NCBI GenBank assembly: GCA_902779395.1 | Contig: CACZBK010000021.1 | Location: 1 to 58,875 of the forward strand | From: an uncultured Lachnospiraceae bacterium | GTDB taxonomy: Bacteria; Bacillota; Clostridia; Lachnospirales; Lachnospiraceae | Direction: 5' to 3' | DNA: 58,875 bases | Shown here: positions 1 through 58,875 of the stretch, piece after piece | Numbering within the stretch: the first letter of the stretch is position 1 | Layout of the letters: each line of letters starts with the position of its first letter | The notes under the pieces: model-generated | What the model was told of the DNA's origin: nothing | Databases searched by the model: none | The model's input: only the letters and a program-made list of their open reading frames with translations | Made by a program: the position numbers and the translations under genes

Positions 1-37
1 AGAAAAGAAAAAAACCACGAGGTCCGTCCCCGTGGTT
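1..37 (-). terminator. Rho-independent terminator after the Nudix gene
   Basis: On the minus strand a 7-bp stem (AACCACG / CGTGGTT) encloses a GGGACGGACCT-type loop and is followed by a T-rich run. It lies just past the stop of the Nudix gene. The same 22-nt core recurs in the terminator at 1092-1124. Confidence 0.75.
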
Positions 38-69
38 CCCGTGGTTTCCTGAAACAAACCGATCCTATG

Positions 70-597
70 CTATCTGTCCCTCTCCTCGAGGATATGCAGG
101 ATCGACGTACTGTTAAGTATCTCCCCAATCCGTTCCGGAACAAAGGAAGGTTTTATATCCGATGCTGGGACCTTGTCAATATCGATCCAGCACAGCTCTT
201 CTCCGTCATCCGTCACATTCTTTAAACCTGACATATCTTTTACCGTAAGAAGATAATAAAACTCCAGCACATGGCAGTCCTTGCCGTCAACAAAACCGTC
301 TTTTCCCTTAAAGAAGTTTTCCGCCACCACAGCCAGATGGTCGATCTTTGCTTCTACTCCTGCTTCCTCACGCACCTCACGCAGGATGCAGTCTTTTGAA
401 GTTTCCCCAAGATGAACCGCTCCGCCCAAAATGTAATAGTATCCGCCGAAATTGCTTTTTACAAAAAGCAGTTTATTATCATGCATGATAAAGCCGCCGG
501 TACGGTAACGAAACCAGTTATTCCCCTGACTGAAGGCGCAATCTGCCGCTTCGTATTCCTGAGTATCAATCTTGTCTGTCTCTATTCTTACCCTCAT
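70..597 (-). CDS. Nudix hydrolase
   Basis: A 175-residue cytoplasmic protein. The Nudix box is complete: a GGAVHLGE start, seven residues, then REVREEAGV at roughly residues 58-80, which fits the GX5EX7REUXEEXGU metal-binding signature for hydrolysis of nucleoside diphosphate-linked substrates. The substrate cannot be read from the sequence. The ATG has a GAGAGG ribosome site nine bases upstream. It is the last gene of a minus-strand run and is followed by a terminator. The preceding lipoprotein gene is about 70 bases away, so the two may share a transcript. Confidence 0.85.
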   Translation of the reverse strand: MRVRIETDKIDTQEYEAADCAFSQGNNWFRYRTGGFIMHDNKLLFVKSNFGGYYYILGGAVHLGETSKDCILREVREEAGVEAKIDHLAVVAENFFKGKDGFVDGKDCHVLEFYYLLTVKDMSGLKNVTDDGEELCWIDIDKVPASDIKPSFVPERIGEILNSTSILHILEERDR

Positions 598-665
598 ATC
601 ACATTTCCTCTCATAATACTGTCATGCATCCCTTTTACCGGCAGTTCCGATACTTATAAAAGATC

Positions 666-1070
666 CTACTTCCTCTTAAACTTCATCTGTGAGCTGTACT
701 CGCCTTCACCGGATGTATAAGTAAAATAATTTCCTTTTAATTCCACCGATGCAAAAACCATACTTCCCAGTTTAAAATCGTAACTATTCTTCCCGGTCTC
801 TTCCAGCGAAAGATCAAACTCGATCGGTTTATCCATTAATACCATATTACATGTATAGTGTGCTACATCCCCTTCTATAGAATACTCTTCCGAAACGCCG
901 GCTTCTTTAAGCCCATCCTCTTTCAGGATCTCCCCATCTGCAGTCACTTCCTCTACAAGGACCCATTCGCCCTCTATTCCTTTCTCTGCACATCCTCCCA
1001 GCAAAAGGGAACTGATCACAAGCGCCATCAGCCCCCCGCTTCCTGATAATAGTGTTTTTTTCATCATCAT
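666..1070 (-). CDS. small secreted lipoprotein, function unknown
   Basis: About 134 residues. A basic start is followed by a hydrophobic segment and a lipobox LLGGC, so the mature protein should be lipid-anchored outside the membrane. The rest reads as an acidic, beta-rich domain opening with EGEWVLVEE and ending SSQMKFKRK, like the small lipocalin-like 'copper resistance/NlpE-type' domains of Firmicutes, but I do not recognise a named family. Three ATGs sit in tandem (1070, 1067, 1064); AAAGG spacing favours the second or third, so the start is uncertain by six bases. Confidence 0.7.
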   Translation of the reverse strand: MMMKKTLLSGSGGLMALVISSLLLGGCAEKGIEGEWVLVEEVTADGEILKEDGLKEAGVSEEYSIEGDVAHYTCNMVLMDKPIEFDLSLEETGKNSYDFKLGSMVFASVELKGNYFTYTSGEGEYSSQMKFKRK

Positions 1071-1091
1071 TTTCCTTTCCTGTTTTTTATA

Positions 1092-1124
1092 CAAAAACCA
1101 CGAGGTCCGTCCCCCTGGTTTTTA
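1092..1124 (-). terminator. Rho-independent terminator after the first MATE gene
   Basis: Reading minus, AAAACCA pairs with TGGTTTT around a GGGGGACGGACCTCG loop, ending in TTTTTGT. It begins directly after the MATE stop codon. It shares a 22-nt block with the terminator at 1-37. Confidence 0.7.
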
Positions 1125-2495
1125 TCATATTTTTATCTTTACCCATTTGCCCATTTTATATCGTATGCTCGCGAAAGTAAATCTGGAGATCTGATCCGCC
1201 AGCACGCCCAGCCAGATACCAACGATACCAAATCCGAAAACAAAACCTCCCAGCCATGAGACCAGCGTACGGATAACGGTGACCGACATGGTAGCGGCAA
1301 AAGCGGTATACAGCGTGTCGCCGGCGCCTCTTAAACATCCCATGTATATTACCTGTATTATCTGGAACAAGACGATAAAGATTATCACACGCATGATGGA
1401 AACGCCTATATCTATTATGTGCTCTTCTTCAAAGAACATCGACATAAGCCATTTAGCCCCAAAGAAATAGAATGCGATAAGCACCGCAGCGATCATCATT
1501 CCCAACGCCCTGCAGGTGCGTCCGTAATCCTTAGCCAGCTCCGGTTCACCCTGCCCCAGAGATCTGCCTATGAGCGCAACCGCTGCTGCCTGCAGGCCGT
1601 CGCCAAAGCTGAAGGTAAGCCCCATCAGGTTCATTCCCACCTGATGGGCCGCCATGGAATCCATGCCTTTCTTTGCCGCCATGACCGCCGTAGCCATAAA
1701 GCCTATACGCATCAGTATCTGTTCAAAGAAAATACCATAGCCTATGCCTATCAGGCTTTTTAAGGCTTTCACGGAAGCCCCGACTTTTTCCTTTAAAATA
1801 TAAGGTATGCTGATAAAATTATCCGCATTCGATATCGAGATGATACTCATGATCGAAGAGACTACAGTACCAAGTACGGTCGCAAGCGCAGCTCCCACGA
1901 TACCAAGAGCCGGGAAACCAAAATGTCCTTCTATCAGGAGATAATTGAGCACTATATTTACCAGATTTGAAGTCACATTCGTCCTCATGGTTATCCTGGT
2001 ATTTCCGGCGCCTCGCTGCGCAGAGTTTATCGCCATCTGTATGCAGTTAAAGATCATGCCTCCCATGATGATCCTGAAATAAGTCACCGCCGCATCATGT
2101 GTAGCCAGGTCTTCGGGAGTTGCATCAGAAGAACCGCAAAGCCTTATAATAGGATCCGCGCATGCAACGAACAGAATACTCAAAGCCACCGCGGCCGTGA
2201 TAACAAATATCATTGCCGTCAGGAATACACAGTTGGCATCCTGACGCTTGCCGGCACCGAAACGTCTGGCCACCAGTGCGGAAACAGAAACATTTACCGC
2301 AAAAAACAGGGCAAGCCCCATAAACTTAGGCTGGGTAGTAAGACCTACCGCTGCAACCGCATAAGCCCCAAGGCGGCTGACCATAAGTGAATCCACGAGT
2401 CCCGCAAATGCAACAAAAAAAGATTCCACTATGGCAGGCCACGCCATTGAAAATACTACTCTGAAATTTTCTCTGTTATATCCTTTTATCTTCAT
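1125..2495 (-). CDS. MATE family efflux transporter
   Basis: A 456-residue polytopic membrane protein with about 12 hydrophobic segments and the two-halves layout of the MATE family (NorM/DinF type), usually a Na+- or H+-driven drug or metabolite antiporter. Typical pieces are WPAIVESFF near the N-terminus, SAQRGAGNTRI in the middle and CLRGAGDT in the second half. Length is normal. The ATG has only a weak ribosome site (AGGAAA about 13 bases upstream), so translation may be modest. It lies downstream of the two-component/ABC exporter cluster on the same strand, 89 bases after the response regulator. Its substrate is unknown. Confidence 0.9.
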   Translation of the reverse strand: MKIKGYNRENFRVVFSMAWPAIVESFFVAFAGLVDSLMVSRLGAYAVAAVGLTTQPKFMGLALFFAVNVSVSALVARRFGAGKRQDANCVFLTAMIFVITAAVALSILFVACADPIIRLCGSSDATPEDLATHDAAVTYFRIIMGGMIFNCIQMAINSAQRGAGNTRITMRTNVTSNLVNIVLNYLLIEGHFGFPALGIVGAALATVLGTVVSSIMSIISISNADNFISIPYILKEKVGASVKALKSLIGIGYGIFFEQILMRIGFMATAVMAAKKGMDSMAAHQVGMNLMGLTFSFGDGLQAAAVALIGRSLGQGEPELAKDYGRTCRALGMMIAAVLIAFYFFGAKWLMSMFFEEEHIIDIGVSIMRVIIFIVLFQIIQVIYMGCLRGAGDTLYTAFAATMSVTVIRTLVSWLGGFVFGFGIVGIWLGVLADQISRFTFASIRYKMGKWVKIKI

Positions 2496-2584
2496 CCGCT
2501 ACCACATTTCCTGCTCCCTCACTTCGTCCGGCACTCATGTAAATGCTGCGTGAGGCAAAAGACCGATCACCGGCTTTATACTTT

Positions 2585-3232
2585 TCATTTCTTACCGGTA
2601 AGGTAATACACTGCAAGCGCTGTCCTGTGAGAAAGATTTTCTTTAGCCAGGATATTTGTAATATAGTTTTTTACGGTTCCCTCGGAAATATAAAGCTTTG
2701 CTGCGATCTCTTTATTTGAAAGACCCTCGGCCACTGCCCTTACGATATCCAGCTCCCGTTCGGAATACTCTGAAGGATCAAAGCCGTCTGACTGTGAAGT
2801 TCTGTCTTCTGTATTACCGGCTCTTCCTGCCAGGGTCTGTAAGATACTTTCCTCCATAACGCCGGTCCCGTTATATACGGATTTTATCATCTGTTTTAAA
2901 TGCTCCGGCGTGTGGTTTTTGATAAGATAGCCCTTTGCACCGTTCTTAAGCGCCTGCTGGACCAGTTCATCATCATCAAAGGTAGTGAGTATCAATACCT
3001 TTCCCAGATCACGTTCAACGATATGCCTGGTAGCCTCTATGCCATCCATTTCCGGCATCTGTATATCCATCAGGATCACATCCGGCCTGTTATTCTCTGC
3101 CAGCTTTATCAGTTCCCGCCCGTTGGATGCAGTTCCCAGCACCTCAAAATCATCATCAACATCCAGGATGATCTTCATGCCATCCCGTACAAAATCACTG
3201 TCATCAGCTATCATCACCTTGATCTTTTCCAT
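2585..3232 (-). CDS. NarL/FixJ-family response regulator (LnrK-like)
   Basis: About 215 residues. The N-terminal receiver domain has the acidic pair DD near residues 10-11 and the phospho-acceptor Asp at about residue 56 in ILMDIQMPEMDG, with the conserved Thr and Lys (LILTTFDD, GYLIKN). The C-terminal LuxR-type helix-turn-helix reads ERELDIVRAVAEGLSNKEIA followed by SEGTVKNYI. The start chosen is the inner ATG at 3232, after AAAGGATG; the upstream in-frame start has no better site. The gene follows the histidine kinase by 64 bases, and with the ABC genes the set resembles the LnrJK-LnrLMN (YfiJKLMN) linearmycin-resistance arrangement of Bacillus. Its likely target is the palindrome-containing promoter at 7546-7609 (inference). 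Confidence 0.9.
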   Translation of the reverse strand: MEKIKVMIADDSDFVRDGMKIILDVDDDFEVLGTASNGRELIKLAENNRPDVILMDIQMPEMDGIEATRHIVERDLGKVLILTTFDDDELVQQALKNGAKGYLIKNHTPEHLKQMIKSVYNGTGVMEESILQTLAGRAGNTEDRTSQSDGFDPSEYSERELDIVRAVAEGLSNKEIAAKLYISEGTVKNYITNILAKENLSHRTALAVYYLTGKK

Positions 3233-3296
3233 TGGCTCATCCTTTCCGTTCTGCCTCACACATCCATGGCAGATATGTAAGACAGGTAATAAATGC

Positions 3297-4433
3297 TCAG
3301 GCGCCCTTCAGAGGCAGCAGCATATTTACACTGAATCCGGCCTCCGTCTCAAAGTTAATGCTGCCGCCGGCGTTACGTATCCTCTGCCTCATGCCGGATA
3401 TACCCATTCCGTCTTTTACCGTTTCGCATCCAACTCCGTCATCCGACACACTGCACCTTACCATCTCATTCATCACCAGAATACTTATATCTATACGTCT
3501 GCATCTGGAATACTTCATGGAATTAGTCACAGCCTCAAAGGTATTATCGAGTATAACCTCCCACAGAACATCGGGGATCGCTGACAGATTTCCCTCCGTG
3601 TTAAGTTCTGCCTCTACGCCTTTTTTATTGCAGTCCGCGCAAAGTTCATACAGTTGCAGGAGCGCCATCTTTTTCTTTTCCGGGCGCTGTCTGCGAAGAA
3701 TCGCACGTATCTCATCCATCCCGCCGCGCAGCTGGTCGATAACGGACTGTATCATCCCTCCGGCCTTTACAGGATCCTTATCCAACAATACCTTTGCTGC
3801 TTCAAGCTGATAAACGGAACCGTTGATACTGTGTCCCAGCTTATCATGCAGTGTCTGTGAAAGCGCCGCTCTTTCCGAAAGGACCTGATTTTCAGCCTCA
3901 AGCATATTTTTCTTAAGCTCTGCCTGCACCTCGTATTCACGGTTTTCATATTCCCGTTTCAAGCCCTGCTGCAGAACGGTATCCTCATACATCCGCTTTT
4001 CGTACCCCGCCACCACATATTCATGCTGCACATAAAAAACTATCAGCATGGTAACAATCATGAATTCGGTAATATTCCCCAGAGGACTGTCTGCGAACAC
4101 CGCCATATACATAATAAAATACAGGGGTATCCTCCCTTTAAAGAAAGTGATGATCTCAAATCCGAGCAAACATGCCAGCGGCATGAAGCTGCTCCCTCCG
4201 GTATATATCAGCAGTATATTGATAAAGAGCGATACTGCAAGACATAACAGCTTAAGCTTAGCTTCTGTGAGTTCCTTTACAGTCATCACGGATATATATA
4301 ACGCCAGAAGCAGGAGTATCCTTAAGGGTACTCCTGCACTCTCTACATTTCCCGATAATCCGTACACGCCGTAAATGAGCATGAGGATCATACGTACCAG
4401 TATGTAATAGTTTTCCTTTAAGAATTTCCCCAT
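3297..4433 (-). CDS. membrane sensor histidine kinase, HisKA_3 type (LnrJ-like)
   Basis: 378 residues. Residues 1-140 contain about six hydrophobic segments with no large extracellular loop, like the intramembrane-sensing kinases paired with exporters. A coiled-coil linker (about 145-190) leads to the dimerisation domain with phospho-acceptor His about residue 196 in TLHDKLGHSI, and a C-terminal HATPase domain with the DDGVGCETV G-box and GMGISGMRQR. Its start overlaps the end of the upstream permease by 16 bases, so it is translationally linked to the exporter genes. Signal unknown; in related systems it is the membrane-active compound that is exported. Confidence 0.9.
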   Translation of the reverse strand: MGKFLKENYYILVRMILMLIYGVYGLSGNVESAGVPLRILLLLALYISVMTVKELTEAKLKLLCLAVSLFINILLIYTGGSSFMPLACLLGFEIITFFKGRIPLYFIMYMAVFADSPLGNITEFMIVTMLIVFYVQHEYVVAGYEKRMYEDTVLQQGLKREYENREYEVQAELKKNMLEAENQVLSERAALSQTLHDKLGHSINGSVYQLEAAKVLLDKDPVKAGGMIQSVIDQLRGGMDEIRAILRRQRPEKKKMALLQLYELCADCNKKGVEAELNTEGNLSAIPDVLWEVILDNTFEAVTNSMKYSRCRRIDISILVMNEMVRCSVSDDGVGCETVKDGMGISGMRQRIRNAGGSINFETEAGFSVNMLLPLKGA

Positions 4434-5668
4434 TCACTTATCCTTCGGAGTCTGATCCCCAGGCTGCCCGTGCTGATCACTACACACAGGTATGCTGCTG
4501 TTATACATAATACCATACCGAAGGCCGAGTTGTCGCCTGTAATTATCTTTTCCGAAGCATTTAAAAACCATTTCTGCGGCATCAGTGAAGCCAGCATATT
4601 GATGAGATCTGATACATCATCCAGCGGAAAATACAGTCCGCTTAAGAGTGCCGACAAACACCACACGGAAAAGGCCGCAACATTTGCCCCCATAACATCC
4701 CCTATGAGTATTCCCAAAAGCATGCTCACTGAACTGAAGATCAGTCCCAGCAGGAAGATCATCAGGAGGTATTCAGCTCTGCTCATGCCAAGGTCATCGC
4801 TGCTGATAAGCAGGCTGCATATCCCCATCACGCCGGTGGACATAAGCGATATGACTGCTGCCGTGACCAGCTTCGAAACAAAGTACTGCACCGGACCCGC
4901 CTTAGTCAGGCTGATCCTCGTATACACGCCGTTTTTCTGTTCATTTATCGTTGCATGTGCCACGAAGACCCCGCAGAATACAAATCCAAGTGTCATGAAT
5001 GCAAACGCATATCCGATCTGCGTCTTATTATTTACCTGTTCAGCCGTAAGTGTGCTTCCTGCTTTTCCCGACACAGTGATCACTTTTTTATTCTCATATA
5101 CACTGCCCAGTGCCTCCGTAAATTTCTCACCGTCATATGCCGCACCGTTTACAAAAAAAGCGATATCCTCCTTAAGCAGATCGGTCCTCTCATCATCCGA
5201 TAAGGCATAAAGCCTTATATTATCTGCCATTTCCTCTGCTGTGTCTGCTGCGCCAAAGCCGGGATAAATATACAGCGCAGCACCCATCCTGTCCTCAAAA
5301 CCGTCACGCTTCATATGACTCTCTACAAAACTATCCGTAAACACATCTTCCTGTCCGGACAGATCACACCTGCATATCATATACATTCCTGATCGTGCCA
5401 GCATCGTAAGCATATCTTCCGAAAGCCTGCTGCACGAGGCATCATATACCTTTACCAGATACTCTCCGTTTCCGCCGTTATAGGCAACCTTCTCATCTGC
5501 CCCGGACAGCTCTATCACACTTCCGTCATCTTTCTGTATATATGCCGCCGAGCTGTCAAACTGGGATTTAAGTATCAATGTTGACAGTACTGGCGTCAGT
5601 ATCAGAAAGAACCAGAACGCCTTGGTCCGAAGCAGCAGTTTCATACTCATCTTTATCATTGTCTTCAT
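4418..5668 (-). CDS. ABC-2 type exporter permease (LnrN-like)
   Basis: 416 residues. One N-terminal membrane segment (about 17-35) is followed by a large extracytoplasmic domain (about 36-225) and then five hydrophobic segments, the layout of ABC2_membrane_3/YhgE-type exporter permeases. It starts four bases inside the end of the preceding permease (ATGA overlap), so both are made together, presumably as a heterodimeric pore with the ATPase at 6767-7519. The last coding bases overlap the kinase start. Substrate not readable; a peptide or polyene-type antimicrobial is the usual cargo in Lnr-like systems. Confidence 0.85.
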   Translation of the reverse strand: MKTMIKMSMKLLLRTKAFWFFLILTPVLSTLILKSQFDSSAAYIQKDDGSVIELSGADEKVAYNGGNGEYLVKVYDASCSRLSEDMLTMLARSGMYMICRCDLSGQEDVFTDSFVESHMKRDGFEDRMGAALYIYPGFGAADTAEEMADNIRLYALSDDERTDLLKEDIAFFVNGAAYDGEKFTEALGSVYENKKVITVSGKAGSTLTAEQVNNKTQIGYAFAFMTLGFVFCGVFVAHATINEQKNGVYTRISLTKAGPVQYFVSKLVTAAVISLMSTGVMGICSLLISSDDLGMSRAEYLLMIFLLGLIFSSVSMLLGILIGDVMGANVAAFSVWCLSALLSGLYFPLDDVSDLINMLASLMPQKWFLNASEKIITGDNSAFGMVLCITAAYLCVVISTGSLGIRLRRISEWGNS

Positions 5669-6765
5669 TCACCCTTCCTCCCTCTTATATAACCTGCCGC
5701 AACCGCCACAAAGGCGCTTACAAGCATTATCATGATACAGTATGTAATGGCGCTTAACGTATAGTCGCTATGCCCCATGCAGGAAAGTTCCGTAAGAGCC
5801 CTGTTGATATGATATATCGGTGATATATCCTTAAGCACCTGCGGCTGGGTCGAGAGCATATATGTCTCAAAACTGCCTCCGGTGAATCCTGCCACCCATA
5901 CCACGGCAAACACAGCGATTATCGTGACCACCACATTCCCCGTGATGTTATAGAACATAAGCCCGAATGCCGTGGCTGCTGCCGCCGACATCACAACTAT
6001 CAGTGCGGAGATAAGCGGGCTTCCCCAGTGTACTCCAAAGAGCAGTATCGTTATCCCTGCCGTTAAGAGCGACGAGATCGATACTACCAGAAGCATAGGA
6101 ATAAACTTGCCAAGGAACAGCTGTAATTCAGAAAGCCCCGATACCTTAAGTTTCTTGCCGATATGGTATTTCTTCTCGGCAGTGAAGATCCCTGCGCCGC
6201 ATACAACAGCGCACCAGCCGAAATATACCACTTCCACGATCCCGTAATAATCCGAAGCCTCTATCGGTTCCATGTACTGCGGATGCTCTGCATCGATCTT
6301 AACTTCAGGCGGCACATCACTCCTGTATGCATCAAGCATAAACTGCGCGATCCGTTTATCAACACTGCCTATAAGATAATCCAGAGCTTTCGCCTCATAT
6401 TTATGCTCCCCGTTCTGATATACCGTGTATTTTCCGTCCTTTTCAAATACCACGAATCCTGCCAGATCTTCTTCCATGATCTTTTTTTCGACGTCACACT
6501 CCGGATATTCGATCAGGATGATATCATTCTCATTTGCTGCAGTCTTAACCTGCTCCGTCAAAAGCTCAGCCTTAACATCCGTATCATCTGCGCTTATGCT
6601 GTAACCTGCTTTAATACTGCCGTTTGCTTCATATTTCTCCAGCAGATCGTCAAAGGCGCTCGAAAGCAACGCCACCAGTATAACGGGAGTCACGATATAC
6701 AGCAGGATATTCGTAGCGCTGCGCATCATCAGTTTGAAATTATTCTTTATAAGATATCTGATCAT
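5665..6765 (-). CDS. ABC-2 type exporter permease (LnrM-like)
   Basis: 366 residues with the same architecture as its downstream partner: one N-terminal membrane helix, a long extracytoplasmic region (about 45-175) and a cluster of membrane helices in the C-terminal half. The start codon nearly abuts the ATPase stop and the end overlaps the next permease by four bases, so the three exporter genes form one unit. The two permeases are similar in plan but diverged in sequence, suggesting an old duplication that makes a heterodimer. Confidence 0.85.
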   Translation of the reverse strand: MIRYLIKNNFKLMMRSATNILLYIVTPVILVALLSSAFDDLLEKYEANGSIKAGYSISADDTDVKAELLTEQVKTAANENDIILIEYPECDVEKKIMEEDLAGFVVFEKDGKYTVYQNGEHKYEAKALDYLIGSVDKRIAQFMLDAYRSDVPPEVKIDAEHPQYMEPIEASDYYGIVEVVYFGWCAVVCGAGIFTAEKKYHIGKKLKVSGLSELQLFLGKFIPMLLVVSISSLLTAGITILLFGVHWGSPLISALIVVMSAAAATAFGLMFYNITGNVVVTIIAVFAVVWVAGFTGGSFETYMLSTQPQVLKDISPIYHINRALTELSCMGHSDYTLSAITYCIMIMLVSAFVAVAAGYIRGRKGE

Positions 6766-6766
6766 G

Positions 6767-7519
6767 TTAATAGTCCCTCAGTTTCTTTCCGGTCAGTGTA
6801 AGGAATACTTCTTCGAGTGTGATCGATGAAGTATCGTCCACGACCATTTTTTTCAATTCTTCACTTGTTCCCGTTGCGATCACTTTTCCGTTATCCATTA
6901 TGGCTATCCTGGTACATATCGCCTCTACCTCTTCCATATAGTGGCTGGTATAGATGACCGTAGCCCCGTTTTTGTTGGATTCCCTGATCTTTTCAAGGAT
7001 GAAGTTTCTTGACTGGGGATCGATCCCGACTGTAGGCTCATCAAAGATCAGAAGATCCGGATGATGACCTATGGCGCAGGCTATGTTGAGCCTCCTCTTC
7101 ATACCGCCGGAAAATGTTTTCGCATAATCATTTTTCTTTTCCAGCAGTCCCACATATTCAAGGGACTCATCGATCCTCTTCTTAAGTTCCGCGCCTCTGA
7201 TCCCGTAAAGTGATGTGAACAGCTCCACGTTTTCCCATGCCTTGAGATTCCCGTGTATCGCAAGCTCCTGAGGAATGTATCCCAGTTCAACGATCAGTTC
7301 CTTGCGGTGTTTGTCAAAATCCTTTCCGTGGAATTCCACTGATCCCAATGTCGGCTTTACTATTCCGCAGATCATGTTCATGGTGGTACTCTTACCTGCA
7401 CCGTTGGGGCCTAAAAGCCCGAACACCTCTCCTTCTTCGATAGTAAGATTTAAATTATCCACCACGACCCTGTTATCATACTTCTTTGTAAGATCCTTTG
7501 TTTTTAAGATAGTTCCCAT
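6767..7519 (-). CDS. ABC transporter ATP-binding protein (LnrL-like)
   Basis: About 250 residues. Walker A is LGPNGAGKST, the signature is FSGGMKRRL, Walker B is LLIFDEPTVGID, followed by the switch His in YTSHYMEE. This is the DrrA/CcmA-type exporter ATPase family. The inner ATG at 7519 was chosen because GGAGAG sits seven bases upstream. It is the first gene of the exporter/two-component operon and lies behind a promoter with a 12-bp inverted repeat. It powers the two permeases encoded downstream. Confidence 0.92.
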   Translation of the reverse strand: MGTILKTKDLTKKYDNRVVVDNLNLTIEEGEVFGLLGPNGAGKSTTMNMICGIVKPTLGSVEFHGKDFDKHRKELIVELGYIPQELAIHGNLKAWENVELFTSLYGIRGAELKKRIDESLEYVGLLEKKNDYAKTFSGGMKRRLNIACAIGHHPDLLIFDEPTVGIDPQSRNFILEKIRESNKNGATVIYTSHYMEEVEAICTRIAIMDNGKVIATGTSEELKKMVVDDTSSITLEEVFLTLTGKKLRDY

Positions 7520-7545
7520 ATCTTTTCTCTCCATAAAATAAAATT

Positions 7546-7609
7546 GAGTGTATCAGACCTGTACTTCATCTGATACACTCATTATATTCATCCGCTGTTA
7601 TGTTTTGCA
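7546..7609 (-). promoter_or_regulatory. promoter and 12-bp inverted repeat upstream of the exporter operon
   Basis: Reading minus, a -10 TATAAT (7581-7586) is preceded at 17 bases by a weak -35 TGCAAA (7604-7609). Directly downstream of the -10 is a perfect 12-bp inverted repeat, GAGTGTATCAGA and its complement (7569-7580 and 7546-7557), with an 11-base gap. It lies across or just after the likely transcription start and 26 bases before the ATPase ATG. It could be an operator for the NarL-type regulator, or a 5'-leader hairpin or terminator for the gene upstream. The weak -35 would fit an activated promoter. Confidence 0.55.
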
Positions 7610-7678
7610 GTGAAAAAAGAACTGTTTTTGATATGACTTTAGTCACATAATAAAGACTTAAGCTTATGCCTTTTGTCC

Positions 7679-8152
7679 TCAAAGGATCTTTTCCATGCCC
7701 ACCTTATAGGGTTCAAGCCCCAGCTTTTGGTAAAAGCTCATTGCACCGGGATTACAGTTCCATACGTTGAGCGTTACGTTATAACAGCCCTTTTCACGGG
7801 CATAGGAAAGTATATGTTCATAGATCGCTCTTCCGACATGTTTGCCTCTGGCCGCCTCATCCACACAGATATCGTCTATATACAGTGTAAGGATATCAGT
7901 CAAAAGCCTTGTGTTTTCAGGCTTTTCCAGTATGCAGAAACCATGTCCCACGACTGTACCGCCAGCATCCGTACCTACGAACACCGGAGTCATCTCATTA
8001 TTTATGATCCCCTTAAGCTCATCCTCCGTATACTTTGTATTAAGCTTAAACAGATCGGGACGCCCTTCATGATGAACTCGGTTTACCTGCTTAAGTAATC
8101 CCATCAATGCCGGTATATCTTTTTCTTCCGCACGTCGTACACTGACATCCAT
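7679..8152 (-). CDS. GNAT-family N-acetyltransferase
   Basis: 157 residues covering a single GNAT fold. The acetyl-CoA loop region reads DEAARGKHVGRAIYE (a variant of the Q/RxxGxG/A motif) and the C-terminal part has YNVTLNVWNCNPGAMSFYQ, typical of small-molecule or RimI-like acetyltransferases. No membrane segment or signal. Its start is four bases past the stop of the TSCPD gene, so it is in the same transcript as the flippase and TSCPD genes. Substrate unknown. Confidence 0.85.
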   Translation of the reverse strand: MDVSVRRAEEKDIPALMGLLKQVNRVHHEGRPDLFKLNTKYTEDELKGIINNEMTPVFVGTDAGGTVVGHGFCILEKPENTRLLTDILTLYIDDICVDEAARGKHVGRAIYEHILSYAREKGCYNVTLNVWNCNPGAMSFYQKLGLEPYKVGMEKIL

Positions 8153-8156
8153 ATTC

Positions 8157-8423
8157 TTATGCTCCCGCCATATCAGCCAGTGCTTTTTCCAGCGCCTTAG
8201 AAAGCTGGTCTGCGCAGGATGTTCCTCTCATCCCGCACTGATTGCCTTTAAGGATATCCGCGATCTCGGATGCATCCTTGCCCTCCACCAGCCTGCCTAT
8301 AGCTTTGAGATTGCCGTTACAGCCGCCTTCAAATGCCAGCTCATGGATCTTCTTTTCTTCATCCAGTTTAAAATAGATCTTCCTGGAACATACCCCGCTC
8401 GGGGTATAAGCATAACCTTTCAT
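8157..8423 (-). CDS. TSCPD-domain protein (TIGR03905-like)
   Basis: 88 residues. The sequence matches the small TSCPD family of Firmicutes: a beta-rich N-terminal part, then FEGGCNGNLKAIGRLVEGK and GMRGTSCADQLSKAL. The conserved Cys residues in GGCNGN, NQCGMRG and TSCADQ suggest metal or redox chemistry; the same domain occurs at the end of adenosylcobalamin-dependent ribonucleotide reductases. Its role alone is unknown. It starts eleven bases after the flippase stop. Confidence 0.85.
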   Translation of the reverse strand: MKGYAYTPSGVCSRKIYFKLDEEKKIHELAFEGGCNGNLKAIGRLVEGKDASEIADILKGNQCGMRGTSCADQLSKALEKALADMAGA

Positions 8424-8434
8424 AAAAACCTCCT

Positions 8435-10018
8435 TTATCTGCGCTTTATTATGCGTTTTAATTCATCAACAGTTACAGCTTTAAAAACTATAAGCATAAC
8501 AACGTATACAGCTACCGCTGTTATCATAGACACGACCATTGCGATCAGCATGCCTGTCAGCCCTTTAAGGGCAGTATATACCACGAATGCAGCTATCCCC
8601 ATCACACCGGCTGCGGCAAAGGGCCTGATAATGGATTCCTTTAGCTTAAAACTGTATCCCTCAAGCTTTGCAATGCTGCGGCAGTTGAGTACACATACCA
8701 GCAGCGGAAAGCTTACATTTCCTATCACCAGAGCATATACGCCAAGGTCCGTAAAGTACAGGCATCCGGCCACTATCACCACATGGATCGCAAGCGATAT
8801 ACCTGAATGTATCACAGGCAGCTTCATCTTATCACAGCCCTGAAGTATGGACGTACTTAAGGTAGACAATGCATAGAATATGACCGCTGTAGATCCGGTC
8901 TGAAGCAGTGTGACCGCCACCTCCATCAGATCACCCAGCCTCGGAAAGAGCACTCCCATCACAGGCTCTGCCAATACAGCCAGGCCTATAGCCGAAGGAA
9001 TGGCTATCAGCATATTAACCTTGATCACAGTATCTATCTTTCCCTTTACCTTATCCTTTTCACCCCTTGTATATGAAGCAACTATACTGGGAAGTGTGGC
9101 ACTGGCCATGGCTGTGGCAATGGCAGTGGGCAGGTTTATCATCTGGTTGTACTGGGTGTTGAAAATACCCTGGAGATTGGTTCCCGCAGTCTGATCCACA
9201 CCTTTAAGCGCCATCATATTACCGAATATAAGATCATCCAGCGTATAACCCAGCTGATAAATACTCTGACTGATTATAACAGGCAGGACAGTGAGGAATA
9301 CAGCTTTTACCAGCAGTCTGTGATCCTCCGCAGGCATATCCCCCAGATCCTTCTTCCTTATCACGAGCTGTCTGGCAATAAAAAGGATGATAAACAGCAC
9401 AAGGGCTGATAATGCACCAAAGAATGTACCGAATGTTCCTCCCATAGCTCCGTATGCCGCAGCATTTTCACCGACTGCCATACGGGTAAAATAAGCAGCT
9501 GCCGCCACACTTACAACAGCGTTTACTATCTGCTCTATCACCTGGGATACCGCTGTAGGGACCATGTTACGGTGTCCCTGGAAAAAGCCCCTGCAGCAGC
9601 CGAGCATAGCCACCACAAAAACCGTGGGAGCCAGAACACGAAGCGGCATCTCAAGTCCCTGCTTGTGATATACCTTAGCAAAGAACTCCGCTCCGCTATA
9701 CAATGCTATCGATGCTGTCAGACCTGTACATATGGCGAATATCAGCGCATCATGAAAAAGCCTGTGGGCATTCTTCCTGTCGCCTTTAGCCAGACGTGCG
9801 CTCATAAGCTTGGAGATCGCCAGAGGCATACTGTAGGATGACAGCGTAAGAGCTATGTTATAAAGACCGAATGCTACCGAATACAGACCGTTACCGGTAT
9901 TACCCAGTATGTTTGCCATAGGTATACGGTAAATAAAGCCTATCACCTTACTGATAAGGCCGGCAATAGCCAGTATACTGCCCTGAAGGACAAGGTTTTT
10001 CTTAAGACGTTCGTTCAT
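8435..10018 (-). CDS. polysaccharide/lipid flippase, SpoVB/MurJ-like (MOP superfamily)
   Basis: 527 residues with about 14 hydrophobic segments. The N-terminal region (QGSILAIAGLISKVIGFIYR, then LGNTGNGLYSVAF) is typical of the SpoVB/PST branch of MOP flippases, which move undecaprenyl-linked precursors such as lipid II across the membrane. Length is normal. Oddly, the ATG has no visible ribosome site: the bases just upstream are the T-tract of the terminator at 10024-10060. Either a small amount of readthrough message is used or the start is different. It leads a compact run with the TSCPD and GNAT genes. Confidence 0.88.
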   Translation of the reverse strand: MNERLKKNLVLQGSILAIAGLISKVIGFIYRIPMANILGNTGNGLYSVAFGLYNIALTLSSYSMPLAISKLMSARLAKGDRKNAHRLFHDALIFAICTGLTASIALYSGAEFFAKVYHKQGLEMPLRVLAPTVFVVAMLGCCRGFFQGHRNMVPTAVSQVIEQIVNAVVSVAAAAYFTRMAVGENAAAYGAMGGTFGTFFGALSALVLFIILFIARQLVIRKKDLGDMPAEDHRLLVKAVFLTVLPVIISQSIYQLGYTLDDLIFGNMMALKGVDQTAGTNLQGIFNTQYNQMINLPTAIATAMASATLPSIVASYTRGEKDKVKGKIDTVIKVNMLIAIPSAIGLAVLAEPVMGVLFPRLGDLMEVAVTLLQTGSTAVIFYALSTLSTSILQGCDKMKLPVIHSGISLAIHVVIVAGCLYFTDLGVYALVIGNVSFPLLVCVLNCRSIAKLEGYSFKLKESIIRPFAAAGVMGIAAFVVYTALKGLTGMLIAMVVSMITAVAVYVVMLIVFKAVTVDELKRIIKRR

Positions 10019-10023
10019 TTATA

Positions 10024-10060
10024 AAGAAAAACAGGGCAGGATAAAGCCTGCCCCTGTAAA
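10024..10060 (-). terminator. Rho-independent terminator after the 68-aa gene
   Basis: On the minus strand AGGGGCAGG pairs with CCTGCCCT around a short loop and is followed by TTTTTCTTT. It separates the 68-residue gene from the flippase gene, whose start codon is only six bases beyond. Confidence 0.85.
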
Positions 10061-10079
10061 AAACAACTTATACCGTAAC

Positions 10080-10286
10080 TCAGCCAAGTGCCTTTTGCTT
10101 ATACTCGCGGCACTCTTCAGGTGTACCTATCTCACGATAAGCCTGAAGCTCCTGCAAAAGGCTTACCAGATAGTCAACATCCTTCTGACGCATCACGGAA
10201 CTTGCAGTCTGTACCACACCTGCTCCTTCATCTCCTATGGCAAGCGAATCCATTAATATCCTAAGTTCATCTTTAGTATCAGACAT
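10080..10286 (-). CDS. small conserved-looking protein, 68 residues, function unknown
   Basis: I do not recognise a family. The protein is acidic, soluble and probably helical (TKDELRILMDSL, then DYLVSLLQELQAYRE). It is well supported as a gene: GGGAGG seven bases before the ATG, its own extended -10 promoter at 10317-10346 and a strong terminator immediately after the stop, so it is a monocistronic unit. Confidence 0.75.
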   Translation of the reverse strand: MSDTKDELRILMDSLAIGDEGAGVVQTASSVMRQKDVDYLVSLLQELQAYREIGTPEECREYKQKALG

Positions 10287-10316
10287 AACTACCTCCCGTG
10301 AAGAAAATCTTTTTGG

Positions 10317-10346
10317 ATTATACCATGATAAAGCCGCTTTTGTCTA
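10317..10346 (-). promoter_or_regulatory. promoter of the 68-aa gene
   Basis: Reading minus: TAGACA, 18 bases, TATAAT, with TG one base before the -10 (extended -10). Transcription would start about 20 bases before the ribosome site of the 68-residue gene. Confidence 0.65.
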
Positions 10347-10361
10347 TACGGAAATCGCTTA

Positions 10362-11030
10362 TCAGCCGTAAAGCTTTGCTTTTGCTGCCGCAGTCAGCCC
10401 GGCTCTCTGATCGTAAAAAAGTGCGCTTGCTACGGATCCTTTGGTCACATACCAGCGGTCACTTCCGTCAAACTTCGATAATTCGATATTTACCTGGTTC
10501 CCTGCCGCATTGCTCTTTACCCAATATACTATATTGAGTCTGCCAAGCTGTTCAAAGCTCTGGCCATTAAGAGCATCGGTATTGGGCTGGTTAAAGTGAA
10601 GACTTACCGACATGGGCTGAGCAGGATGGAAACCGTTATCCGCAACCGCACCGTCAAAATATGCTCTGGGCAGCCAGCGGTAGTCATCATCCTTAAGGCG
10701 CTCGTTCATATAATTATCCCAGCCTCCGTTTGTGCCGCCCTCAGTAAAGCCGCGCCCGAAAGGCTCAAGATCCGCAAAAAGATACTTCATCATGCCGATG
10801 CCTGTATCCTTATCTGCCGTAAGCGCCATAACAGCATATACATAATAAGCTGCCACGCTGCCGGGATCGCTTACATTTACTGCAGCCTTAAGTTCTTCAA
10901 GATCTTCCACAGGCTTAACCTCTATACGCCTGTCCGTTTTCCATGATGCATCAAGGCCTGCAGCTCCCCCTCCTGTCACTGCCGATGCGATGTCGTTTAC
11001 AGAGCTCATCATTTTGTCAAATAAACCCAT
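10362..11030 (-). CDS. uncharacterised soluble protein (DUF6935-like, tentative)
   Basis: 222 residues, no signal or membrane helix. Striking pieces are FGRGFTEGGTNGGWDNY, the SVSLHFNQPNTDALNGQSF region and a C-terminal IELSKFDGSDRWYVTKGSV. These resemble an uncharacterised bacterial family I would tentatively call DUF6935. The start at 11030 is set by GGAGG eight bases upstream; longer versions overlap atpC with no support. It lies 67 bases downstream of atpC on the same strand with no clear terminator between, so it may be the last gene of the ATP synthase transcript. Confidence 0.75.
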   Translation of the reverse strand: MGLFDKMMSSVNDIASAVTGGGAAGLDASWKTDRRIEVKPVEDLEELKAAVNVSDPGSVAAYYVYAVMALTADKDTGIGMMKYLFADLEPFGRGFTEGGTNGGWDNYMNERLKDDDYRWLPRAYFDGAVADNGFHPAQPMSVSLHFNQPNTDALNGQSFEQLGRLNIVYWVKSNAAGNQVNIELSKFDGSDRWYVTKGSVASALFYDQRAGLTAAAKAKLYG

Positions 11031-11097
11031 TTGTATTACCTCCTCATTTTTTATAAGATCCCTGAGCTTCGCCCCGGGGATGAAATAATGATATCCT

Positions 11098-12899
<1,802 letters not shown>

Positions 12900-13811
12900 C
12901 TATCTTTCCTCCATTTGCTGCCGTGCTTTCTTAAGCCTTCGCATCCTCTGGGCCTTTGCCCCCGCAGAGACTTCGGTTATCTGCTGGGTTATGGCAGCCT
13001 GTCTTACCCTGTTATATTCTTTCTTAAGCCTGGTGAGCAGCTCCTCCGCATTACGGTTGGCATTGCTCATGGCATTCATCCTGGAATTCTGCTCGGCCGA
13101 AAAGGAATCCACAAGTGCCCCGTAGATAAATCCGGCTACATAAGAAGGTATCATTGAATCCAGCACGGATGTAGGTGAAGGATCAAAACGGTATTCCTTT
13201 TCCTGCTTTTCTCTTTTATTTAAGAAATCCTTGCGTGAAAAAGGCAGGAGCCTTGACTTTCTTACCACGCAGTTCAATTCGCTTTCCATGTCACTGTAAA
13301 TGACCGTTATCTCGTCCGCCCTCCCGTTGTCATATTCATCAAGGAGTAATGCAGATATCTCCCTGGCTCTTTCGAAGGTAGGATCCTGGGCCGTATAATA
13401 AAATGTTTCCTCTACAGGGCCCTTATGTTTCTTAAAATATCTGCGCCCGTAATCGCCTACCACATAAAGACGTACATGGCGGTGGGTCTTCATCTCTTCC
13501 TCGGCGGCACGTATCACATTATGATTATATCCGCCTGCCAGTCCACGGTCTGCAGTGATCACCAGATATGCCTGCTTACGGACCTCTTTCGTATGATCCT
13601 CAGGGTAGAAATAATGAGAATCAACATCCTCTGTACTCTGAAATATACGTTTGATCTCGTGCTCCGTAGCCTCAAAATACGGTCTTGTTTTAGCCAGTCC
13701 TTCCTTTGCTTTCCGAAGCTTAGCAGAAGATATCAGGTACATGGCATTGGTGATCTTTTTTGTATTCCGCACACTGTCGATGCGCTGTTTTATCTCTCTG
13801 GCGTTTGCCAT
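12900..13811 (-). CDS. atpG: F1Fo ATP synthase subunit gamma
   Basis: 303 residues. The N-terminal helix (AREIKQRIDSVRNTKKITNAM) and the C-terminal helix (SRMNAMSNANRNAEELL) form the rotating coiled coil of the central stalk, with a Rossmann-like middle (LVITADRGLAGGYN). Its start overlaps the end of atpA by 22 bases. Normal length for the family. Confidence 0.96.
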   Translation of the reverse strand: MANAREIKQRIDSVRNTKKITNAMYLISSAKLRKAKEGLAKTRPYFEATEHEIKRIFQSTEDVDSHYFYPEDHTKEVRKQAYLVITADRGLAGGYNHNVIRAAEEEMKTHRHVRLYVVGDYGRRYFKKHKGPVEETFYYTAQDPTFERAREISALLLDEYDNGRADEITVIYSDMESELNCVVRKSRLLPFSRKDFLNKREKQEKEYRFDPSPTSVLDSMIPSYVAGFIYGALVDSFSAEQNSRMNAMSNANRNAEELLTRLKKEYNRVRQAAITQQITEVSAGAKAQRMRRLKKARQQMEER

Positions 13812-15541
13812 GTGTTTAAAAACTCCCCGGCTGCTGCCTTTATTTCTTCCTTCAACTCATCAGAGAGCTTTCCGCTCTTATCTATCTCGTTGCATATACC
13901 CGCATGCATACTCTCAAAATGCTTAAGCAGATCATCGATAAAAGGTCTTATCTGTCTTATATCCAGCTCCATCAACAGCTGTGCCGTAGCCGTCACAAGG
14001 ATGATGACCATGCTGTGGAGAGGATAAGGCTTACCCGTAGGCTGACGCAGTATCTGCATCAGACCCTGGCCGTATTTAAGCTGCTTCTTTGTAGACTCAT
14101 CCAGATCGCTTGAGAACTGTGTAAAGACTTCCATCTCACGATACTGGGCCAGATCCAGTCGCAGGCTTCCTGCTGCCGCTTTCATGGCCTTTGTCTGTGC
14201 CGCACCACCCACACGAGATACCGAAAGACCAACATTGACTGCGGGGCGCTGTCCGGCGAAGAACAGGCTGCTCTCCAGGAAGATCTGGCCGTCGGTAATA
14301 GATATTATATTCGTGGGGATATAAGCCGAAACATCTCCTTCCTGGGTCTCGACTATGGGAAGCGCCGTTATGCTGCCTCCGCCCAGTTCATCATTAAGAC
14401 GCGCCGAACGCTCCAGTAATCTTGAATGCAGATAGAATACATCACCGGGATAAGCTTCACGTCCGGGTGAACGTTCAAGCAAAAGAGAAAGAGCTCTGTA
14501 TGCAACCGCATGCTTTGACAGATCATCGTAAACTATCAGTACATCTTTACCCTGATACATGAAGTACTCTGCCAGTGCCGTGCCGGCATATGGAGCTATA
14601 TACTGAATGGGCGCCGTTTCGCTCGCGGAGGCGCTTACCACCACCGTATGCTTCATGGCTCCCTTTTTCCTGAGCATCTCAACAAGACGTGATACGCTGC
14701 TGGCCTTCTGGCCTATAGCCACATAGATACATATCATATCCTCCTGATTGAGGATGGCGTCGATGGCTATGGATGTCTTGCCTGTCTGACGGTCGCCTAT
14801 GATAAGCTCACGCTGCCCCCTGCCTATGGGAAACATGGAATCGATCGAAAGGATCCCTGTGTACATGGGAGTATTGACGGCCTGACGCTCCACTATGCCG
14901 GGAGCAGGTGATTCCACAGCCCTGTAATCCACGCTCTGTATCGGCCCGCCGTCATCTATGGCTTCACCCAGGGCATTGACCACCCTGCCAAGATATCCGT
15001 CACCTACAGGTATGCCTGCCGTCTTACCGGTGCGGCGCACCCTGCTGCCTTCACGCACATCCGTATCATCACCGAAAAGTATAACGCCCAGGCTGTCCCT
15101 TCGGATATCCTGGACCATACCCTTTACACCGGATTCAAAAACAACTATCTCGCCGTAGACAGCTTTATCAAGCCCTCTGATGATGGCTATACCGTCACCT
15201 ATCGTGAGTACCTCTCCTTCTTCGCGTGAAAGAGTCTCAACATTCCAGCTGTCTATCGCTGTCTTAAAAAGACCTATAACATCTGAAGAATCATCATCGC
15301 GTCTGACAACATTCTCCAATATTTCTTTTAATTGTGCAAAACGCCCCTGCTTGCTGCGGTCATATACATCATCGCCCACGACCAGCTTAAAGCCGTTCCC
15401 CAGGTCTTCATCCTGTTTGAATACCAGCTCATATTCCTTTGCATAACGCCTTCCGATAAACTCCTTAAGGCGCTCCTCCTGCTGGGTATCGGGTTTTTTA
15501 GCCGCATACAGATAAGCGCGGGGGGCCTTTTTTTCAGCCAT
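13790..15541 (-). CDS. atpA: F1Fo ATP synthase subunit alpha with N-terminal delta-like domain
   Basis: 583 residues, about 80 longer than usual. From roughly residue 90 it is a normal alpha subunit: P-loop GDRQTGKTSIA, then SVSRVGGAAQTKAM. Residues about 18-78 are extra and read like the C-terminal domain of subunit delta/OSCP: helix, KEYELVF strand, then GNGFKLVVGDDVYDRS and GRFAQLKEIL, matching the GG-f-i-GD-viD-S-xxGRL-xxL pattern of AtpH. No separate atpH lies between atpF and atpA, where it normally sits; atpF runs straight into atpA with an eight-base overlap. I infer a gene fusion that lost the delta N-terminal domain. All three alpha chains per F1 would then carry the extension. A distant atpH elsewhere cannot be excluded. 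Confidence 0.93.
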   Translation of the reverse strand: MAEKKAPRAYLYAAKKPDTQQEERLKEFIGRRYAKEYELVFKQDEDLGNGFKLVVGDDVYDRSKQGRFAQLKEILENVVRRDDDSSDVIGLFKTAIDSWNVETLSREEGEVLTIGDGIAIIRGLDKAVYGEIVVFESGVKGMVQDIRRDSLGVILFGDDTDVREGSRVRRTGKTAGIPVGDGYLGRVVNALGEAIDDGGPIQSVDYRAVESPAPGIVERQAVNTPMYTGILSIDSMFPIGRGQRELIIGDRQTGKTSIAIDAILNQEDMICIYVAIGQKASSVSRLVEMLRKKGAMKHTVVVSASASETAPIQYIAPYAGTALAEYFMYQGKDVLIVYDDLSKHAVAYRALSLLLERSPGREAYPGDVFYLHSRLLERSARLNDELGGGSITALPIVETQEGDVSAYIPTNIISITDGQIFLESSLFFAGQRPAVNVGLSVSRVGGAAQTKAMKAAAGSLRLDLAQYREMEVFTQFSSDLDESTKKQLKYGQGLMQILRQPTGKPYPLHSMVIILVTATAQLLMELDIRQIRPFIDDLLKHFESMHAGICNEIDKSGKLSDELKEEIKAAAGEFLNTWQTPER

Positions 15542-16022
15542 TTGCCTTCGTCCTTTCCGCTTCTTTTATAAACTCATCGTAAGGATCTGCAGCATCTTCG
15601 CCCTGCATGAGCTTCTTTGCCGCCTGTTCGATCATCTCGGATATATCCTGCTTTGCTCCGCCGATGATGGCCTTCTTCTCACGTTCGGCCTGGGCGCGGG
15701 CATCTGAGAGTATCTGCCTGGCTTCTTCTTTAGCCGAACTGATCTGTTCCTTTTTAAGCTCTTCTATCTCTTCTGCAGCCGCCTTCTTGCTCTCCGCGAG
15801 TTCTGTTTCGGCTTCCTTTATCTTCTCTTCATACTCGGCAAGCTTTTTCTTTGCAGCCATCTCGGCATTTACGGCCCCTTCCGTCAGATCCCTTATCTGA
15901 TCAGCCCTCTTATCCATGAATTTGACCACAGGGGCATAAAGCAGGATATATAAACCTGCGAAGAGGATAACCGCATTAAAAAGATGCAGGAGTATCTGTA
16001 CAAAATCTATTCCCAAAGGCAT
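15534..16022 (-). CDS. atpF: F1Fo ATP synthase subunit b
   Basis: About 162 residues. One N-terminal membrane helix (FNAVILFAGLYILLYAPVVKFM) is followed by a long Ala/Glu/Lys-rich helix, forming the peripheral stalk. GGGAGG is spaced correctly for the ATG at 16022; a TTG six bases upstream is the only alternative. The gene overlaps the start of atpA, leaving no room for atpH. Its C-terminal end should meet the delta-like domain on alpha. Confidence 0.94.
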   Translation of the reverse strand: MPLGIDFVQILLHLFNAVILFAGLYILLYAPVVKFMDKRADQIRDLTEGAVNAEMAAKKKLAEYEEKIKEAETELAESKKAAAEEIEELKKEQISSAKEEARQILSDARAQAEREKKAIIGGAKQDISEMIEQAAKKLMQGEDAADPYDEFIKEAERTKANG

Positions 16023-16040
16023 GATCAACGCCCTCCCTTT

Positions 16041-16436
16041 TTACAGAACGAATACTATCAGTATAGCAACGATAAGCGCGTAGATAACGACCGTCTCGAT
16101 AAACACAAGACCAAGCATCAGCTGTGTCTGGATCTTGCCTGCAGCCTCGGGCTGACGTGCCACGCCTTCATTGGACTTTGCGATCGCGATACCCATAGCC
16201 ATAGCACCCGATAAAGCCGCAAGACCGATAGCTATCGCAGCTGCAATAGCCTTGCTGCCGGTAGCATTGTCTGCCACAGCAGCTGCTGCCGATGCCGCCG
16301 CATCTTCACCGGCCATCACTGTTACGACTTTCTGCGGTCCTGCTGCATGAGCCTTTATCGCACCGGCAAAGGTGAATCCGGTGAGCAAAAGTATCACTGC
16401 CGCAAGTACGATGGATAAGGATTTAAGCTTCTTCAT
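16041..16436 (-). CDS. atpE: F1Fo ATP synthase subunit c with signal peptide
   Basis: 131 residues instead of about 75-90. Residues 1-31 are a classic signal peptide (KK start, hydrophobic core, AHA-A end), followed by an Ala-rich linker to about 60 and the two c helices. The conserved loop is RQPEA (R94) and the ion-binding carboxylate is E114 in FIETVVIYAL. By hand alignment to Ilyobacter c, the Thr after the Glu and the Tyr match the Na+ type, but the Gln32 position is Met81. The helix-1 GxGxGxG motif is replaced by AxSxAxA, as in alkaliphile c rings of larger size. The ATG at 16436 follows GGAGG and overlaps the atpB end by 14 bases. Confidence 0.93.
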   Translation of the reverse strand: MKKLKSLSIVLAAVILLLTGFTFAGAIKAHAAGPQKVVTVMAGEDAAASAAAAVADNATGSKAIAAAIAIGLAALSGAMAMGIAIAKSNEGVARQPEAAGKIQTQLMLGLVFIETVVIYALIVAILIVFVL

Positions 16437-17277
16437 TTTTAACTTCCTCCGCTTTAATATTTTCATTATTTGTGTGGTGCACCTCGCTCACTTCTCCGTA
16501 ATAGAAACTGGTGAGCATCGTAAGCACATAAGCCTGGATCAGTGCGTGAAGCACGGTAAAGAGCACTCCCACTACCACCGGCAGGCCAAAGCTCAGTGTT
16601 ATATAGTAATAAACCAGTTCCGTTGTGAGCATACCGCTCATCAACGCACCGAAAAGACGGAAAGTCATGGATATGGGCAGCGAGAATTCCTTAAGAGTCT
16701 TTAAGATACCCTTGCCTCCGTTGGCAGCGATACCGCCGCTCATGATAAAGAAGAATGATAAAAAGCCCATGCAGATGGCGCCGTTGATATTGGCCAGCGG
16801 TGCCGGCAGGGTTATGGAATGTCCCTCTGTGGTTATGGCCTGAAGGCCGAAGAGTTCAAACATGGTCCCCACAAAGATATATGAACCGGCGCCGAAGATA
16901 TAGCCTCCAAGCGCCTTATATCTGTGGGGTGAATTGGTCCTGCCAAGATCATGGAAAAAGCCCACCCAGGTCTCTATGATGAGCTGAAGCTTACCGGGAA
17001 CAGGCTTAAAATTCGGTATGACAAAAATACGGATGATAAGGGCAGATACAAGAAGGATGCCCGTTACGATATATGCGGAGATCAGTGAAGGATCTACCTC
17101 GAATCCCAGGAAATTTATCTTATTGATATCATGAAGAACTGCGTCCTTCATGGTCTGCTTTATGGTCTCGTGCTTTTCCGGAGTGGGGAGCATTACTATC
17201 CCCGCTATACATACGGCTATAAGAACCAATGCTATGATGATTGTGCTGACTCTTTTCTTCTTAGGCAAAACGATCAT
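16423..17277 (-). CDS. atpB: F1Fo ATP synthase subunit a
   Basis: 284 residues with about six membrane segments. The essential Arg of the ion channel is in LPISMTFRLFGALMSGML (E. coli Arg210 equivalent), and the C-terminal helix has HALIQAYVLTML. First gene of the operon, about 15 bases after the predicted transcription start. The ATG at 17277 touches its GGAG site; a TTG three codons in (17268) has better spacing and may be the true start. There is no atpI upstream. Confidence 0.94.
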   Translation of the reverse strand: MIVLPKKKRVSTIIIALVLIAVCIAGIVMLPTPEKHETIKQTMKDAVLHDINKINFLGFEVDPSLISAYIVTGILLVSALIIRIFVIPNFKPVPGKLQLIIETWVGFFHDLGRTNSPHRYKALGGYIFGAGSYIFVGTMFELFGLQAITTEGHSITLPAPLANINGAICMGFLSFFFIMSGGIAANGGKGILKTLKEFSLPISMTFRLFGALMSGMLTTELVYYYITLSFGLPVVVGVLFTVLHALIQAYVLTMLTSFYYGEVSEVHHTNNENIKAEEVKNEEA

Positions 17278-17297
17278 CTCCTTTCGGTCATCCGTAT

Positions 17298-17326
17298 ATT
17301 ATATAGCTATCGGGCTAAAACTGCAA
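17298..17326 (-). promoter_or_regulatory. ATP synthase operon promoter
   Basis: Reading minus, TTGCAG (17321-17326), exactly 17 bases, TATAAT (17298-17303): near-consensus sigma-A promoter. It sits in the 58-base gap between the GH9 cellulase stop and atpB, giving a very short leader. No terminator for the cellulase is visible in the gap, so readthrough from the cellulase is possible. Confidence 0.85.
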
Positions 17327-17335
17327 GGGTGGCGT

Positions 17336-19858
17336 TTATTCCGCCAAAACCTCTATGGGATATTCCCTGCCCTCTATCACCGCCTTTACGGTATAGTTTC
17401 CGGGTGCAGCCGCGCTTATCTTTACTTTACGCCTATCTTTGGTCTGTGTAAGCGTTAACGCAGGATCATGCTCCCACTTAACGGAAGTATAAGCACTCAC
17501 GTTTTTGACCGTCACGGTCTTTGTTTTTCCGGGCTTTAAGCTTATTGCCGTCTTTACTTTGGGGAACTTTACTTTGAGCACGGCAGTATACTTTGCCGCA
17601 TACTTTCCTTCACCGATGATGCAGCTGACCTTAACATTTCCGTTTTTACGGGCGGTAAGTACCGATCCCTCCAGACTCACACTTTTAGTTTTTGACGGGA
17701 TAGCGAATATGATACTCTGCCCTTTAGGGAGATCGGAAACATATCCGTTCAGATCTGCCGTCTGCCCCTCATATGTAAGGTCGCATTTAGCACCGTCGGC
17801 ATTCACAGATTTAAAAACCGGTCTGCTGATCTCTATTTTTACGCAGGCAACAGGGATATATTTCTTACCTTCTTTTTTGTACCCCGTAATAATTACACTG
17901 CCTTCCTTTTTGGCACTGACCACACCCTTTGCGGAAACGGAAGCCAGCCTCGTAGAATCGCTTTTGAATTTCTTTAATCTTATGCCGTTTAAGCCCGGCT
18001 CCTTATACATGATATCAGCCACATTGAGCTTCTGCTTTGCTGCCAGGGCAACCCCATCCAGCTCGAGTGGAGTCTCAGGCGCTGACGGGACAGGAGTAAC
18101 TGTTCCTGTCGGAACTGCTGTCGGCGTTACTGTCACCGAAGGGGAGGGAGTATCTGTTCCCGTAGGAGATGCTGTCGGGGTTACAGTCATTGTAGGAGAC
18201 GGGGTATCTTTCCCTGTAGGGACCGCTGTCGGGGTTACTGCCACCGAAGGAGACGGGGTATCCGCTCCTGTCGGAACTGCGGTAGGTGTAACAGTAACGG
18301 ACGGTGAAGGTGTGTCTGCCCCTGTAGGCTCCACCGTAGGCGTGGGCTCAGCCTTACCTGTGGGCTCCACTGTAGGTGTGGGGCTCCCTACCGCTGCCGA
18401 TCCGCCGTATAACTCTGCCAGGCCGGCGCAGGCCAGGGCAAAACATCCGTTATAATCAAGAGCCGGCTCGGTATACTGGTAGCTGTTCACATCATCCAGA
18501 TATCCTTTGGAATCCGGACCTCCGATCAGCGCACCCTTAAGCACATGTTTTGCCGAACCTTTATCGGGATTGGCCCCGCGGTGATGAATCTTTGAAGGAT
18601 TATTCCCATAGCCTATCAGAAAGCTGTAACCATAGGGATTATTGCCCAGTATATAATCCATCTGAAACTTTGCGCCCTTTGCATATGCCGAATCCTTATC
18701 TCCGCCCGCAAGCGCCAGCGCCGTCATCTGCATCGCACAGTTATAGCGCGACACTCCCCAGGTTACATCAAAATCATTATAAAACCGATCGGAAAGCCCC
18801 TGTTTGTTATCATATGCATCTTTCAGTGCCTGAGCGTATACGGCGTCATTTGTTTTCTTATACATGAGCGCCGCAAAGCCCTGCCATACCTTATTCCAGC
18901 TGTAGAAATCATAATCTCCGTAATACACTCCCTGGTAAATATAGCATCCGCTGTTGGGCTCATATACCGGCTTATCGCCCTCTCCGCAAAGCCACAGCCA
19001 TGCTTCCGCCATGGCAGTCTCGTCCAGGCCATAGAGCGTTTCGCTTGAATAGTATCCGGCTGTTTCATAGAAGGTGGCGAGCCCCCCGAGATAATTGCCC
19101 TGATGCTCTTTTCCGAATTTTAAAAGAGCTTTCGCATACCTGATACATTCATCGTAATACTGCGCATCAGTATTCTTATACATCCATGCGCATCCTGCCA
19201 GAGCAGACGCCATTTCCCCGCACACCGCAGTATTGTTATATTCCGCGCTTAACCAGTATGTTGTGCGCTCATATGTCTGTTTCTCGGGCGAGGACCAGTC
19301 ATTATGATCGACAGTTCCGTTTGCGACCACATGGCATATCGCTGCCACCTCACCGTCTGCATCAAGGAAAGTGGTCTTCATGAGATAATCCGCATTGCGC
19401 CTGACTATCTTTAACAGATGCTCTTTTGCATCCGCTTTTTTATACACCTCAGGATGAAGATAATCCGACAGTGCCAGGCTGCTGCCGGCAAATCCCATGG
19501 TCAGATTGAATTTCACATGATCGCCGGCATCATGATATCCGCCGGATACATCTACCTTACCGTCGCCATCCGTATCGACCAGGCTGCGGTACTTTGCCGG
19601 AAAATTATCGGCTTTATCCAAAGAAGCCTCAGCATCATAAGTATGGCAGTTTCCCCGCCAGCTGATGCCAAGAGTTACGACATCGTTTCCGCAGGCGTTT
19701 TCGTCAAAGAAATCCAGGCTCAGCGCCAATGCCTCCGGATAATCATTATCCCCTCCTGCTGCCTGCACGGTCTTTGCTGCCGGAATGCCCTGCAGCTGTG
19801 TAGATACCAGCACGAACGTCAATACTGTCATTATCAGGATCCTGAACTTCTTTTTCAT
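17336..19858 (-). CDS. secreted GH9 endoglucanase with PT-rich linker and C-terminal module
   Basis: 840 residues. Signal peptide to about 34 (VQA-AG). The GH9 catalytic domain spans about 36-485: base region GGYHDAGDHVKF (Asp110, Asp113), active-site RYNCAMQMTALALAG and HHRGANPDKG, and acid Glu464 in YTEPALDYNGCF. A Thr/Pro-rich linker of about five 18-residue repeats (about 487-595) leads to a beta-rich module (about 597-840) with a Big-type segment (VSAKGVVSAKKEGSVIITGY). That module is clearly related to the end of the BspA-like protein at 52929-55064. No dockerin, CBM3 or sortase signal is visible. The ATG follows AAGGAG; the DUF2812 gene ends 46 bases upstream, so it may share the PadR-controlled transcript. 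Extracellular cellulose/beta-glucan breakdown. Confidence 0.93.
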   Translation of the reverse strand: MKKKFRILIMTVLTFVLVSTQLQGIPAAKTVQAAGGDNDYPEALALSLDFFDENACGNDVVTLGISWRGNCHTYDAEASLDKADNFPAKYRSLVDTDGDGKVDVSGGYHDAGDHVKFNLTMGFAGSSLALSDYLHPEVYKKADAKEHLLKIVRRNADYLMKTTFLDADGEVAAICHVVANGTVDHNDWSSPEKQTYERTTYWLSAEYNNTAVCGEMASALAGCAWMYKNTDAQYYDECIRYAKALLKFGKEHQGNYLGGLATFYETAGYYSSETLYGLDETAMAEAWLWLCGEGDKPVYEPNSGCYIYQGVYYGDYDFYSWNKVWQGFAALMYKKTNDAVYAQALKDAYDNKQGLSDRFYNDFDVTWGVSRYNCAMQMTALALAGGDKDSAYAKGAKFQMDYILGNNPYGYSFLIGYGNNPSKIHHRGANPDKGSAKHVLKGALIGGPDSKGYLDDVNSYQYTEPALDYNGCFALACAGLAELYGGSAAVGSPTPTVEPTGKAEPTPTVEPTGADTPSPSVTVTPTAVPTGADTPSPSVAVTPTAVPTGKDTPSPTMTVTPTASPTGTDTPSPSVTVTPTAVPTGTVTPVPSAPETPLELDGVALAAKQKLNVADIMYKEPGLNGIRLKKFKSDSTRLASVSAKGVVSAKKEGSVIITGYKKEGKKYIPVACVKIEISRPVFKSVNADGAKCDLTYEGQTADLNGYVSDLPKGQSIIFAIPSKTKSVSLEGSVLTARKNGNVKVSCIIGEGKYAAKYTAVLKVKFPKVKTAISLKPGKTKTVTVKNVSAYTSVKWEHDPALTLTQTKDRRKVKISAAAPGNYTVKAVIEGREYPIEVLAE
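18075..18385 (-). repeat. tandem repeats encoding the Pro/Thr linker of the cellulase
   Basis: About five imperfect 54-base units, each encoding a variant of TPTAVPTGADTPSPSVTV. The units differ mainly at synonymous sites and at a few codons. Such arrays expand and contract easily and set the distance between the catalytic domain and the C-terminal module. The complementary strand has a long open frame here that is an artefact of this composition. Confidence 0.85.
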
Positions 19859-19904
19859 CTCTTTCTCCTTAGCTATATTTCTCTATGCGCGATCCTTGCT
19901 GCCC

Positions 19905-21302
19905 TTAAAAGAATGCTCTGCGTATCACTTCCATCTGCTGTGCGCTTAAGTCCTCATCACAGTGAAGGTATACGATGGTACTGCCGTCACAGAAGAGGTA
20001 GCGCTGCATGACCGGGCTTTTGCCCCTTATGGAAAGCACGCTAAACCCGTCACTTTCAAATTCCGGAACATGTGCTGCTATATCAGTATCAAAATTGATA
20101 CTCAGCTGCCTGTACTTCTCTTCCCGTGCCTCTTTTAACAGCCTGTCATAAGTACTTTTGAATCTGGGCTTGTAGATACTGAATTCCCAGCTTCTGCTTA
20201 ATCCCGCCTCATCGGAAATATATTCCTCATCATCATGCCTGCCTGCTGCCTCTTTATCATAAGCCGTAAGCGTATACTGATCTACCGAAAGGATGAAGTG
20301 CCCCCAGTGCGTATCCGTCTGATCCCTTTTTACGAACACATCACTTTCGCCGAATACTTCCATATCCTTCTCAGCCAGGCTTATCCGCTCTTTTGATGAG
20401 CTGTTCATGATCAATACCACCACGATCGTGATCCCTGTGATCAGAACTGCCGACCATACTACAGTCAGGACAGCCAGTAAAGCCTTGTAACTGCCGCGGC
20501 TTAATCTCTTTTTCTCTGCATAAACCGACAATCCCCGGCTTATAAAGACAAGCAATATGATCACAGCCCATATGAAGGGAAACATGAACACTTCCTTCTC
20601 ACCGAATTTAAGTCCCATCAGCATCATAAAAGCTGAATGTACCAGACCGAAGGCGATGATCAGCCCATAGCCTGCTTTGAAGCTTAAGTTCATCTTATTC
20701 GGCGGTATCTTTTCACCGCAGGCTACAGCACGTCTTGCCTTGCCGCGCCATGCCAGATAAAAGATGAGCATCATTATATACAAAGCGCCGACAAATATCC
20801 ATAGCATCGCAGCTGAAAAATGAAGAAAGCTGCATTCCATCACATTAAGGCTGTTGGTCAGATTGATCAGGAGATTGACAGCCGACATGGCTATAAAGAT
20901 CAGCGGAAAGACTATCTTCATCTGCCGCTGCGCCTTTTCTATCGTCTTAAGCTTCATGGCGGGATCACTTTCTATCTCGGGTGCATTCTTATCTTCGGTA
21001 TAAAAATAATCCAGTTTTCCCGAAGAGCAGATAAAGTTCCAGCCGGCTTTTTTACAGTACTCAATATACTCCTGATTGCTCTCTATCGTATAGGTATCAT
21101 AAATACTGCCTTCAGAAAAGATCTCCACTGCAAAGCGCAGCTCTCCGGGATCTGTTTTAACAAAGTTAAATCTGGTAGTTCCTGTGATATCCTTAAGCAT
21201 CCAGCCTTCCCGCGCCATCTTCTCAAGATAAGCTGCTGCCGAATCCAGATCATCATAGTTCACCGCACGGTTTATGCTGAAAATATTATCATCCTTTTTC
21301 AT
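19905..21302 (-). CDS. DUF2812-domain membrane protein
   Basis: 465 residues. The N-terminal 110 residues fit DUF2812: AAAYLEKMAREGWMLKDI, then GELRFAVEIF and EYIEYCKKAGWNFICSSGKLDYFY. This is followed by six hydrophobic segments (about 130-310) and a soluble C-terminal domain (about 315-465). It begins 14 bases after the PadR stop, the usual PadR-DUF2812 pairing in Firmicutes. Function unknown; these pairs are often linked to envelope stress or exporter control. The GH9 gene follows 46 bases later. Confidence 0.85.
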   Translation of the reverse strand: MKKDDNIFSINRAVNYDDLDSAAAYLEKMAREGWMLKDITGTTRFNFVKTDPGELRFAVEIFSEGSIYDTYTIESNQEYIEYCKKAGWNFICSSGKLDYFYTEDKNAPEIESDPAMKLKTIEKAQRQMKIVFPLIFIAMSAVNLLINLTNSLNVMECSFLHFSAAMLWIFVGALYIMMLIFYLAWRGKARRAVACGEKIPPNKMNLSFKAGYGLIIAFGLVHSAFMMLMGLKFGEKEVFMFPFIWAVIILLVFISRGLSVYAEKKRLSRGSYKALLAVLTVVWSAVLITGITIVVVLIMNSSSKERISLAEKDMEVFGESDVFVKRDQTDTHWGHFILSVDQYTLTAYDKEAAGRHDDEEYISDEAGLSRSWEFSIYKPRFKSTYDRLLKEAREEKYRQLSINFDTDIAAHVPEFESDGFSVLSIRGKSPVMQRYLFCDGSTIVYLHCDEDLSAQQMEVIRRAFF

Positions 21303-21316
21303 GTTCTTTTACCTCT

Positions 21317-21628
21317 CTATGATTCCATGTTCTTTTCGTAATCCACTACCTGCGCCTTCAGCCTCTCGTACTCCTCTTTGAGGGCCATGCGTCCTGCTTC
21401 GGTCAAAATGTAACTGCGCTTCCTTCCTTCGACAGCCGTTTCCCTGATAAATCCCTGCTTTACAAAATCTCCAAGCAGTGCATACAGTGTGCCCGGACCT
21501 ATCGTGATCCTGCCGTCCGTCATCGCTGCTACCATCTCCATTATGTCTATGCCGCAGCATTCTTCTTTCAGGCAGATCAGTATGTAGAACATCTGCTCCG
21601 TCAGTGTTTTATATTTCAGTCTTGCCAA
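21317..21628 (-). CDS. PadR-family transcriptional regulator
   Basis: 103 residues. The winged-helix core reads LTEQMFYILICLKEE, then GPGTLYALLGDFVKQGFI and GRKRSYILTEAGR, the hallmark of PadR; the C-terminal helix is for dimerisation. The start is TTG (21626-21628), supported by GGAGG eight bases upstream. The promoter just upstream is covered with ATCGAT-type palindromes, so autorepression is likely. Co-transcribed with the DUF2812 gene, perhaps also with the cellulase. Confidence 0.92.
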   Translation of the reverse strand: MARLKYKTLTEQMFYILICLKEECCGIDIMEMVAAMTDGRITIGPGTLYALLGDFVKQGFIRETAVEGRKRSYILTEAGRMALKEEYERLKAQVVDYEKNMES

Positions 21629-21670
21629 TTCTTCATCCTCCTTTTTTAAGGATACCGCTTCACGTGAATT

Positions 21671-21758
21671 TATATCGATAATTGATATCGATATTCAATA
21701 TTGATTATCGATAATATAACATGTGACTTTGCGTATGTCAATATCGAAAATCGATATT
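21671..21758 (-). promoter_or_regulatory. padR promoter with multiple palindromic operators
   Basis: Reading minus: TTGACA (21736-21741), 17 bases, TATATT (21713-21718), a near-consensus promoter. A perfect 12-bp palindrome ATTATCGATAAT (21704-21715) overlaps the -10; ATATCGATAT (21685-21694) and further TATCGATA units follow downstream; an inverted repeat AATATCGA-AAA-TCGATATT (21740-21758) overlaps and precedes the -35. The arrangement would block polymerase from both sides. Confidence 0.8.
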
Positions 21759-21802
21759 ATATCAATAGAGTAGGGAAGATGAAATCGCACCCTGCTCTGC
21801 GA

Positions 21803-21836
21803 TAAAAAAAGGAGCGGATTTTTTCCGCCCCCTCTG
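21803..21836 (-). terminator. terminator after the 377-aa unknown gene
   Basis: On the minus strand GGGGCGGA pairs with TCCGCTCC (one wobble) around an A-rich loop, followed by seven T. It isolates the gene at 21841-22971 from the padR promoter downstream. Confidence 0.85.
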
Positions 21837-21840
21837 ATCT

Positions 21841-22971
21841 TTACCATATCCTGTAATCTTCGTGGTCGACCCGGTAAGAAATTCCCGGAACATACAGATC
21901 CCCGGCTTCGATCTTATTCCCTTCCTTCTCGGCTTTTTCCATCGCTCTGCGGTAAGCTTTGTAGGAAGCGCTGTTCATTACTATCGAAGTTACATCTTCC
22001 TTATCCGGCTTACCTGCCAGATACTTAAGCACTGCCTGCTGTACGTAGAAATATGAACGTACCTGGCTTTTCCTAAGCTCTATGGTCTTCTCTCCATCCG
22101 GTCCCAGAAGGAAAAGGCGGTCACCCTCGCGTGTTCCCAGGGTGAGCTTTGCCAGTATTTCAGGAATGAATATCCTTATCTCTGTAGCCAGATTCTTATC
22201 TCCTCCCGACAGTTCTATGCTCTTTCTGATCATAGTGTCGTACTCTTCCGAGGTGCTTACATCTGCCATCCTTAAGATAGTCTCCTCTGCAGCATCCATT
22301 ACAGTCTCCTTATCAAAGGGACATTCGTCATCCCCGCGACGGACAAATAATACATACTGCCTCTCGCACACAAAATGATCGGAACCATCCATCTCATTAT
22401 CCACATAGTCAAAATAGTACTTTGGAAGCTCAACACACACCGAGCCGTTTATACGGACCTCTATGTTCTTATCTTCCTTATACTTTGCCAGATATATCCT
22501 GACCCAGTAATATTTCTTGCTTCCCAGATACCCCGGGATCTCGTCCATGATGAATTTAACCAGCGACACAGGTTCTTTATCTTTAACACCTATCCTCACC
22601 ACATGCTGGCAATACATATCAAAATCATAATGCTCTTCTATGAGATCCACGGGAACATGAACTGCGTTACTCCCGGCTACAGCCTGTTCGATAGTTTGCC
22701 ATAATACAGCCCAAAACACTTCTACAGCGTTTGCCGCAGCCTCTTTGAATGTCTTACCCGACGCATCTGCCGGCTCAATGATCGGCTCGTCGAATCCGTC
22801 ATAATGAACAGCAAATCCGGCTATCAGAACCTTCTCATCCTCGCGCTCTTCTGTCTTTTGTATCCACGCATGGATACTGAATCCATCCTGCAGGATAAGC
22901 CTGTCATTTTCAAGTTCTCCGCCAAGCTTTTTCCTGAGTTCTTCGTATAAATACTTCTTTATATCTTCCAT
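21841..22971 (-). CDS. uncharacterised soluble protein
   Basis: 377 residues, no signal peptide or membrane helix, strongly acidic. I do not recognise a family. Visible landmarks are a DGFSIHAWIQKTEER strand region near the N-terminus, a KTFKEAAANAVEVFWAVLWQTIEQAV helix-rich piece (about residues 72-100) and a C-terminal YRRAMEKAEKEGNKI. The start is the ATG at 22971, with AGGAG eight bases upstream; an upstream in-frame ATG has no ribosome site. It follows azlD closely (about 55 bases) and ends in a good terminator, so it may close the pot/azl run. Confidence 0.75.
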   Translation of the reverse strand: MEDIKKYLYEELRKKLGGELENDRLILQDGFSIHAWIQKTEEREDEKVLIAGFAVHYDGFDEPIIEPADASGKTFKEAAANAVEVFWAVLWQTIEQAVAGSNAVHVPVDLIEEHYDFDMYCQHVVRIGVKDKEPVSLVKFIMDEIPGYLGSKKYYWVRIYLAKYKEDKNIEVRINGSVCVELPKYYFDYVDNEMDGSDHFVCERQYVLFVRRGDDECPFDKETVMDAAEETILRMADVSTSEEYDTMIRKSIELSGGDKNLATEIRIFIPEILAKLTLGTREGDRLFLLGPDGEKTIELRKSQVRSYFYVQQAVLKYLAGKPDKEDVTSIVMNSASYKAYRRAMEKAEKEGNKIEAGDLYVPGISYRVDHEDYRIW

Positions 22972-23025
22972 AGCGCATTCTCCTTTTTTCAGATTTCTGT
23001 TTATCTGCAGATCCGGGCACATATA

Positions 23026-23340
23026 TCATATGAGGCCCAATACCAGTCCCGTGACAAATACCACCGCACATGATACAAAGGCCACCACCGGAAGGCTCTG
23101 CTTCTTCCAGGCCAGTATGATCGCGCATATTATGCCCGCCGCAGCCGTGCGTATATCACCGGTGGCGGTGAGTATAGCCGGAAATGTCATAACCGTCAGT
23201 GTAACATACGGAACATAATACAAAAACGAGCGTAAGGTCTTATTCTTTATCTCCCTGCGCAAAAGTGTAAGAGGCAGCATACGGATCAGATATGTGACCA
23301 CTGCCATTACCGCTATGTAGATCCAGATGTTTCCGCTCAT
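23026..23340 (-). CDS. azlD: AzlD-family branched-chain amino acid export subunit
   Basis: 104 residues, four hydrophobic segments, with the family start (WIYIAVMAVVTYLIRMLPL) and a PYVTLTVMTFPAIL segment. AzlD is the small partner of AzlC in exporters of branched-chain amino acids and analogues. GGAGCG precedes the ATG by seven bases. It lies 63 bases after azlC. Confidence 0.88.
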   Translation of the reverse strand: MSGNIWIYIAVMAVVTYLIRMLPLTLLRREIKNKTLRSFLYYVPYVTLTVMTFPAILTATGDIRTAAAGIICAIILAWKKQSLPVVAFVSCAVVFVTGLVLGLI

Positions 23341-23403
23341 TTATAACGCTCCGTTCCCAAAGATCCTGTACCCTTAAGCTCTCAGGATCAAAATACTTTT
23401 CGA

Positions 23404-24120
23404 TCAGCTTCCCTGTGTATCTTCCACAGGCCAGATGACCGCTGCTGCCATAGACAGCACGATCGTAAGGATTATTATCCTGCTGCCTGCCGATATATCT
23501 TTTACAAGCGGTGCGTATGTGAAAACCGCACTGAAAACCATTGCCATTAAACAGGCAAAGGCAACATGCTTATCTTCTTTAGCCTTGGGCATTATGATGG
23601 CTATGAACATCGCATAGAGTGCGAGACTAAGTGCACTTACAACGCTTGCGGGCAGCACATTGCCCATTACCACACCCAAAAACGTACCAAGAGTCCATCC
23701 CGGGACAGCTACAGCCATAGCTCCATATGAATAGGACGGTTTAAGCTTTCCTTTAAGTCCTATTGATATACCGAATATCTCATCCGTTACCCCGAAGGAT
23801 ATACCCAGCCGGTGTCCGACCGGAAGCGATGGTTCTACCTTCTGCGAAAGAGCAAAGCTCATGAGCATATATCTCAGGTTGATGATAAGCTGAGATACAG
23901 CCATCTCCAGATATGAAGAAGCCGCTTTAATGATAGTGAGTGCCGCAAACTCCCCTGCACTGGTCAGATTGACAAGGGACATTATCGTAGCTTCAAAAGC
24001 AGAAAGCCCGGCTTCCCTGCATTGTATGCCAAGAGTAAAGGATACCGCCAGATAGCCCAGTCCTATGGGAAATCCGTCTTTTATTCCCTGTATGAACATG
24101 TTGGTCTTTTTTTCCGACAT
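23404..24120 (-). CDS. azlC: AzlC-family branched-chain amino acid permease
   Basis: About 238 residues. Typical AzlC sequence: GIKDGFPIGLGYLAVSFTLG, then LVNLTSAGEFAALTII and the NLRYMLMSFALSQK motif. It forms the export pore with AzlD. The start is uncertain: the ATG at 24120 is seven bases after the potD stop with a poorly spaced GGAG; an in-frame GTG at 24177 lies inside potD. Position directly behind potD suggests cotranscription with the pot genes. Confidence 0.87.
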   Translation of the reverse strand: MSEKKTNMFIQGIKDGFPIGLGYLAVSFTLGIQCREAGLSAFEATIMSLVNLTSAGEFAALTIIKAASSYLEMAVSQLIINLRYMLMSFALSQKVEPSLPVGHRLGISFGVTDEIFGISIGLKGKLKPSYSYGAMAVAVPGWTLGTFLGVVMGNVLPASVVSALSLALYAMFIAIIMPKAKEDKHVAFACLMAMVFSAVFTYAPLVKDISAGSRIIILTIVLSMAAAVIWPVEDTQGS

Positions 24121-24127
24121 TCTCCGT

Positions 24128-25615
24128 TTAAGCAGTGAGATCGTAGTTCTTTTTCCGACGGGAGAATATGAATACACCTGCGGCCGTAATTACCAGGACA
24201 CCGATCATACACCATCCGTATATGGGCATTTTGTTGATATTATAGCAGCGTACATTGATCCACATGCGATTGATACGGGCATTAGCCTCCGCATCAAAGT
24301 ATTGCATGATCGAACTTCTTTCCATTACATCTTCAGGAGGATACTGCGCGAAAAGCTGACGGGTGAGCTGCTCTGTGGGTGCATCTATCACCGCTTCGTC
24401 ATCACCGAAAAACCAGCTCAGATCATACTCGCTTATATCCTCTTCATCTTCCTCAGCTCCGTAAGTCCAGTCAACATATTCAAAGACTTCATCTCCGTCG
24501 GTCCCGCCGGCGATAGATGACGTATAGCCTATGTAATACATATTGCGCACTGCATTATCCGGTCTTGATACATAATTGACAAATGCTTCTGCTGCTGCCT
24601 GCTTTGCAGGATCATTCCCGACGCCGCGCTCTAACATGACCCATCCGTCAAACCAGAGATTGGTACACTCCTCTGGCACGGAATAGGCCAGATACATATC
24701 ATCTTCCTCTGCCTGGTCCATGGCATAAACCGCATCCCCCGACCACTGCAGGTTAGCCAGCACCTTACCCGTGACCATATCTGCTTTTCCGCTGTCGGTT
24801 TCGAATGAATAAGCCACATCCTTTGTATCCTGAAGAAAATCCAGAGCTTCAGCTACAGTCTCTGCCGATGTATCATTCATCTCTTTTTCAAGCTGCTGTG
24901 CATAATCTTCAGCTCCGGTAAAGGATCCATCTGTTAGCTTATCCCTCTTTATGGCAGCTACTGCAGGGAAATAGGAATCACGCACATTATCCTTGATCGT
25001 TATCTTTCTGTACAGCCCGGGATCCCGCAGACACTCCCAGCTGTTTACCTGTTCTTCCTCCAGCTCATCGGGATTATAAAGTATACCCGTCACTCCCCAC
25101 ATGTAACCTGCGGCATATTTACTCCAGCTTTCGGAATTTATCTCATGCTCGTCAAATTTCTCTTTGATGAAAGGCGAAACATTTCTGACATAATAATTCA
25201 ATTCATTATCAGTATCATGAAAACCATCGGAAAAAGGCACGAGCCAGTCCTCTGCCATAAGTTTCATTATCATATATTCGGAAGGACATACCAGATCAAA
25301 TTCGTCCCCGAGAGTAAGCATATTATACAGCTCTTCATTTGTACCGAAACAGCTGTATTCAACCTTTACCTTAACTCCGTAGTTTTCGTAATACCATTCT
25401 TCAAAATCCTCATAAAGAGGGTTCACGCCAATGATGTCACCGCTGTCTAAGTCTATGGTCTCCTCTTCATCCCAGTCCCCAAGGTCCATGTATTCTTCCC
25501 AGTTGCAGACCTTTAAAACTATGCCGTCCGTACTTTCTTCTTCGTTTCCGCAGGCAGTCATTCCAAGACATGATGCCAGGAGCAGTCCCATAACGAATAA
25601 GCTGTTTTTCTTCAC
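24128..25615 (-). CDS. potD: polyamine-type ABC substrate-binding lipoprotein
   Basis: 495 residues, longer than the usual 350. A signal peptide with lipobox MTACG gives a lipoprotein; the body is a PotD/PotF-type binding domain (LKVCNWEEYMDLGDW, then EFDLVCPSEYMIMKLM and ANLQWSGDAVYAM). The C-terminus has an extra membrane helix (IYGWCMIGVLVITAAGVFIF) and a basic tail, so the protein may be held at both ends. Its start overlaps potC by four bases. Binds spermidine/putrescine or a related compound; exact ligand not readable. Confidence 0.88.
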   Translation of the reverse strand: MKKNSLFVMGLLLASCLGMTACGNEEESTDGIVLKVCNWEEYMDLGDWDEEETIDLDSGDIIGVNPLYEDFEEWYYENYGVKVKVEYSCFGTNEELYNMLTLGDEFDLVCPSEYMIMKLMAEDWLVPFSDGFHDTDNELNYYVRNVSPFIKEKFDEHEINSESWSKYAAGYMWGVTGILYNPDELEEEQVNSWECLRDPGLYRKITIKDNVRDSYFPAVAAIKRDKLTDGSFTGAEDYAQQLEKEMNDTSAETVAEALDFLQDTKDVAYSFETDSGKADMVTGKVLANLQWSGDAVYAMDQAEEDDMYLAYSVPEECTNLWFDGWVMLERGVGNDPAKQAAAEAFVNYVSRPDNAVRNMYYIGYTSSIAGGTDGDEVFEYVDWTYGAEEDEEDISEYDLSWFFGDDEAVIDAPTEQLTRQLFAQYPPEDVMERSSIMQYFDAEANARINRMWINVRCYNINKMPIYGWCMIGVLVITAAGVFIFSRRKKNYDLTA

Positions 25616-26415
25616 TGCTCTGCACCTGCCTTTCTGCCTTCCTTCTTTTTAACATTTCCCAGTAATGCTATCAGAAGTACAATAAGAAAAATGATAGTCG
25701 ACAAAGCCCAGAGTGCCGTCTTTATACTGGTCTGAGAACCACGGGTAGCATTTACGACATAGGTACTTACCGTATCAAAAGTGGCAGGTTTGGTATAAGT
25801 AGCCACAAAATAATCATCAAGCGAAAGGGTTATCGCCATGGCAAAGCCGGAGATTATACCGGGCATTATCTGGGGAATGACCACCTTTCTCAGTGCGTAT
25901 GCCGGAGAAGCGCCCAGATCCAGGGCAGCTTCATAAATGCTGGGATCCATCTGGGACAGCTTGGGCAGTACCGAAAGATAAACAAAAGGTGCACATAATG
26001 CAGCCTGTCCTGCTATAAGTGGAAAGAAAGTATCCTTACTCATGCCGAATACCGCAACCAGAAGGATACATACCGAAAATCCGGTCACAACATCGGCATT
26101 GATGACCGGTATCTGATTTACCACCGCTATAAGAGCCTGGGGACGCTTCTTTGAATAAAAAGCACCTATCGCACCGCAGGTACCAAGTACAGTCGATATC
26201 ACCGCAACGGCAAATGCCAGTGCTACGGTCCCCCATATCATATCCGACAGCTCAGGCGTAGTAAAAAGAGTCACATAGTTCTGCAATGAAAAGCCGCCGC
26301 TGAAACCTATGGATGTCGCATCCGTAAAACTGTATACGGCAAGTATGAGTATGGGAGAATAGATCAGCAAAAGCGCAATGACCAGTATAAACAGAAGGAA
26401 ACTTTTCTTTTTCAT
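25612..26415 (-). CDS. potC: polyamine-type ABC permease
   Basis: 267 residues with six membrane segments. The EAA loop that docks on the ATPase reads IYEAALDLGASPAYALRKVV. Belongs to the binding-protein-dependent permease family of PotC. Overlaps potB and potD by four bases each, so it is tightly coupled. Confidence 0.92.
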   Translation of the reverse strand: MKKKSFLLFILVIALLLIYSPILILAVYSFTDATSIGFSGGFSLQNYVTLFTTPELSDMIWGTVALAFAVAVISTVLGTCGAIGAFYSKKRPQALIAVVNQIPVINADVVTGFSVCILLVAVFGMSKDTFFPLIAGQAALCAPFVYLSVLPKLSQMDPSIYEAALDLGASPAYALRKVVIPQIMPGIISGFAMAITLSLDDYFVATYTKPATFDTVSTYVVNATRGSQTSIKTALWALSTIIFLIVLLIALLGNVKKKEGRKAGAEQ

Positions 26416-27203
26416 ATCAGGCTTCCTCCTCTCACATCACTGCTCTCATTATCTCTGGTAAGCAATGTAAATATGCAGATAAGAGCCAGCAGTATAAGAC
26501 TTATCATGGAACCGCCGTGCCAGTCGTAAGCCGAGAAATAGCTGCCTATCAGGCTTCCCATGATGTATGTACTGTTGTAGAGCATGTCAAGGACTACGTA
26601 ATTGGTCATCGCAGGCAAAAATACCATAGCCACACCGCTTATAACTCCGGGCATCGACAGCGGCAGGGTAATGCGGGTAAAGCACTTTACTTTATCCGCT
26701 CCCAGATCCGTTGCCGCCTCGATAAGGCTCTTATCCAGCCGGTCCAGCTGGTTATAGATCGGAAGTATCATAAAAGGCAGAAAATCATAGGTCATACCTA
26801 CAACCGAGTTCAGGAAAGGATGAAATGCGAGATTTCCCTCTATCAGTGTAAGTATCTCCTTAAGCGCCGTAAGCCTTAGTGTAAAGTTGATCCACATGGG
26901 CATGATAAAGAGCATTACCAGAACAGACTTCGACTTAAGGCCGCTGAACGCAAGGGCATAAGCCACCGGATATGCTATCAGAAGGCATACACAGGTGGTC
27001 ACCAGCGCCAGTATAAAGCTGTACAGAAGAGTCCCAAGAGTATTGGGGTCACCAAAAAAGTTCAGAAGATTATCTGCCGTGGGCTTTCCGTCATTGCCTG
27101 TAAAAGCATAGTAAACTATGACTATAAGCGGCAGAACAACAAAGACCAGTAAAAACAGGGCATAAGGAATGGCCAGATGTTTTCTGCTGAAACGGTACTT
27201 CAA
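26412..27203 (-). CDS. potB: polyamine-type ABC permease
   Basis: 263 residues, six membrane segments, EAA loop LIEAATDLGADKVKCFTRIT followed by LPLSMPGV. PotB-type partner of the next permease. Begins 14 bases after potA and overlaps potC by four bases. Confidence 0.92.
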   Translation of the reverse strand: MKYRFSRKHLAIPYALFLLVFVVLPLIVIVYYAFTGNDGKPTADNLLNFFGDPNTLGTLLYSFILALVTTCVCLLIAYPVAYALAFSGLKSKSVLVMLFIMPMWINFTLRLTALKEILTLIEGNLAFHPFLNSVVGMTYDFLPFMILPIYNQLDRLDKSLIEAATDLGADKVKCFTRITLPLSMPGVISGVAMVFLPAMTNYVVLDMLYNSTYIMGSLIGSYFSAYDWHGGSMISLILLALICIFTLLTRDNESSDVRGGSLI

Positions 27204-27217
27204 GGCCTTTCCCTCCC

Positions 27218-28651
27218 TTATTTTTTAAGAGCAAAGCTCATCTTATCCTCAGGCAGTATAAGTCCCACCTGATCACCCATATTCCACAGATACTCATCAT
27301 CCACGATCAGGTCGTGACCATGAGCCGTACGGATAACATAGCAGTAATGATCACCCTTATAGATAAGATTTATGATATGACCGTGGGTAAGTCCCGCTTC
27401 TATATCATCGCTCATCTCTATATCCCCGGGCTGTATGGAAACATTTATCTTTATTTTTTCGATATCAACACTCTGGCCTGCGGAATCGGTAAGAACCCCA
27501 TCCTTCATGCTGCTTCCGGGTATTATCTTCGTAAGGTCGCAGTTGATCTCTTTTCCGTTATAATCCAGCTTATAATCGCTTGTAATACCGGCCTCGAAAC
27601 GGGTAATATGATCTTCTGCGATCATGATATGGATACCGTCGGGTTCCAGGCTCATACCCACCTTATCGCCCACCTGCTGTGCCTTGGTGGATACTATGAC
27701 CATCTCATACTTGCCGGATTCAACGGTTATCTCATAATGCATACCCTTAAATGTAACCGCCGTGACCGTACCCGTAACGGTTCCGTCTGCCGGATCGCTT
27801 AAGATAACATCCTCGGGCCTTACTACCACATCTACCAGAGTTCCTTCATCAACATCATCCATGCATTCAAACTCACCGCCGCAGAAGCGTACCCTGAGCT
27901 TGCCCGTCATGATCCCCTTGAAGATATTGCTCTCGCCGATAAAATCGGCAACAAAAGCATTCTTCGGCTCATTATATATGTCCTCGGGAGTACCTATCTG
28001 CTGGATGGATCCACGGTTCATGACCACGATCTTATCCGACATGGTAAGTGCTTCCTCCTGATCATGCGTTACATATATAAAGGTGATGCCAAGCTGGCGG
28101 TGCATAGCCTTAAGCTCTATCTGCATCTCCTTGCGCATCTTAAGATCCAGCGCGCCCAAAGGCTCGTCAAGAAGCAGTATCTCCGGCTCGTTTACCAATG
28201 CCCTCGCAATAGCGATACGCTGCTGCTGACCGCCTGATAAAGTAGCGACACTGCGCTCTTCAAAGCCCTCAAGATCCACCAGATCAAGAACGTGCTTAAC
28301 CTTTTTTATCACTTCTTCACGCGGCAGCTTTTTGAGCTTTAAGCCGAAAGCGATATTCTCGAATATGTTCATGTGGGGAAAAAGGGCATAACGCTGAAAA
28401 ACGGTGTTGATAGGCCGCTTATTGGGCGGGAGGACAGTGATATCCTTACCGTTTAACAATATCTCACCCTCCGTAGGCGTGTCAAATCCCGCTATCATAC
28501 GAAGGGTGGTTGTCTTTCCGCAGCCGGAGGGGCCTAAGAATGTTACGAATTCCCCCCGGCCAACGCTCAGATTAAAATCTTTTACCGCTATATAGCCGTC
28601 ATCATCAAAACGTCTGGTGATGTTCTTAAGCTCTATTATGTTTTGTGCCAT
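27218..28651 (-). CDS. potA: polyamine-type ABC ATPase with extended C-terminus
   Basis: 477 residues; PotA is normally about 370. The ATPase domain is complete: LGPSGCGKTT, LSGGQQQRIAI, LLLDEPLGALD, then YVTHDQEEAL. After it come one TOBE domain (about 280-350, RPEDVILS) and what looks like a second, diverged TOBE-like unit (about 390-477, IQPGDIEMSDD and YKGDHYCYVI). The extra domain may give added regulation. Its ATG overlaps the stop of the preceding membrane-protein gene (TGATG). Confidence 0.92.
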   Translation of the reverse strand: MAQNIIELKNITRRFDDDGYIAVKDFNLSVGRGEFVTFLGPSGCGKTTTLRMIAGFDTPTEGEILLNGKDITVLPPNKRPINTVFQRYALFPHMNIFENIAFGLKLKKLPREEVIKKVKHVLDLVDLEGFEERSVATLSGGQQQRIAIARALVNEPEILLLDEPLGALDLKMRKEMQIELKAMHRQLGITFIYVTHDQEEALTMSDKIVVMNRGSIQQIGTPEDIYNEPKNAFVADFIGESNIFKGIMTGKLRVRFCGGEFECMDDVDEGTLVDVVVRPEDVILSDPADGTVTGTVTAVTFKGMHYEITVESGKYEMVIVSTKAQQVGDKVGMSLEPDGIHIMIAEDHITRFEAGITSDYKLDYNGKEINCDLTKIIPGSSMKDGVLTDSAGQSVDIEKIKINVSIQPGDIEMSDDIEAGLTHGHIINLIYKGDHYCYVIRTAHGHDLIVDDEYLWNMGDQVGLILPEDKMSFALKK

Positions 28652-29136
28652 CAGAACAGATCCTTAGTAAGACGGGTTGTTTTGGTATTAAAACGATTAT
28701 AGATAAACTCTACCGTCATCTCCGCCTTGGTCACACGGGAAACTCTTATATCCATTGTGCCCTCTTCCTGTTCTTTTTTTCTCACATTGGTAGGTACGAC
28801 CCTGATAATAGGATGGGTCTTCCCTTCTTCAGGTTCCTCAATAGTATAGGTGTAGCTTTTCTCCTCTTCTTTGGTCTTTGTATCGTTATTGATAACATAA
28901 TAGGAAGCCAGGCCATCCGGAGAAAATACCCAGTGCTCAGTCCTTTTTTCGCCAACTTCCTTAGTCTGATGCCAGTCACCCGAGATATTCTGCATGTTTA
29001 TCTCTCTGGCGATGACAAGCATATCAGCCACATAATATATGACCGCAGCCAGCATCAGGAAAAACAGTATACCTATGATGATACCTGCCACATCCCTCTT
29101 TTCTGTTTTCTTCTGCTTAACCTTTACTGTTTTCAT
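28651..29136 (-). CDS. single-pass membrane protein, function unknown
   Basis: 161 residues. A Lys-rich N-terminus, one membrane helix (about 15-40: GIIIGILFFLMLAAVIYYVAD) and an extracytoplasmic beta-rich domain (SGDWHQTKEVGEKRTEHWVF, like a lipocalin-type small domain). I do not recognise the family. It sits between the TPR protein and potA with a one-base stop/start overlap to potA, so it belongs to the pot transcript. Confidence 0.8.
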   Translation of the reverse strand: MKTVKVKQKKTEKRDVAGIIIGILFFLMLAAVIYYVADMLVIAREINMQNISGDWHQTKEVGEKRTEHWVFSPDGLASYYVINNDTKTKEEEKSYTYTIEEPEEGKTHPIIRVVPTNVRKKEQEEGTMDIRVSRVTKAEMTVEFIYNRFNTKTTRLTKDLF

Positions 29137-29152
29137 AATAACCTCCCTTGTT

Positions 29153-30562
29153 TTATTCCCCTATCTCTTCAAGACGCTGTCTGGATTTATCAGCCAGATC
29201 GCTCTCAGGATATACATTTATAAGCTGATGAAACTTTTCGGATGCCTGATTTACATCACCGCTGTCCAAAAGCGCCACCCCAAGGTAATAAAGGGCATCT
29301 GCATTTGAACTGTCATACAGACAGGCCTTCTCCAGAGCTGCTATGGCTACCGCATAATCCTGCTGCCTGTACGCTTCCAGTCCGGAATCATAATATGTTT
29401 TGGCAACCGTTCCTCCGATAGCTCCCTGAAGGTAATGGTACAGATCCAGATATTCCTGTGAAGCATGGTTTTCAATATAATCCTGCGGGATATCAGAAAG
29501 ATACTGCTCTACGGCCATCTCATTCTGGCCTTCATCCATATATGCGAAAGCTGCTGCCTGAAGATTATCATTAGCACTCAGTATTCCGCCGGCTCCGCTG
29601 TATGCCTCCAGCTCTCCCGTCTTATCGTTAAGGTTCTCTTCCAGCTCCTTGATCCGTGCATTCAGATCCTTTATCTCACCGTTTTTCGCATCAAGCTCTT
29701 CTCCGTATGATATGAGCTTGGCGCTCTCCTCGCTTCTTACTTTGGCTTCCCTTGCCGGCATCAGAAGAAAATATGCCGCAAACACACCCACAAGTATCCC
29801 CAGACCTATCTGGAAAAACACATGTATCCCCAGAGGTTCCTTAGAATTGATAGGCTGTATGACAACTTCATTTCCGCTCCAGGAATAAACGGCTGAGGGC
29901 TCTTCTTTTTTCTTTTTTCTCCGGCCGCCCTGAGCTTCCTCGACTATGCGGAGCTGCTCGTCACATTCTTTCAGATAGCGGAGAGCATCTACATCTCCCA
30001 CATCTATACGGCGGCACCGTTCCAGTTCTTTTCTGGCTTTATCCCACTCCCCCGTCTGCATATACAGAAGCGCCAGCAGCCTGTGCGCTTTTACAAAACG
30101 CGGATTAAGACTGAGCACCTTTTTTAACTGTATCACTGCCAGATCCGGACTGTCCTGATGACACTGGGCCAGAGCCGAATTAAACTTTTTTAATGTAGTA
30201 TTGATCGTTTCCAAACGGCCCTTGTCCGACTGGATCATGTTGATATATTCTTCGGCAACATTCTTTTCCGGGCGTATATTTTTACTTATGACCCATTCCG
30301 CAAAAGCGGCAACGGCCTCACCTGTTTCATAATAGATCAAGCCAAGAAGATTTCTTGCATCAACATGATTTTTATTGCATTTCAGACAATCCCTGAGTAC
30401 CCTGACTGCCCCTGACAGATCGCGCACACTTGCACGATCGAGTCCTTCATTATATAGTCTGTTTGCGGTGTACATGATCTTTTTGTACTTTTTAACATCA
30501 GCACCGCAATTAGTACAATAATCCAGTTCGGATAAGGGAGCTCCGCAGTTAAAACACTCCAC
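29153..30562 (-). CDS. zinc-ribbon/TPR membrane protein
   Basis: 469 residues. A small zinc ribbon at the N-terminus (CFNC and CTNC pairs), TPR helices (about 30-205), a membrane helix (about 250-268: IGLGILVGVFAAYFLLM), a coiled coil (about 275-325) and a second TPR set (about 330-465, YYLGVALLDSGDVNQASEKF). The start is GTG (30560-30562) with AGGGG eight bases upstream. The layout suggests a membrane scaffold with TPRs on both sides. It follows the 57-residue gene by 14 bases and leads into the pot genes. Confidence 0.85.
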   Translation of the reverse strand: MECFNCGAPLSELDYCTNCGADVKKYKKIMYTANRLYNEGLDRASVRDLSGAVRVLRDCLKCNKNHVDARNLLGLIYYETGEAVAAFAEWVISKNIRPEKNVAEEYINMIQSDKGRLETINTTLKKFNSALAQCHQDSPDLAVIQLKKVLSLNPRFVKAHRLLALLYMQTGEWDKARKELERCRRIDVGDVDALRYLKECDEQLRIVEEAQGGRRKKKKEEPSAVYSWSGNEVVIQPINSKEPLGIHVFFQIGLGILVGVFAAYFLLMPAREAKVRSEESAKLISYGEELDAKNGEIKDLNARIKELEENLNDKTGELEAYSGAGGILSANDNLQAAAFAYMDEGQNEMAVEQYLSDIPQDYIENHASQEYLDLYHYLQGAIGGTVAKTYYDSGLEAYRQQDYAVAIAALEKACLYDSSNADALYYLGVALLDSGDVNQASEKFHQLINVYPESDLADKSRQRLEEIGE

Positions 30563-30576
30563 GGCTCACACCCCTG

Positions 30577-30750
30577 TCATTGATTACTATCGTTACCCAT
30601 GCTGCCCATCATTTCATTATCGAAATTATTGGCCACACCCAGAACAATATCCAAAACATCAGTCATGTTCTCTTTAAAGATCGTATCTTCCCCTTCTTCC
30701 AGTTCCGGGCTCCTGTGAAACTTTTTTAATTCTTCCTCAAAACTTATCAA
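30577..30750 (-). CDS. 57-residue acidic protein heading the pot operon
   Basis: A short open frame starting with TTG (30748-30750), with AAGGAG nine bases upstream and a promoter at 30780-30808. The product begins MISFEEELKKFHRSPELEE and continues TIFKENMTDVLDIVLGV, ending in a Met/Asn-rich tail; it is acidic and probably helical. It stops 14 bases before the TPR gene. No family is recognised. Promoter, ribosome site and tight spacing together make it a likely real gene. Confidence 0.7.
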   Translation of the reverse strand: MISFEEELKKFHRSPELEEGEDTIFKENMTDVLDIVLGVANNFDNEMMGSMGNDSNQ

Positions 30751-30779
30751 CTGTACTTGCTCCTTATCCTACGACTAAC

Positions 30780-30808
30780 ATGATACATAAAGCAAAAGGA
30801 AAAATCAA
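30780..30808 (-). promoter_or_regulatory. promoter of the TPR-pot operon
   Basis: Reading minus, TTGATT (30803-30808), 17 bases, TATCAT (30780-30785). Located between the valS stop and the 57-residue gene. No clear terminator hairpin for valS is seen in this 68-base gap. Confidence 0.55.
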
Positions 30809-30818
30809 TATATCTTTT

Positions 30819-33473
30819 TTACTTTGACAGATTTTTGATCTGCTCCTTAACCTGCTCCATCATCTTGCTGTATTTTTCAAGCTTAGCCTTCTCCTCGGCG
30901 ATCTTTGCCTCCGGCGCTTTGGATACAAACTTCTCGTTGGAAAGCATTCCGTTTACACGCTTAAGCTCTCCTTCAAGACGCTCCTCCTCTTTCTTAAGAC
31001 GTTCAAGCTCCTTTGATATATCTACCAGCTCACCCAACGGCATGTAGATATTAACATGGGCTATCACTACCGAAACGGCATCATCGCCTACGCCGCTCTT
31101 ATCTTCCTGCACATGTACTTCCGAAGCATAGGCCAGTGTTTTAAAGAAATCGATGTTATTCGCAAAAACATCCCTCTTTTCGGCCATATCACTTACAACA
31201 AATACCTGAGCCTTCTTTGACGGAGGCACGTTCATGCCCGTACGTGCATTTCTTATGCCGCGTATAGCTTCCTTGATGGTTTCGATCGCATTCTCTTCTC
31301 CGGGGAAGTTACGCTCTTCATCATAAACCGGCCATGAGCTGACCATAATGGATTCTTCCTCATCCTGAAGATTACAGAATATCTCCTCCGTAACAAAAGG
31401 CATGTAAGGATGCAGAAGCTTAAGCGCGTCTATAAGTACTGTCTTTAAAGTATACAGCGCGGCATTCTTATCCTTTTCATCGTCTTTATTATACAGCCTG
31501 GGCTTGACCATTTCGATATACCAGTCGCAGAATTCATCCCAGATAAAGTCGTATACCTTCTGTACCGCAACTCCAAGCTCATATTTTTCCATATTTTCGG
31601 TAACATCCTTTATAAGGCTGTTAACCTTCGATGTGATCCACTTATCCGCCGGTTTAAGATCCGCGGCATCGGGTTTTACAGGCGCCTTTTCCATGTTCAT
31701 CATGATAAAGCGGGATGCATTCCAGATCTTGTTCGCGAAATTACGGTTTGCCTCCACCTTCTCATAGTAGAAACGCATGTCATTGCCGGGCGCATTGCCG
31801 GTAACAAGCGTAAGACGCAGGGCATCAGCACCGTACTGAGCGATTATCTCCAAGGGATCGATACCGTTGCCCAGGGATTTACTCATCTTCCTTCCCTGCG
31901 CATCACGTACCAGACCATGGAAAAGCACGGTCTTAAAAGGCTTCTCTCCCATCTGCTCATATCCGGAGAATATCATTCGGATAACCCAGAAGAAGATGAT
32001 ATCATAACCTGTCACAAGCACATCCGTCGGATAAAAATACTTAAGCTCCGGAGTCTGTTCCGGCCATCCAAGTGTTGAGAACGGCCAGAGAGCCGATGAA
32101 AACCATGTATCCAGGGTATCCGGATCCTGGGTCAGGTGATCATGACCGCACTTGGGGCACTTAGCGGGTGCAGACTTTGCAACCACAGTCTCACCGCACT
32201 TATCGCAATAATAAGCCGGTATACGGTGTCCCCACCACAGCTGGCGGGATATACACCAGTCACGGATATTGTCCGTCCAGTTGAAATATGTCTTCTGAAG
32301 GCTCTCGGGGACAAGACGTATCTCCCCTTCGCGCACTGCTTTCTGTGCAGGCTTGATGAGCTCATCCATCTTAACAAACCACTGGGCCTTTACAAGAGGC
32401 TCAACCGTCGTTCCGCAGCGGTCATGTGTTCCTACATTATGTACATGATCTTCGATCTTGACCAGAAGCCCCATCTCTTCAAGCTCCTTAACGATGGCCT
32501 TTCTGGCTTCGTAACGGTCCATGCCTTCAAATTTACCGCCGTTTGCATTTATGGTGGCGTTATCGTTCATTATATTTATTATAGGCAGATCATGACGCTT
32601 ACCCACCTCAAAATCGTTAGGGTCATGTCCCGGGGTGATCTTAACGACACCGGTACCGAACTCACGGTCAACATACTCATCCGCTACAACAGGTATCTTT
32701 CTGTTCATAAGGGGCAGCATCAGATTCTTTCCTATCAGATGCTTATAACGCTCATCATCCGGATGAACGGCTACCGCAGTATCACCCAGCATAGTCTCGG
32801 GCCTGGTGGTCGCAAATATCAGATACTCTCCGCTCTCGGTATCATCATCGTTTAAGATAGGATATTTTATATGCCAGAAATGTCCGGCCTGCTCCTCATA
32901 TTCAACCTCTGCGTCGGAGATAGAAGTATTACATACAGGACACCAGTTTATGATACGTGATCCTTTATATATATATCCTTTATCATACATCTTAACGAAG
33001 ACTTCATTGACAGCTTTATTGCAGCCTTCGTCCATGGTGAAACGCTCCCTGTCCCAGTCACAGGAAGATCCCATCTTCTTAAGCTGGGATACGATACGTC
33101 CGCCGTATTCTTTTCTCCATGCCCAGGCACGCTCAAGAAAGCCTTCACGTCCCAGGTCTTCCTTCCTTATACCCTCTTCCTTCAGTTTTTCGATTATCTT
33201 AACTTCCGTAGCTATGGAAGCATGATCCGTTCCCGGCTGCCAGAGGGCGTTATAGCCCTGCATACGTTTAAAGCGTATAAGTATATCCTGAAGCGTATTA
33301 TCAAGAGCATGTCCCATGTGAAGCTGTCCCGTGATGTTCGGGGGCGGGATCACTATGGTAAAAGGCTTTTTTCTCTCATCCACTTCAGCATGGAAATATT
33401 TCTTATCGAGCCATTTCTGATACAGTCTGTCTTCTATGCCGCTGGGGTCATAGGTCTTTGCCAATTCTTTCAT
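30819..33473 (-). CDS. valS: valyl-tRNA synthetase
   Basis: 884 residues, full length. Class Ia signatures are [17 protein letters not shown] (HIGH) and [14 protein letters not shown] (KMSKS); the editing domain and the C-terminal coiled coil ([15 protein letters not shown]) are present. Charges tRNA-Val in the cytoplasm. The 94-base gap upstream does not contain a recognisable T-box specifier/antiterminator, unlike many Firmicute synthetase genes. Confidence 0.97.
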
Positions 33474-33567
33474 CTGCTTATCTCCTTAAAATCACATAAT
33501 ACCCTCTGCACCGCTTACGATGGATCTCACCTGCGGTATCCGGGATCATCTTTTCTTTTATGAGGTT

Positions 33568-34881
33568 CTATCTCTCCATCAGCCAGAATGCCGCACTGTA
33601 GGGGGGCAGCTCACTTCCGCCGCCAAAATCATGCAGCTTTCCCGTTATAAGATCCGTAGCCTGTCCGCAGCCGGCATCGAAATGGGCTGTGTACGGATTA
33701 CTGTCCATATTTATAGCTACCAGCACACGCTCATCATCACATCTGCGCTCAAAAATACACTGTTTATTCTGAAGCACAACGCTTCTGAAACCACCGTAAT
33801 TAAGTGCCTTGCTGTTTTTCTTGGCTTCCGCGAGTTTAGAGATAAAATCCGTAAGAGCGTTCCACTGCGGTGAATCAAAGCAGGGTCGGAGCGCCGGATC
33901 ACCCTGGGATTTATCAGCCTTCACTCCCCATTCACTGCCGTAATACACGCAGGGGATGCCGGGCATACCGAAGACCATGGCATACACCAGTGGCAGGCAG
34001 TTCGGATCCTGTATTATAGAAGCTATACGGCTCACGTCATGATTATCCGCAAAGGATAACAGATGTGCGCCGCGGCACACGGCCCACGGCTGATCCTCAA
34101 ACTGCCTGAGAAGGGAGTGGACTATCTCAAACATATTTGCCGAATTAAAGCCCGAATGAAGCCCCTTATAGCACTGGTAATTAGTCAGTGAATGAATGTT
34201 CATATCATTTAACATCCTGCCGTATTCCCCATGGAGCACCTCACCAAGCAGGAAAAAGTCCGCTTTCTTACTGTCGGTAAACTCCCTCAGGCGCCTTAAA
34301 AAGCCATGGTCGAGACAGTAAGCCACGTCAAGGCGGATGCCGTCTATATCAAATTCATTTATCCAGCCTTCCACGGCATGGAAGATATGCTGTATCACGT
34401 CTTCATTATGAAGGTTAAGCTTTACCAGGTCGTAATTGCCTTCCCAGCCTTCATACCACAGTCCATCGTTGTAGTTCGAATTTCCGCCGAAGTCTATACG
34501 GTTAAACCAGCTCACATAAGCAGAAGACTCACGGTTTTTAAGCACATCCTGAAACGCCCAGAACCCGCGCCCCACATGATTGAACACTCCATCCAGGACG
34601 ACCTTTATCCCTTCTTTATGCAGCGCTTCACAGACCTCTTTAAAGTCCGCATTGCTGCCAAGGCGGGTATCTATCCTGGTATAATCCCTGGTATTGTAAC
34701 CATGGGTATCGGATTCAAATACCGGGGAAAAATATATGGCATTGCAGCCAAGCTTTTTAATATGAGGTATCCATTCCTTTACTTTCAATATCCTGGACTG
34801 CGCAACCCCGTCATTCTCAAAAGGTGCCCCGCAAAAACCCAGAGGGTAGATCTGATAAAACACGCTCTCATAAGCCCACAT
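33568..34881 (-). CDS. GH13 alpha-amylase family protein, cytoplasmic
   Basis: 437 residues, no signal peptide. The GH13 barrel motifs are all present: DGVFNHVG (region I), GIRLDVAY with the nucleophile Asp (II), LLGEVLHGEY with the acid Glu (III) and SFADNHDVSR (IV). It resembles maltodextrin-degrading neopullulanase/amylase enzymes acting on imported oligosaccharides. Length is short because there is no N-terminal CBM34-like domain. A palindrome and possible promoter lie about 100 bases upstream. Confidence 0.9.
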   Translation of the reverse strand: MWAYESVFYQIYPLGFCGAPFENDGVAQSRILKVKEWIPHIKKLGCNAIYFSPVFESDTHGYNTRDYTRIDTRLGSNADFKEVCEALHKEGIKVVLDGVFNHVGRGFWAFQDVLKNRESSAYVSWFNRIDFGGNSNYNDGLWYEGWEGNYDLVKLNLHNEDVIQHIFHAVEGWINEFDIDGIRLDVAYCLDHGFLRRLREFTDSKKADFFLLGEVLHGEYGRMLNDMNIHSLTNYQCYKGLHSGFNSANMFEIVHSLLRQFEDQPWAVCRGAHLLSFADNHDVSRIASIIQDPNCLPLVYAMVFGMPGIPCVYYGSEWGVKADKSQGDPALRPCFDSPQWNALTDFISKLAEAKKNSKALNYGGFRSVVLQNKQCIFERRCDDERVLVAINMDSNPYTAHFDAGCGQATDLITGKLHDFGGGSELPPYSAAFWLMER

Positions 34882-34971
34882 AACTGTGTCCTCTCCGGAA
34901 GCCCTAAAGCCTCCCTGATATTTTTATCCGTAAAACATAAAGGACATTTTATCACAATGTAACAGAGATTT

Positions 34972-34999
34972 CCACAATTTATGATAATAAAAATTGTGG
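34972..34999 (-). promoter_or_regulatory. 9-bp inverted repeat (operator candidate) upstream of the amylase
   Basis: CCACAATTT and AAATTGTGG separated by 10 bases. Read minus, the last TTGTGG could serve as a -35 with a GATAAA-like -10 18 bases downstream, so a repressor bound here would cover the promoter. There is no T-run, so it is not a terminator in either direction. The site does not match the CcpA cre consensus well. Confidence 0.45.
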
Positions 35000-35007
35000 A
35001 AGATATA

Positions 35008-35041
35008 AAACAAAACCCGGATGACCCCCAGTGTATCATCC
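35008..35041 (-). terminator. terminator after the nuclease-helicase gene
   Basis: Reading minus, GGATGA pairs with TCATCC around an 11-base loop and is followed by GGGTTTTGTTTT. It starts just past the stop codon of the helicase gene. Confidence 0.6.
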
Positions 35042-35045
35042 AAAC

Positions 35046-37637
35046 CTACATCTCATCCCAGAAAGCTTCAAGGGCCACGCCTATACGCCTGATATCCGTA
35101 ACGGAAAAGCCCGTCCATTCTCTGGGAAACATACGCTGGTATGAACGGTCGGTAAAACGCTGGTCCAGAAGAGCCACTACCCCCTTGTCATTCTCCGTCC
35201 GTATCACCCTCCCGGCCGCCTGCAGCACCTTATTCATCCCCGGAAAACGGTATGCATAATCAAAGCCGTTTTCCTCAAAATACTCCTTGATGATCTCCCT
35301 TTCGTTGCATATCTGGGGAAAACCCACGCCTATGATTATGCTTCCTATCAGCGCATCCTCTTTCAGATCGATGCCTTCGGAAAAGATCCCTCCCAGCACG
35401 CAGAAACCGATAAGACTCCTGCCTTCCTCCTTACCGCTGAATTCAGAATATCTTACGATACCTCCATCCGAAAACCGCGCCAGAAAGCTTTCCCGCTCAT
35501 CTTCGCTCATACGCTCCGACTGGACTATGCATTCCATCCCTCCCAGAGGAATAAAATGTCTTTCAAAACTCCCGACAACCTCCGACATAAAACTGTATGA
35601 AGGAAAAAACACCAGATAATTGCCTCTTCTCGATTCAGTCACTTCATATATATATCTGGCTATTTTAAAGAACGTATCCACATTCCGTTGTTTATATCTG
35701 CTTGTAACATCCCGACATACGAAAACCGCAAGTCTGTCTTTGTTAAATGCAGATTCAGCATACACTGCAACATCTTTATTGTCAGCCCCCAGGAGCTTTT
35801 TGTAGTAATTGATCGGTAAAAGTGTAGCCGAGAAAAGTATGCTCGCCCTTCCTTTTGCCATACATTCTCCAAGACGGCCTCCGGGGTTCACACACAGCAG
35901 TTTTAACCAAAATCCACAATTCTCCCTGTTCTCTGTATATATCCTGTAATTATCATCCAGCCATTCATAAATCAGAAGAAAATGGGATATCTTAAAATAG
36001 AATTCAAGAACTTCTTCCCTGACTCCTGTATTTTCTTCTTCGTCAAGAAACTGTCCCACAGAAGTATAGAGGCTCTGAAGGTACCCGGCGAACTTATCCA
36101 CCTCATCCACCACTTTGAATGTTTCACATTCACGTTTCATCGAAAGCATTTCTCTGTTACAGCGGTCCAGGCCGCGAACTATCTTGAAAATTAGCGGAAC
36201 ACCCTTAACCTTTTTCCGTCCTTTCGGAAGATCACCGCCGGCATACTTCTCAGTCACGGCATTCATCGACCGCTTCAATCCGAGAAGATCCTCTTTGCAA
36301 AGCTCAGCGCTGTACATCTCCCTGCCGCGTTCCACCAGATTGTGCGCCTCATCAACAAGGAAAACATACTCTCCTCCGCTGCCTCCGTCAGCAAAATATC
36401 TTTTTAAAGACGCATGCGGATCAAAGACATAATTATAATCGCATATCACCATATCACAGAACAGGCTGACATCCAGCCCAAGCTCAAAAGGGCATACTTC
36501 ATATTTCTGAGCAATTTCCGAAAGTACAAGCCTGTCTATGCCGTCATACTCATTTATGCAGGCATAGATCGCATCGTTGACCCTGTCAAAATGACCTTTC
36601 GCATAAGGGCAGTTTTCCGGGTCACATTCTGTCTTGTCGAACGGACAGATCTTTTCTTTTGCAGTAAGTATGATGCTCTTAAGCCGCAGGCCCTGCTGCC
36701 TTAAAAGCTCTACCGTATCCGATGCCACCGTCCGGGTGATCGTCCTGGCCGTAAGATAAAATATCTTGGATACCATATCTTCTCCCATAGCCTTAACGGA
36801 AGGAAAGACCGTGCTGAGCGTCTTCCCCGTGCCGGTAGGAGCCTCCATAAAAAGCTTATGCTTTTCCCTTATTGTCCTGTATACCTGGGCAGCCAGTTCT
36901 CTCTGGCCTTTTCTGTATTCATACGGAAACACTATCCCCTTTATGGAATCGCGGCGCTGCCTGCTCCATTTCCACTCAAACTCCGCCCACTTAAGATATT
37001 CCTTCATGAGCCCGTCAAACCAGCCGCTTATTTCAGACCATGTATACTCATGAAAGAAATACTTCATCTCTTCCGTCTCGATATTGCAATATGTCATCCT
37101 GATACGGATCAGCGGCAGCTCATTAAGTTTTGCATATATATATGCATAAACCTTTGCCTGCGCCAGATGTACAGGTACCGCTTCTCTTATACGTTCCAGT
37201 CTGCGCGCCACGCATTTGATCTCATCTATTGTTATCTGCGGATATTCCCCATTTGTTAAATATTGATTTAATGATATCTGGTTCCCTCCGATCTTTTCCA
37301 TACCGGAGTCCGTGACCGATTCATCTATTATCCCATCTGCCCTTCCGTCAAGAATGATCCTGTAATGCTCTGCTTCATATACATAATGGAGCGGGACTTC
37401 GGCACTGTAACCCTCCCCCATGCTGCGCTGTATCATCCTGTGAAGCCTGCTCCCCTCCTGCATGGCCCTCTCGGGCGAGACAGTTCTGCGGTTATCTATA
37501 TCCCCGCTTCGCAATATAAACTCAACCAGCTCACGGACCGAAAGCCGGATCTCATATTTCTCAGATAACTCCTGTACATCAACTGCCGCTTTCACATTTT
37601 CTGCATGGCAGTCGGGAATATTCAACTTATCAGCCAT
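35046..37637 (-). CDS. DinG/XPD-type helicase with N-terminal PD-(D/E)XK nuclease
   Basis: 863 residues. Residues about 50-190 have nuclease features: LDGRADGIID (Asp), then TIDEIKCVAR, a D/E-x-K active site as in Cas4/RecB-like nucleases. The rest is a superfamily 2 XPD/DinG helicase: Walker A EAPTGTGKTLS, a four-Cys Fe-S region (KICPFDKTECDPENCPY and further CPFE), FLVDEAHNLVERGR (DEAH) and a C-terminal QAAGRVIRTENDKG (motif VI). It should unwind branched DNA or R-loops and cut it. The start at 37637 follows GGAAGG. The promoter contains a LexA-type box, so SOS induction is likely. Confidence 0.9.
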   Translation of the reverse strand: MADKLNIPDCHAENVKAAVDVQELSEKYEIRLSVRELVEFILRSGDIDNRRTVSPERAMQEGSRLHRMIQRSMGEGYSAEVPLHYVYEAEHYRIILDGRADGIIDESVTDSGMEKIGGNQISLNQYLTNGEYPQITIDEIKCVARRLERIREAVPVHLAQAKVYAYIYAKLNELPLIRIRMTYCNIETEEMKYFFHEYTWSEISGWFDGLMKEYLKWAEFEWKWSRQRRDSIKGIVFPYEYRKGQRELAAQVYRTIREKHKLFMEAPTGTGKTLSTVFPSVKAMGEDMVSKIFYLTARTITRTVASDTVELLRQQGLRLKSIILTAKEKICPFDKTECDPENCPYAKGHFDRVNDAIYACINEYDGIDRLVLSEIAQKYEVCPFELGLDVSLFCDMVICDYNYVFDPHASLKRYFADGGSGGEYVFLVDEAHNLVERGREMYSAELCKEDLLGLKRSMNAVTEKYAGGDLPKGRKKVKGVPLIFKIVRGLDRCNREMLSMKRECETFKVVDEVDKFAGYLQSLYTSVGQFLDEEENTGVREEVLEFYFKISHFLLIYEWLDDNYRIYTENRENCGFWLKLLCVNPGGRLGECMAKGRASILFSATLLPINYYKKLLGADNKDVAVYAESAFNKDRLAVFVCRDVTSRYKQRNVDTFFKIARYIYEVTESRRGNYLVFFPSYSFMSEVVGSFERHFIPLGGMECIVQSERMSEDERESFLARFSDGGIVRYSEFSGKEEGRSLIGFCVLGGIFSEGIDLKEDALIGSIIIGVGFPQICNEREIIKEYFEENGFDYAYRFPGMNKVLQAAGRVIRTENDKGVVALLDQRFTDRSYQRMFPREWTGFSVTDIRRIGVALEAFWDEM

Positions 37638-37702
37638 CTGTATCCTTCCGCAAACTTGCGTACGTGTCAAAAACGTACCATACAACGCACCAACAGACAT
37701 AA

Positions 37703-37731
37703 ACTATAGCATAACAGAACATATGTTTCAA
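37703..37731 (-). promoter_or_regulatory. promoter with LexA/SOS box for the nuclease-helicase
   Basis: Reading minus, TTGAAA (37726-37731), 17 bases, TATAGT (37703-37708). The spacer and -35 hold GAACATATGTTT/C read on plus at 37717-37729 (GAAC-N4-GTTT, close to the Firmicute LexA consensus CGAACRNRYGTTYG; palindromic core ACATATGT). A bound repressor would sit between -35 and -10. It lies 66 bases before the ATG. Confidence 0.75.
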
Positions 37732-37760
37732 GCCATGGCGATCAGTACGTATATGTTATT

Positions 37761-38072
37761 TTATGTAAACTTTTTTAACTTATGTAAACATCAGTTTTGA
37801 GTTAAATCACGATTTGATTCAGTGATAATATTGTGTTATGTAAACCAATCAGCTGTAAAATTCATTAGTTATGTCAACCAACTGATATGGTCAATTCTGT
37901 TTAAAACAGGTCATTTTTCTTCATATTTTGTAATAATCTATTCTCTTATATATTTTTAATGATTTTATATATTACGTTAACCATATTTTCATTCTTTCTC
38001 CCTGTGCCCTGTATTGTTGTTATGTAATCCTTTTTGACCATCTTCCCATGCAATAAATATATTTATGTCAAC
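37761..38072. repeat. seven copies of a TTATGTAAAC-like direct repeat
   Basis: In a gene-free AT-rich stretch the plus strand holds TTATGTAAAC at 37761, 37780 and 37836, TTATGTCAAC at 37869 and 38063, TTATGTAATC at 38020 and TTACGTTAAC at 37972, all in one orientation with irregular spacing (19-103 bases). A perfect CTGTTT-A-AAACAG palindrome lies at 37897-37909. On minus the unit reads GTTTACATAA/GTTGACATAA, which overlaps a -35-like TTKACA. No open frame with a ribosome site was seen in the stretch. Candidates: a multi-site operator, a structured untranslated region or a replication/partition-type protein-binding array. Confidence 0.65.
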
Positions 38073-38101
38073 AAAAAAAGCTTCCCGAAAACGGGAAGCC
38101 C
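38073..38101 (-). terminator. strong terminator after the small membrane-protein gene
   Basis: On minus, GCTTCCCG pairs perfectly with CGGGAAGC around TTTT and is followed by seven T. It ends the transcript of the gene at 38125-38673. Confidence 0.9.
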
Positions 38102-38124
38102 GGATGATCCTTCAGCAGAAAAGC

Positions 38125-38673
38125 TTATAACCTTCTGTTTTCTTTGAGGAGTTTTACCGACATCGATCCGAAGCAAAGCACAAAAGGCAGCTGGACAACC
38201 AGAACAAGTATATATTTGACCAGACGGGCCGCTTCAGGAGGCTGGATCTGATACTCCCTGTAAAGAGAATAGCAAAGCGCACCAAACAATCCCGCAAATA
38301 TCAGTGCTAATAGCAGCGTTAACAGTCCCAGTTTAAGGCAATGGACTTTCATTCCCACCTTATCAGCAAAATTCCTGGGACGGTTTGACTCTTCATACTT
38401 TTTTCTCCAGACATAGCTGTTTAAGCTCTGTCCCATATATTCCCAGCCTTCATCAGTCAGTTTCTGCATATAAAGTGCCTTTGGAAGGGTAGGGCAGTCC
38501 ACAACATACATCAGTTTTTCGGGTTTCTCCTCAGAAAACAAAAGGGAAAACAGCGACCCCTGTCCCAGAGGAAGAAGCTTTAATCCTTCGGAATTCTTTT
38601 CTTCAAGATAATATTCCAGATCTGAAGGGACCACATGTTTAAGTGCCGCAAACAGGCTTCTTTGAACTCCCAT
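38125..38673 (-). CDS. DUF2812-like membrane protein
   Basis: 182 residues. The first half (DLEYYLEEKNSEGLKLLPL, then KLMYVVDC and LTDEGWEYMGQSLNSYVWRK) resembles the DUF2812 pattern seen in the gene at 19905-21302; two membrane helices follow (about 120-145 and 155-175). The ATG at 38700 cannot be used because the -10 box and start of transcription are there; the ATG at 38673 has GGAGG five bases upstream. Own promoter and own terminator: monocistronic. It is divergent from an ABC transporter, whose control it might influence (inference). Confidence 0.75.
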   Translation of the reverse strand: MGVQRSLFAALKHVVPSDLEYYLEEKNSEGLKLLPLGQGSLFSLLFSEEKPEKLMYVVDCPTLPKALYMQKLTDEGWEYMGQSLNSYVWRKKYEESNRPRNFADKVGMKVHCLKLGLLTLLLALIFAGLFGALCYSLYREYQIQPPEAARLVKYILVLVVQLPFVLCFGSMSVKLLKENRRL

Positions 38674-38702
38674 ACCGACCTCCGTAAAAACTTTATGCAT
38701 GT

Positions 38703-38731
38703 ATTATAAACTATTTTAGATATAACCACAA
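38703..38731 (-). promoter_or_regulatory. promoter of the DUF2812-like gene
   Basis: Reading minus, TTGTGG (38726-38731), 17 bases, TATAAT (38703-38708). Its position fixes the translation start at the inner ATG (38673). Confidence 0.7.
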
Positions 38732-38769
38732 GAAATTGTTTAAAAATACTGTCCCAAACTCACGATCAC

Positions 38770-38778
38770 TGATATAAT
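38770..38778 (+). promoter_or_regulatory. extended -10 promoter of the ABC transporter pair
   Basis: TGATATAAT, an extended -10 with a consensus hexamer, 32 bases before the ATPase ATG. The -35 region is poor (TGTCCC at 17 bases). It is back to back with the minus-strand promoter at 38703-38731. Confidence 0.6.
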
Positions 38779-38809
38779 ACATATCAAATAAGATTTCGGG
38801 AGGCTCAGT

Positions 38810-39547
38810 ATGATAGATGCCAGGAACCTCAGTATGATCTACGGAAAAGACCACAAGGCCGTGGACGATCTGTCCTTTCATATAGGCCGTGGGGAGATAG
38901 TCGGGTTTGCCGGTCCAAACGGTGCCGGAAAGACTACCGTCATCAAAATGCTCACAGGAATATTGAAACCCGTTACAGGCACAGCCACAATAAACGGTCA
39001 CGACATCACAAAAGATCCGCTTGCCGCAAAGGCTTCCTTTGCATATGTGGCAGATAACCCGGACGTGCTCCTGCAGCTGTCGGGGCTTGAATACATCAAT
39101 TTTATCGCGGATATTTATAAAGTTGATGAGGATTCCCGCAAAAAACGGGTCCCCGACCTTGCCGAACGTTTCGGGATCCTCGATGCACTGACCACTCCAA
39201 TGAGGGAATATTCACACGGGATGAGGCAGAAACTTATGGTCATTGCCGCATTGGTTCATGACCCTCCTGCATGGATACTGGATGAGCCGATGACCGGCCT
39301 GGATCCCCAGGCAGCTTATGAACTTAAACAGATGATGAGGGAACACGCCGCGCGCGGAAACTGCGTCCTCTTTTCTACACATGTACTGGAAGTGGCTGAA
39401 AAGCTCTGTGATCACATTATGATAATCAATCACGGAAGATCACTGTATCAGGGAACAGTTGAGGATCTGTCTGCTGCCCATCCAGGTCAGGACCTGGAAG
39501 AGATCTTCCTTGAAATGATCGAATACAGGAGTTCTTCTAACGAGTAG
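38810..39547 (+). CDS. ABC transporter ATP-binding protein
   Basis: 245 residues. Walker A is AGPNGAGKTTV, signature YSHGMRQKLMVIA, Walker B AWILDEPMTGLDPQ, then FSTHVLEVAE. CcmA/YhaQ-type exporter ATPase. GGGAGG precedes the ATG by seven bases. It pairs with the permease that begins 53 bases downstream. Confidence 0.93.
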   Translation: MIDARNLSMIYGKDHKAVDDLSFHIGRGEIVGFAGPNGAGKTTVIKMLTGILKPVTGTATINGHDITKDPLAAKASFAYVADNPDVLLQLSGLEYINFIADIYKVDEDSRKKRVPDLAERFGILDALTTPMREYSHGMRQKLMVIAALVHDPPAWILDEPMTGLDPQAAYELKQMMREHAARGNCVLFSTHVLEVAEKLCDHIMIINHGRSLYQGTVEDLSAAHPGQDLEEIFLEMIEYRSSSNE

Positions 39548-39600
39548 ACATAATATTATTATAATTCCCTAAGTACTGTCTGATGACGAAAGGATATGAT

Positions 39601-41280
39601 ATGGATCCTGTTAAAAGATTAACCGGGATATACCGAAAAAATTTTGAGATGCCCATGCCTGAAGAAGGTGTCAAGATGAACATATACACATCTCTTGGGA
39701 TCATCGCCGTTGTATGCATAATGCTTCCGTGCTGTCTGATCATGGGTTACTTAAGCTATGTCATGACCCTGGCCATGATGGTAGAAGGCAACCGCGTAAA
39801 CGGTCTCATAAGCGAAATGCATATTCTCTCCGCATTTGCTATGGTACTTGGAATGCCCGTAGTCTTTAATGTACTGTTCTTCTCCTCCGACCGTGAGCAT
39901 ATGGTCACCCTTCCTATAAAAAGCCACCACCTTCTGGCAGCAAAGTTTTTCCATACATTCTTTGCGGAAAGTGTGATGGAGTTTTTAATCTTTATATCGA
40001 TCTTTATTGGCTTCTTTATCGCAGCCGTCAGCAGTGCAGGTCCGTGGCCTTCACTTCATCCGGTCAGTATCATAGCGGCGCTTACCGGTATCATCCTCAC
40101 TCCCATGCTTCCCCTGGTGTATTGCTGCATTATAAGTCTTATCCTGATGGCTTTGCTGAAAAAAGTCCGTAGCATCAAGACTTTCTACCGGAGTTCCACC
40201 GTGCTTATGTTCATTTTTATCGGCCTGTTCATATATTCATTTAAGGATATGGGAACCATAAGTTTTGACAACTACATGGATTCACTTGCAGCAGATAATA
40301 ATTTTTTCCTCCGTTTTTGCAATGTGCTTTTCTTTACTACACCCCAGCTTTGTAAAGCTATGGCTTTTCAGGATCTGCCGCAGCTATTGCTATATTATCT
40401 TAGCAACGCAGCTGCAGTTGCTGCCATACTTCTTCTCGGCGCCCGGCTGTATCAAAGCGGATTATATACCGCAGCCGCACTTGGAAGCCGGAAGAAAAAG
40501 GCCGAGAGAGATAAATTAAATCTTGCTTCAACTAATATCTTCCATTCATATTTCATGAAAGAAGTACGTATGCTTATCCGGACCAGAGCCTATGCATCAA
40601 ACTGTGTATATGTCAATTTCATCTGGCCGATAGGCATAGCAATATTCTTTGTCATCACACGTACGAATGAGAGCATTCTTCAGTTTATCGGCTACTACAA
40701 AGAAGGATATGACCGCGCCCTTCTTATCATCCTTCTTGCGGTCATCTTTGTTTCCTTCGTCGCCTCCGCCATGAATTCGCTCTCTTCCACCGCCTTTACA
40801 CGGGAAGGTTCTCATGTGGATATCATTAAATATCTGCCTGTTGATTATAAAACACAGATGTATGTCAAAGCATCCGTCGCGATCATACTGACCGCACCTT
40901 TTCTTATCCTTTCGGTAGCTGCTGCATCGTTCTTCCTTGGTTTCACGCTTTTAACAGGCATTTATTACTGTATCATAGCTGTCGAGGCACTTATGATCTC
41001 CGTAGTTACCGGCCTGGCACTCGACAGTTCTTCTCCCTATACCCTCTGGGATGATGAATACTCAGCCCTTCGCGGTAATCTGAACAGTTTCTTTAATATG
41101 GCTGTCATGATCGTAATGAGTCTGCTGATCTGCGGGCTATTCTTCCTTTTATATGAACTGGTACATCTGCCGCTCATGGCGATCTATATCTCCCTGCCGG
41201 TATTTTTAGGCATAATAAATGCGGCAGCCTTTGTTTACGGCCGCCGCAGGATAATATCAAATATGGAAGAACTGTTTTAA
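39601..41280 (+). CDS. ABC exporter permease, large polytopic protein
   Basis: 559 residues with about 12 hydrophobic segments in two similar halves, like YthQ/EcsB-type permeases. The ATG at 39601 follows AAAGGA at seven bases; the ATG at 39583 has no ribosome site. Works with the ATPase just upstream. Substrate unknown. Its stop codon overlaps, on the opposite strand, the stop of the AICAR transformylase gene (shared TTAA). Confidence 0.85.
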
Positions 41281-42455
41281 TGATGGAACAGGCGGATCCC
41301 GGTAAATGCCATTACCATTCCCAGTTTGTCGCATGCTTCGATAACATCTTCGTCTCTCTTTGATCCTCCGGGCTGGGCTACATATTTAACGCCTGAACGT
41401 GCAGCCCTTTCTATATTATCGCTGAAAGGGAAGAACGCATCGGATCCAAGCGATACCCCGGTCTGTTGTGAAAGCCACTGCTGTTTTTCTTCTTTCGTAA
41501 ATACTTCGGGCTTTACTTTGAAGATATTCTGCCATTTCCCCTCAGCAAGAACATCCATATAATCTTCTCCGATATAAAGATCGATGGAATTGTCGCGATC
41601 AGCTCGGCTGATCCCGTCTACAAATTGAAGTCCCAATACCTTCGGCGACTGTCTTAAGAGCCAGTTATCTGCCTTTGAACCGGCAAGACGGGTACAATGG
41701 ATACGTGACTGCTGTCCCGCACCGATACCTATGGCCTGTCCTCCCTTTGTATAACATACTGAATTGGACTGGGTATACTTAAGTGTGATAAGTGCGATCA
41801 GCAGATCTATCTGTGCCTGATCGGGCAGCTCCTTATTCTTGGTAACGACATTCTCAAGCAGGCTTCCCACAATAGGGAGCTCGTTTCGACCCTGTTCAAA
41901 ACTGATACCGAATACGTCCTTATGCTCGATGGGCTGAGGCTTATACTCAGGATCGATCCTGATCACATTATATGTTCCCCTCTTTTTGCTCTTTAATATC
42001 TCCAGAGCCTCATCCTCATATCCCGGCGCGATTATACCATCGGATACCTCAGGTTTGATGAGCTTTGCGGTAGGAACATCACATACATCCGAAAGAGCTA
42101 TAAAATCACCGAAAGAAGACATACGGTCTGCTCCTCTTGCTCTTGCATATGCACATGCAAGAGGTGAAAGCTCTATACTCTCATCAACAAAATAGATCTT
42201 CTTTAAGGTATCATCCAAAGCGATACCTACTGCCGCACCTGCCGGCGAAACATGTTTAAAAGATGTCGCAGCGGGAAGACCGGTGGCATTCTTAAGCTCC
42301 TTTACAAGCTGCCAGCCGTTAAGGGCATCCATGAAATTGATATAACCGGGGCGTCCGTTAAGCACCTCTATAGGCAGATCACGCCCGTCATTCACAAAGA
42401 TCTTTGCCGGTACCTGATTAGGATTACAGCCATACTTGAGTTCAAGTTCTTTCAT
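41277..42455 (-). CDS. stand-alone AICAR transformylase (PurH C-terminal half)
   Basis: 392 residues. Corresponds to the transformylase domain only: [15 protein letters not shown] at the start and the catalytic Lys-His in [11 protein letters not shown]; bifunctional PurH is about 510 residues and has an IMP cyclohydrolase domain in front, absent here. Transfers a formyl group from 10-formyl-tetrahydrofolate to AICAR, the ninth step of purine synthesis. The missing cyclohydrolase step is supplied by PurO, encoded 21 bases upstream in the same transcript. Confidence 0.93.
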
Positions 42456-42476
42456 CTCTTTCTCCTTATTAAATCA

Positions 42477-43196
42477 TCACTTAACATTCTTGTTGACTAT
42501 TCTGCTTTCGTACTTTCCGCTCTCAATATCGATCATCCTCACGAACAGGGACACTTTATTCTCTTCATTTAACGAATCCCAGATAAGCTTTGTGAATGAA
42601 TCAATATCATCGGTATCTATTCCTATGAACTCAGGTTCACCTTCAAAAGAAGGAAGAGGATTGCCATCCTTCATATACGTATGTATGAAACGGCCGTCTC
42701 CTGCCTTAGGATTTTCATATGCAAACATATAGCGGTCACATCCCGAAGGATCACCGTTATCACTCTTTAATATGCTGAATGCATAATTGTATTTTCCGTT
42801 CTCAATATGCATTATACCCGAAATACGCGGTGTAAAATTAGGCCCGTCAGGCTCAAATTCCCTGCTTCGCAGGCTCTGTTCAAATGTAAGCTGCTTATCC
42901 ATCCCTTCGTAGATCGTATCCGTCTGGTCACCGTTAGTCACGATAGTCTTGTTCCCCAAAACCCGTACAGGTGCATAAATGATAAGACTGGGATCCGAAA
43001 GTTTATCGGGATCAAACGCCTGAGTCCTTATTCCCTCACCGTCCTCTACAAATACACGGTTACGGCTGTTCACGCTTCGTCCCATGATAAAATAAGCCGT
43101 CACCGCCTTCTTTCCATCCGGTGTACGACCGATAATTATCCCGCGCCCGGGATAAGCATTGCTGCTAAGTAAATCCGCAATATTACTCTTTTCCAT
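42477..43196 (-). CDS. purO: IMP cyclohydrolase, PurO type
   Basis: 239 residues. Matches the PurO family first known from archaea: YPGRGIIIGRTPDGKKAVTA at the N-terminus, then AFDPDKLSDPSLIIYAPV and PRISGIM. It closes the purine ring of FAICAR to IMP. The ATG at 43196 has GGAGG six bases upstream. Own near-consensus promoter at 43266-43294; operon with the transformylase. Confidence 0.92.
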   Translation of the reverse strand: MEKSNIADLLSSNAYPGRGIIIGRTPDGKKAVTAYFIMGRSVNSRNRVFVEDGEGIRTQAFDPDKLSDPSLIIYAPVRVLGNKTIVTNGDQTDTIYEGMDKQLTFEQSLRSREFEPDGPNFTPRISGIMHIENGKYNYAFSILKSDNGDPSGCDRYMFAYENPKAGDGRFIHTYMKDGNPLPSFEGEPEFIGIDTDDIDSFTKLIWDSLNEENKVSLFVRMIDIESGKYESRIVNKNVK

Positions 43197-43265
43197 TGTG
43201 ATCCTCCCTGGATTTGATGTCATTCTTCGGGCGCAGCCCCGAGAATTCTTTTCACAACAGCTAAA

Positions 43266-43294
43266 ATAATACCACATATTGATATATGCGTCAA
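43266..43294 (-). promoter_or_regulatory. promoter of the purO-AICAR transformylase operon
   Basis: Reading minus, TTGACG (43289-43294), 17 bases, TATTAT (43266-43271). The -35 abuts one arm (43295-43302, TCCATACC) of an 8-bp inverted repeat whose other arm is at 43348-43355. No purine riboswitch fold was recognised in the 70-base leader. Confidence 0.75.
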
Positions 43295-43355
43295 TCCATA
43301 CCACTACATATATAGCGTTTGAAAGGGGAAATAAGTATAAAATATCCGGTATGGA

Positions 43356-44678
43356 CTACATCTTCCGGATCTCCGACATAGCCATGGGCAAAGACAGACA
43401 AAGTGCCAGTACATCTGCTATACTCTGGGTTATCTCCACTCCGAATATTCCCATAAAATGCGGCAGTATAAGTATCAGCGGTATAAAGAAAATACCGTTA
43501 CGTGCAGATGAAGAAATTGAGGCCTTTACACCTTTTCCGATAGACTGGAGCATCATATTGCTGATAACAGTGGCCGCCGAAAGCGGAAGAGCGATAGCCT
43601 GTGCCCTGAGCGCCACTTTCCCGATCTCCACCACAGCATCATCATTCCTGAAAAACCTGATGATCTGAGGTGCAAATATAAAGCATAAGACACCGGCGGC
43701 GAACATGAAAACCGTCCCCCATTTAACGCAAAACCAGAATCCTTTCTTTACCCTGTCCTTAAGATCTGCTCCGTAATTGAATGAACATACCGGCTGATAT
43801 CCCTGGCCGAAACCTATAAGCGCCGAACTCAGGCTCATAACAACAGTAGTCACGGTAGACATTGCTGCTATAGCTGCGTCACCACCCAGATCCCTGGCCG
43901 CATTATTAAGAAGCATACCCGATATCGCCGCCAGCCCCTGTCTGAAAAGCGACGGGCTGCCGCCATTGGCTATTTCCCGGATATAGAAGAAGTTGATCCT
44001 TATATCCTTAAGCCTGATCCTGATATTTTCACCTCTTCTGCTTCCGATAAAAAGCACGCAGAAACTGGTAAGCTGTCCGGTTATCGTAGCTATCGCAGCA
44101 CCGGACACGCCCATATTTAACACCAGTATGAGCAGCGGATCCAATACCAGGTTCATAGCCGCGCCACACATCAATCCGGCCATTGCATACATGGCACTGC
44201 CCTGGAAACGAAGCTGGTTGTTCACCACAAACTGTCCCATCATAAACGGTGCACCCAGCATGATTATACGCATATATGCCACTGAGTCCGCCATGCCCTC
44301 CTGGGTCGCTCCCATAAAGTATACCAGAGGCCTGCAGAAGATTATCCCCAAAACTGCTGCCAGCGTACCTGTGATCAGAGCCATGGCAAATCCGGTAGAT
44401 GCCATTTCCGATGCTTCCTTATGCTTGCCCGCTCCCATCATCCTGGAAAGATAATTACCGGAACCGTGACCATAGAAAAAGCCAAGCGCCTGGACTATAG
44501 CCATTGCAGGAAATGCCACGCCTACAGCTGCCGAAGCTTCTGTTGATATCCTCCCGACAAAAAACTTATCTGCCGCGTTATAGATAGCGGTAACCAGCAT
44601 ACTGATTATCGTAGGAACCGACAGCTCAAGTATCAGTCTGGGAACCGGAGTCTGTGTAAGTCTTGTTCTTCTGTCCAT
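43356..44678 (-). CDS. MATE family efflux transporter
   Basis: 440 residues with 12 hydrophobic segments. Start of the family pattern: PRLILELSVPTIISMLVTAIY; then ADKFFVGRIS and the FNYGADLKDRVKKGFW loop, typical of the NorM/MepA-like branch. The start at 44678 is preferred because the upstream ATG (44699) lies almost at the predicted transcription start. Independent of the first MATE gene (1125-2495), from which it differs clearly. Divergent from the DtxR-type regulator. Confidence 0.9.
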   Translation of the reverse strand: MDRRTRLTQTPVPRLILELSVPTIISMLVTAIYNAADKFFVGRISTEASAAVGVAFPAMAIVQALGFFYGHGSGNYLSRMMGAGKHKEASEMASTGFAMALITGTLAAVLGIIFCRPLVYFMGATQEGMADSVAYMRIIMLGAPFMMGQFVVNNQLRFQGSAMYAMAGLMCGAAMNLVLDPLLILVLNMGVSGAAIATITGQLTSFCVLFIGSRRGENIRIRLKDIRINFFYIREIANGGSPSLFRQGLAAISGMLLNNAARDLGGDAAIAAMSTVTTVVMSLSSALIGFGQGYQPVCSFNYGADLKDRVKKGFWFCVKWGTVFMFAAGVLCFIFAPQIIRFFRNDDAVVEIGKVALRAQAIALPLSAATVISNMMLQSIGKGVKASISSSARNGIFFIPLILILPHFMGIFGVEITQSIADVLALCLSLPMAMSEIRKM

Positions 44679-44706
44679 GTTTTCATTTTCTTTACGCATA
44701 GATGCT

Positions 44707-44735
44707 ATAATAGCACATTTTCCCGATGCGGGCAA
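44707..44735 (-). promoter_or_regulatory. promoter of the second MATE gene
   Basis: Reading minus, TTGCCC (44730-44735), 17 bases, TATTAT (44707-44712). Leaves a short leader before the ATG at 44678. Confidence 0.55.
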
Positions 44736-44783
44736 ACTGCCATGATATCTATTCAATGATGTTAAAGATCAATAGTTTTTTAA

Positions 44784-44830
44784 TTGATTTTCCCGGAAAA
44801 TATGCTATACTATGACTAATGTCAGTTAGT
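44784..44830 (+). promoter_or_regulatory. promoter and DtxR-like operator of the regulator gene
   Basis: TTGATT (44784-44789), 16 bases, TATACT (44806-44811). Just downstream lies an inverted repeat ACTAA-N6-TTAGT (44815-44830), then another TTAG, similar to the TTAG-rich boxes of iron- or manganese-dependent repressors. It covers the likely transcription start, consistent with autoregulation. Confidence 0.6.
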
Positions 44831-44887
44831 TAGATAAAACAGCGGTTTGATGATCCATTACGAACCTTTCATAAAGGAGGCGATCAA

Positions 44888-45259
44888 ATGTCAGTTAAAG
44901 AAAGCACCGAATCCTCGGAGAATTACCTTAAGACTATCCTCATCCTCAGCCAGCGTCTTCCCGTGGTGCGTGGAGTGGATATCGCAAATGAGATGGGATT
45001 TAAGAAATCAAGTGTTTCCATAGGAATGAAGAACCTGAGGGAAAAAGGACAGATCACAGTTACCGATGCCGGTTACATCTACTTAACCGACAGCGGTAAA
45101 AAGATAGCAGAAGAAATATATGAGCGCAACCGCTTTATGATAGAAATGCTGATGTCCTGGGGTATCTCAAAGGAGATCGCAGAACGTGATGCCTGCCGCA
45201 TCGAACATGTCATAAGCCCGGAAACATTTGAGGCATTTAAGAAACATTATCATTCATAA
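44888..45259 (+). CDS. DtxR/MntR-family metal-dependent regulator
   Basis: 123 residues, two-domain form without the SH3-like third domain. Winged helix: RGVDIANEMGFKKSSVSIGMKNLREKG. Metal ligands: Glu in SENYLKTI near the start and the DtxR-like Cys/Glu/His in ERDACRIEHVIS (Cys as in DtxR Cys102, not Glu as in MntR). AAAGGAGG precedes the ATG. Metal specificity (Fe or Mn) is not certain, and no metal transporter is next to it; its divergent neighbour is a MATE pump. Confidence 0.9.
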   Translation: MSVKESTESSENYLKTILILSQRLPVVRGVDIANEMGFKKSSVSIGMKNLREKGQITVTDAGYIYLTDSGKKIAEEIYERNRFMIEMLMSWGISKEIAERDACRIEHVISPETFEAFKKHYHS

Positions 45260-45260
45260 T

Positions 45261-45290
45261 AAAACCAGGGGGACATCCCCCTGGTTTTCA
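45261..45290. terminator. bidirectional terminator between convergent genes
   Basis: AAAACCAGGGGGA and its near-perfect complement form a 12-bp hairpin with a 3-base loop, with T runs on both sides. It ends the DtxR-type gene (plus) and probably also the TPM-domain gene (minus). Its arms resemble those of the terminator at 1092-1124. Confidence 0.85.
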
Positions 45291-45302
45291 CTATTTCCCA
45301 AA

Positions 45303-46112
45303 TTATGCTCTGTGGCCGCCGCCTCCGTGGCCTCCACCGCCACCACCGCCATGACCGCCGCCACCGCCTGAAGATGAGGGCGGATCGTAAACCTTGGTGG
45401 TATTTGTCAGTATCATATTTGCCCCCAGAAGCTGGAAATGCTGATACAGACCGCTGAGCACCTCCGAGTCCTTGGGCTTTTTAGAACGGATCGCATAACT
45501 TACCATAGCAAAACTGATCATGAAGGCAAGCACTATGGCAAGAAATATATTCGTGATCCATTTCATGGGCTCAGAGATCTTTCCGGTATTATAAAAATCT
45601 ATGAGCTGCTGAAACGTCTGTTCAGCATATCCGTACCAGTCACGATCGTTATATCTGGCAACAGTATTATATGTGTTATCCATTATGGAATCGACCTGTG
45701 AATTGGAGATCCTTCTGTTCATTTCACCATATTTGTTTAACCAAAGCATGCAAAGCTCGTTATCACGGTCCTGAAAATAATTATCAAAATCGATCACAAA
45801 TATCACGCCGTTCTGATTACCGTAATAGTTTTTATAATAACTGTCTGCATCACTGTCTGCGTCGCTTTCATCTCTGACTCCGGGTCCGCTCGTGCTGTAA
45901 AACACCACATTACCGTATTCTGTCAGTTCTTTCATAAGACCGGCCAGTTTCTGCTCTTCACTGTCTGTCAGGATATCTTCTTCATCATCGATAAGGACTT
46001 CATATCCCTCATCGCTTTCATACCATACATATGCGTCAGCCTTCGCGGGGATCGTAAAGATCAGCATTACCGAAAGAGCCAGACATATTGCAGATAATAC
46101 TCTAGTACGCAC
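45303..46112 (-). CDS. secreted TPM-domain membrane protein with Gly/His tail
   Basis: 269 residues. Start is GTG (46110-46112) after GGGAGG. Signal peptide (about 1-26, ending AKADA), a TPM domain (about 30-170: LTDSEEQKLAGLMKELTEYGN, then NGVIFVIDFDN), one membrane helix (about 190-215) and a C-terminal tail SSSGGGGGHGGGGGGGHGGG that may bind metal. TPM proteins act at the membrane in envelope or photosystem maintenance. It overlaps the zinc-ribbon gene by 11 bases, so the two are coupled. Confidence 0.85.
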   Translation of the reverse strand: MRTRVLSAICLALSVMLIFTIPAKADAYVWYESDEGYEVLIDDEEDILTDSEEQKLAGLMKELTEYGNVVFYSTSGPGVRDESDADSDADSYYKNYYGNQNGVIFVIDFDNYFQDRDNELCMLWLNKYGEMNRRISNSQVDSIMDNTYNTVARYNDRDWYGYAEQTFQQLIDFYNTGKISEPMKWITNIFLAIVLAFMISFAMVSYAIRSKKPKDSEVLSGLYQHFQLLGANMILTNTTKVYDPPSSSGGGGGHGGGGGGGHGGGGHRA

Positions 46113-48000
46113 TGTCGTTACCTCCCTTCCTGTTGAGCTGGGGCAGAGGACGCGTAGTGAGCATATTGTACTCGCCAAGCACCAGCAGCTGACAAAATAT
46201 CGTTCCTGCCATCAACGCAAAAGTACCGCTGTAATACCACAGATCCGAAGGCGGCCTTACCATACTGAGTATCAGCGCATATACCGATACCACCATCATA
46301 AACAGGAAGCCTATGGTAAGAGCTCCTTTCTTTCCTCCGTTCTGCGAGTTCTGGGAGCTCAGCCTGCTGAAGCCGAAAATAGTAAGACCAAACATTGCTG
46401 CCACTGCCCCGAGCATCACCAGCTTCATACCAAAAGCCGCGATAAGTGCAGCGATAAGACTGAAGCCTATCTGAGAAGCAAAAATGATGACGATAGGTAT
46501 AAGGGCGATCATATTCTTGGCAGTCTTGCCGCCCTCCGTATGCTTCTTTACCTGTTTCTTTCTGTACTCAGCTGCATTATACTTGCTGAGAAATCCCTTA
46601 TCATCCAGTCTCTGATCCCTCTTTCTCACCTTCCCTATAGTGATGTTGAGCATCAGCACACTGATCAAAGAGATCGCCATTGATACGGTCAGTGTATTTG
46701 TCGGTGTCATAGCCGGCATAAATGCGAGCACTCCGTAAATGATAACTGAAAGTATCGCCGCTACCAGCAGAAACTTCTTATTATCTACCGGAAGATCGCT
46801 CACTATCTTACCCGTCTGACCGTTTACCACGGCATATGCCACACGGTCATTTTTCCTGTATGAAAGGAACCACACAGGCAGGAATGCGAGATAAGGTGCA
46901 CCGGGATCCAGCCGCGGGCTGATACCCGACTGCTGGGAACTGTCTACCGTGACACCGGGAAAACAGCGCCCGCTCTTTATATTATTAAAGATCTGCTGCT
47001 GGACGAATCCGCTGGCATCGGTTACATAGACCTGATTGGAAACATCTTGCATATCCGCATAATAGCCGGCCATGTAGTTTTCATTAAAATCCAGCATTGC
47101 ATGCGCATCAAAAGGCGCTATACCCTCACTGAAATAATCATCAAAGGAGGAAGATGCATCATAGGACAGTCCCCTGTAATAGCTGTCAACATTTGCGATA
47201 CATCTATAATGCTCTGTGTATACATAGTTTCCGCGGCGGTAAGTCTTGGTTCCCTTAAGATTAACCTCACCGCTCATACTCATATCATATACCCAATAGG
47301 GCATATATATACCCCTGAATTTATCAAGCGCCTGTTCATCCTTAAACTCTTTGGGAACATAAAATGATCTGCCCACAAATTTCTTATACGCTTCCTTGCA
47401 GGCATTCTTATCTATACGGAAAGGCAATATCTTCTTAGGCTGAGGCATCTTCGCCATACGTGACTGGAGCATTAAGCTGGAGCCGCAATAGCTGCAGAAA
47501 CCGTTTACGGATTCCTCTGTTGAATAGATACTGCCGCCGCACTGGGGACAGGTATATGCTATTACGTCAAAGCTCTCGGGTTCCGGCTGGCTCTGCTGGG
47601 CAAATGCTCCCTGAAATGCAGCCTGAGGCTGTGCTGCTGCCTGAGGCTGTCCGGCAAAAGCTCCTGCCATGCCTGCCGTACCTGCCGCAAATGCACCGGG
47701 CTGAGGCTGCGCATAAGCCCCCTGAGGCGGTACCTGCCCGGGCTGTGGCTGCTGAGCCCACCCCTGCTGAACCGCAGACTGGGGCTGCATCTGAGGCTGC
47801 TGGCCATAAACAGCTGTCGCATCCCCTGCTATCCCCTCCTCGACCGGCGGTGCGGTCTGGGCGTTATAATGTGCTTCCTCTGCAGCTTTTCCCGCTGCTA
47901 CCTGCGCAGGCGAAAACACACCTTCGCAGAACGGGCATTTCAGCATCTGAGTCGCGATGTCAAATGTCAGTTCTCCTCCGCAGCTTGGACACGGATTCAT
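46102..48000 (-). CDS. zinc-ribbon membrane protein with Gln/Pro/Ala-rich linker
   Basis: 632 residues. Two zinc ribbons: CPSCGG/CPFCEG (about 4-27) and CPQCGG/CSYCGS (about 150-175), separated by a low-complexity Gln/Ala/Pro/Gly region (about 45-140). A soluble middle domain (about 185-410: FYVPKEFKDEQALDKFRGIYMPYWVYD) and about six membrane helices (about 415-620) follow. Resembles the TFIIB-type zinc ribbon membrane proteins of Firmicutes of unknown role. Translated together with the TPM-domain protein; both are probably part of one membrane complex. Confidence 0.82.
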   Translation of the reverse strand: MNPCPSCGGELTFDIATQMLKCPFCEGVFSPAQVAAGKAAEEAHYNAQTAPPVEEGIAGDATAVYGQQPQMQPQSAVQQGWAQQPQPGQVPPQGAYAQPQPGAFAAGTAGMAGAFAGQPQAAAQPQAAFQGAFAQQSQPEPESFDVIAYTCPQCGGSIYSTEESVNGFCSYCGSSLMLQSRMAKMPQPKKILPFRIDKNACKEAYKKFVGRSFYVPKEFKDEQALDKFRGIYMPYWVYDMSMSGEVNLKGTKTYRRGNYVYTEHYRCIANVDSYYRGLSYDASSSFDDYFSEGIAPFDAHAMLDFNENYMAGYYADMQDVSNQVYVTDASGFVQQQIFNNIKSGRCFPGVTVDSSQQSGISPRLDPGAPYLAFLPVWFLSYRKNDRVAYAVVNGQTGKIVSDLPVDNKKFLLVAAILSVIIYGVLAFMPAMTPTNTLTVSMAISLISVLMLNITIGKVRKRDQRLDDKGFLSKYNAAEYRKKQVKKHTEGGKTAKNMIALIPIVIIFASQIGFSLIAALIAAFGMKLVMLGAVAAMFGLTIFGFSRLSSQNSQNGGKKGALTIGFLFMMVVSVYALILSMVRPPSDLWYYSGTFALMAGTIFCQLLVLGEYNMLTTRPLPQLNRKGGNDSAY

Positions 48001-48060
48001 TCACTATACCCCCCTTTCTAAAAATATATCATCCTTAAAGACAAAGCTTTAAAACGATCC

Positions 48061-49047
48061 TTAAAGCAGATGTCCTCTTAATTCCTCTGCACTCTTTGCA
48101 GAAAGATAAGCGGGTGCTATATCAAATACAGTCTTGCAGCCGTTTGCCCCTTCCTTAAAAAGCCTGTAAGCAGCTCTTGCATATGCAGTAAGTACAGAAC
48201 CGGTAAACTCGGGATTCGAATCAAGCTTAAGATTATATTCGATGATATGCTTATGCTCTTTATCATTACCGGTAACACCGCTTCTTATCACGAAGCCGCC
48301 ATGAGGAAGCCCTGCATGATCACGCTTAAGCTCCTCTTCGGTGATAAAGTGAACCGTGGTATCATAATCCGCAAAATAATTGGGCATCTCCTTGATCTCT
48401 TTTTCTATCCTGGCCTTATCAGCGCCTTCTTCCGCTACAACATAGCAGTCACGGAGATGCATCTGTCTTGCGGTGAATTCGGGATTAGATCCGCTGCGTA
48501 CTTCTTCTACCGCGCTCTCGACAGGTACTGTATACTGGCGCGCATCCTTAACTCCCTCTATACGGCGGATGGCATCAGAATGTCCCTGGCTCACGCCGCG
48601 TCCCCAGAAAGTGTAATGTTTGCCTTCGGGAAGCACCGCATCGCTCACCATACGAAGAAGTGAAAACATGCCGGGATCCCAGCCAACAGAGATAACAGCC
48701 ACTTTGCCGCCCCTCTTAGCTGCAGCATCAACATTTGCAAAATGCTCACCTATGCGGGCATGTGTATCAAAGCTGTCGATCACGTTGAAATATTCCGCAT
48801 ATTTAGGGGTCTGCACAGGCAGATCGGTTGCCGAACCGCCGCCCATCACCAGTACATCTATCTTATCTTTCCAGTCAAGTATCTCACTCTCAGCCACTAC
48901 GGGAACACCGGGCGTTTTAATGGTAACGCTTGCGGGATCTCTGCGGGTGAACACTGCCGCAAGCTCCATATCATCATTCTGCTTAATGGCACTCTCCACA
49001 CCGCGTGAAAGATTACCATAACCTAAAATACCTATTTTGATCGACAT
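48061..49047 (-). CDS. ddh: meso-diaminopimelate dehydrogenase
   Basis: 328 residues. N-terminal NADPH fold IGILGYGNLSRGVESAI, the VMGGGSATDLPVQTPKYAEYF region and SVGWDPGMFSLLRM match Ddh. It makes meso-DAP from tetrahydrodipicolinate in one step for lysine and cell wall synthesis, bypassing succinylase or acetylase routes. It follows the thioesterase gene by 13 bases. Confidence 0.95.
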   Translation of the reverse strand: MSIKIGILGYGNLSRGVESAIKQNDDMELAAVFTRRDPASVTIKTPGVPVVAESEILDWKDKIDVLVMGGGSATDLPVQTPKYAEYFNVIDSFDTHARIGEHFANVDAAAKRGGKVAVISVGWDPGMFSLLRMVSDAVLPEGKHYTFWGRGVSQGHSDAIRRIEGVKDARQYTVPVESAVEEVRSGSNPEFTARQMHLRDCYVVAEEGADKARIEKEIKEMPNYFADYDTTVHFITEEELKRDHAGLPHGGFVIRSGVTGNDKEHKHIIEYNLKLDSNPEFTGSVLTAYARAAYRLFKEGANGCKTVFDIAPAYLSAKSAEELRGHLL

Positions 49048-49060
49048 TTATTTGTCCTCC

Positions 49061-49810
49061 TTATATTTTCTCAAATTTCAGTCTTGCACAGACGGCGGCT
49101 TTGCCGTTCTCTTTCATTACCAGTATCCTTCCGCTCTTTTCATCCTCATCTTCCCTGCAGACAGTAAGCTCTTCGCCGTAAAAACACTGCTCCCTGTAGT
49201 TGATCTCCAGATCCACAAGCTTATGATGATCGTGAAAATCCAGATCATATGCATCAATAAGAAGCGGCATATACCGCAGATTGTTCATATGCCTGTTATT
49301 ATCAAGGTCAGAGTATCTTACCCTGTGCTTATATACTTCTTCCGCACCCTCTTTAAGATAGGCGATCTTTGAAAATGGCGGAGTAACATTCATTCGTTCC
49401 ATGGCAAGCACCGGATCATAGCCTATACGTTCCAGCCTTGCGATACGTCCGTTTTCCATATCCACAAGGCAGCTTTCCAGTCGGCCTCTCGCCAGCAGTA
49501 TCCCGCGTTTTCTTATCTCTATGGCATGATATATGGTAAACGAATGCTTTGTTGCTTCTATCCAGCACTCTATATCAAGCGGGGCATCGTATATGGCTTT
49601 TTCAAAAAGCTGCATGCGGTATTTCGTATATATCCATGCCACATTGTATCGCTCGTGTATCAGATAGTTATCCCATCCGAACTTATGCATATAACTCCCG
49701 GCCGCATCCTGAAAATAGCTCAAATAGCCATACATTCCTATCCGACCGTCGGCATCCGCTTCCCTGAATTCCTGAGCCTTTTTTTCCTGATAAAGGAAAT
49801 GTTCCTCCAT
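49061..49810 (-). CDS. acyl-ACP thioesterase (FatA/FatB type)
   Basis: 249 residues made of two hotdog domains. The C-terminal half has the catalytic D-x-N-x-H pattern in RYSDLDNNRHMNN. Releases fatty acids from acyl carrier protein; a bacterial acyl-ACP thioesterase of this family is common in Firmicutes. The start codon overlaps the aldolase stop (TGATG-like), so it is coupled to that gene. Confidence 0.9.
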   Translation of the reverse strand: MEEHFLYQEKKAQEFREADADGRIGMYGYLSYFQDAAGSYMHKFGWDNYLIHERYNVAWIYTKYRMQLFEKAIYDAPLDIECWIEATKHSFTIYHAIEIRKRGILLARGRLESCLVDMENGRIARLERIGYDPVLAMERMNVTPPFSKIAYLKEGAEEVYKHRVRYSDLDNNRHMNNLRYMPLLIDAYDLDFHDHHKLVDLEINYREQCFYGEELTVCREDEDEKSGRILVMKENGKAAVCARLKFEKI

Positions 49811-50787
49811 CAGTCCATACCCAGCAGCTCAGTATAGAACTGAGAGTAATCCTTACGTTTTTCTTTTGTGAAGGCTATAGCCGAACGGGGATGCTGGTTA
49901 AGGAGTCCCGTAAAAAAATACTGCATATCATACCCCCAGACCGCTCCAGCCTCACGTACCTCAGGCATGTATTTATCTATAAACTGTATCACCGGATACA
50001 GATTGTATTTGGGATTACGCAAGAAGCCCAGAAGATGCTCCATAAAGCAGTTACCGGCGCCTCTGCCCATTCCGTTGTAAGTAGCATCCAGCCAGTTAAC
50101 ACCGTCACCTACAGCTTCAATGGTATTTGCAAATGCGAGCTGCTGGTTATTGTGCGCATGCATACCAAGCTGCTTATTGTACTTGGTCGCAAATTCACCG
50201 TACAGATCCGCTATACGCGCGATCTGCTCAGGGAAGAGCGATCCGAAACTGTCGACTATATAAATAACATCTACCGGCGACTGTCCCAGCATATCAAGAG
50301 CCACCTTGATGTCGCCTTCCTGTGCATTGGATATAGCCATGATGTTGGCACTCACTTCATATCCCTTGCGCTTTGCATCCTCTATCATATCTACTGCAGT
50401 GGGGATCTGATGTATATATGTAGCCACACGGATAAGATCAAGAGGACTGTTTGCCTTATCCACGATATCCGTCTTATAATCGCAGCGGCCCACATCCGCC
50501 ATTGCCGCAAGCTTAAGTCCGGTATCCTTGTTCTCGCCTATCACATTGAAGATGTCTTCGTCATTGGTGAACTTCCACTTTCCGAACTTGTTCACATCAA
50601 ACATCTCTTTGGAACACTTATACCCCAGCTCCATATAATCCACGCCGGCCTTTATATTAGTCATATACAGAGCCTTGACGAACTCATCGGTGAAATAAAA
50701 ATCATTCACCAGACCGCCGTCACGCATTGTGGCATCTACCACACGTATTGCTTCCCTGTAGCCCAAAAGCTTCGATAACTCTTTCAT
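49810..50787 (-). CDS. DRE-TIM aldolase (HMGL-like)
   Basis: 325 residues. Motif RDGG in VVDATMRDGGLVNDFYF and the metal-binding HxH in GMHAHNNQQLAFAN show a DRE-TIM metallolyase such as 4-hydroxy-2-oxovalerate aldolase, isopropylmalate synthase or HMG-CoA lyase families. The TYNGMGRGAGNCFMEHL motif supports the aldolase branch. Substrate unknown. GGAGG precedes the ATG at 50787; own promoter. First of a three-gene unit with the thioesterase and ddh. Confidence 0.85.
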   Translation of the reverse strand: MKELSKLLGYREAIRVVDATMRDGGLVNDFYFTDEFVKALYMTNIKAGVDYMELGYKCSKEMFDVNKFGKWKFTNDEDIFNVIGENKDTGLKLAAMADVGRCDYKTDIVDKANSPLDLIRVATYIHQIPTAVDMIEDAKRKGYEVSANIMAISNAQEGDIKVALDMLGQSPVDVIYIVDSFGSLFPEQIARIADLYGEFATKYNKQLGMHAHNNQQLAFANTIEAVGDGVNWLDATYNGMGRGAGNCFMEHLLGFLRNPKYNLYPVIQFIDKYMPEVREAGAVWGYDMQYFFTGLLNQHPRSAIAFTKEKRKDYSQFYTELLGMD

Positions 50788-50825
50788 AAGATGAAACCTC
50801 CGTTTCCGATAATTTACCGACCTAT

Positions 50826-50854
50826 AGTCTATCACAAAAAGCCCGTATGTACAA
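50826..50854 (-). promoter_or_regulatory. promoter of the aldolase-thioesterase-ddh unit
   Basis: Reading minus, TTGTAC (50849-50854), 17 bases, TAGACT (50826-50831). Confidence 0.5.
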
Positions 50855-50927
50855 TAAAATATCGGCAGAATAAATACGCGGCACGGTGCAGGATCTCAGC
50901 TTAAAAACCGGCATAAAACAGTCATGC

Positions 50928-51677
50928 TCACTTCTTTCTGACCAGCGTGGCATAGTATCCGGGTACTCCGTGTTTCTTAAGTTCTCCGTCTCCGTTAGTA
51001 TCTTCATATATATCAAGGAGTTCAAACCCGGCCCTTAACTGACCGCCGATCTGCTCTTCTATGGTATGCGAAAACTGGATACCGTGATCTTCTTTCTTTA
51101 AGATCGCCATCTGATCGGCATTTTCCAGCGGATCAAAGGGCAGATGCTGGGTGATCCTTGTTTCGTCTTCCCAGAACAGATAGTTGATACCGTTCTGAAA
51201 TCCGGCCATCATTATGCCGCCTCTTCTTAACACTCTTGCGCACTCTTTCCATAAAGGCTCCACGTCCCTTATATAGTGGTTTGATACAGGATGAACGATC
51301 AGATCAAAACTCATATCCGGAAACGGCAAAGGCTTAGCCATATCGGCATGTACCACCTCTATATCATAGCCTTCACGCCTTGAAACCATCCGTTCGCTTT
51401 CCAGCTGTTTTTTTGAATAATCAAGCACAGTGCATCTGGCCCCAAGTGCGGAAAGGACAGGCATCTGCTGAGCCCCGCCTGCGGCAAGCCCCAGTATTCT
51501 GCAGCCCTTCAGTTCGGGAAACCATTGCTTCGGCACGCATCTCGTCGGTGTCAGGGATATATTCCATTCGCCTTTGAGCGCATCTTCATATTCCTCATGA
51601 GTAATGGGCATCCCCCATTCCCAGCCTTCCGCGATCCAGCGGTCGATCGTCTCTGCGTTAATATCGGTATAATCCAT
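50928..51677 (-). CDS. class I SAM-dependent methyltransferase
   Basis: 249 residues. Motif I is ILGLAAGGAQQMPVLS and the acidic loop TVLDYSKKQLE; motif II reads FDLIVHPVSNHYI. Rossmann-fold methyltransferase of the UbiE/Methyltransf_11 type. The ATG at 51677 is favoured by GGGAG nine bases upstream. Substrate unknown. Confidence 0.88.
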   Translation of the reverse strand: MDYTDINAETIDRWIAEGWEWGMPITHEEYEDALKGEWNISLTPTRCVPKQWFPELKGCRILGLAAGGAQQMPVLSALGARCTVLDYSKKQLESERMVSRREGYDIEVVHADMAKPLPFPDMSFDLIVHPVSNHYIRDVEPLWKECARVLRRGGIMMAGFQNGINYLFWEDETRITQHLPFDPLENADQMAILKKEDHGIQFSHTIEEQIGGQLRAGFELLDIYEDTNGDGELKKHGVPGYYATLVRKK

Positions 51678-51986
51678 GTTCAAGATCTCCCTTTACCGGT
51701 AAATTATCTTTCAGCTGTAAAACGCCTTAAGATCAGTTACTATTTACCGCCCTCAGTCCGTAACAGTAACTCAGATTAACACATAACCGGTATCCGGGCA
51801 ATACTCGCTGGAAAGCATTCTTCGCTTTAGTCCAGATATTTCGTGACCGTTATACTGGGGGCTTGCAGAATCGTTTCCCTGATAATAAAATAAAACATAT
51901 TCTCCCTTCATAAGAGAGCGCACCGGCTAAAGCTGGCCGGAGCATACGATAACATACCCTATCCCTTTATCAAGGAGACCATACAC
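51678..51986. other. divergent intergenic region
   Basis: About 310 bases between the methyltransferase and the plus-strand peptidase candidate. It holds a possible plus-strand promoter at 51863-51891 and a GC-rich hairpin (about 51922-51940, CCGGC/GGCCGG) in the probable leader. No open frame with a ribosome site was seen. Confidence 0.5.
51863..51891 (+). promoter_or_regulatory. possible promoter of the peptidase candidate
   Basis: TTGCAG, 17 bases, TAAAAT. The leader would be about 90 bases with a hairpin near 51922-51940. Confidence 0.45.
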
Positions 51987-52664
51987 ATGCCCGGTAAGAT
52001 ATACGAAACCCTGACCATAGCATTCTTCAGCCTCTTTTCCGGAAAGCTGAAAAGCAGGCTCATAGACGAACAATATGAATTCAACAAAAGCGCCTGGGAG
52101 AAGCTCAACGGCAGCGGCCGGTTCTTTGAATACCAGCCAAACCTGACTGTCATGCGTTACGGCCACGCCGGCCCCTTAAGCCGTAAACTCTTCTTCCACG
52201 GAAATCCCCTCACTGCGGCAAACAATGCCTGTGAAGTGATAGGTGTATATAATGCCCTGCATGCCTTCGGCAGGGACAGGAGTCTTCCCGATCTGATAAA
52301 GGAATTCTCAAAAAAGGGGATTTGTGCGAACGGATGCTTCGGCACTTCCCCGAAAGCCCTTAAACGTTTTTTTGAAAAAGAAGGCTATAAAACCGAACTG
52401 TTAATCGGTAAAGACTTAAGCGATGAAGCACTCAGTGCCTGGGAAAAAGAATATGATGTCTTTCTCCTCACTTCCTTTAACCGTGGTTATAACCCTTTCC
52501 ATATGGTACATACCATGTGCATCAGCCACGAAAAAGACGGCTTCATCCGTCACAATGATTATCGCCCCCGTACCCCATTAGAAAGCCTTAAGGAGGGGGT
52601 ATATGGATATAATGAAGGGGAGTCCAGGCCAATATGTCTTTTGGCGGTAAAACCCGCTCCTTAA
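51987..52664 (+). CDS. C39-like cysteine peptidase candidate
   Basis: 225 residues, no signal peptide. The middle reads ANNACEVIGVYNALHAFG (Cys at about 78 at the start of a helix), then FHMVHTMCISHEKDG with a His and IRHNDYRP with Asn/Asp, in the order and spacing of a papain-like C39/peptidase fold. The Cys-His-Asp reading is by eye only. AAGGAGA lies ten bases before the ATG. Monocistronic: own promoter candidate and own terminator. Could be a bacteriocin-type processing peptidase or an inactive relative; no precursor peptide was seen nearby. Confidence 0.6.
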   Translation: MPGKIYETLTIAFFSLFSGKLKSRLIDEQYEFNKSAWEKLNGSGRFFEYQPNLTVMRYGHAGPLSRKLFFHGNPLTAANNACEVIGVYNALHAFGRDRSLPDLIKEFSKKGICANGCFGTSPKALKRFFEKEGYKTELLIGKDLSDEALSAWEKEYDVFLLTSFNRGYNPFHMVHTMCISHEKDGFIRHNDYRPRTPLESLKEGVYGYNEGESRPICLLAVKPAP

Positions 52665-52690
52665 GTTTTTCTGATAATATATTTTATATC

Positions 52691-52730
52691 AAAAAGAGGC
52701 CCCGGCATCCACCAAGGCCTCTTTGCATTT
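52691..52730 (+). terminator. terminator after the peptidase candidate
   Basis: AAAGAGGCC pairs with GGCCTCTTT across a 14-base loop, followed by a short T-rich stretch. Confidence 0.75.
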
Positions 52731-52867
52731 ATGCCACCTGTAGTAGCGGAAGAACACTGTAAGTAAGTATCCGGCAGAATCCCCATGATAACTCCCCCAA
52801 CGGTAATAGTTTCCGCAAGCCCCTCCATGATGTAAAAAAGAAGAGATCTCTGTTCAGATCAATACAC

Positions 52868-52898
52868 AAAACCGGCAGCCCGAAAAGCCGCCGGTTTA
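52868..52898 (-). terminator. terminator after the BspA-like gene
   Basis: Reading minus, AACCGGC pairs with GCCGGTT, with an inner stem, followed by TTGTGT. It ends the surface-protein transcript. Confidence 0.75.
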
Positions 52899-52928
52899 TT
52901 ACTCTCATCTCTTATAAAAAGATCCCAT

Positions 52929-55064
52929 CTACTGCTTTATAGTTACATTAGTTGTATACTCCTTCCCATCCACAACCGCAGTAATAGTGATCGCAGCTTT
53001 AGCTGCTTCGGGATCAAGTGTCGATAACGCTGTAAGCTTTACTTCATAGCTTTTCCCTGTAGACTGTATAGAGATAGCCTCAGATGATGATGACCATTCC
53101 ACTGCAGTATATTTGCTTACATTTTTAAGCGTCAGCTTCTTTGTCTTTCCATCCTTTATTTGGAGTGTTGATGCCGGCTTAGGTATCTTAACCTTGATAT
53201 TTGCAGAATACTTTACACTATACCCGCCTTCGCTTATCTCACAGCTAACCTTTACGGTACCATTTTTCGTACCTGCAGTAATTATACCGTTACCGTCAAC
53301 TGCTGCTATCGCATTCTTCTTCGCCGGAACAGACCAGCTTACTGTAGCCCCTTGGGGCAGATTGCTTATAAAGTCATTTGCATCAACGGAAGCACCGGTG
53401 TATGTAAGATCCTTATCAGTAAACTTAAATTCTGGTTTTACCACATTGATCGTTACATAGGCTATAGGTTCATAAGATTTCTTTCCTGTTTTTTCGAAAG
53501 CTGTAATCAAAACAGTTCCGCTCTTTTTAGCAGTTACGATACCTTTTTTGTTTACGAGCACGATCTTCTTATTATCAACCTTATACTTATCGATCTTTTT
53601 TCCTTCAGGGATCTGGGGCGCCATTAGCTCTGCTATATTATACTTAGCCTTGGCTGCCAATTCTATGATCGGTATATCTACCGAAGGGTTCGGTCCCGGA
53701 TCAGAAGATGATCCCCTGGATATAGTTATACTCTCGCTAAGAGCTTTGGGAAGTATCGCTATCTCCTCACCGTTATCCTTCCTGCTCCATCCCGTTCCCG
53801 GCAGATTCACATTAATACCCACGTTAATCGGTGCTTCTATTTCACTGAGGGCACTGCAGCCGTCAAGCATTTTTTCAAGATCCTTTTTGATAGTGGCACT
53901 GTCATCCTTAACTTTAATAAGATCAAACCCACTTAAATCAAGCTTTACAAGTTTTGCACATCCGATAAACATTCCTCTGCAGCCGCCACTGTTCACCCAG
54001 TCACTCCCCATCATTTGAGTAAAACCGGTCCACAGGCTTTTGGGATTGAAACTGCTAAGATTTAAGCTGACCAACGAGGAGCAATTTCTGAACATGTACT
54101 CCATATCGCCAACTTTTTCGGTATTAAAATTGCTAAGATCAAGACTGATCAATGATGAGCATCCATCAAACATATGCCCCATCCCTTCATACATACTCAC
54201 CCTGACACTCATTGGTCCGGCTACTTTACTCGTATCGAAACTGCTCAAATCCACACTTTTTAAAGACTTGCATCCCCAGAACATCCCGGCCATCTCAGAT
54301 ACATTGCCTGTATTAAAGCTCCTCAAGTCAAGACTCTGTAAAGATTCACAGTCCGCAAAGAGTCCTCCCATCTTCGTAACATTTTGTGTATTGAAACCAT
54401 CCAGCTTAAGAGTTTTAAGCTTTGTACACCCTTGAAACATCCCCTCCATATTTTCAAGGCTGCTAGTATCAAGCCCGCTCATGTCAAGTTCTGTAAGGGC
54501 CTCGTTATATTCAACCTTCTCAAAATCTCCGATAAACATATATGACATGTCTTTAACCTTACTCGCGTCAAGCTTACTGAAATCAACGGATTTAAGGTTA
54601 TAACAATCCGTAAAGAAATTACCCATCATGGTAACTCCGCTAAGTCTTATCTCTGCAGACTCTATATCATCTGCATACTCACTCCAGGCGGGGTAATCGT
54701 ATTCATCATATGCGTTCCCTGTTCCGCTAACGACCAGCTTTCCCTTAGAACTAATGCTCCAGGTCGTATTACCATAGCTGCCACTGGCCATTACATCTTC
54801 AGATTCATCAACATCAATATCTGCGTCTTCCCCAAGAGTCTCAGGTTCCTCTTCGAAAGCTTTTGCCTCATCTTCATCTTCCGTCAAGCTTTCTTCAAAA
54901 GACGTCTCTTCCTCAAAAGGTGCTGTTTTCTCGACTTCCTCACTTCCTTCCCCCGAATCTGCCATCGGTCCGTCTGCTGCCTGCACGGCTAATGATCCGA
55001 TCTCCGAAAAGCAAAGAATACCTGTCAACAGCACAGCAATAATGTTACGACTACGTTTTCTCAT
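52929..55064 (-). CDS. secreted BspA-like (DUF285) surface protein
   Basis: 711 residues. Signal peptide (about 1-29, QAADG), an acidic Glu/Asp-rich region (about 35-95) and a leucine-rich BspA/DUF285 array (about 130-430) of about 24-residue units such as SLQSLDLRSFNTGNVSEMAG and the FxGCSSL motif. The C-terminal part (about 462-711) is a beta-rich module that opens with AAKAKYNIAELM and aligns end to end with the C-terminal module of the GH9 cellulase, though the two proteins share nothing else. No LPXTG or membrane anchor is visible. Likely adhesion or host/plant-surface binding. GGAGGG precedes the ATG. Confidence 0.88.
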   Translation of the reverse strand: MRKRSRNIIAVLLTGILCFSEIGSLAVQAADGPMADSGEGSEEVEKTAPFEEETSFEESLTEDEDEAKAFEEEPETLGEDADIDVDESEDVMASGSYGNTTWSISSKGKLVVSGTGNAYDEYDYPAWSEYADDIESAEIRLSGVTMMGNFFTDCYNLKSVDFSKLDASKVKDMSYMFIGDFEKVEYNEALTELDMSGLDTSSLENMEGMFQGCTKLKTLKLDGFNTQNVTKMGGLFADCESLQSLDLRSFNTGNVSEMAGMFWGCKSLKSVDLSSFDTSKVAGPMSVRVSMYEGMGHMFDGCSSLISLDLSNFNTEKVGDMEYMFRNCSSLVSLNLSSFNPKSLWTGFTQMMGSDWVNSGGCRGMFIGCAKLVKLDLSGFDLIKVKDDSATIKKDLEKMLDGCSALSEIEAPINVGINVNLPGTGWSRKDNGEEIAILPKALSESITISRGSSSDPGPNPSVDIPIIELAAKAKYNIAELMAPQIPEGKKIDKYKVDNKKIVLVNKKGIVTAKKSGTVLITAFEKTGKKSYEPIAYVTINVVKPEFKFTDKDLTYTGASVDANDFISNLPQGATVSWSVPAKKNAIAAVDGNGIITAGTKNGTVKVSCEISEGGYSVKYSANIKVKIPKPASTLQIKDGKTKKLTLKNVSKYTAVEWSSSSEAISIQSTGKSYEVKLTALSTLDPEAAKAAITITAVVDGKEYTTNVTIKQ

Positions 55065-55177
55065 TTATTTCCCTCCATGATATATTATTGTATCCGGTTA
55101 TCACAGAACAGCGTCCTGCCTACCCGAATAAAAATACAAAGCTGTTTCTACGTATCTGTTCTTAAGAACCCCGCACC

Positions 55178-55549
55178 TCAGAAACCACCATCCTGATGTG
55201 CGCGGGCGATCACTATAAAACTTTCCACGAAGTTCCATATCTGATCATCAGCCATAGGCCCTTCCACTATATCGTAATCATGAAGTGTTCCACATCGTTA
55301 TTCAACCACAAAATCCAGCCACTCATCCGACATTTCATGGAAATCACGAATATTAACATGCTCATTTTCCACATAAACATATTTATTTACAACAGATTCT
55401 CCCTTTCTGGTCAAAGCCCATCTCTTCGCCTGCCTCTCCAGACTGGTACAATAAAAACCATAACCAAAATCTTTATAGAAACCATTTTGAAGAATACGCG
55501 GATGCGCCACTTCTACATTACTTCCATGATATACCGTAATCTTTCCCAT
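55178..55549 (-). pseudogene. DUF3990 gene with internal stop codon
   Basis: Starts with AGGAG and an ATG at 55549. The first 83 codons match the DUF3990 family (GKITVYHGSNVEVAHPRIL, then DFGYGFYCTSLERQAKRWAL and EWLDFVVE), a fold related to ADP-ribosyltransferase toxins. A TAA stop follows WLDFVVE, but the same frame continues with RCGTLHDYDIVEGPMADDQ, which is the expected next part of the family. It then ends at a TGA (55178-55180), short of the family's C-terminal part. So it is a gene broken by a nonsense change and probably C-terminally truncated. No DUF3791 partner gene was recognised. Confidence 0.75.
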
Positions 55550-55657
55550 TTCTCCTAAACGCAAAACTATATGTGAATAAACAAACCAACACTTCAAATG
55601 AATATATATTTTATCATTTGAAGCCTGCTTATACAAGAAAAACAAACGTACAGATTG

Positions 55658-56224
55658 CTATTGTTCATACACATCCAGATACCAGATCCCGGTGTCCCCT
55701 CTGCGCTTCAGTTCATCGCTGGTATAGCTGCCTATGATCCCTTTATCCGAATCCGTAACAGTTACAGTCACCGTATTCAGCGGGCAGTTATTTGAAGGAG
55801 CACACGGCTCCATTATGACAGACACATGCACATCCCGGTCTGTTATCAGGATCCTCTCATTATGCTGCGTCCCATTAACAACAGACTCACGCTGCACATC
55901 TGCCCCCTCTATCACAAGCACGGGAGCACACATCGGATTTTCTCCGGCATCATACACTCCTGAATCTTCAAAGAAGGTAACCCCTTCTTCATCCCACGAA
56001 ACAGAAAGTTCTACCCCTTCAAAACCGTGATCGTACTCTTCATGATCCACATCCGGCATTGGCTGCCCGTCGATTGTTTCATTCGTATCGGCATCCGTTT
56101 CTGTAACAGGTTCCTCTTCCTGCACATTGATACTTTTTCCGTTGCCTGCAGCACTTCCGCTGTCACCACATCCTGCCAGCAATGCCGCCATCATGATCAC
56201 CGTAATAATACTTCTTTTTTTCAT
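55658..56224 (-). CDS. secreted lipoprotein, function unknown
   Basis: 188 residues. Signal peptide with lipobox ALLAGC, then a Ser/Gly/Glu-rich linker (about 20-60) and a beta-rich domain containing CAPVLVIEGADVQRES and CAPSNNCPLNTVTVTVTD with three Cys. No family recognised. The ATG at 56224 has a GGAGGA site nine bases upstream. It is divergent from the SOS-type promoter at 56327. Confidence 0.78.
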   Translation of the reverse strand: MKKRSIITVIMMAALLAGCGDSGSAAGNGKSINVQEEEPVTETDADTNETIDGQPMPDVDHEEYDHGFEGVELSVSWDEEGVTFFEDSGVYDAGENPMCAPVLVIEGADVQRESVVNGTQHNERILITDRDVHVSVIMEPCAPSNNCPLNTVTVTVTDSDKGIIGSYTSDELKRRGDTGIWYLDVYEQ

Positions 56225-56326
56225 AAACTCCTCCTGCTCTGTTCTCCTTTTCTGCCTGCTGACTACAAAAAAGTCAGCAGCCTCAGTGATGAAGAATAAC
56301 ATATTAGGCTATTTTCTTTTTTATGG

Positions 56327-56376
56327 TTGACAAAAGAACTAATGTTCGATACGATAAAAATATCAAACAAGTGTTC
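56327..56376 (+). promoter_or_regulatory. SOS-type promoter in front of the transposase
   Basis: TTGACA (56327-56332), 17 bases, TACGAT (56350-56355). The spacer contains GAACTAATGTTCG (56336-56348), which has the GAAC-N4-GTTC core of Firmicute LexA boxes. A second, weaker box AAACAAGTGTTC (56365-56376; GAACACTTGTTT on the other strand) covers the likely start of transcription. Confidence 0.75.
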
Positions 56377-56392
56377 TTTGGGGGCCGCGCAT

Positions 56393-57424
56393 ATGTCAGA
56401 ACTGAAAGATGTCATAACTTCATACAACAGCCTGTCATTCAGTGACCGTATTGTGTTTTATACTACCATCTCTAATGATATTACGATCTCATTTTTGATA
56501 GAAACACGTTTTGAGGGTGAAGGCTATTTTATCTACTGCGAAGGAAAACATGTCGTAAAAAACGGGAAGAGGAAAGACGGTATCCAACGGTTCCTGTGCC
56601 GGGACTGTCACAGATCTTTTATCGCAAGTTCCGATTCCATCACCTCTCGCACCCGAAAGTCCATTTCTGTTTGGGCAGCATACTTAAAGTGTATGTTGGA
56701 TCAAAAAACGCTGAAGCAATCTTCAGAGGAATGCAGAATTTCTGTATCCACTGCCTTTACCTGGCGGCACAAGATATTGGATACATTAAGTGAATTGACA
56801 GAGAAAACCTATCTGACCGGTGTTGTGGAAGCGGATGAGACTTTTTTCAATGTGTCATTTAAAGGTAACCATAAAAGAAGCCATGATTTTTCCATGCCTC
56901 GCATGGCACATAAGCGAGGGAACAATGTTCATGCTAAGGGGCTTTCAGCAGAGAAAGTCTGCGTTCCCTGCGCCGTCAATGATAGCGGCGTTTCCTATGC
57001 TAAACCGGGAAAACTTGGAAAGATCAGTTCCGATTGCATCACAGACATTTTCGAAAAAAAGATCGCTCCGCATGCGGTTTTGTGTACGGACAAAGAGCGC
57101 GCATATCTGAATCTGGCAGGGTTGAATGAACTGCATCTGATACAGATGGATGCTGACTGCCGCACGATCTCAAAAGAAGGAAAAAACTATGGGATCCAGC
57201 GGATCAACGCCTATCATAATCGGCTGAAACATTTCATCCGTGGCTTCCATGGGGTATCGACAAAGTACCTTGGCAATTATATCGTATGGAATGACCTGTT
57301 ATCCGGAAATCACAGAAATACAGAGTCTTTCTTTAGTCAGTTATGGGGGCAGATTCTGTGTGCCAGGATTACAAGATATGGGCAAGATATCCCACGCCGT
57401 CCATCCCTGCCTGTCGCTGCATGA
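56393..57424 (+). mobile_element. IS1595-family transposase
   Basis: 343 residues (ISXO2-like DDE). N-terminal zinc ribbon of which only the second Cys pair is intact (LCRDC; the first pair reads FIYC with one Cys). Catalytic region: VEADETFF (Asp), VLCTDKERAY (Asp) and AYHNRLKHFIRGF (His-Asn, the third position of the IS1595 D-D-N type). The frame is open to the end. Start at 56393 (MSELKD) is a guess; no strong ribosome site. Clear terminal inverted repeats were not found by eye. Confidence 0.82.
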
Positions 57425-57483
57425 TTGCAATGCGCGAAAAATATTTCTTTTGAAAAATGCAGGAAAGGAGACGGCTAGATATC

Positions 57484-58777
57484 GTGATACTGACCGAAAA
57501 CCATAAGATAAAACGATGCAAACATAGCAAACTTTTCAAAAAGATCGATGCATACTGCTACCGTGCAAAAAGCCTCTCAAACTCGGTGCAATACCTGATC
57601 TGCCAGTGCTACCGGATCCATCAGAAACCTGATCGATAATACGAATAAAGCCATCGATACTTACAATGACGGGAGGGACGAAAAGAAAAGGCTGAAACTT
57701 ATTTGTGCGGATAACGGTTTTGTTGCGGATGCGTATTTTCTCAGTTGGTATATGAAGGCATGGGAGGTTTACAGGGCAATGCCCTATGCGACCTGCAGCC
57801 AAATCTGTATTCAGGAAAAATGCAGGCAATGGAAGTCTTTTTATCAAGCCCAAAAAGAATATCAGAGGAATCCTGATAAATTCTTGGGCAGACCCAGAAA
57901 ACCGGGATACCTGGATCCGATGAAGGGGCGCGACAGCCTCGTGATCACAAGCCAGAACTTCTCCATCAATGAGGATGGCCGGATCGCTATGCCGGGATTC
58001 TTAAAAGAGATCAGTATAAAAGCAAAGCACAAGCTTGTACGGCAGATCCGCGTCAGGACTGATAAAAACAGCATCCGTATCATGCTCATGTATGAACAGG
58101 AAACGGAAAATACCAAAAAAGATGGACGCATCATGGGGATCGATCTTGGTGTGGACAACCTGGTCACTGCAAGTTTTTCAACAGGAGGTACACCGGCCAT
58201 CATTAACGGACGCCCGCTGAAGTCGATCAACAGGTATTACAATAAAAGAAAAGCCCTCCTGCAGGAGGTCGCCAAAAAAAGTAACCGCCGGGATATCACA
58301 AACAGGATGGAACACCTGACAGAAAAACGAAACAACAAGGTAAAGGACTATCTCCATAAAGCAAGCCGCAAGGTTATAGAGATCGCAAAAATAAACGACG
58401 TGAGCCATATCATCATCGGCAACAACAGAGGATGGAAACAGAATGTGGACCTGGGAAAACAAACAAACCAGACCTTCGTATCCATCCCATATAGGATGCT
58501 GATCGATATGATATGCTATAAAGCGCAGGTTGCCGGCATCAGGGTAAGTGTCGTGAAAGAAAGTTACACAAGTGGGACCAGTTATCTTGATGGCGAACGC
58601 CCTGAAAAGATATTTTACGATGCAACACGCCGGGTAAAAAGAGGGATATTCAAAAGCAACAAGGGAACGATGATCAACGCCGATGTAAACGCTGCCTATC
58701 AGATCATAAAGGCAGGGGGATACAAGGATCTTGCGATCAAAGAAAAAGAGAAAGTCGTAAGACTGAATGTAGCCTGA
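57484..58777 (+). pseudogene. tnpB: TnpB (IS200/IS605 orfB) with frameshift
   Basis: The N-terminal part starts at GTG 57484 and reads ILTENHKIKRCKHSKLFKK; it meets a stop at 57637-57639. A second frame, open from 57599 to 58777, carries the rest: ADNGFVADAYFLSWYMKAW, RuvC Asp in MGIDLGVDNL, IIIGNNRGWKQ, ESYTSGTSYLDG and INADVNAAYQII (last Asp). A one-base shift between about 57599 and 57639 separates them. No zinc-ribbon Cys remain, and the usual Glu after the IIIG strand is absent; the Glu of ESYTS may replace it. No Y1 TnpA is present. Confidence 0.8.
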
Positions 58778-58875
58778 ATTAGATCAGGTAGAGGTATCAG
58801 GCTAATGCCATTAAAAGACCGGGGCAAAAAGCTTCGGGAATTTATAAATATCAACCACAAGTTGGTAAATAGCCA
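58773..58875 (+). ncRNA. probable omega-RNA/right end of the TnpB element (cut by window)
   Basis: Directly after the tnpB stop is a small hairpin CCTGA-N6-TCAGG (58773-58788), an alternative GCCTGA/TCAGGC pairing, then ATCAAC-CACAA-GTTGGT, a 6-bp hairpin near 58851-58867. In IS605-type elements the omega-RNA covers the tnpB 3' end and right end. The end of the element is beyond the window. Confidence 0.4.

Follow-up and report, generated by a model that had tools for sequence, protein, structure and literature searches.

The window (the whole stretch of 58,875 nucleotides analysed here, contig CACZBK010000021.1 of assembly GCA_902779395.1, from an uncultured Lachnospiraceae bacterium) contains on its minus strand a complete atp operon, in which the C-terminal domain of subunit delta (deltaCTD) is, with near certainty, fused to the N-terminus of subunit alpha. 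The explanation that we favor with moderate confidence is that this operon encodes a second complete F-type ATP synthase, with deltaCTD on alpha, the delta N-terminal domain (NTD) gone, three sockets for the peripheral stalk and most likely more than one stalk. We regard the window enzyme as a natural and probably multi-stalk ATP synthase, probably of the H+ type, that exists beside a Na+-type one.

Operon layout and domain structure of the fused alpha subunit

According to the list of open reading frames (ORFs) and Pfam, the operon has the order a-c-b-alpha-gamma-beta-epsilon (Table 1), and each of the seven products shows a Pfam match above cut-off. All frames are open, and the Walker A motif, the arginine-finger region and the stator arginine of subunit a were recognized by eye. 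A separate full delta gene was sought in the operon among the ORFs and with Pfam, but none was found, deltaCTD on alpha being its sole delta part; since the end of b (15534) overlaps the start of alpha (15541), there is no space for atpH. The operon had been proposed, from its sequence alone, to lack both atpH and the delta NTD, and both claims hold against the ORFs and the PF00213 search.

Table 1. Features of the fused atp operon (positions in the window)
Feature	Position	Strand	Basis
Subunit a (atpB), 284 aa, additional N-terminal hydrophobic stretch (by eye)	16423..17277	-	PF00119 E 5.6e-17
Subunit c (atpE), 141 aa, N-terminal extension, Met at Na+-ligand Gln place	16041..16466	-	PF00137 E 3.8e-15
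Subunit b (atpF), 164 aa as ORF listed, overlapping alpha start	15534..16028	-	PF00430 E 1.5e-12
deltaCTD-alpha fusion subunit, 583 aa	13790..15541	-	Pfam OSCP + ATP-synt_ab_N, ab, ab_C
Delta (OSCP) C-terminal domain, alpha residues 4-76	15314..15532	-	PF00213 residues 4-75, delta HMM 4-76, AlphaFold2 model
Retained N-terminal helix of alpha, residues 88-97	15251..15280	-	model helix 88-97; junctions vs unfused-alpha N-termini by eye
Subunit gamma (atpG)	12900..13811	-	PF00231 E 2.3e-91
Subunit beta (atpD)	11511..12899	-	Pfam; TIGR01039 799 bits, cut-off 463
Subunit epsilon (atpC)	11098..11514	-	PF02823 E 6.3e-17, PF00401 E 2.7e-6

The alpha subunit itself scores 724 bits against TIGR00962 (cut-off 484). 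Its Walker A motif starts 248 residues in, compared with 167-175 in the unfused alphas listed, hence it has the surplus of about 80 residues that the sequence-only reading had noticed. The delta-like pattern which that reading placed at residues of about 18-78 is indeed part of a delta/OSCP C-terminal domain, but the true span is 4-76. Of the checks proposed at that time, the comparison of the alpha N-terminus with Pfam OSCP (PF00213) gave a match of residues 4-75 to profile positions 100-172 of 172 (E 1e-7, 32.6 bits, cut-off 22.3; E 3.2e-8 in the genome-wide profile search), and an HMM that we made from 81 separate deltas matches residues 4-76 with E 3.5e-16. Structure prediction for the fused alpha yielded a beta-alpha-beta-beta-beta-alpha domain (beta 8-13, alpha 19-33, beta 38-43, beta 51-55, beta 58-61, alpha 64-81), followed by a predicted helix 88-97 in the place of the N-terminal helix of alpha; the AlphaFold2 input comprised 19 aligned rows, and the model has a mean pLDDT of 71 and a pTM of 0.62, with block means of 77-87 over residues 11-80. 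A Foldseek search of the PDB with this model ranked 9jc1_I first (574 alignment columns, TM-score 0.67/0.70), and phmmer aligned residues 8-542 of the window alpha with residues 5-542 of the same chain, which is named delta,alpha. Across 76 loci (including a few duplicates) a median of only 4 residues (range 0-22) separates the end of deltaCTD from canonical alpha residue 1; this tight fusion point indicates that alpha has kept its own N-terminal helix.

Delta genes elsewhere in the genomes

The own genome possesses a second, canonical atp operon on another contig (G000:C10), which includes a separate, full-length atpH (E 2.4e-51). The sequence-only reading had counted such a gene outside the fused operon as a refutation of its proposal; the gene does exist, to the letter, but it belongs to that second, canonical operon. 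We searched with PF00213 a set of 25 genomes, comprising the own genome, 21 others with a fusion in the same alpha clade, G071, and G025 and G078, which have separate deltas. In five of them (G043, G062, G068, G071 and G079; 96-99% complete) the alpha-fused deltaCTD is the sole OSCP match above cut-off, and one strong F-type alpha is listed in each. At E 0.1 the profile did not pick up the fused domain of G044, and a divergent delta at another locus could likewise escape detection; G071 has more deltaCTD-like repeats on a b' protein, and these are invisible to Pfam. Candidate delta NTDs in G062 and G068, where the PF00213 matches begin at positions 22 and 54, respectively, were rejected, as the part before about position 100 is b.

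Distribution and evolution of the fusion

Alpha is joined to delta in 23 of 100 genomes of the family, the own genome included, each checked in sequence; 22 of these fall into the alpha clade of the window and the remaining one is G071, while G089 may contain a further fusion, broken by a contig end. At the level of the class, at least 36 of 391 genomes, from 16 families, have a delta-joined alpha among the matches listed (33 checked in sequence; G150, G296 and G337 judged from the open frame). In the phylum, 22 of 398 genomes reach E 1e-82, a threshold that would miss weaker fused lineages: five, from the class of the window, are fused without a stop, and in the 17 from other classes stop codons separate delta from alpha. 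The named relatives of the window alpha are Lachnospiraceae and other Clostridia. By eye, many b subunits in fused operons retain the YDxFL-like C-terminal end of the separate-delta operons of the same clade.

A tree was calculated for 122 alpha cores out of 166 alpha loci, leaving out duplicates (L154, L155, L156, L165), cut, near-copy or odd rows (L121, L052, L150, L092, L104) and the L053-L112 rows beyond a chosen 22; for L034 and L062 no alpha ORF was obtained. It displays a series from separate delta through whole delta-alpha fusion to loss of the NTD. Separate deltas are basal in the clade of the window, and a single fused clade (59 rows, SH-aLRT 94) unites whole delta-alpha fusions of about 670-690 aa with NTD-less ones of about 570-650 aa and with derived states. 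In this series, whole fusions would naturally serve as the intermediate stage, at which the NTD becomes redundant. Whole and NTD-less forms are paired as sisters (L008/L018 with support 98, L007/L013 with support 93), which suggests several losses of the NTD; a tree constrained to a single loss in the main fused clade has a log-likelihood lower by 42.8, yet with a p-AU of 0.069 it is not rejected at 5%. Fusions occur also elsewhere in the tree (L022, L028, L138-L140, L056 and L063, both on long branches, the pair L024/L075, L146, L148, L149 and L151-L153), and parsimony requires 8 steps for the fused or separate state and 7 for the presence or absence of the NTD. Among the separate deltas in the delta-HMM listing there is no clear case of NTD loss without fusion. 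The apparent separate deltaCTD-only gene L172, the single such row (labelled 'sepdC') in the tree and left out of the AU test, was read as a frameshifted full delta, since fragments of the delta NTD and of b appear in other reading frames.

The extension has dN/dS values of 0.05-0.26 in 10 of the 13 pairs of relatives for which they were computable (the window gene is not among these pairs). Synonymous sites are close to saturation in most pairs. In the four pairs whose dS does not exceed about 1, the ratio is 0.07, 0.13, 0.15 and 0.26, and the two lowest values come from whole delta-alpha fusions. Both extension and alpha core are under purifying selection in the relatives compared.

Several relatives depart further from the canonical arrangement. 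In L029 (from G068) a single chain of 778 aa comprises b, deltaCTD and alpha (PF00430 E 9.4e-18, PF00213 E 1.2e-6), and its b is the sole b above cut-off in that genome; L075 (from RUG282) is a 755-aa b'-deltaCTD-alpha chain accompanied by a separate b. The model of L075 (mean pLDDT 69, with most of the b' part under 65) contains helices 2-30, 35-119 and 125-157, then deltaCTD (175-252) and the N-terminal helix of alpha (258-274). If uncut, such natural chains would place b on all three alphas. Each comes from one draft genome: no relative of the same genus that would support the b fusion of G068 was found among 31 genomes searched (G068 included), and the matches listed from 391 genomes of the class contain no unbroken chain like L075. 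L043 carries a tandem pair of deltaCTDs ahead of alpha (E 6.7e-10 and 1e-27, with a profile that included L043 itself), and in L024 a b' with two deltaCTD-like repeats (BLASTP E 9e-7 and 2e-4; weak profile matches) is encoded beside deltaCTD-alpha. In the operons of L141 and L144 delta was sought and none was seen; candidates for a short upstream delta proved to match subunit b.

Putative mechanism and alternative explanations

The PDB entry retrieved above, 9jc1, is an engineered deltaDeltaN-alpha fusion of FoF1 from Bacillus PS3 (Ueno et al. 2025, Nat Commun, PMC12229609). According to these authors, the delta NTD sits on the pseudo-threefold axis atop F1, grips the N-termini of alpha and restricts the enzyme to one stalk, a limit which they set out to lift by deleting the NTD and fusing the CTD to alpha (PMC12229609). 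ATP synthases described so far have a single a-subunit per complex, whereas the engineered enzyme bears up to three b2 stalks and up to three a-subunits; its content of a and b in SDS-PAGE is 2.2x and 1.8x that of the wild type, its H+/ATP ratio is 5.8 vs 3.0, and by cryo-EM 0, 1, 2 and 3 stalks are present in 15, 51, 26 and 8% of particles (PMC12229609).

In the window enzyme, deltaCTD would likewise form a socket for a b-dimer stalk, one on each alpha N-terminus. The covalent link would substitute for the grip of the NTD on alpha and leave the axis free, so that F1 would present three equal sockets. Most likely, more than one b2 stalk could then dock, each with its own a-subunit, leading to a higher ion/ATP ratio ('low gear'). 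By analogy with the engineered enzyme we infer that b may dock on the fused domain, that a complex may hold more than one stalk and that its H+/ATP ratio may be high. The change in stalk stoichiometry suspected in the sequence-only reading is plausible. Its more specific statement, three copies of the extension for one b dimer, is doubtful: the engineered counterpart accommodates as many as three b dimers and three a-subunits (PMC12229609), and we therefore prefer to read the extensions as three sockets that can serve up to three stalks.

The alternative that the enzyme has a single stalk, with one deltaCTD binding the sole b2, the other two idle and the fusion only saving a subunit and securing attachment, seems to us rather unlikely. 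It agrees with the 51% of engineered particles that have one stalk and with the existence of whole delta-alpha fusions, which carry three NTDs and may be single-stalk, but once the NTD is gone there is no known block on the two remaining sockets, SDS-PAGE and H+/ATP point to a mean of about two stalks in the engineered enzyme, and natural b-deltaCTD-alpha chains are hard to reconcile with one b2. Several observations speak against a multi-stalk reading: the axis should fit one of the three NTDs carried by whole delta-alpha relatives, the L141 and L144 operons are devoid of any delta, in the own genome the delta of the canonical operon might in principle work in trans, and engineered particles often hold no stalk or only one (15% and 51%).

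A full atpH in the own genome would allow the delta of the canonical operon (G000:C10) to complete this F1 in trans, leaving the extension a secondary part, yet the fused domain is the sole OSCP match above cut-off in five of the 25 genomes and is under purifying selection in the relatives compared, and we consider such complementation highly improbable. We would give equally little credence to the production of a plain alpha, from an internal start or by proteolysis, such that one alpha per F1 bears the socket. Among 161 loci (L154, L155, L156, L165 and L150 left out), 65 of 87 unfused alphas (a group that includes L141, L144 and L172) show a start codon with a Shine-Dalgarno match of at least 5 nt close to where alpha begins, and 51 of 74 fused genes show one at their own start. 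At the junction, a start codon with a 5- or 6-nt Shine-Dalgarno-like site nearby occurs in 6 of the 74 fused genes, the strongest being the 6-nt site of L031, and L029 has a TTG preceded by TAAGG 8 nt upstream at its b/deltaCTD border; such sites are no commoner at junctions than in control windows inside the same genes (35 of 222), which gives no indication of an internal start, and the junction of the window gene has none of at least 5 nt. An internal start yielding plain alpha is thus not supported. Finally, the operon is a second copy and two relatives lack delta in theirs, but that it is degenerate or its products unassembled is barely conceivable, given the open frames of all subunits, the catalytic and stator residues recognized by eye, the purifying selection on extension and core in the relatives compared, and the five genomes in which a fused alpha is the sole strong F-type alpha listed. 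A complete enzyme with three sockets and most likely more than one stalk remains the preferred explanation.

Coupling ion and possible role

The c-subunits of the window and canonical operons were read by the Na+ motif, which we take to include a Gln in TM1. The window c has Met in the place of this Na+ ligand, and its motif is incomplete, while c of the canonical operon shows GQG and ETT. Among the c-subunits read (L154, L155, L156, L165, L150, L172 and L053 left out), Gln occupies this place in 1 of 50 deltaCTD-alpha operons (L024), 0 of 18 delta-alpha operons and 1 of 2 b-deltaCTD-alpha operons (L075); both L024 and L075 have Ala after the Glu. An incomplete Na+ motif points to H+, according to PMC11738941. 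These residues suggest that the window c is of the H+ type, and the canonical operon looks Na+-type. The own genome contains an RnfC match, but Complex1_49kDa gave no match in it at E 0.001, so no Ech-like pump is seen. More speculatively, the window enzyme could serve as a low-gear ATP-driven H+ pump, or in ATP synthesis at low pmf, beside an Rnf/Na+ circuit.

V-ATPases have three stalks. We tentatively propose, as a possibility that falls somewhat short of an even chance, that Clostridia harbor a widespread family of natural multi-stalk ATP synthases, which would have arisen stepwise and more than once through delta-alpha fusion and NTD loss, with b joined in two lineages, so that three stalk subunits per F1 are hard-wired as in V-ATPases; with up to three a-subunits, these would be low-gear enzymes, some of them H+-type beside a Na+ high-gear one. 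Many families of Clostridia share the deltaCTD-alpha architecture of the window, which arose more than once; whole-delta fusions persist as an intermediate, and some genomes have the fused alpha as their only strong F-type alpha, bearing the only OSCP match. The existence of natural multi-stalk ATP synthases is now directly testable, and the b-tethered forms might hold stalks that the engineered enzyme tends to lose. The ion/ATP ratio is usually held to follow the size of the c-ring, a rule that the deltaCTD-alpha design breaks (Ueno et al., PMC12229609); if the proposal is true, estimates of ATP yield for these fermenters would change.

Comparison with known systems

In the open-licence literature, as far as its accessible portions extend, we found beyond Ueno et al. 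no alpha-delta fusion, whole delta-alpha intermediate or b-deltaCTD-alpha chain: the relevant portions of PMC11738941 and PMC5709465 mention only b-delta fusions, and those of PMC6131620 and PMC4478896 have no bearing on fusion. The window enzyme shares with the engineered PS3 deltaDeltaN-alpha (9jc1) the attachment of deltaCTD to alpha via a short linker, the absence of the NTD and the lack of a separate delta. It differs in that the PS3 enzyme is man-made and has had the epsilon C-terminal domain removed, whereas the window enzyme has a whole epsilon and extended a and c. In the mycobacterial and Gordonia b-delta fusion, delta is carried on b rather than alpha, in one copy per enzyme and with the NTD kept. 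The likeness to it lies in the joining of delta to another stator subunit (PMC5709465; 7jg5).

N-ATPases, in which delta is absent or fused to b, resemble the window in that their F-type operon has no atpH and often accompanies an ordinary one (PMC11738941). Their gene order is beta-epsilon-X-X-a-c-b-alpha-gamma (PMC11738941), unlike a-c-b-alpha-gamma-beta-epsilon in the window; this difference and a score of 576 bits against TIGR03324 (alt_F1F0 alpha), below the cut-off of 750.5, led us to reject an identification as N-ATPase. The combination of H+ and Na+ ATP synthases in one cell has a parallel in Pseudobutyrivibrio ruminis, for which the review PMC11187502 gives one Na+ and one H+ ATPase, paired with Ech and Rnf; the own genome differs from this pairing in having the RnfC match without one to Complex1_49kDa.

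Closest in nature are the proteins of Acidaminococcus fermentans and UniProt entries G4Q3K6 and A0A1I2C5T3, which Ueno et al. state to be NTD-less delta-alpha fusions or to look similar, adding that multi-stalk enzymes may occur in nature (PMC12229609). By that statement they are, like the window alpha, natural delta-alpha fusions without the delta NTD, and the window enzyme is a further case of a kind already in print. A. fermentans belongs to Negativicutes, whereas the named relatives of the window alpha come from Lachnospiraceae and other Clostridia, where fusion intermediates and a companion canonical enzyme also occur.

Subunit variation in the window and in related operons

The extra N-terminal segments of subunits c and a (see table) are both also present in many relatives with deltaCTD-alpha, i.e. 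alpha that carries the delta C-terminal domain at its N-terminus and lacks the delta N-terminal domain; 30 of the 45 c subunits found among these relatives are 106-174 aa long. Neither segment occurs in the whole delta-alpha fusions, which retain complete delta (c of 72-84 aa, n = 18; a of 227-236 aa, n = 10).

Features of the window and of related alpha loci (L) and genomes (G)
Feature	Location	Description
Subunit c	window, 16041-16466	long, signal-peptide-like N-terminal extension (by eye)
Subunit a	window, 16423-17277	additional hydrophobic N-terminal stretch (by eye)
840-aa protein	window, 17336-19858	signal-like N-terminus; adjoins atp operon
b'-like protein, 319 aa	L024 (G071), 984-1943	C-terminal end formed by two deltaCTD-like repeats
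b or b' plus deltaCTD-alpha	L029 (G068), 1656-3992	one chain
b or b' plus deltaCTD-alpha	L075, 4377-6644	one chain
Alpha-like fragments	G005, contig C15, 19-795 and 9945-10756	several stops in some

The gene for the b'-like protein with repeats adjoins a deltaCTD-alpha gene. The two b-deltaCTD-alpha chains, each from a single draft genome, lie far apart on the alpha tree. Two further relatives, L141 (G352) and L144 (G285), have an alpha of the window's clade with only about 20 additional residues, and no delta was found in their atp operons, a pattern that resembles complete loss of delta.

The fragments in G005 are perhaps decaying surplus atp genes. By eye, the 840-aa neighbor of the window operon looks like a putative family 9 glycoside hydrolase.
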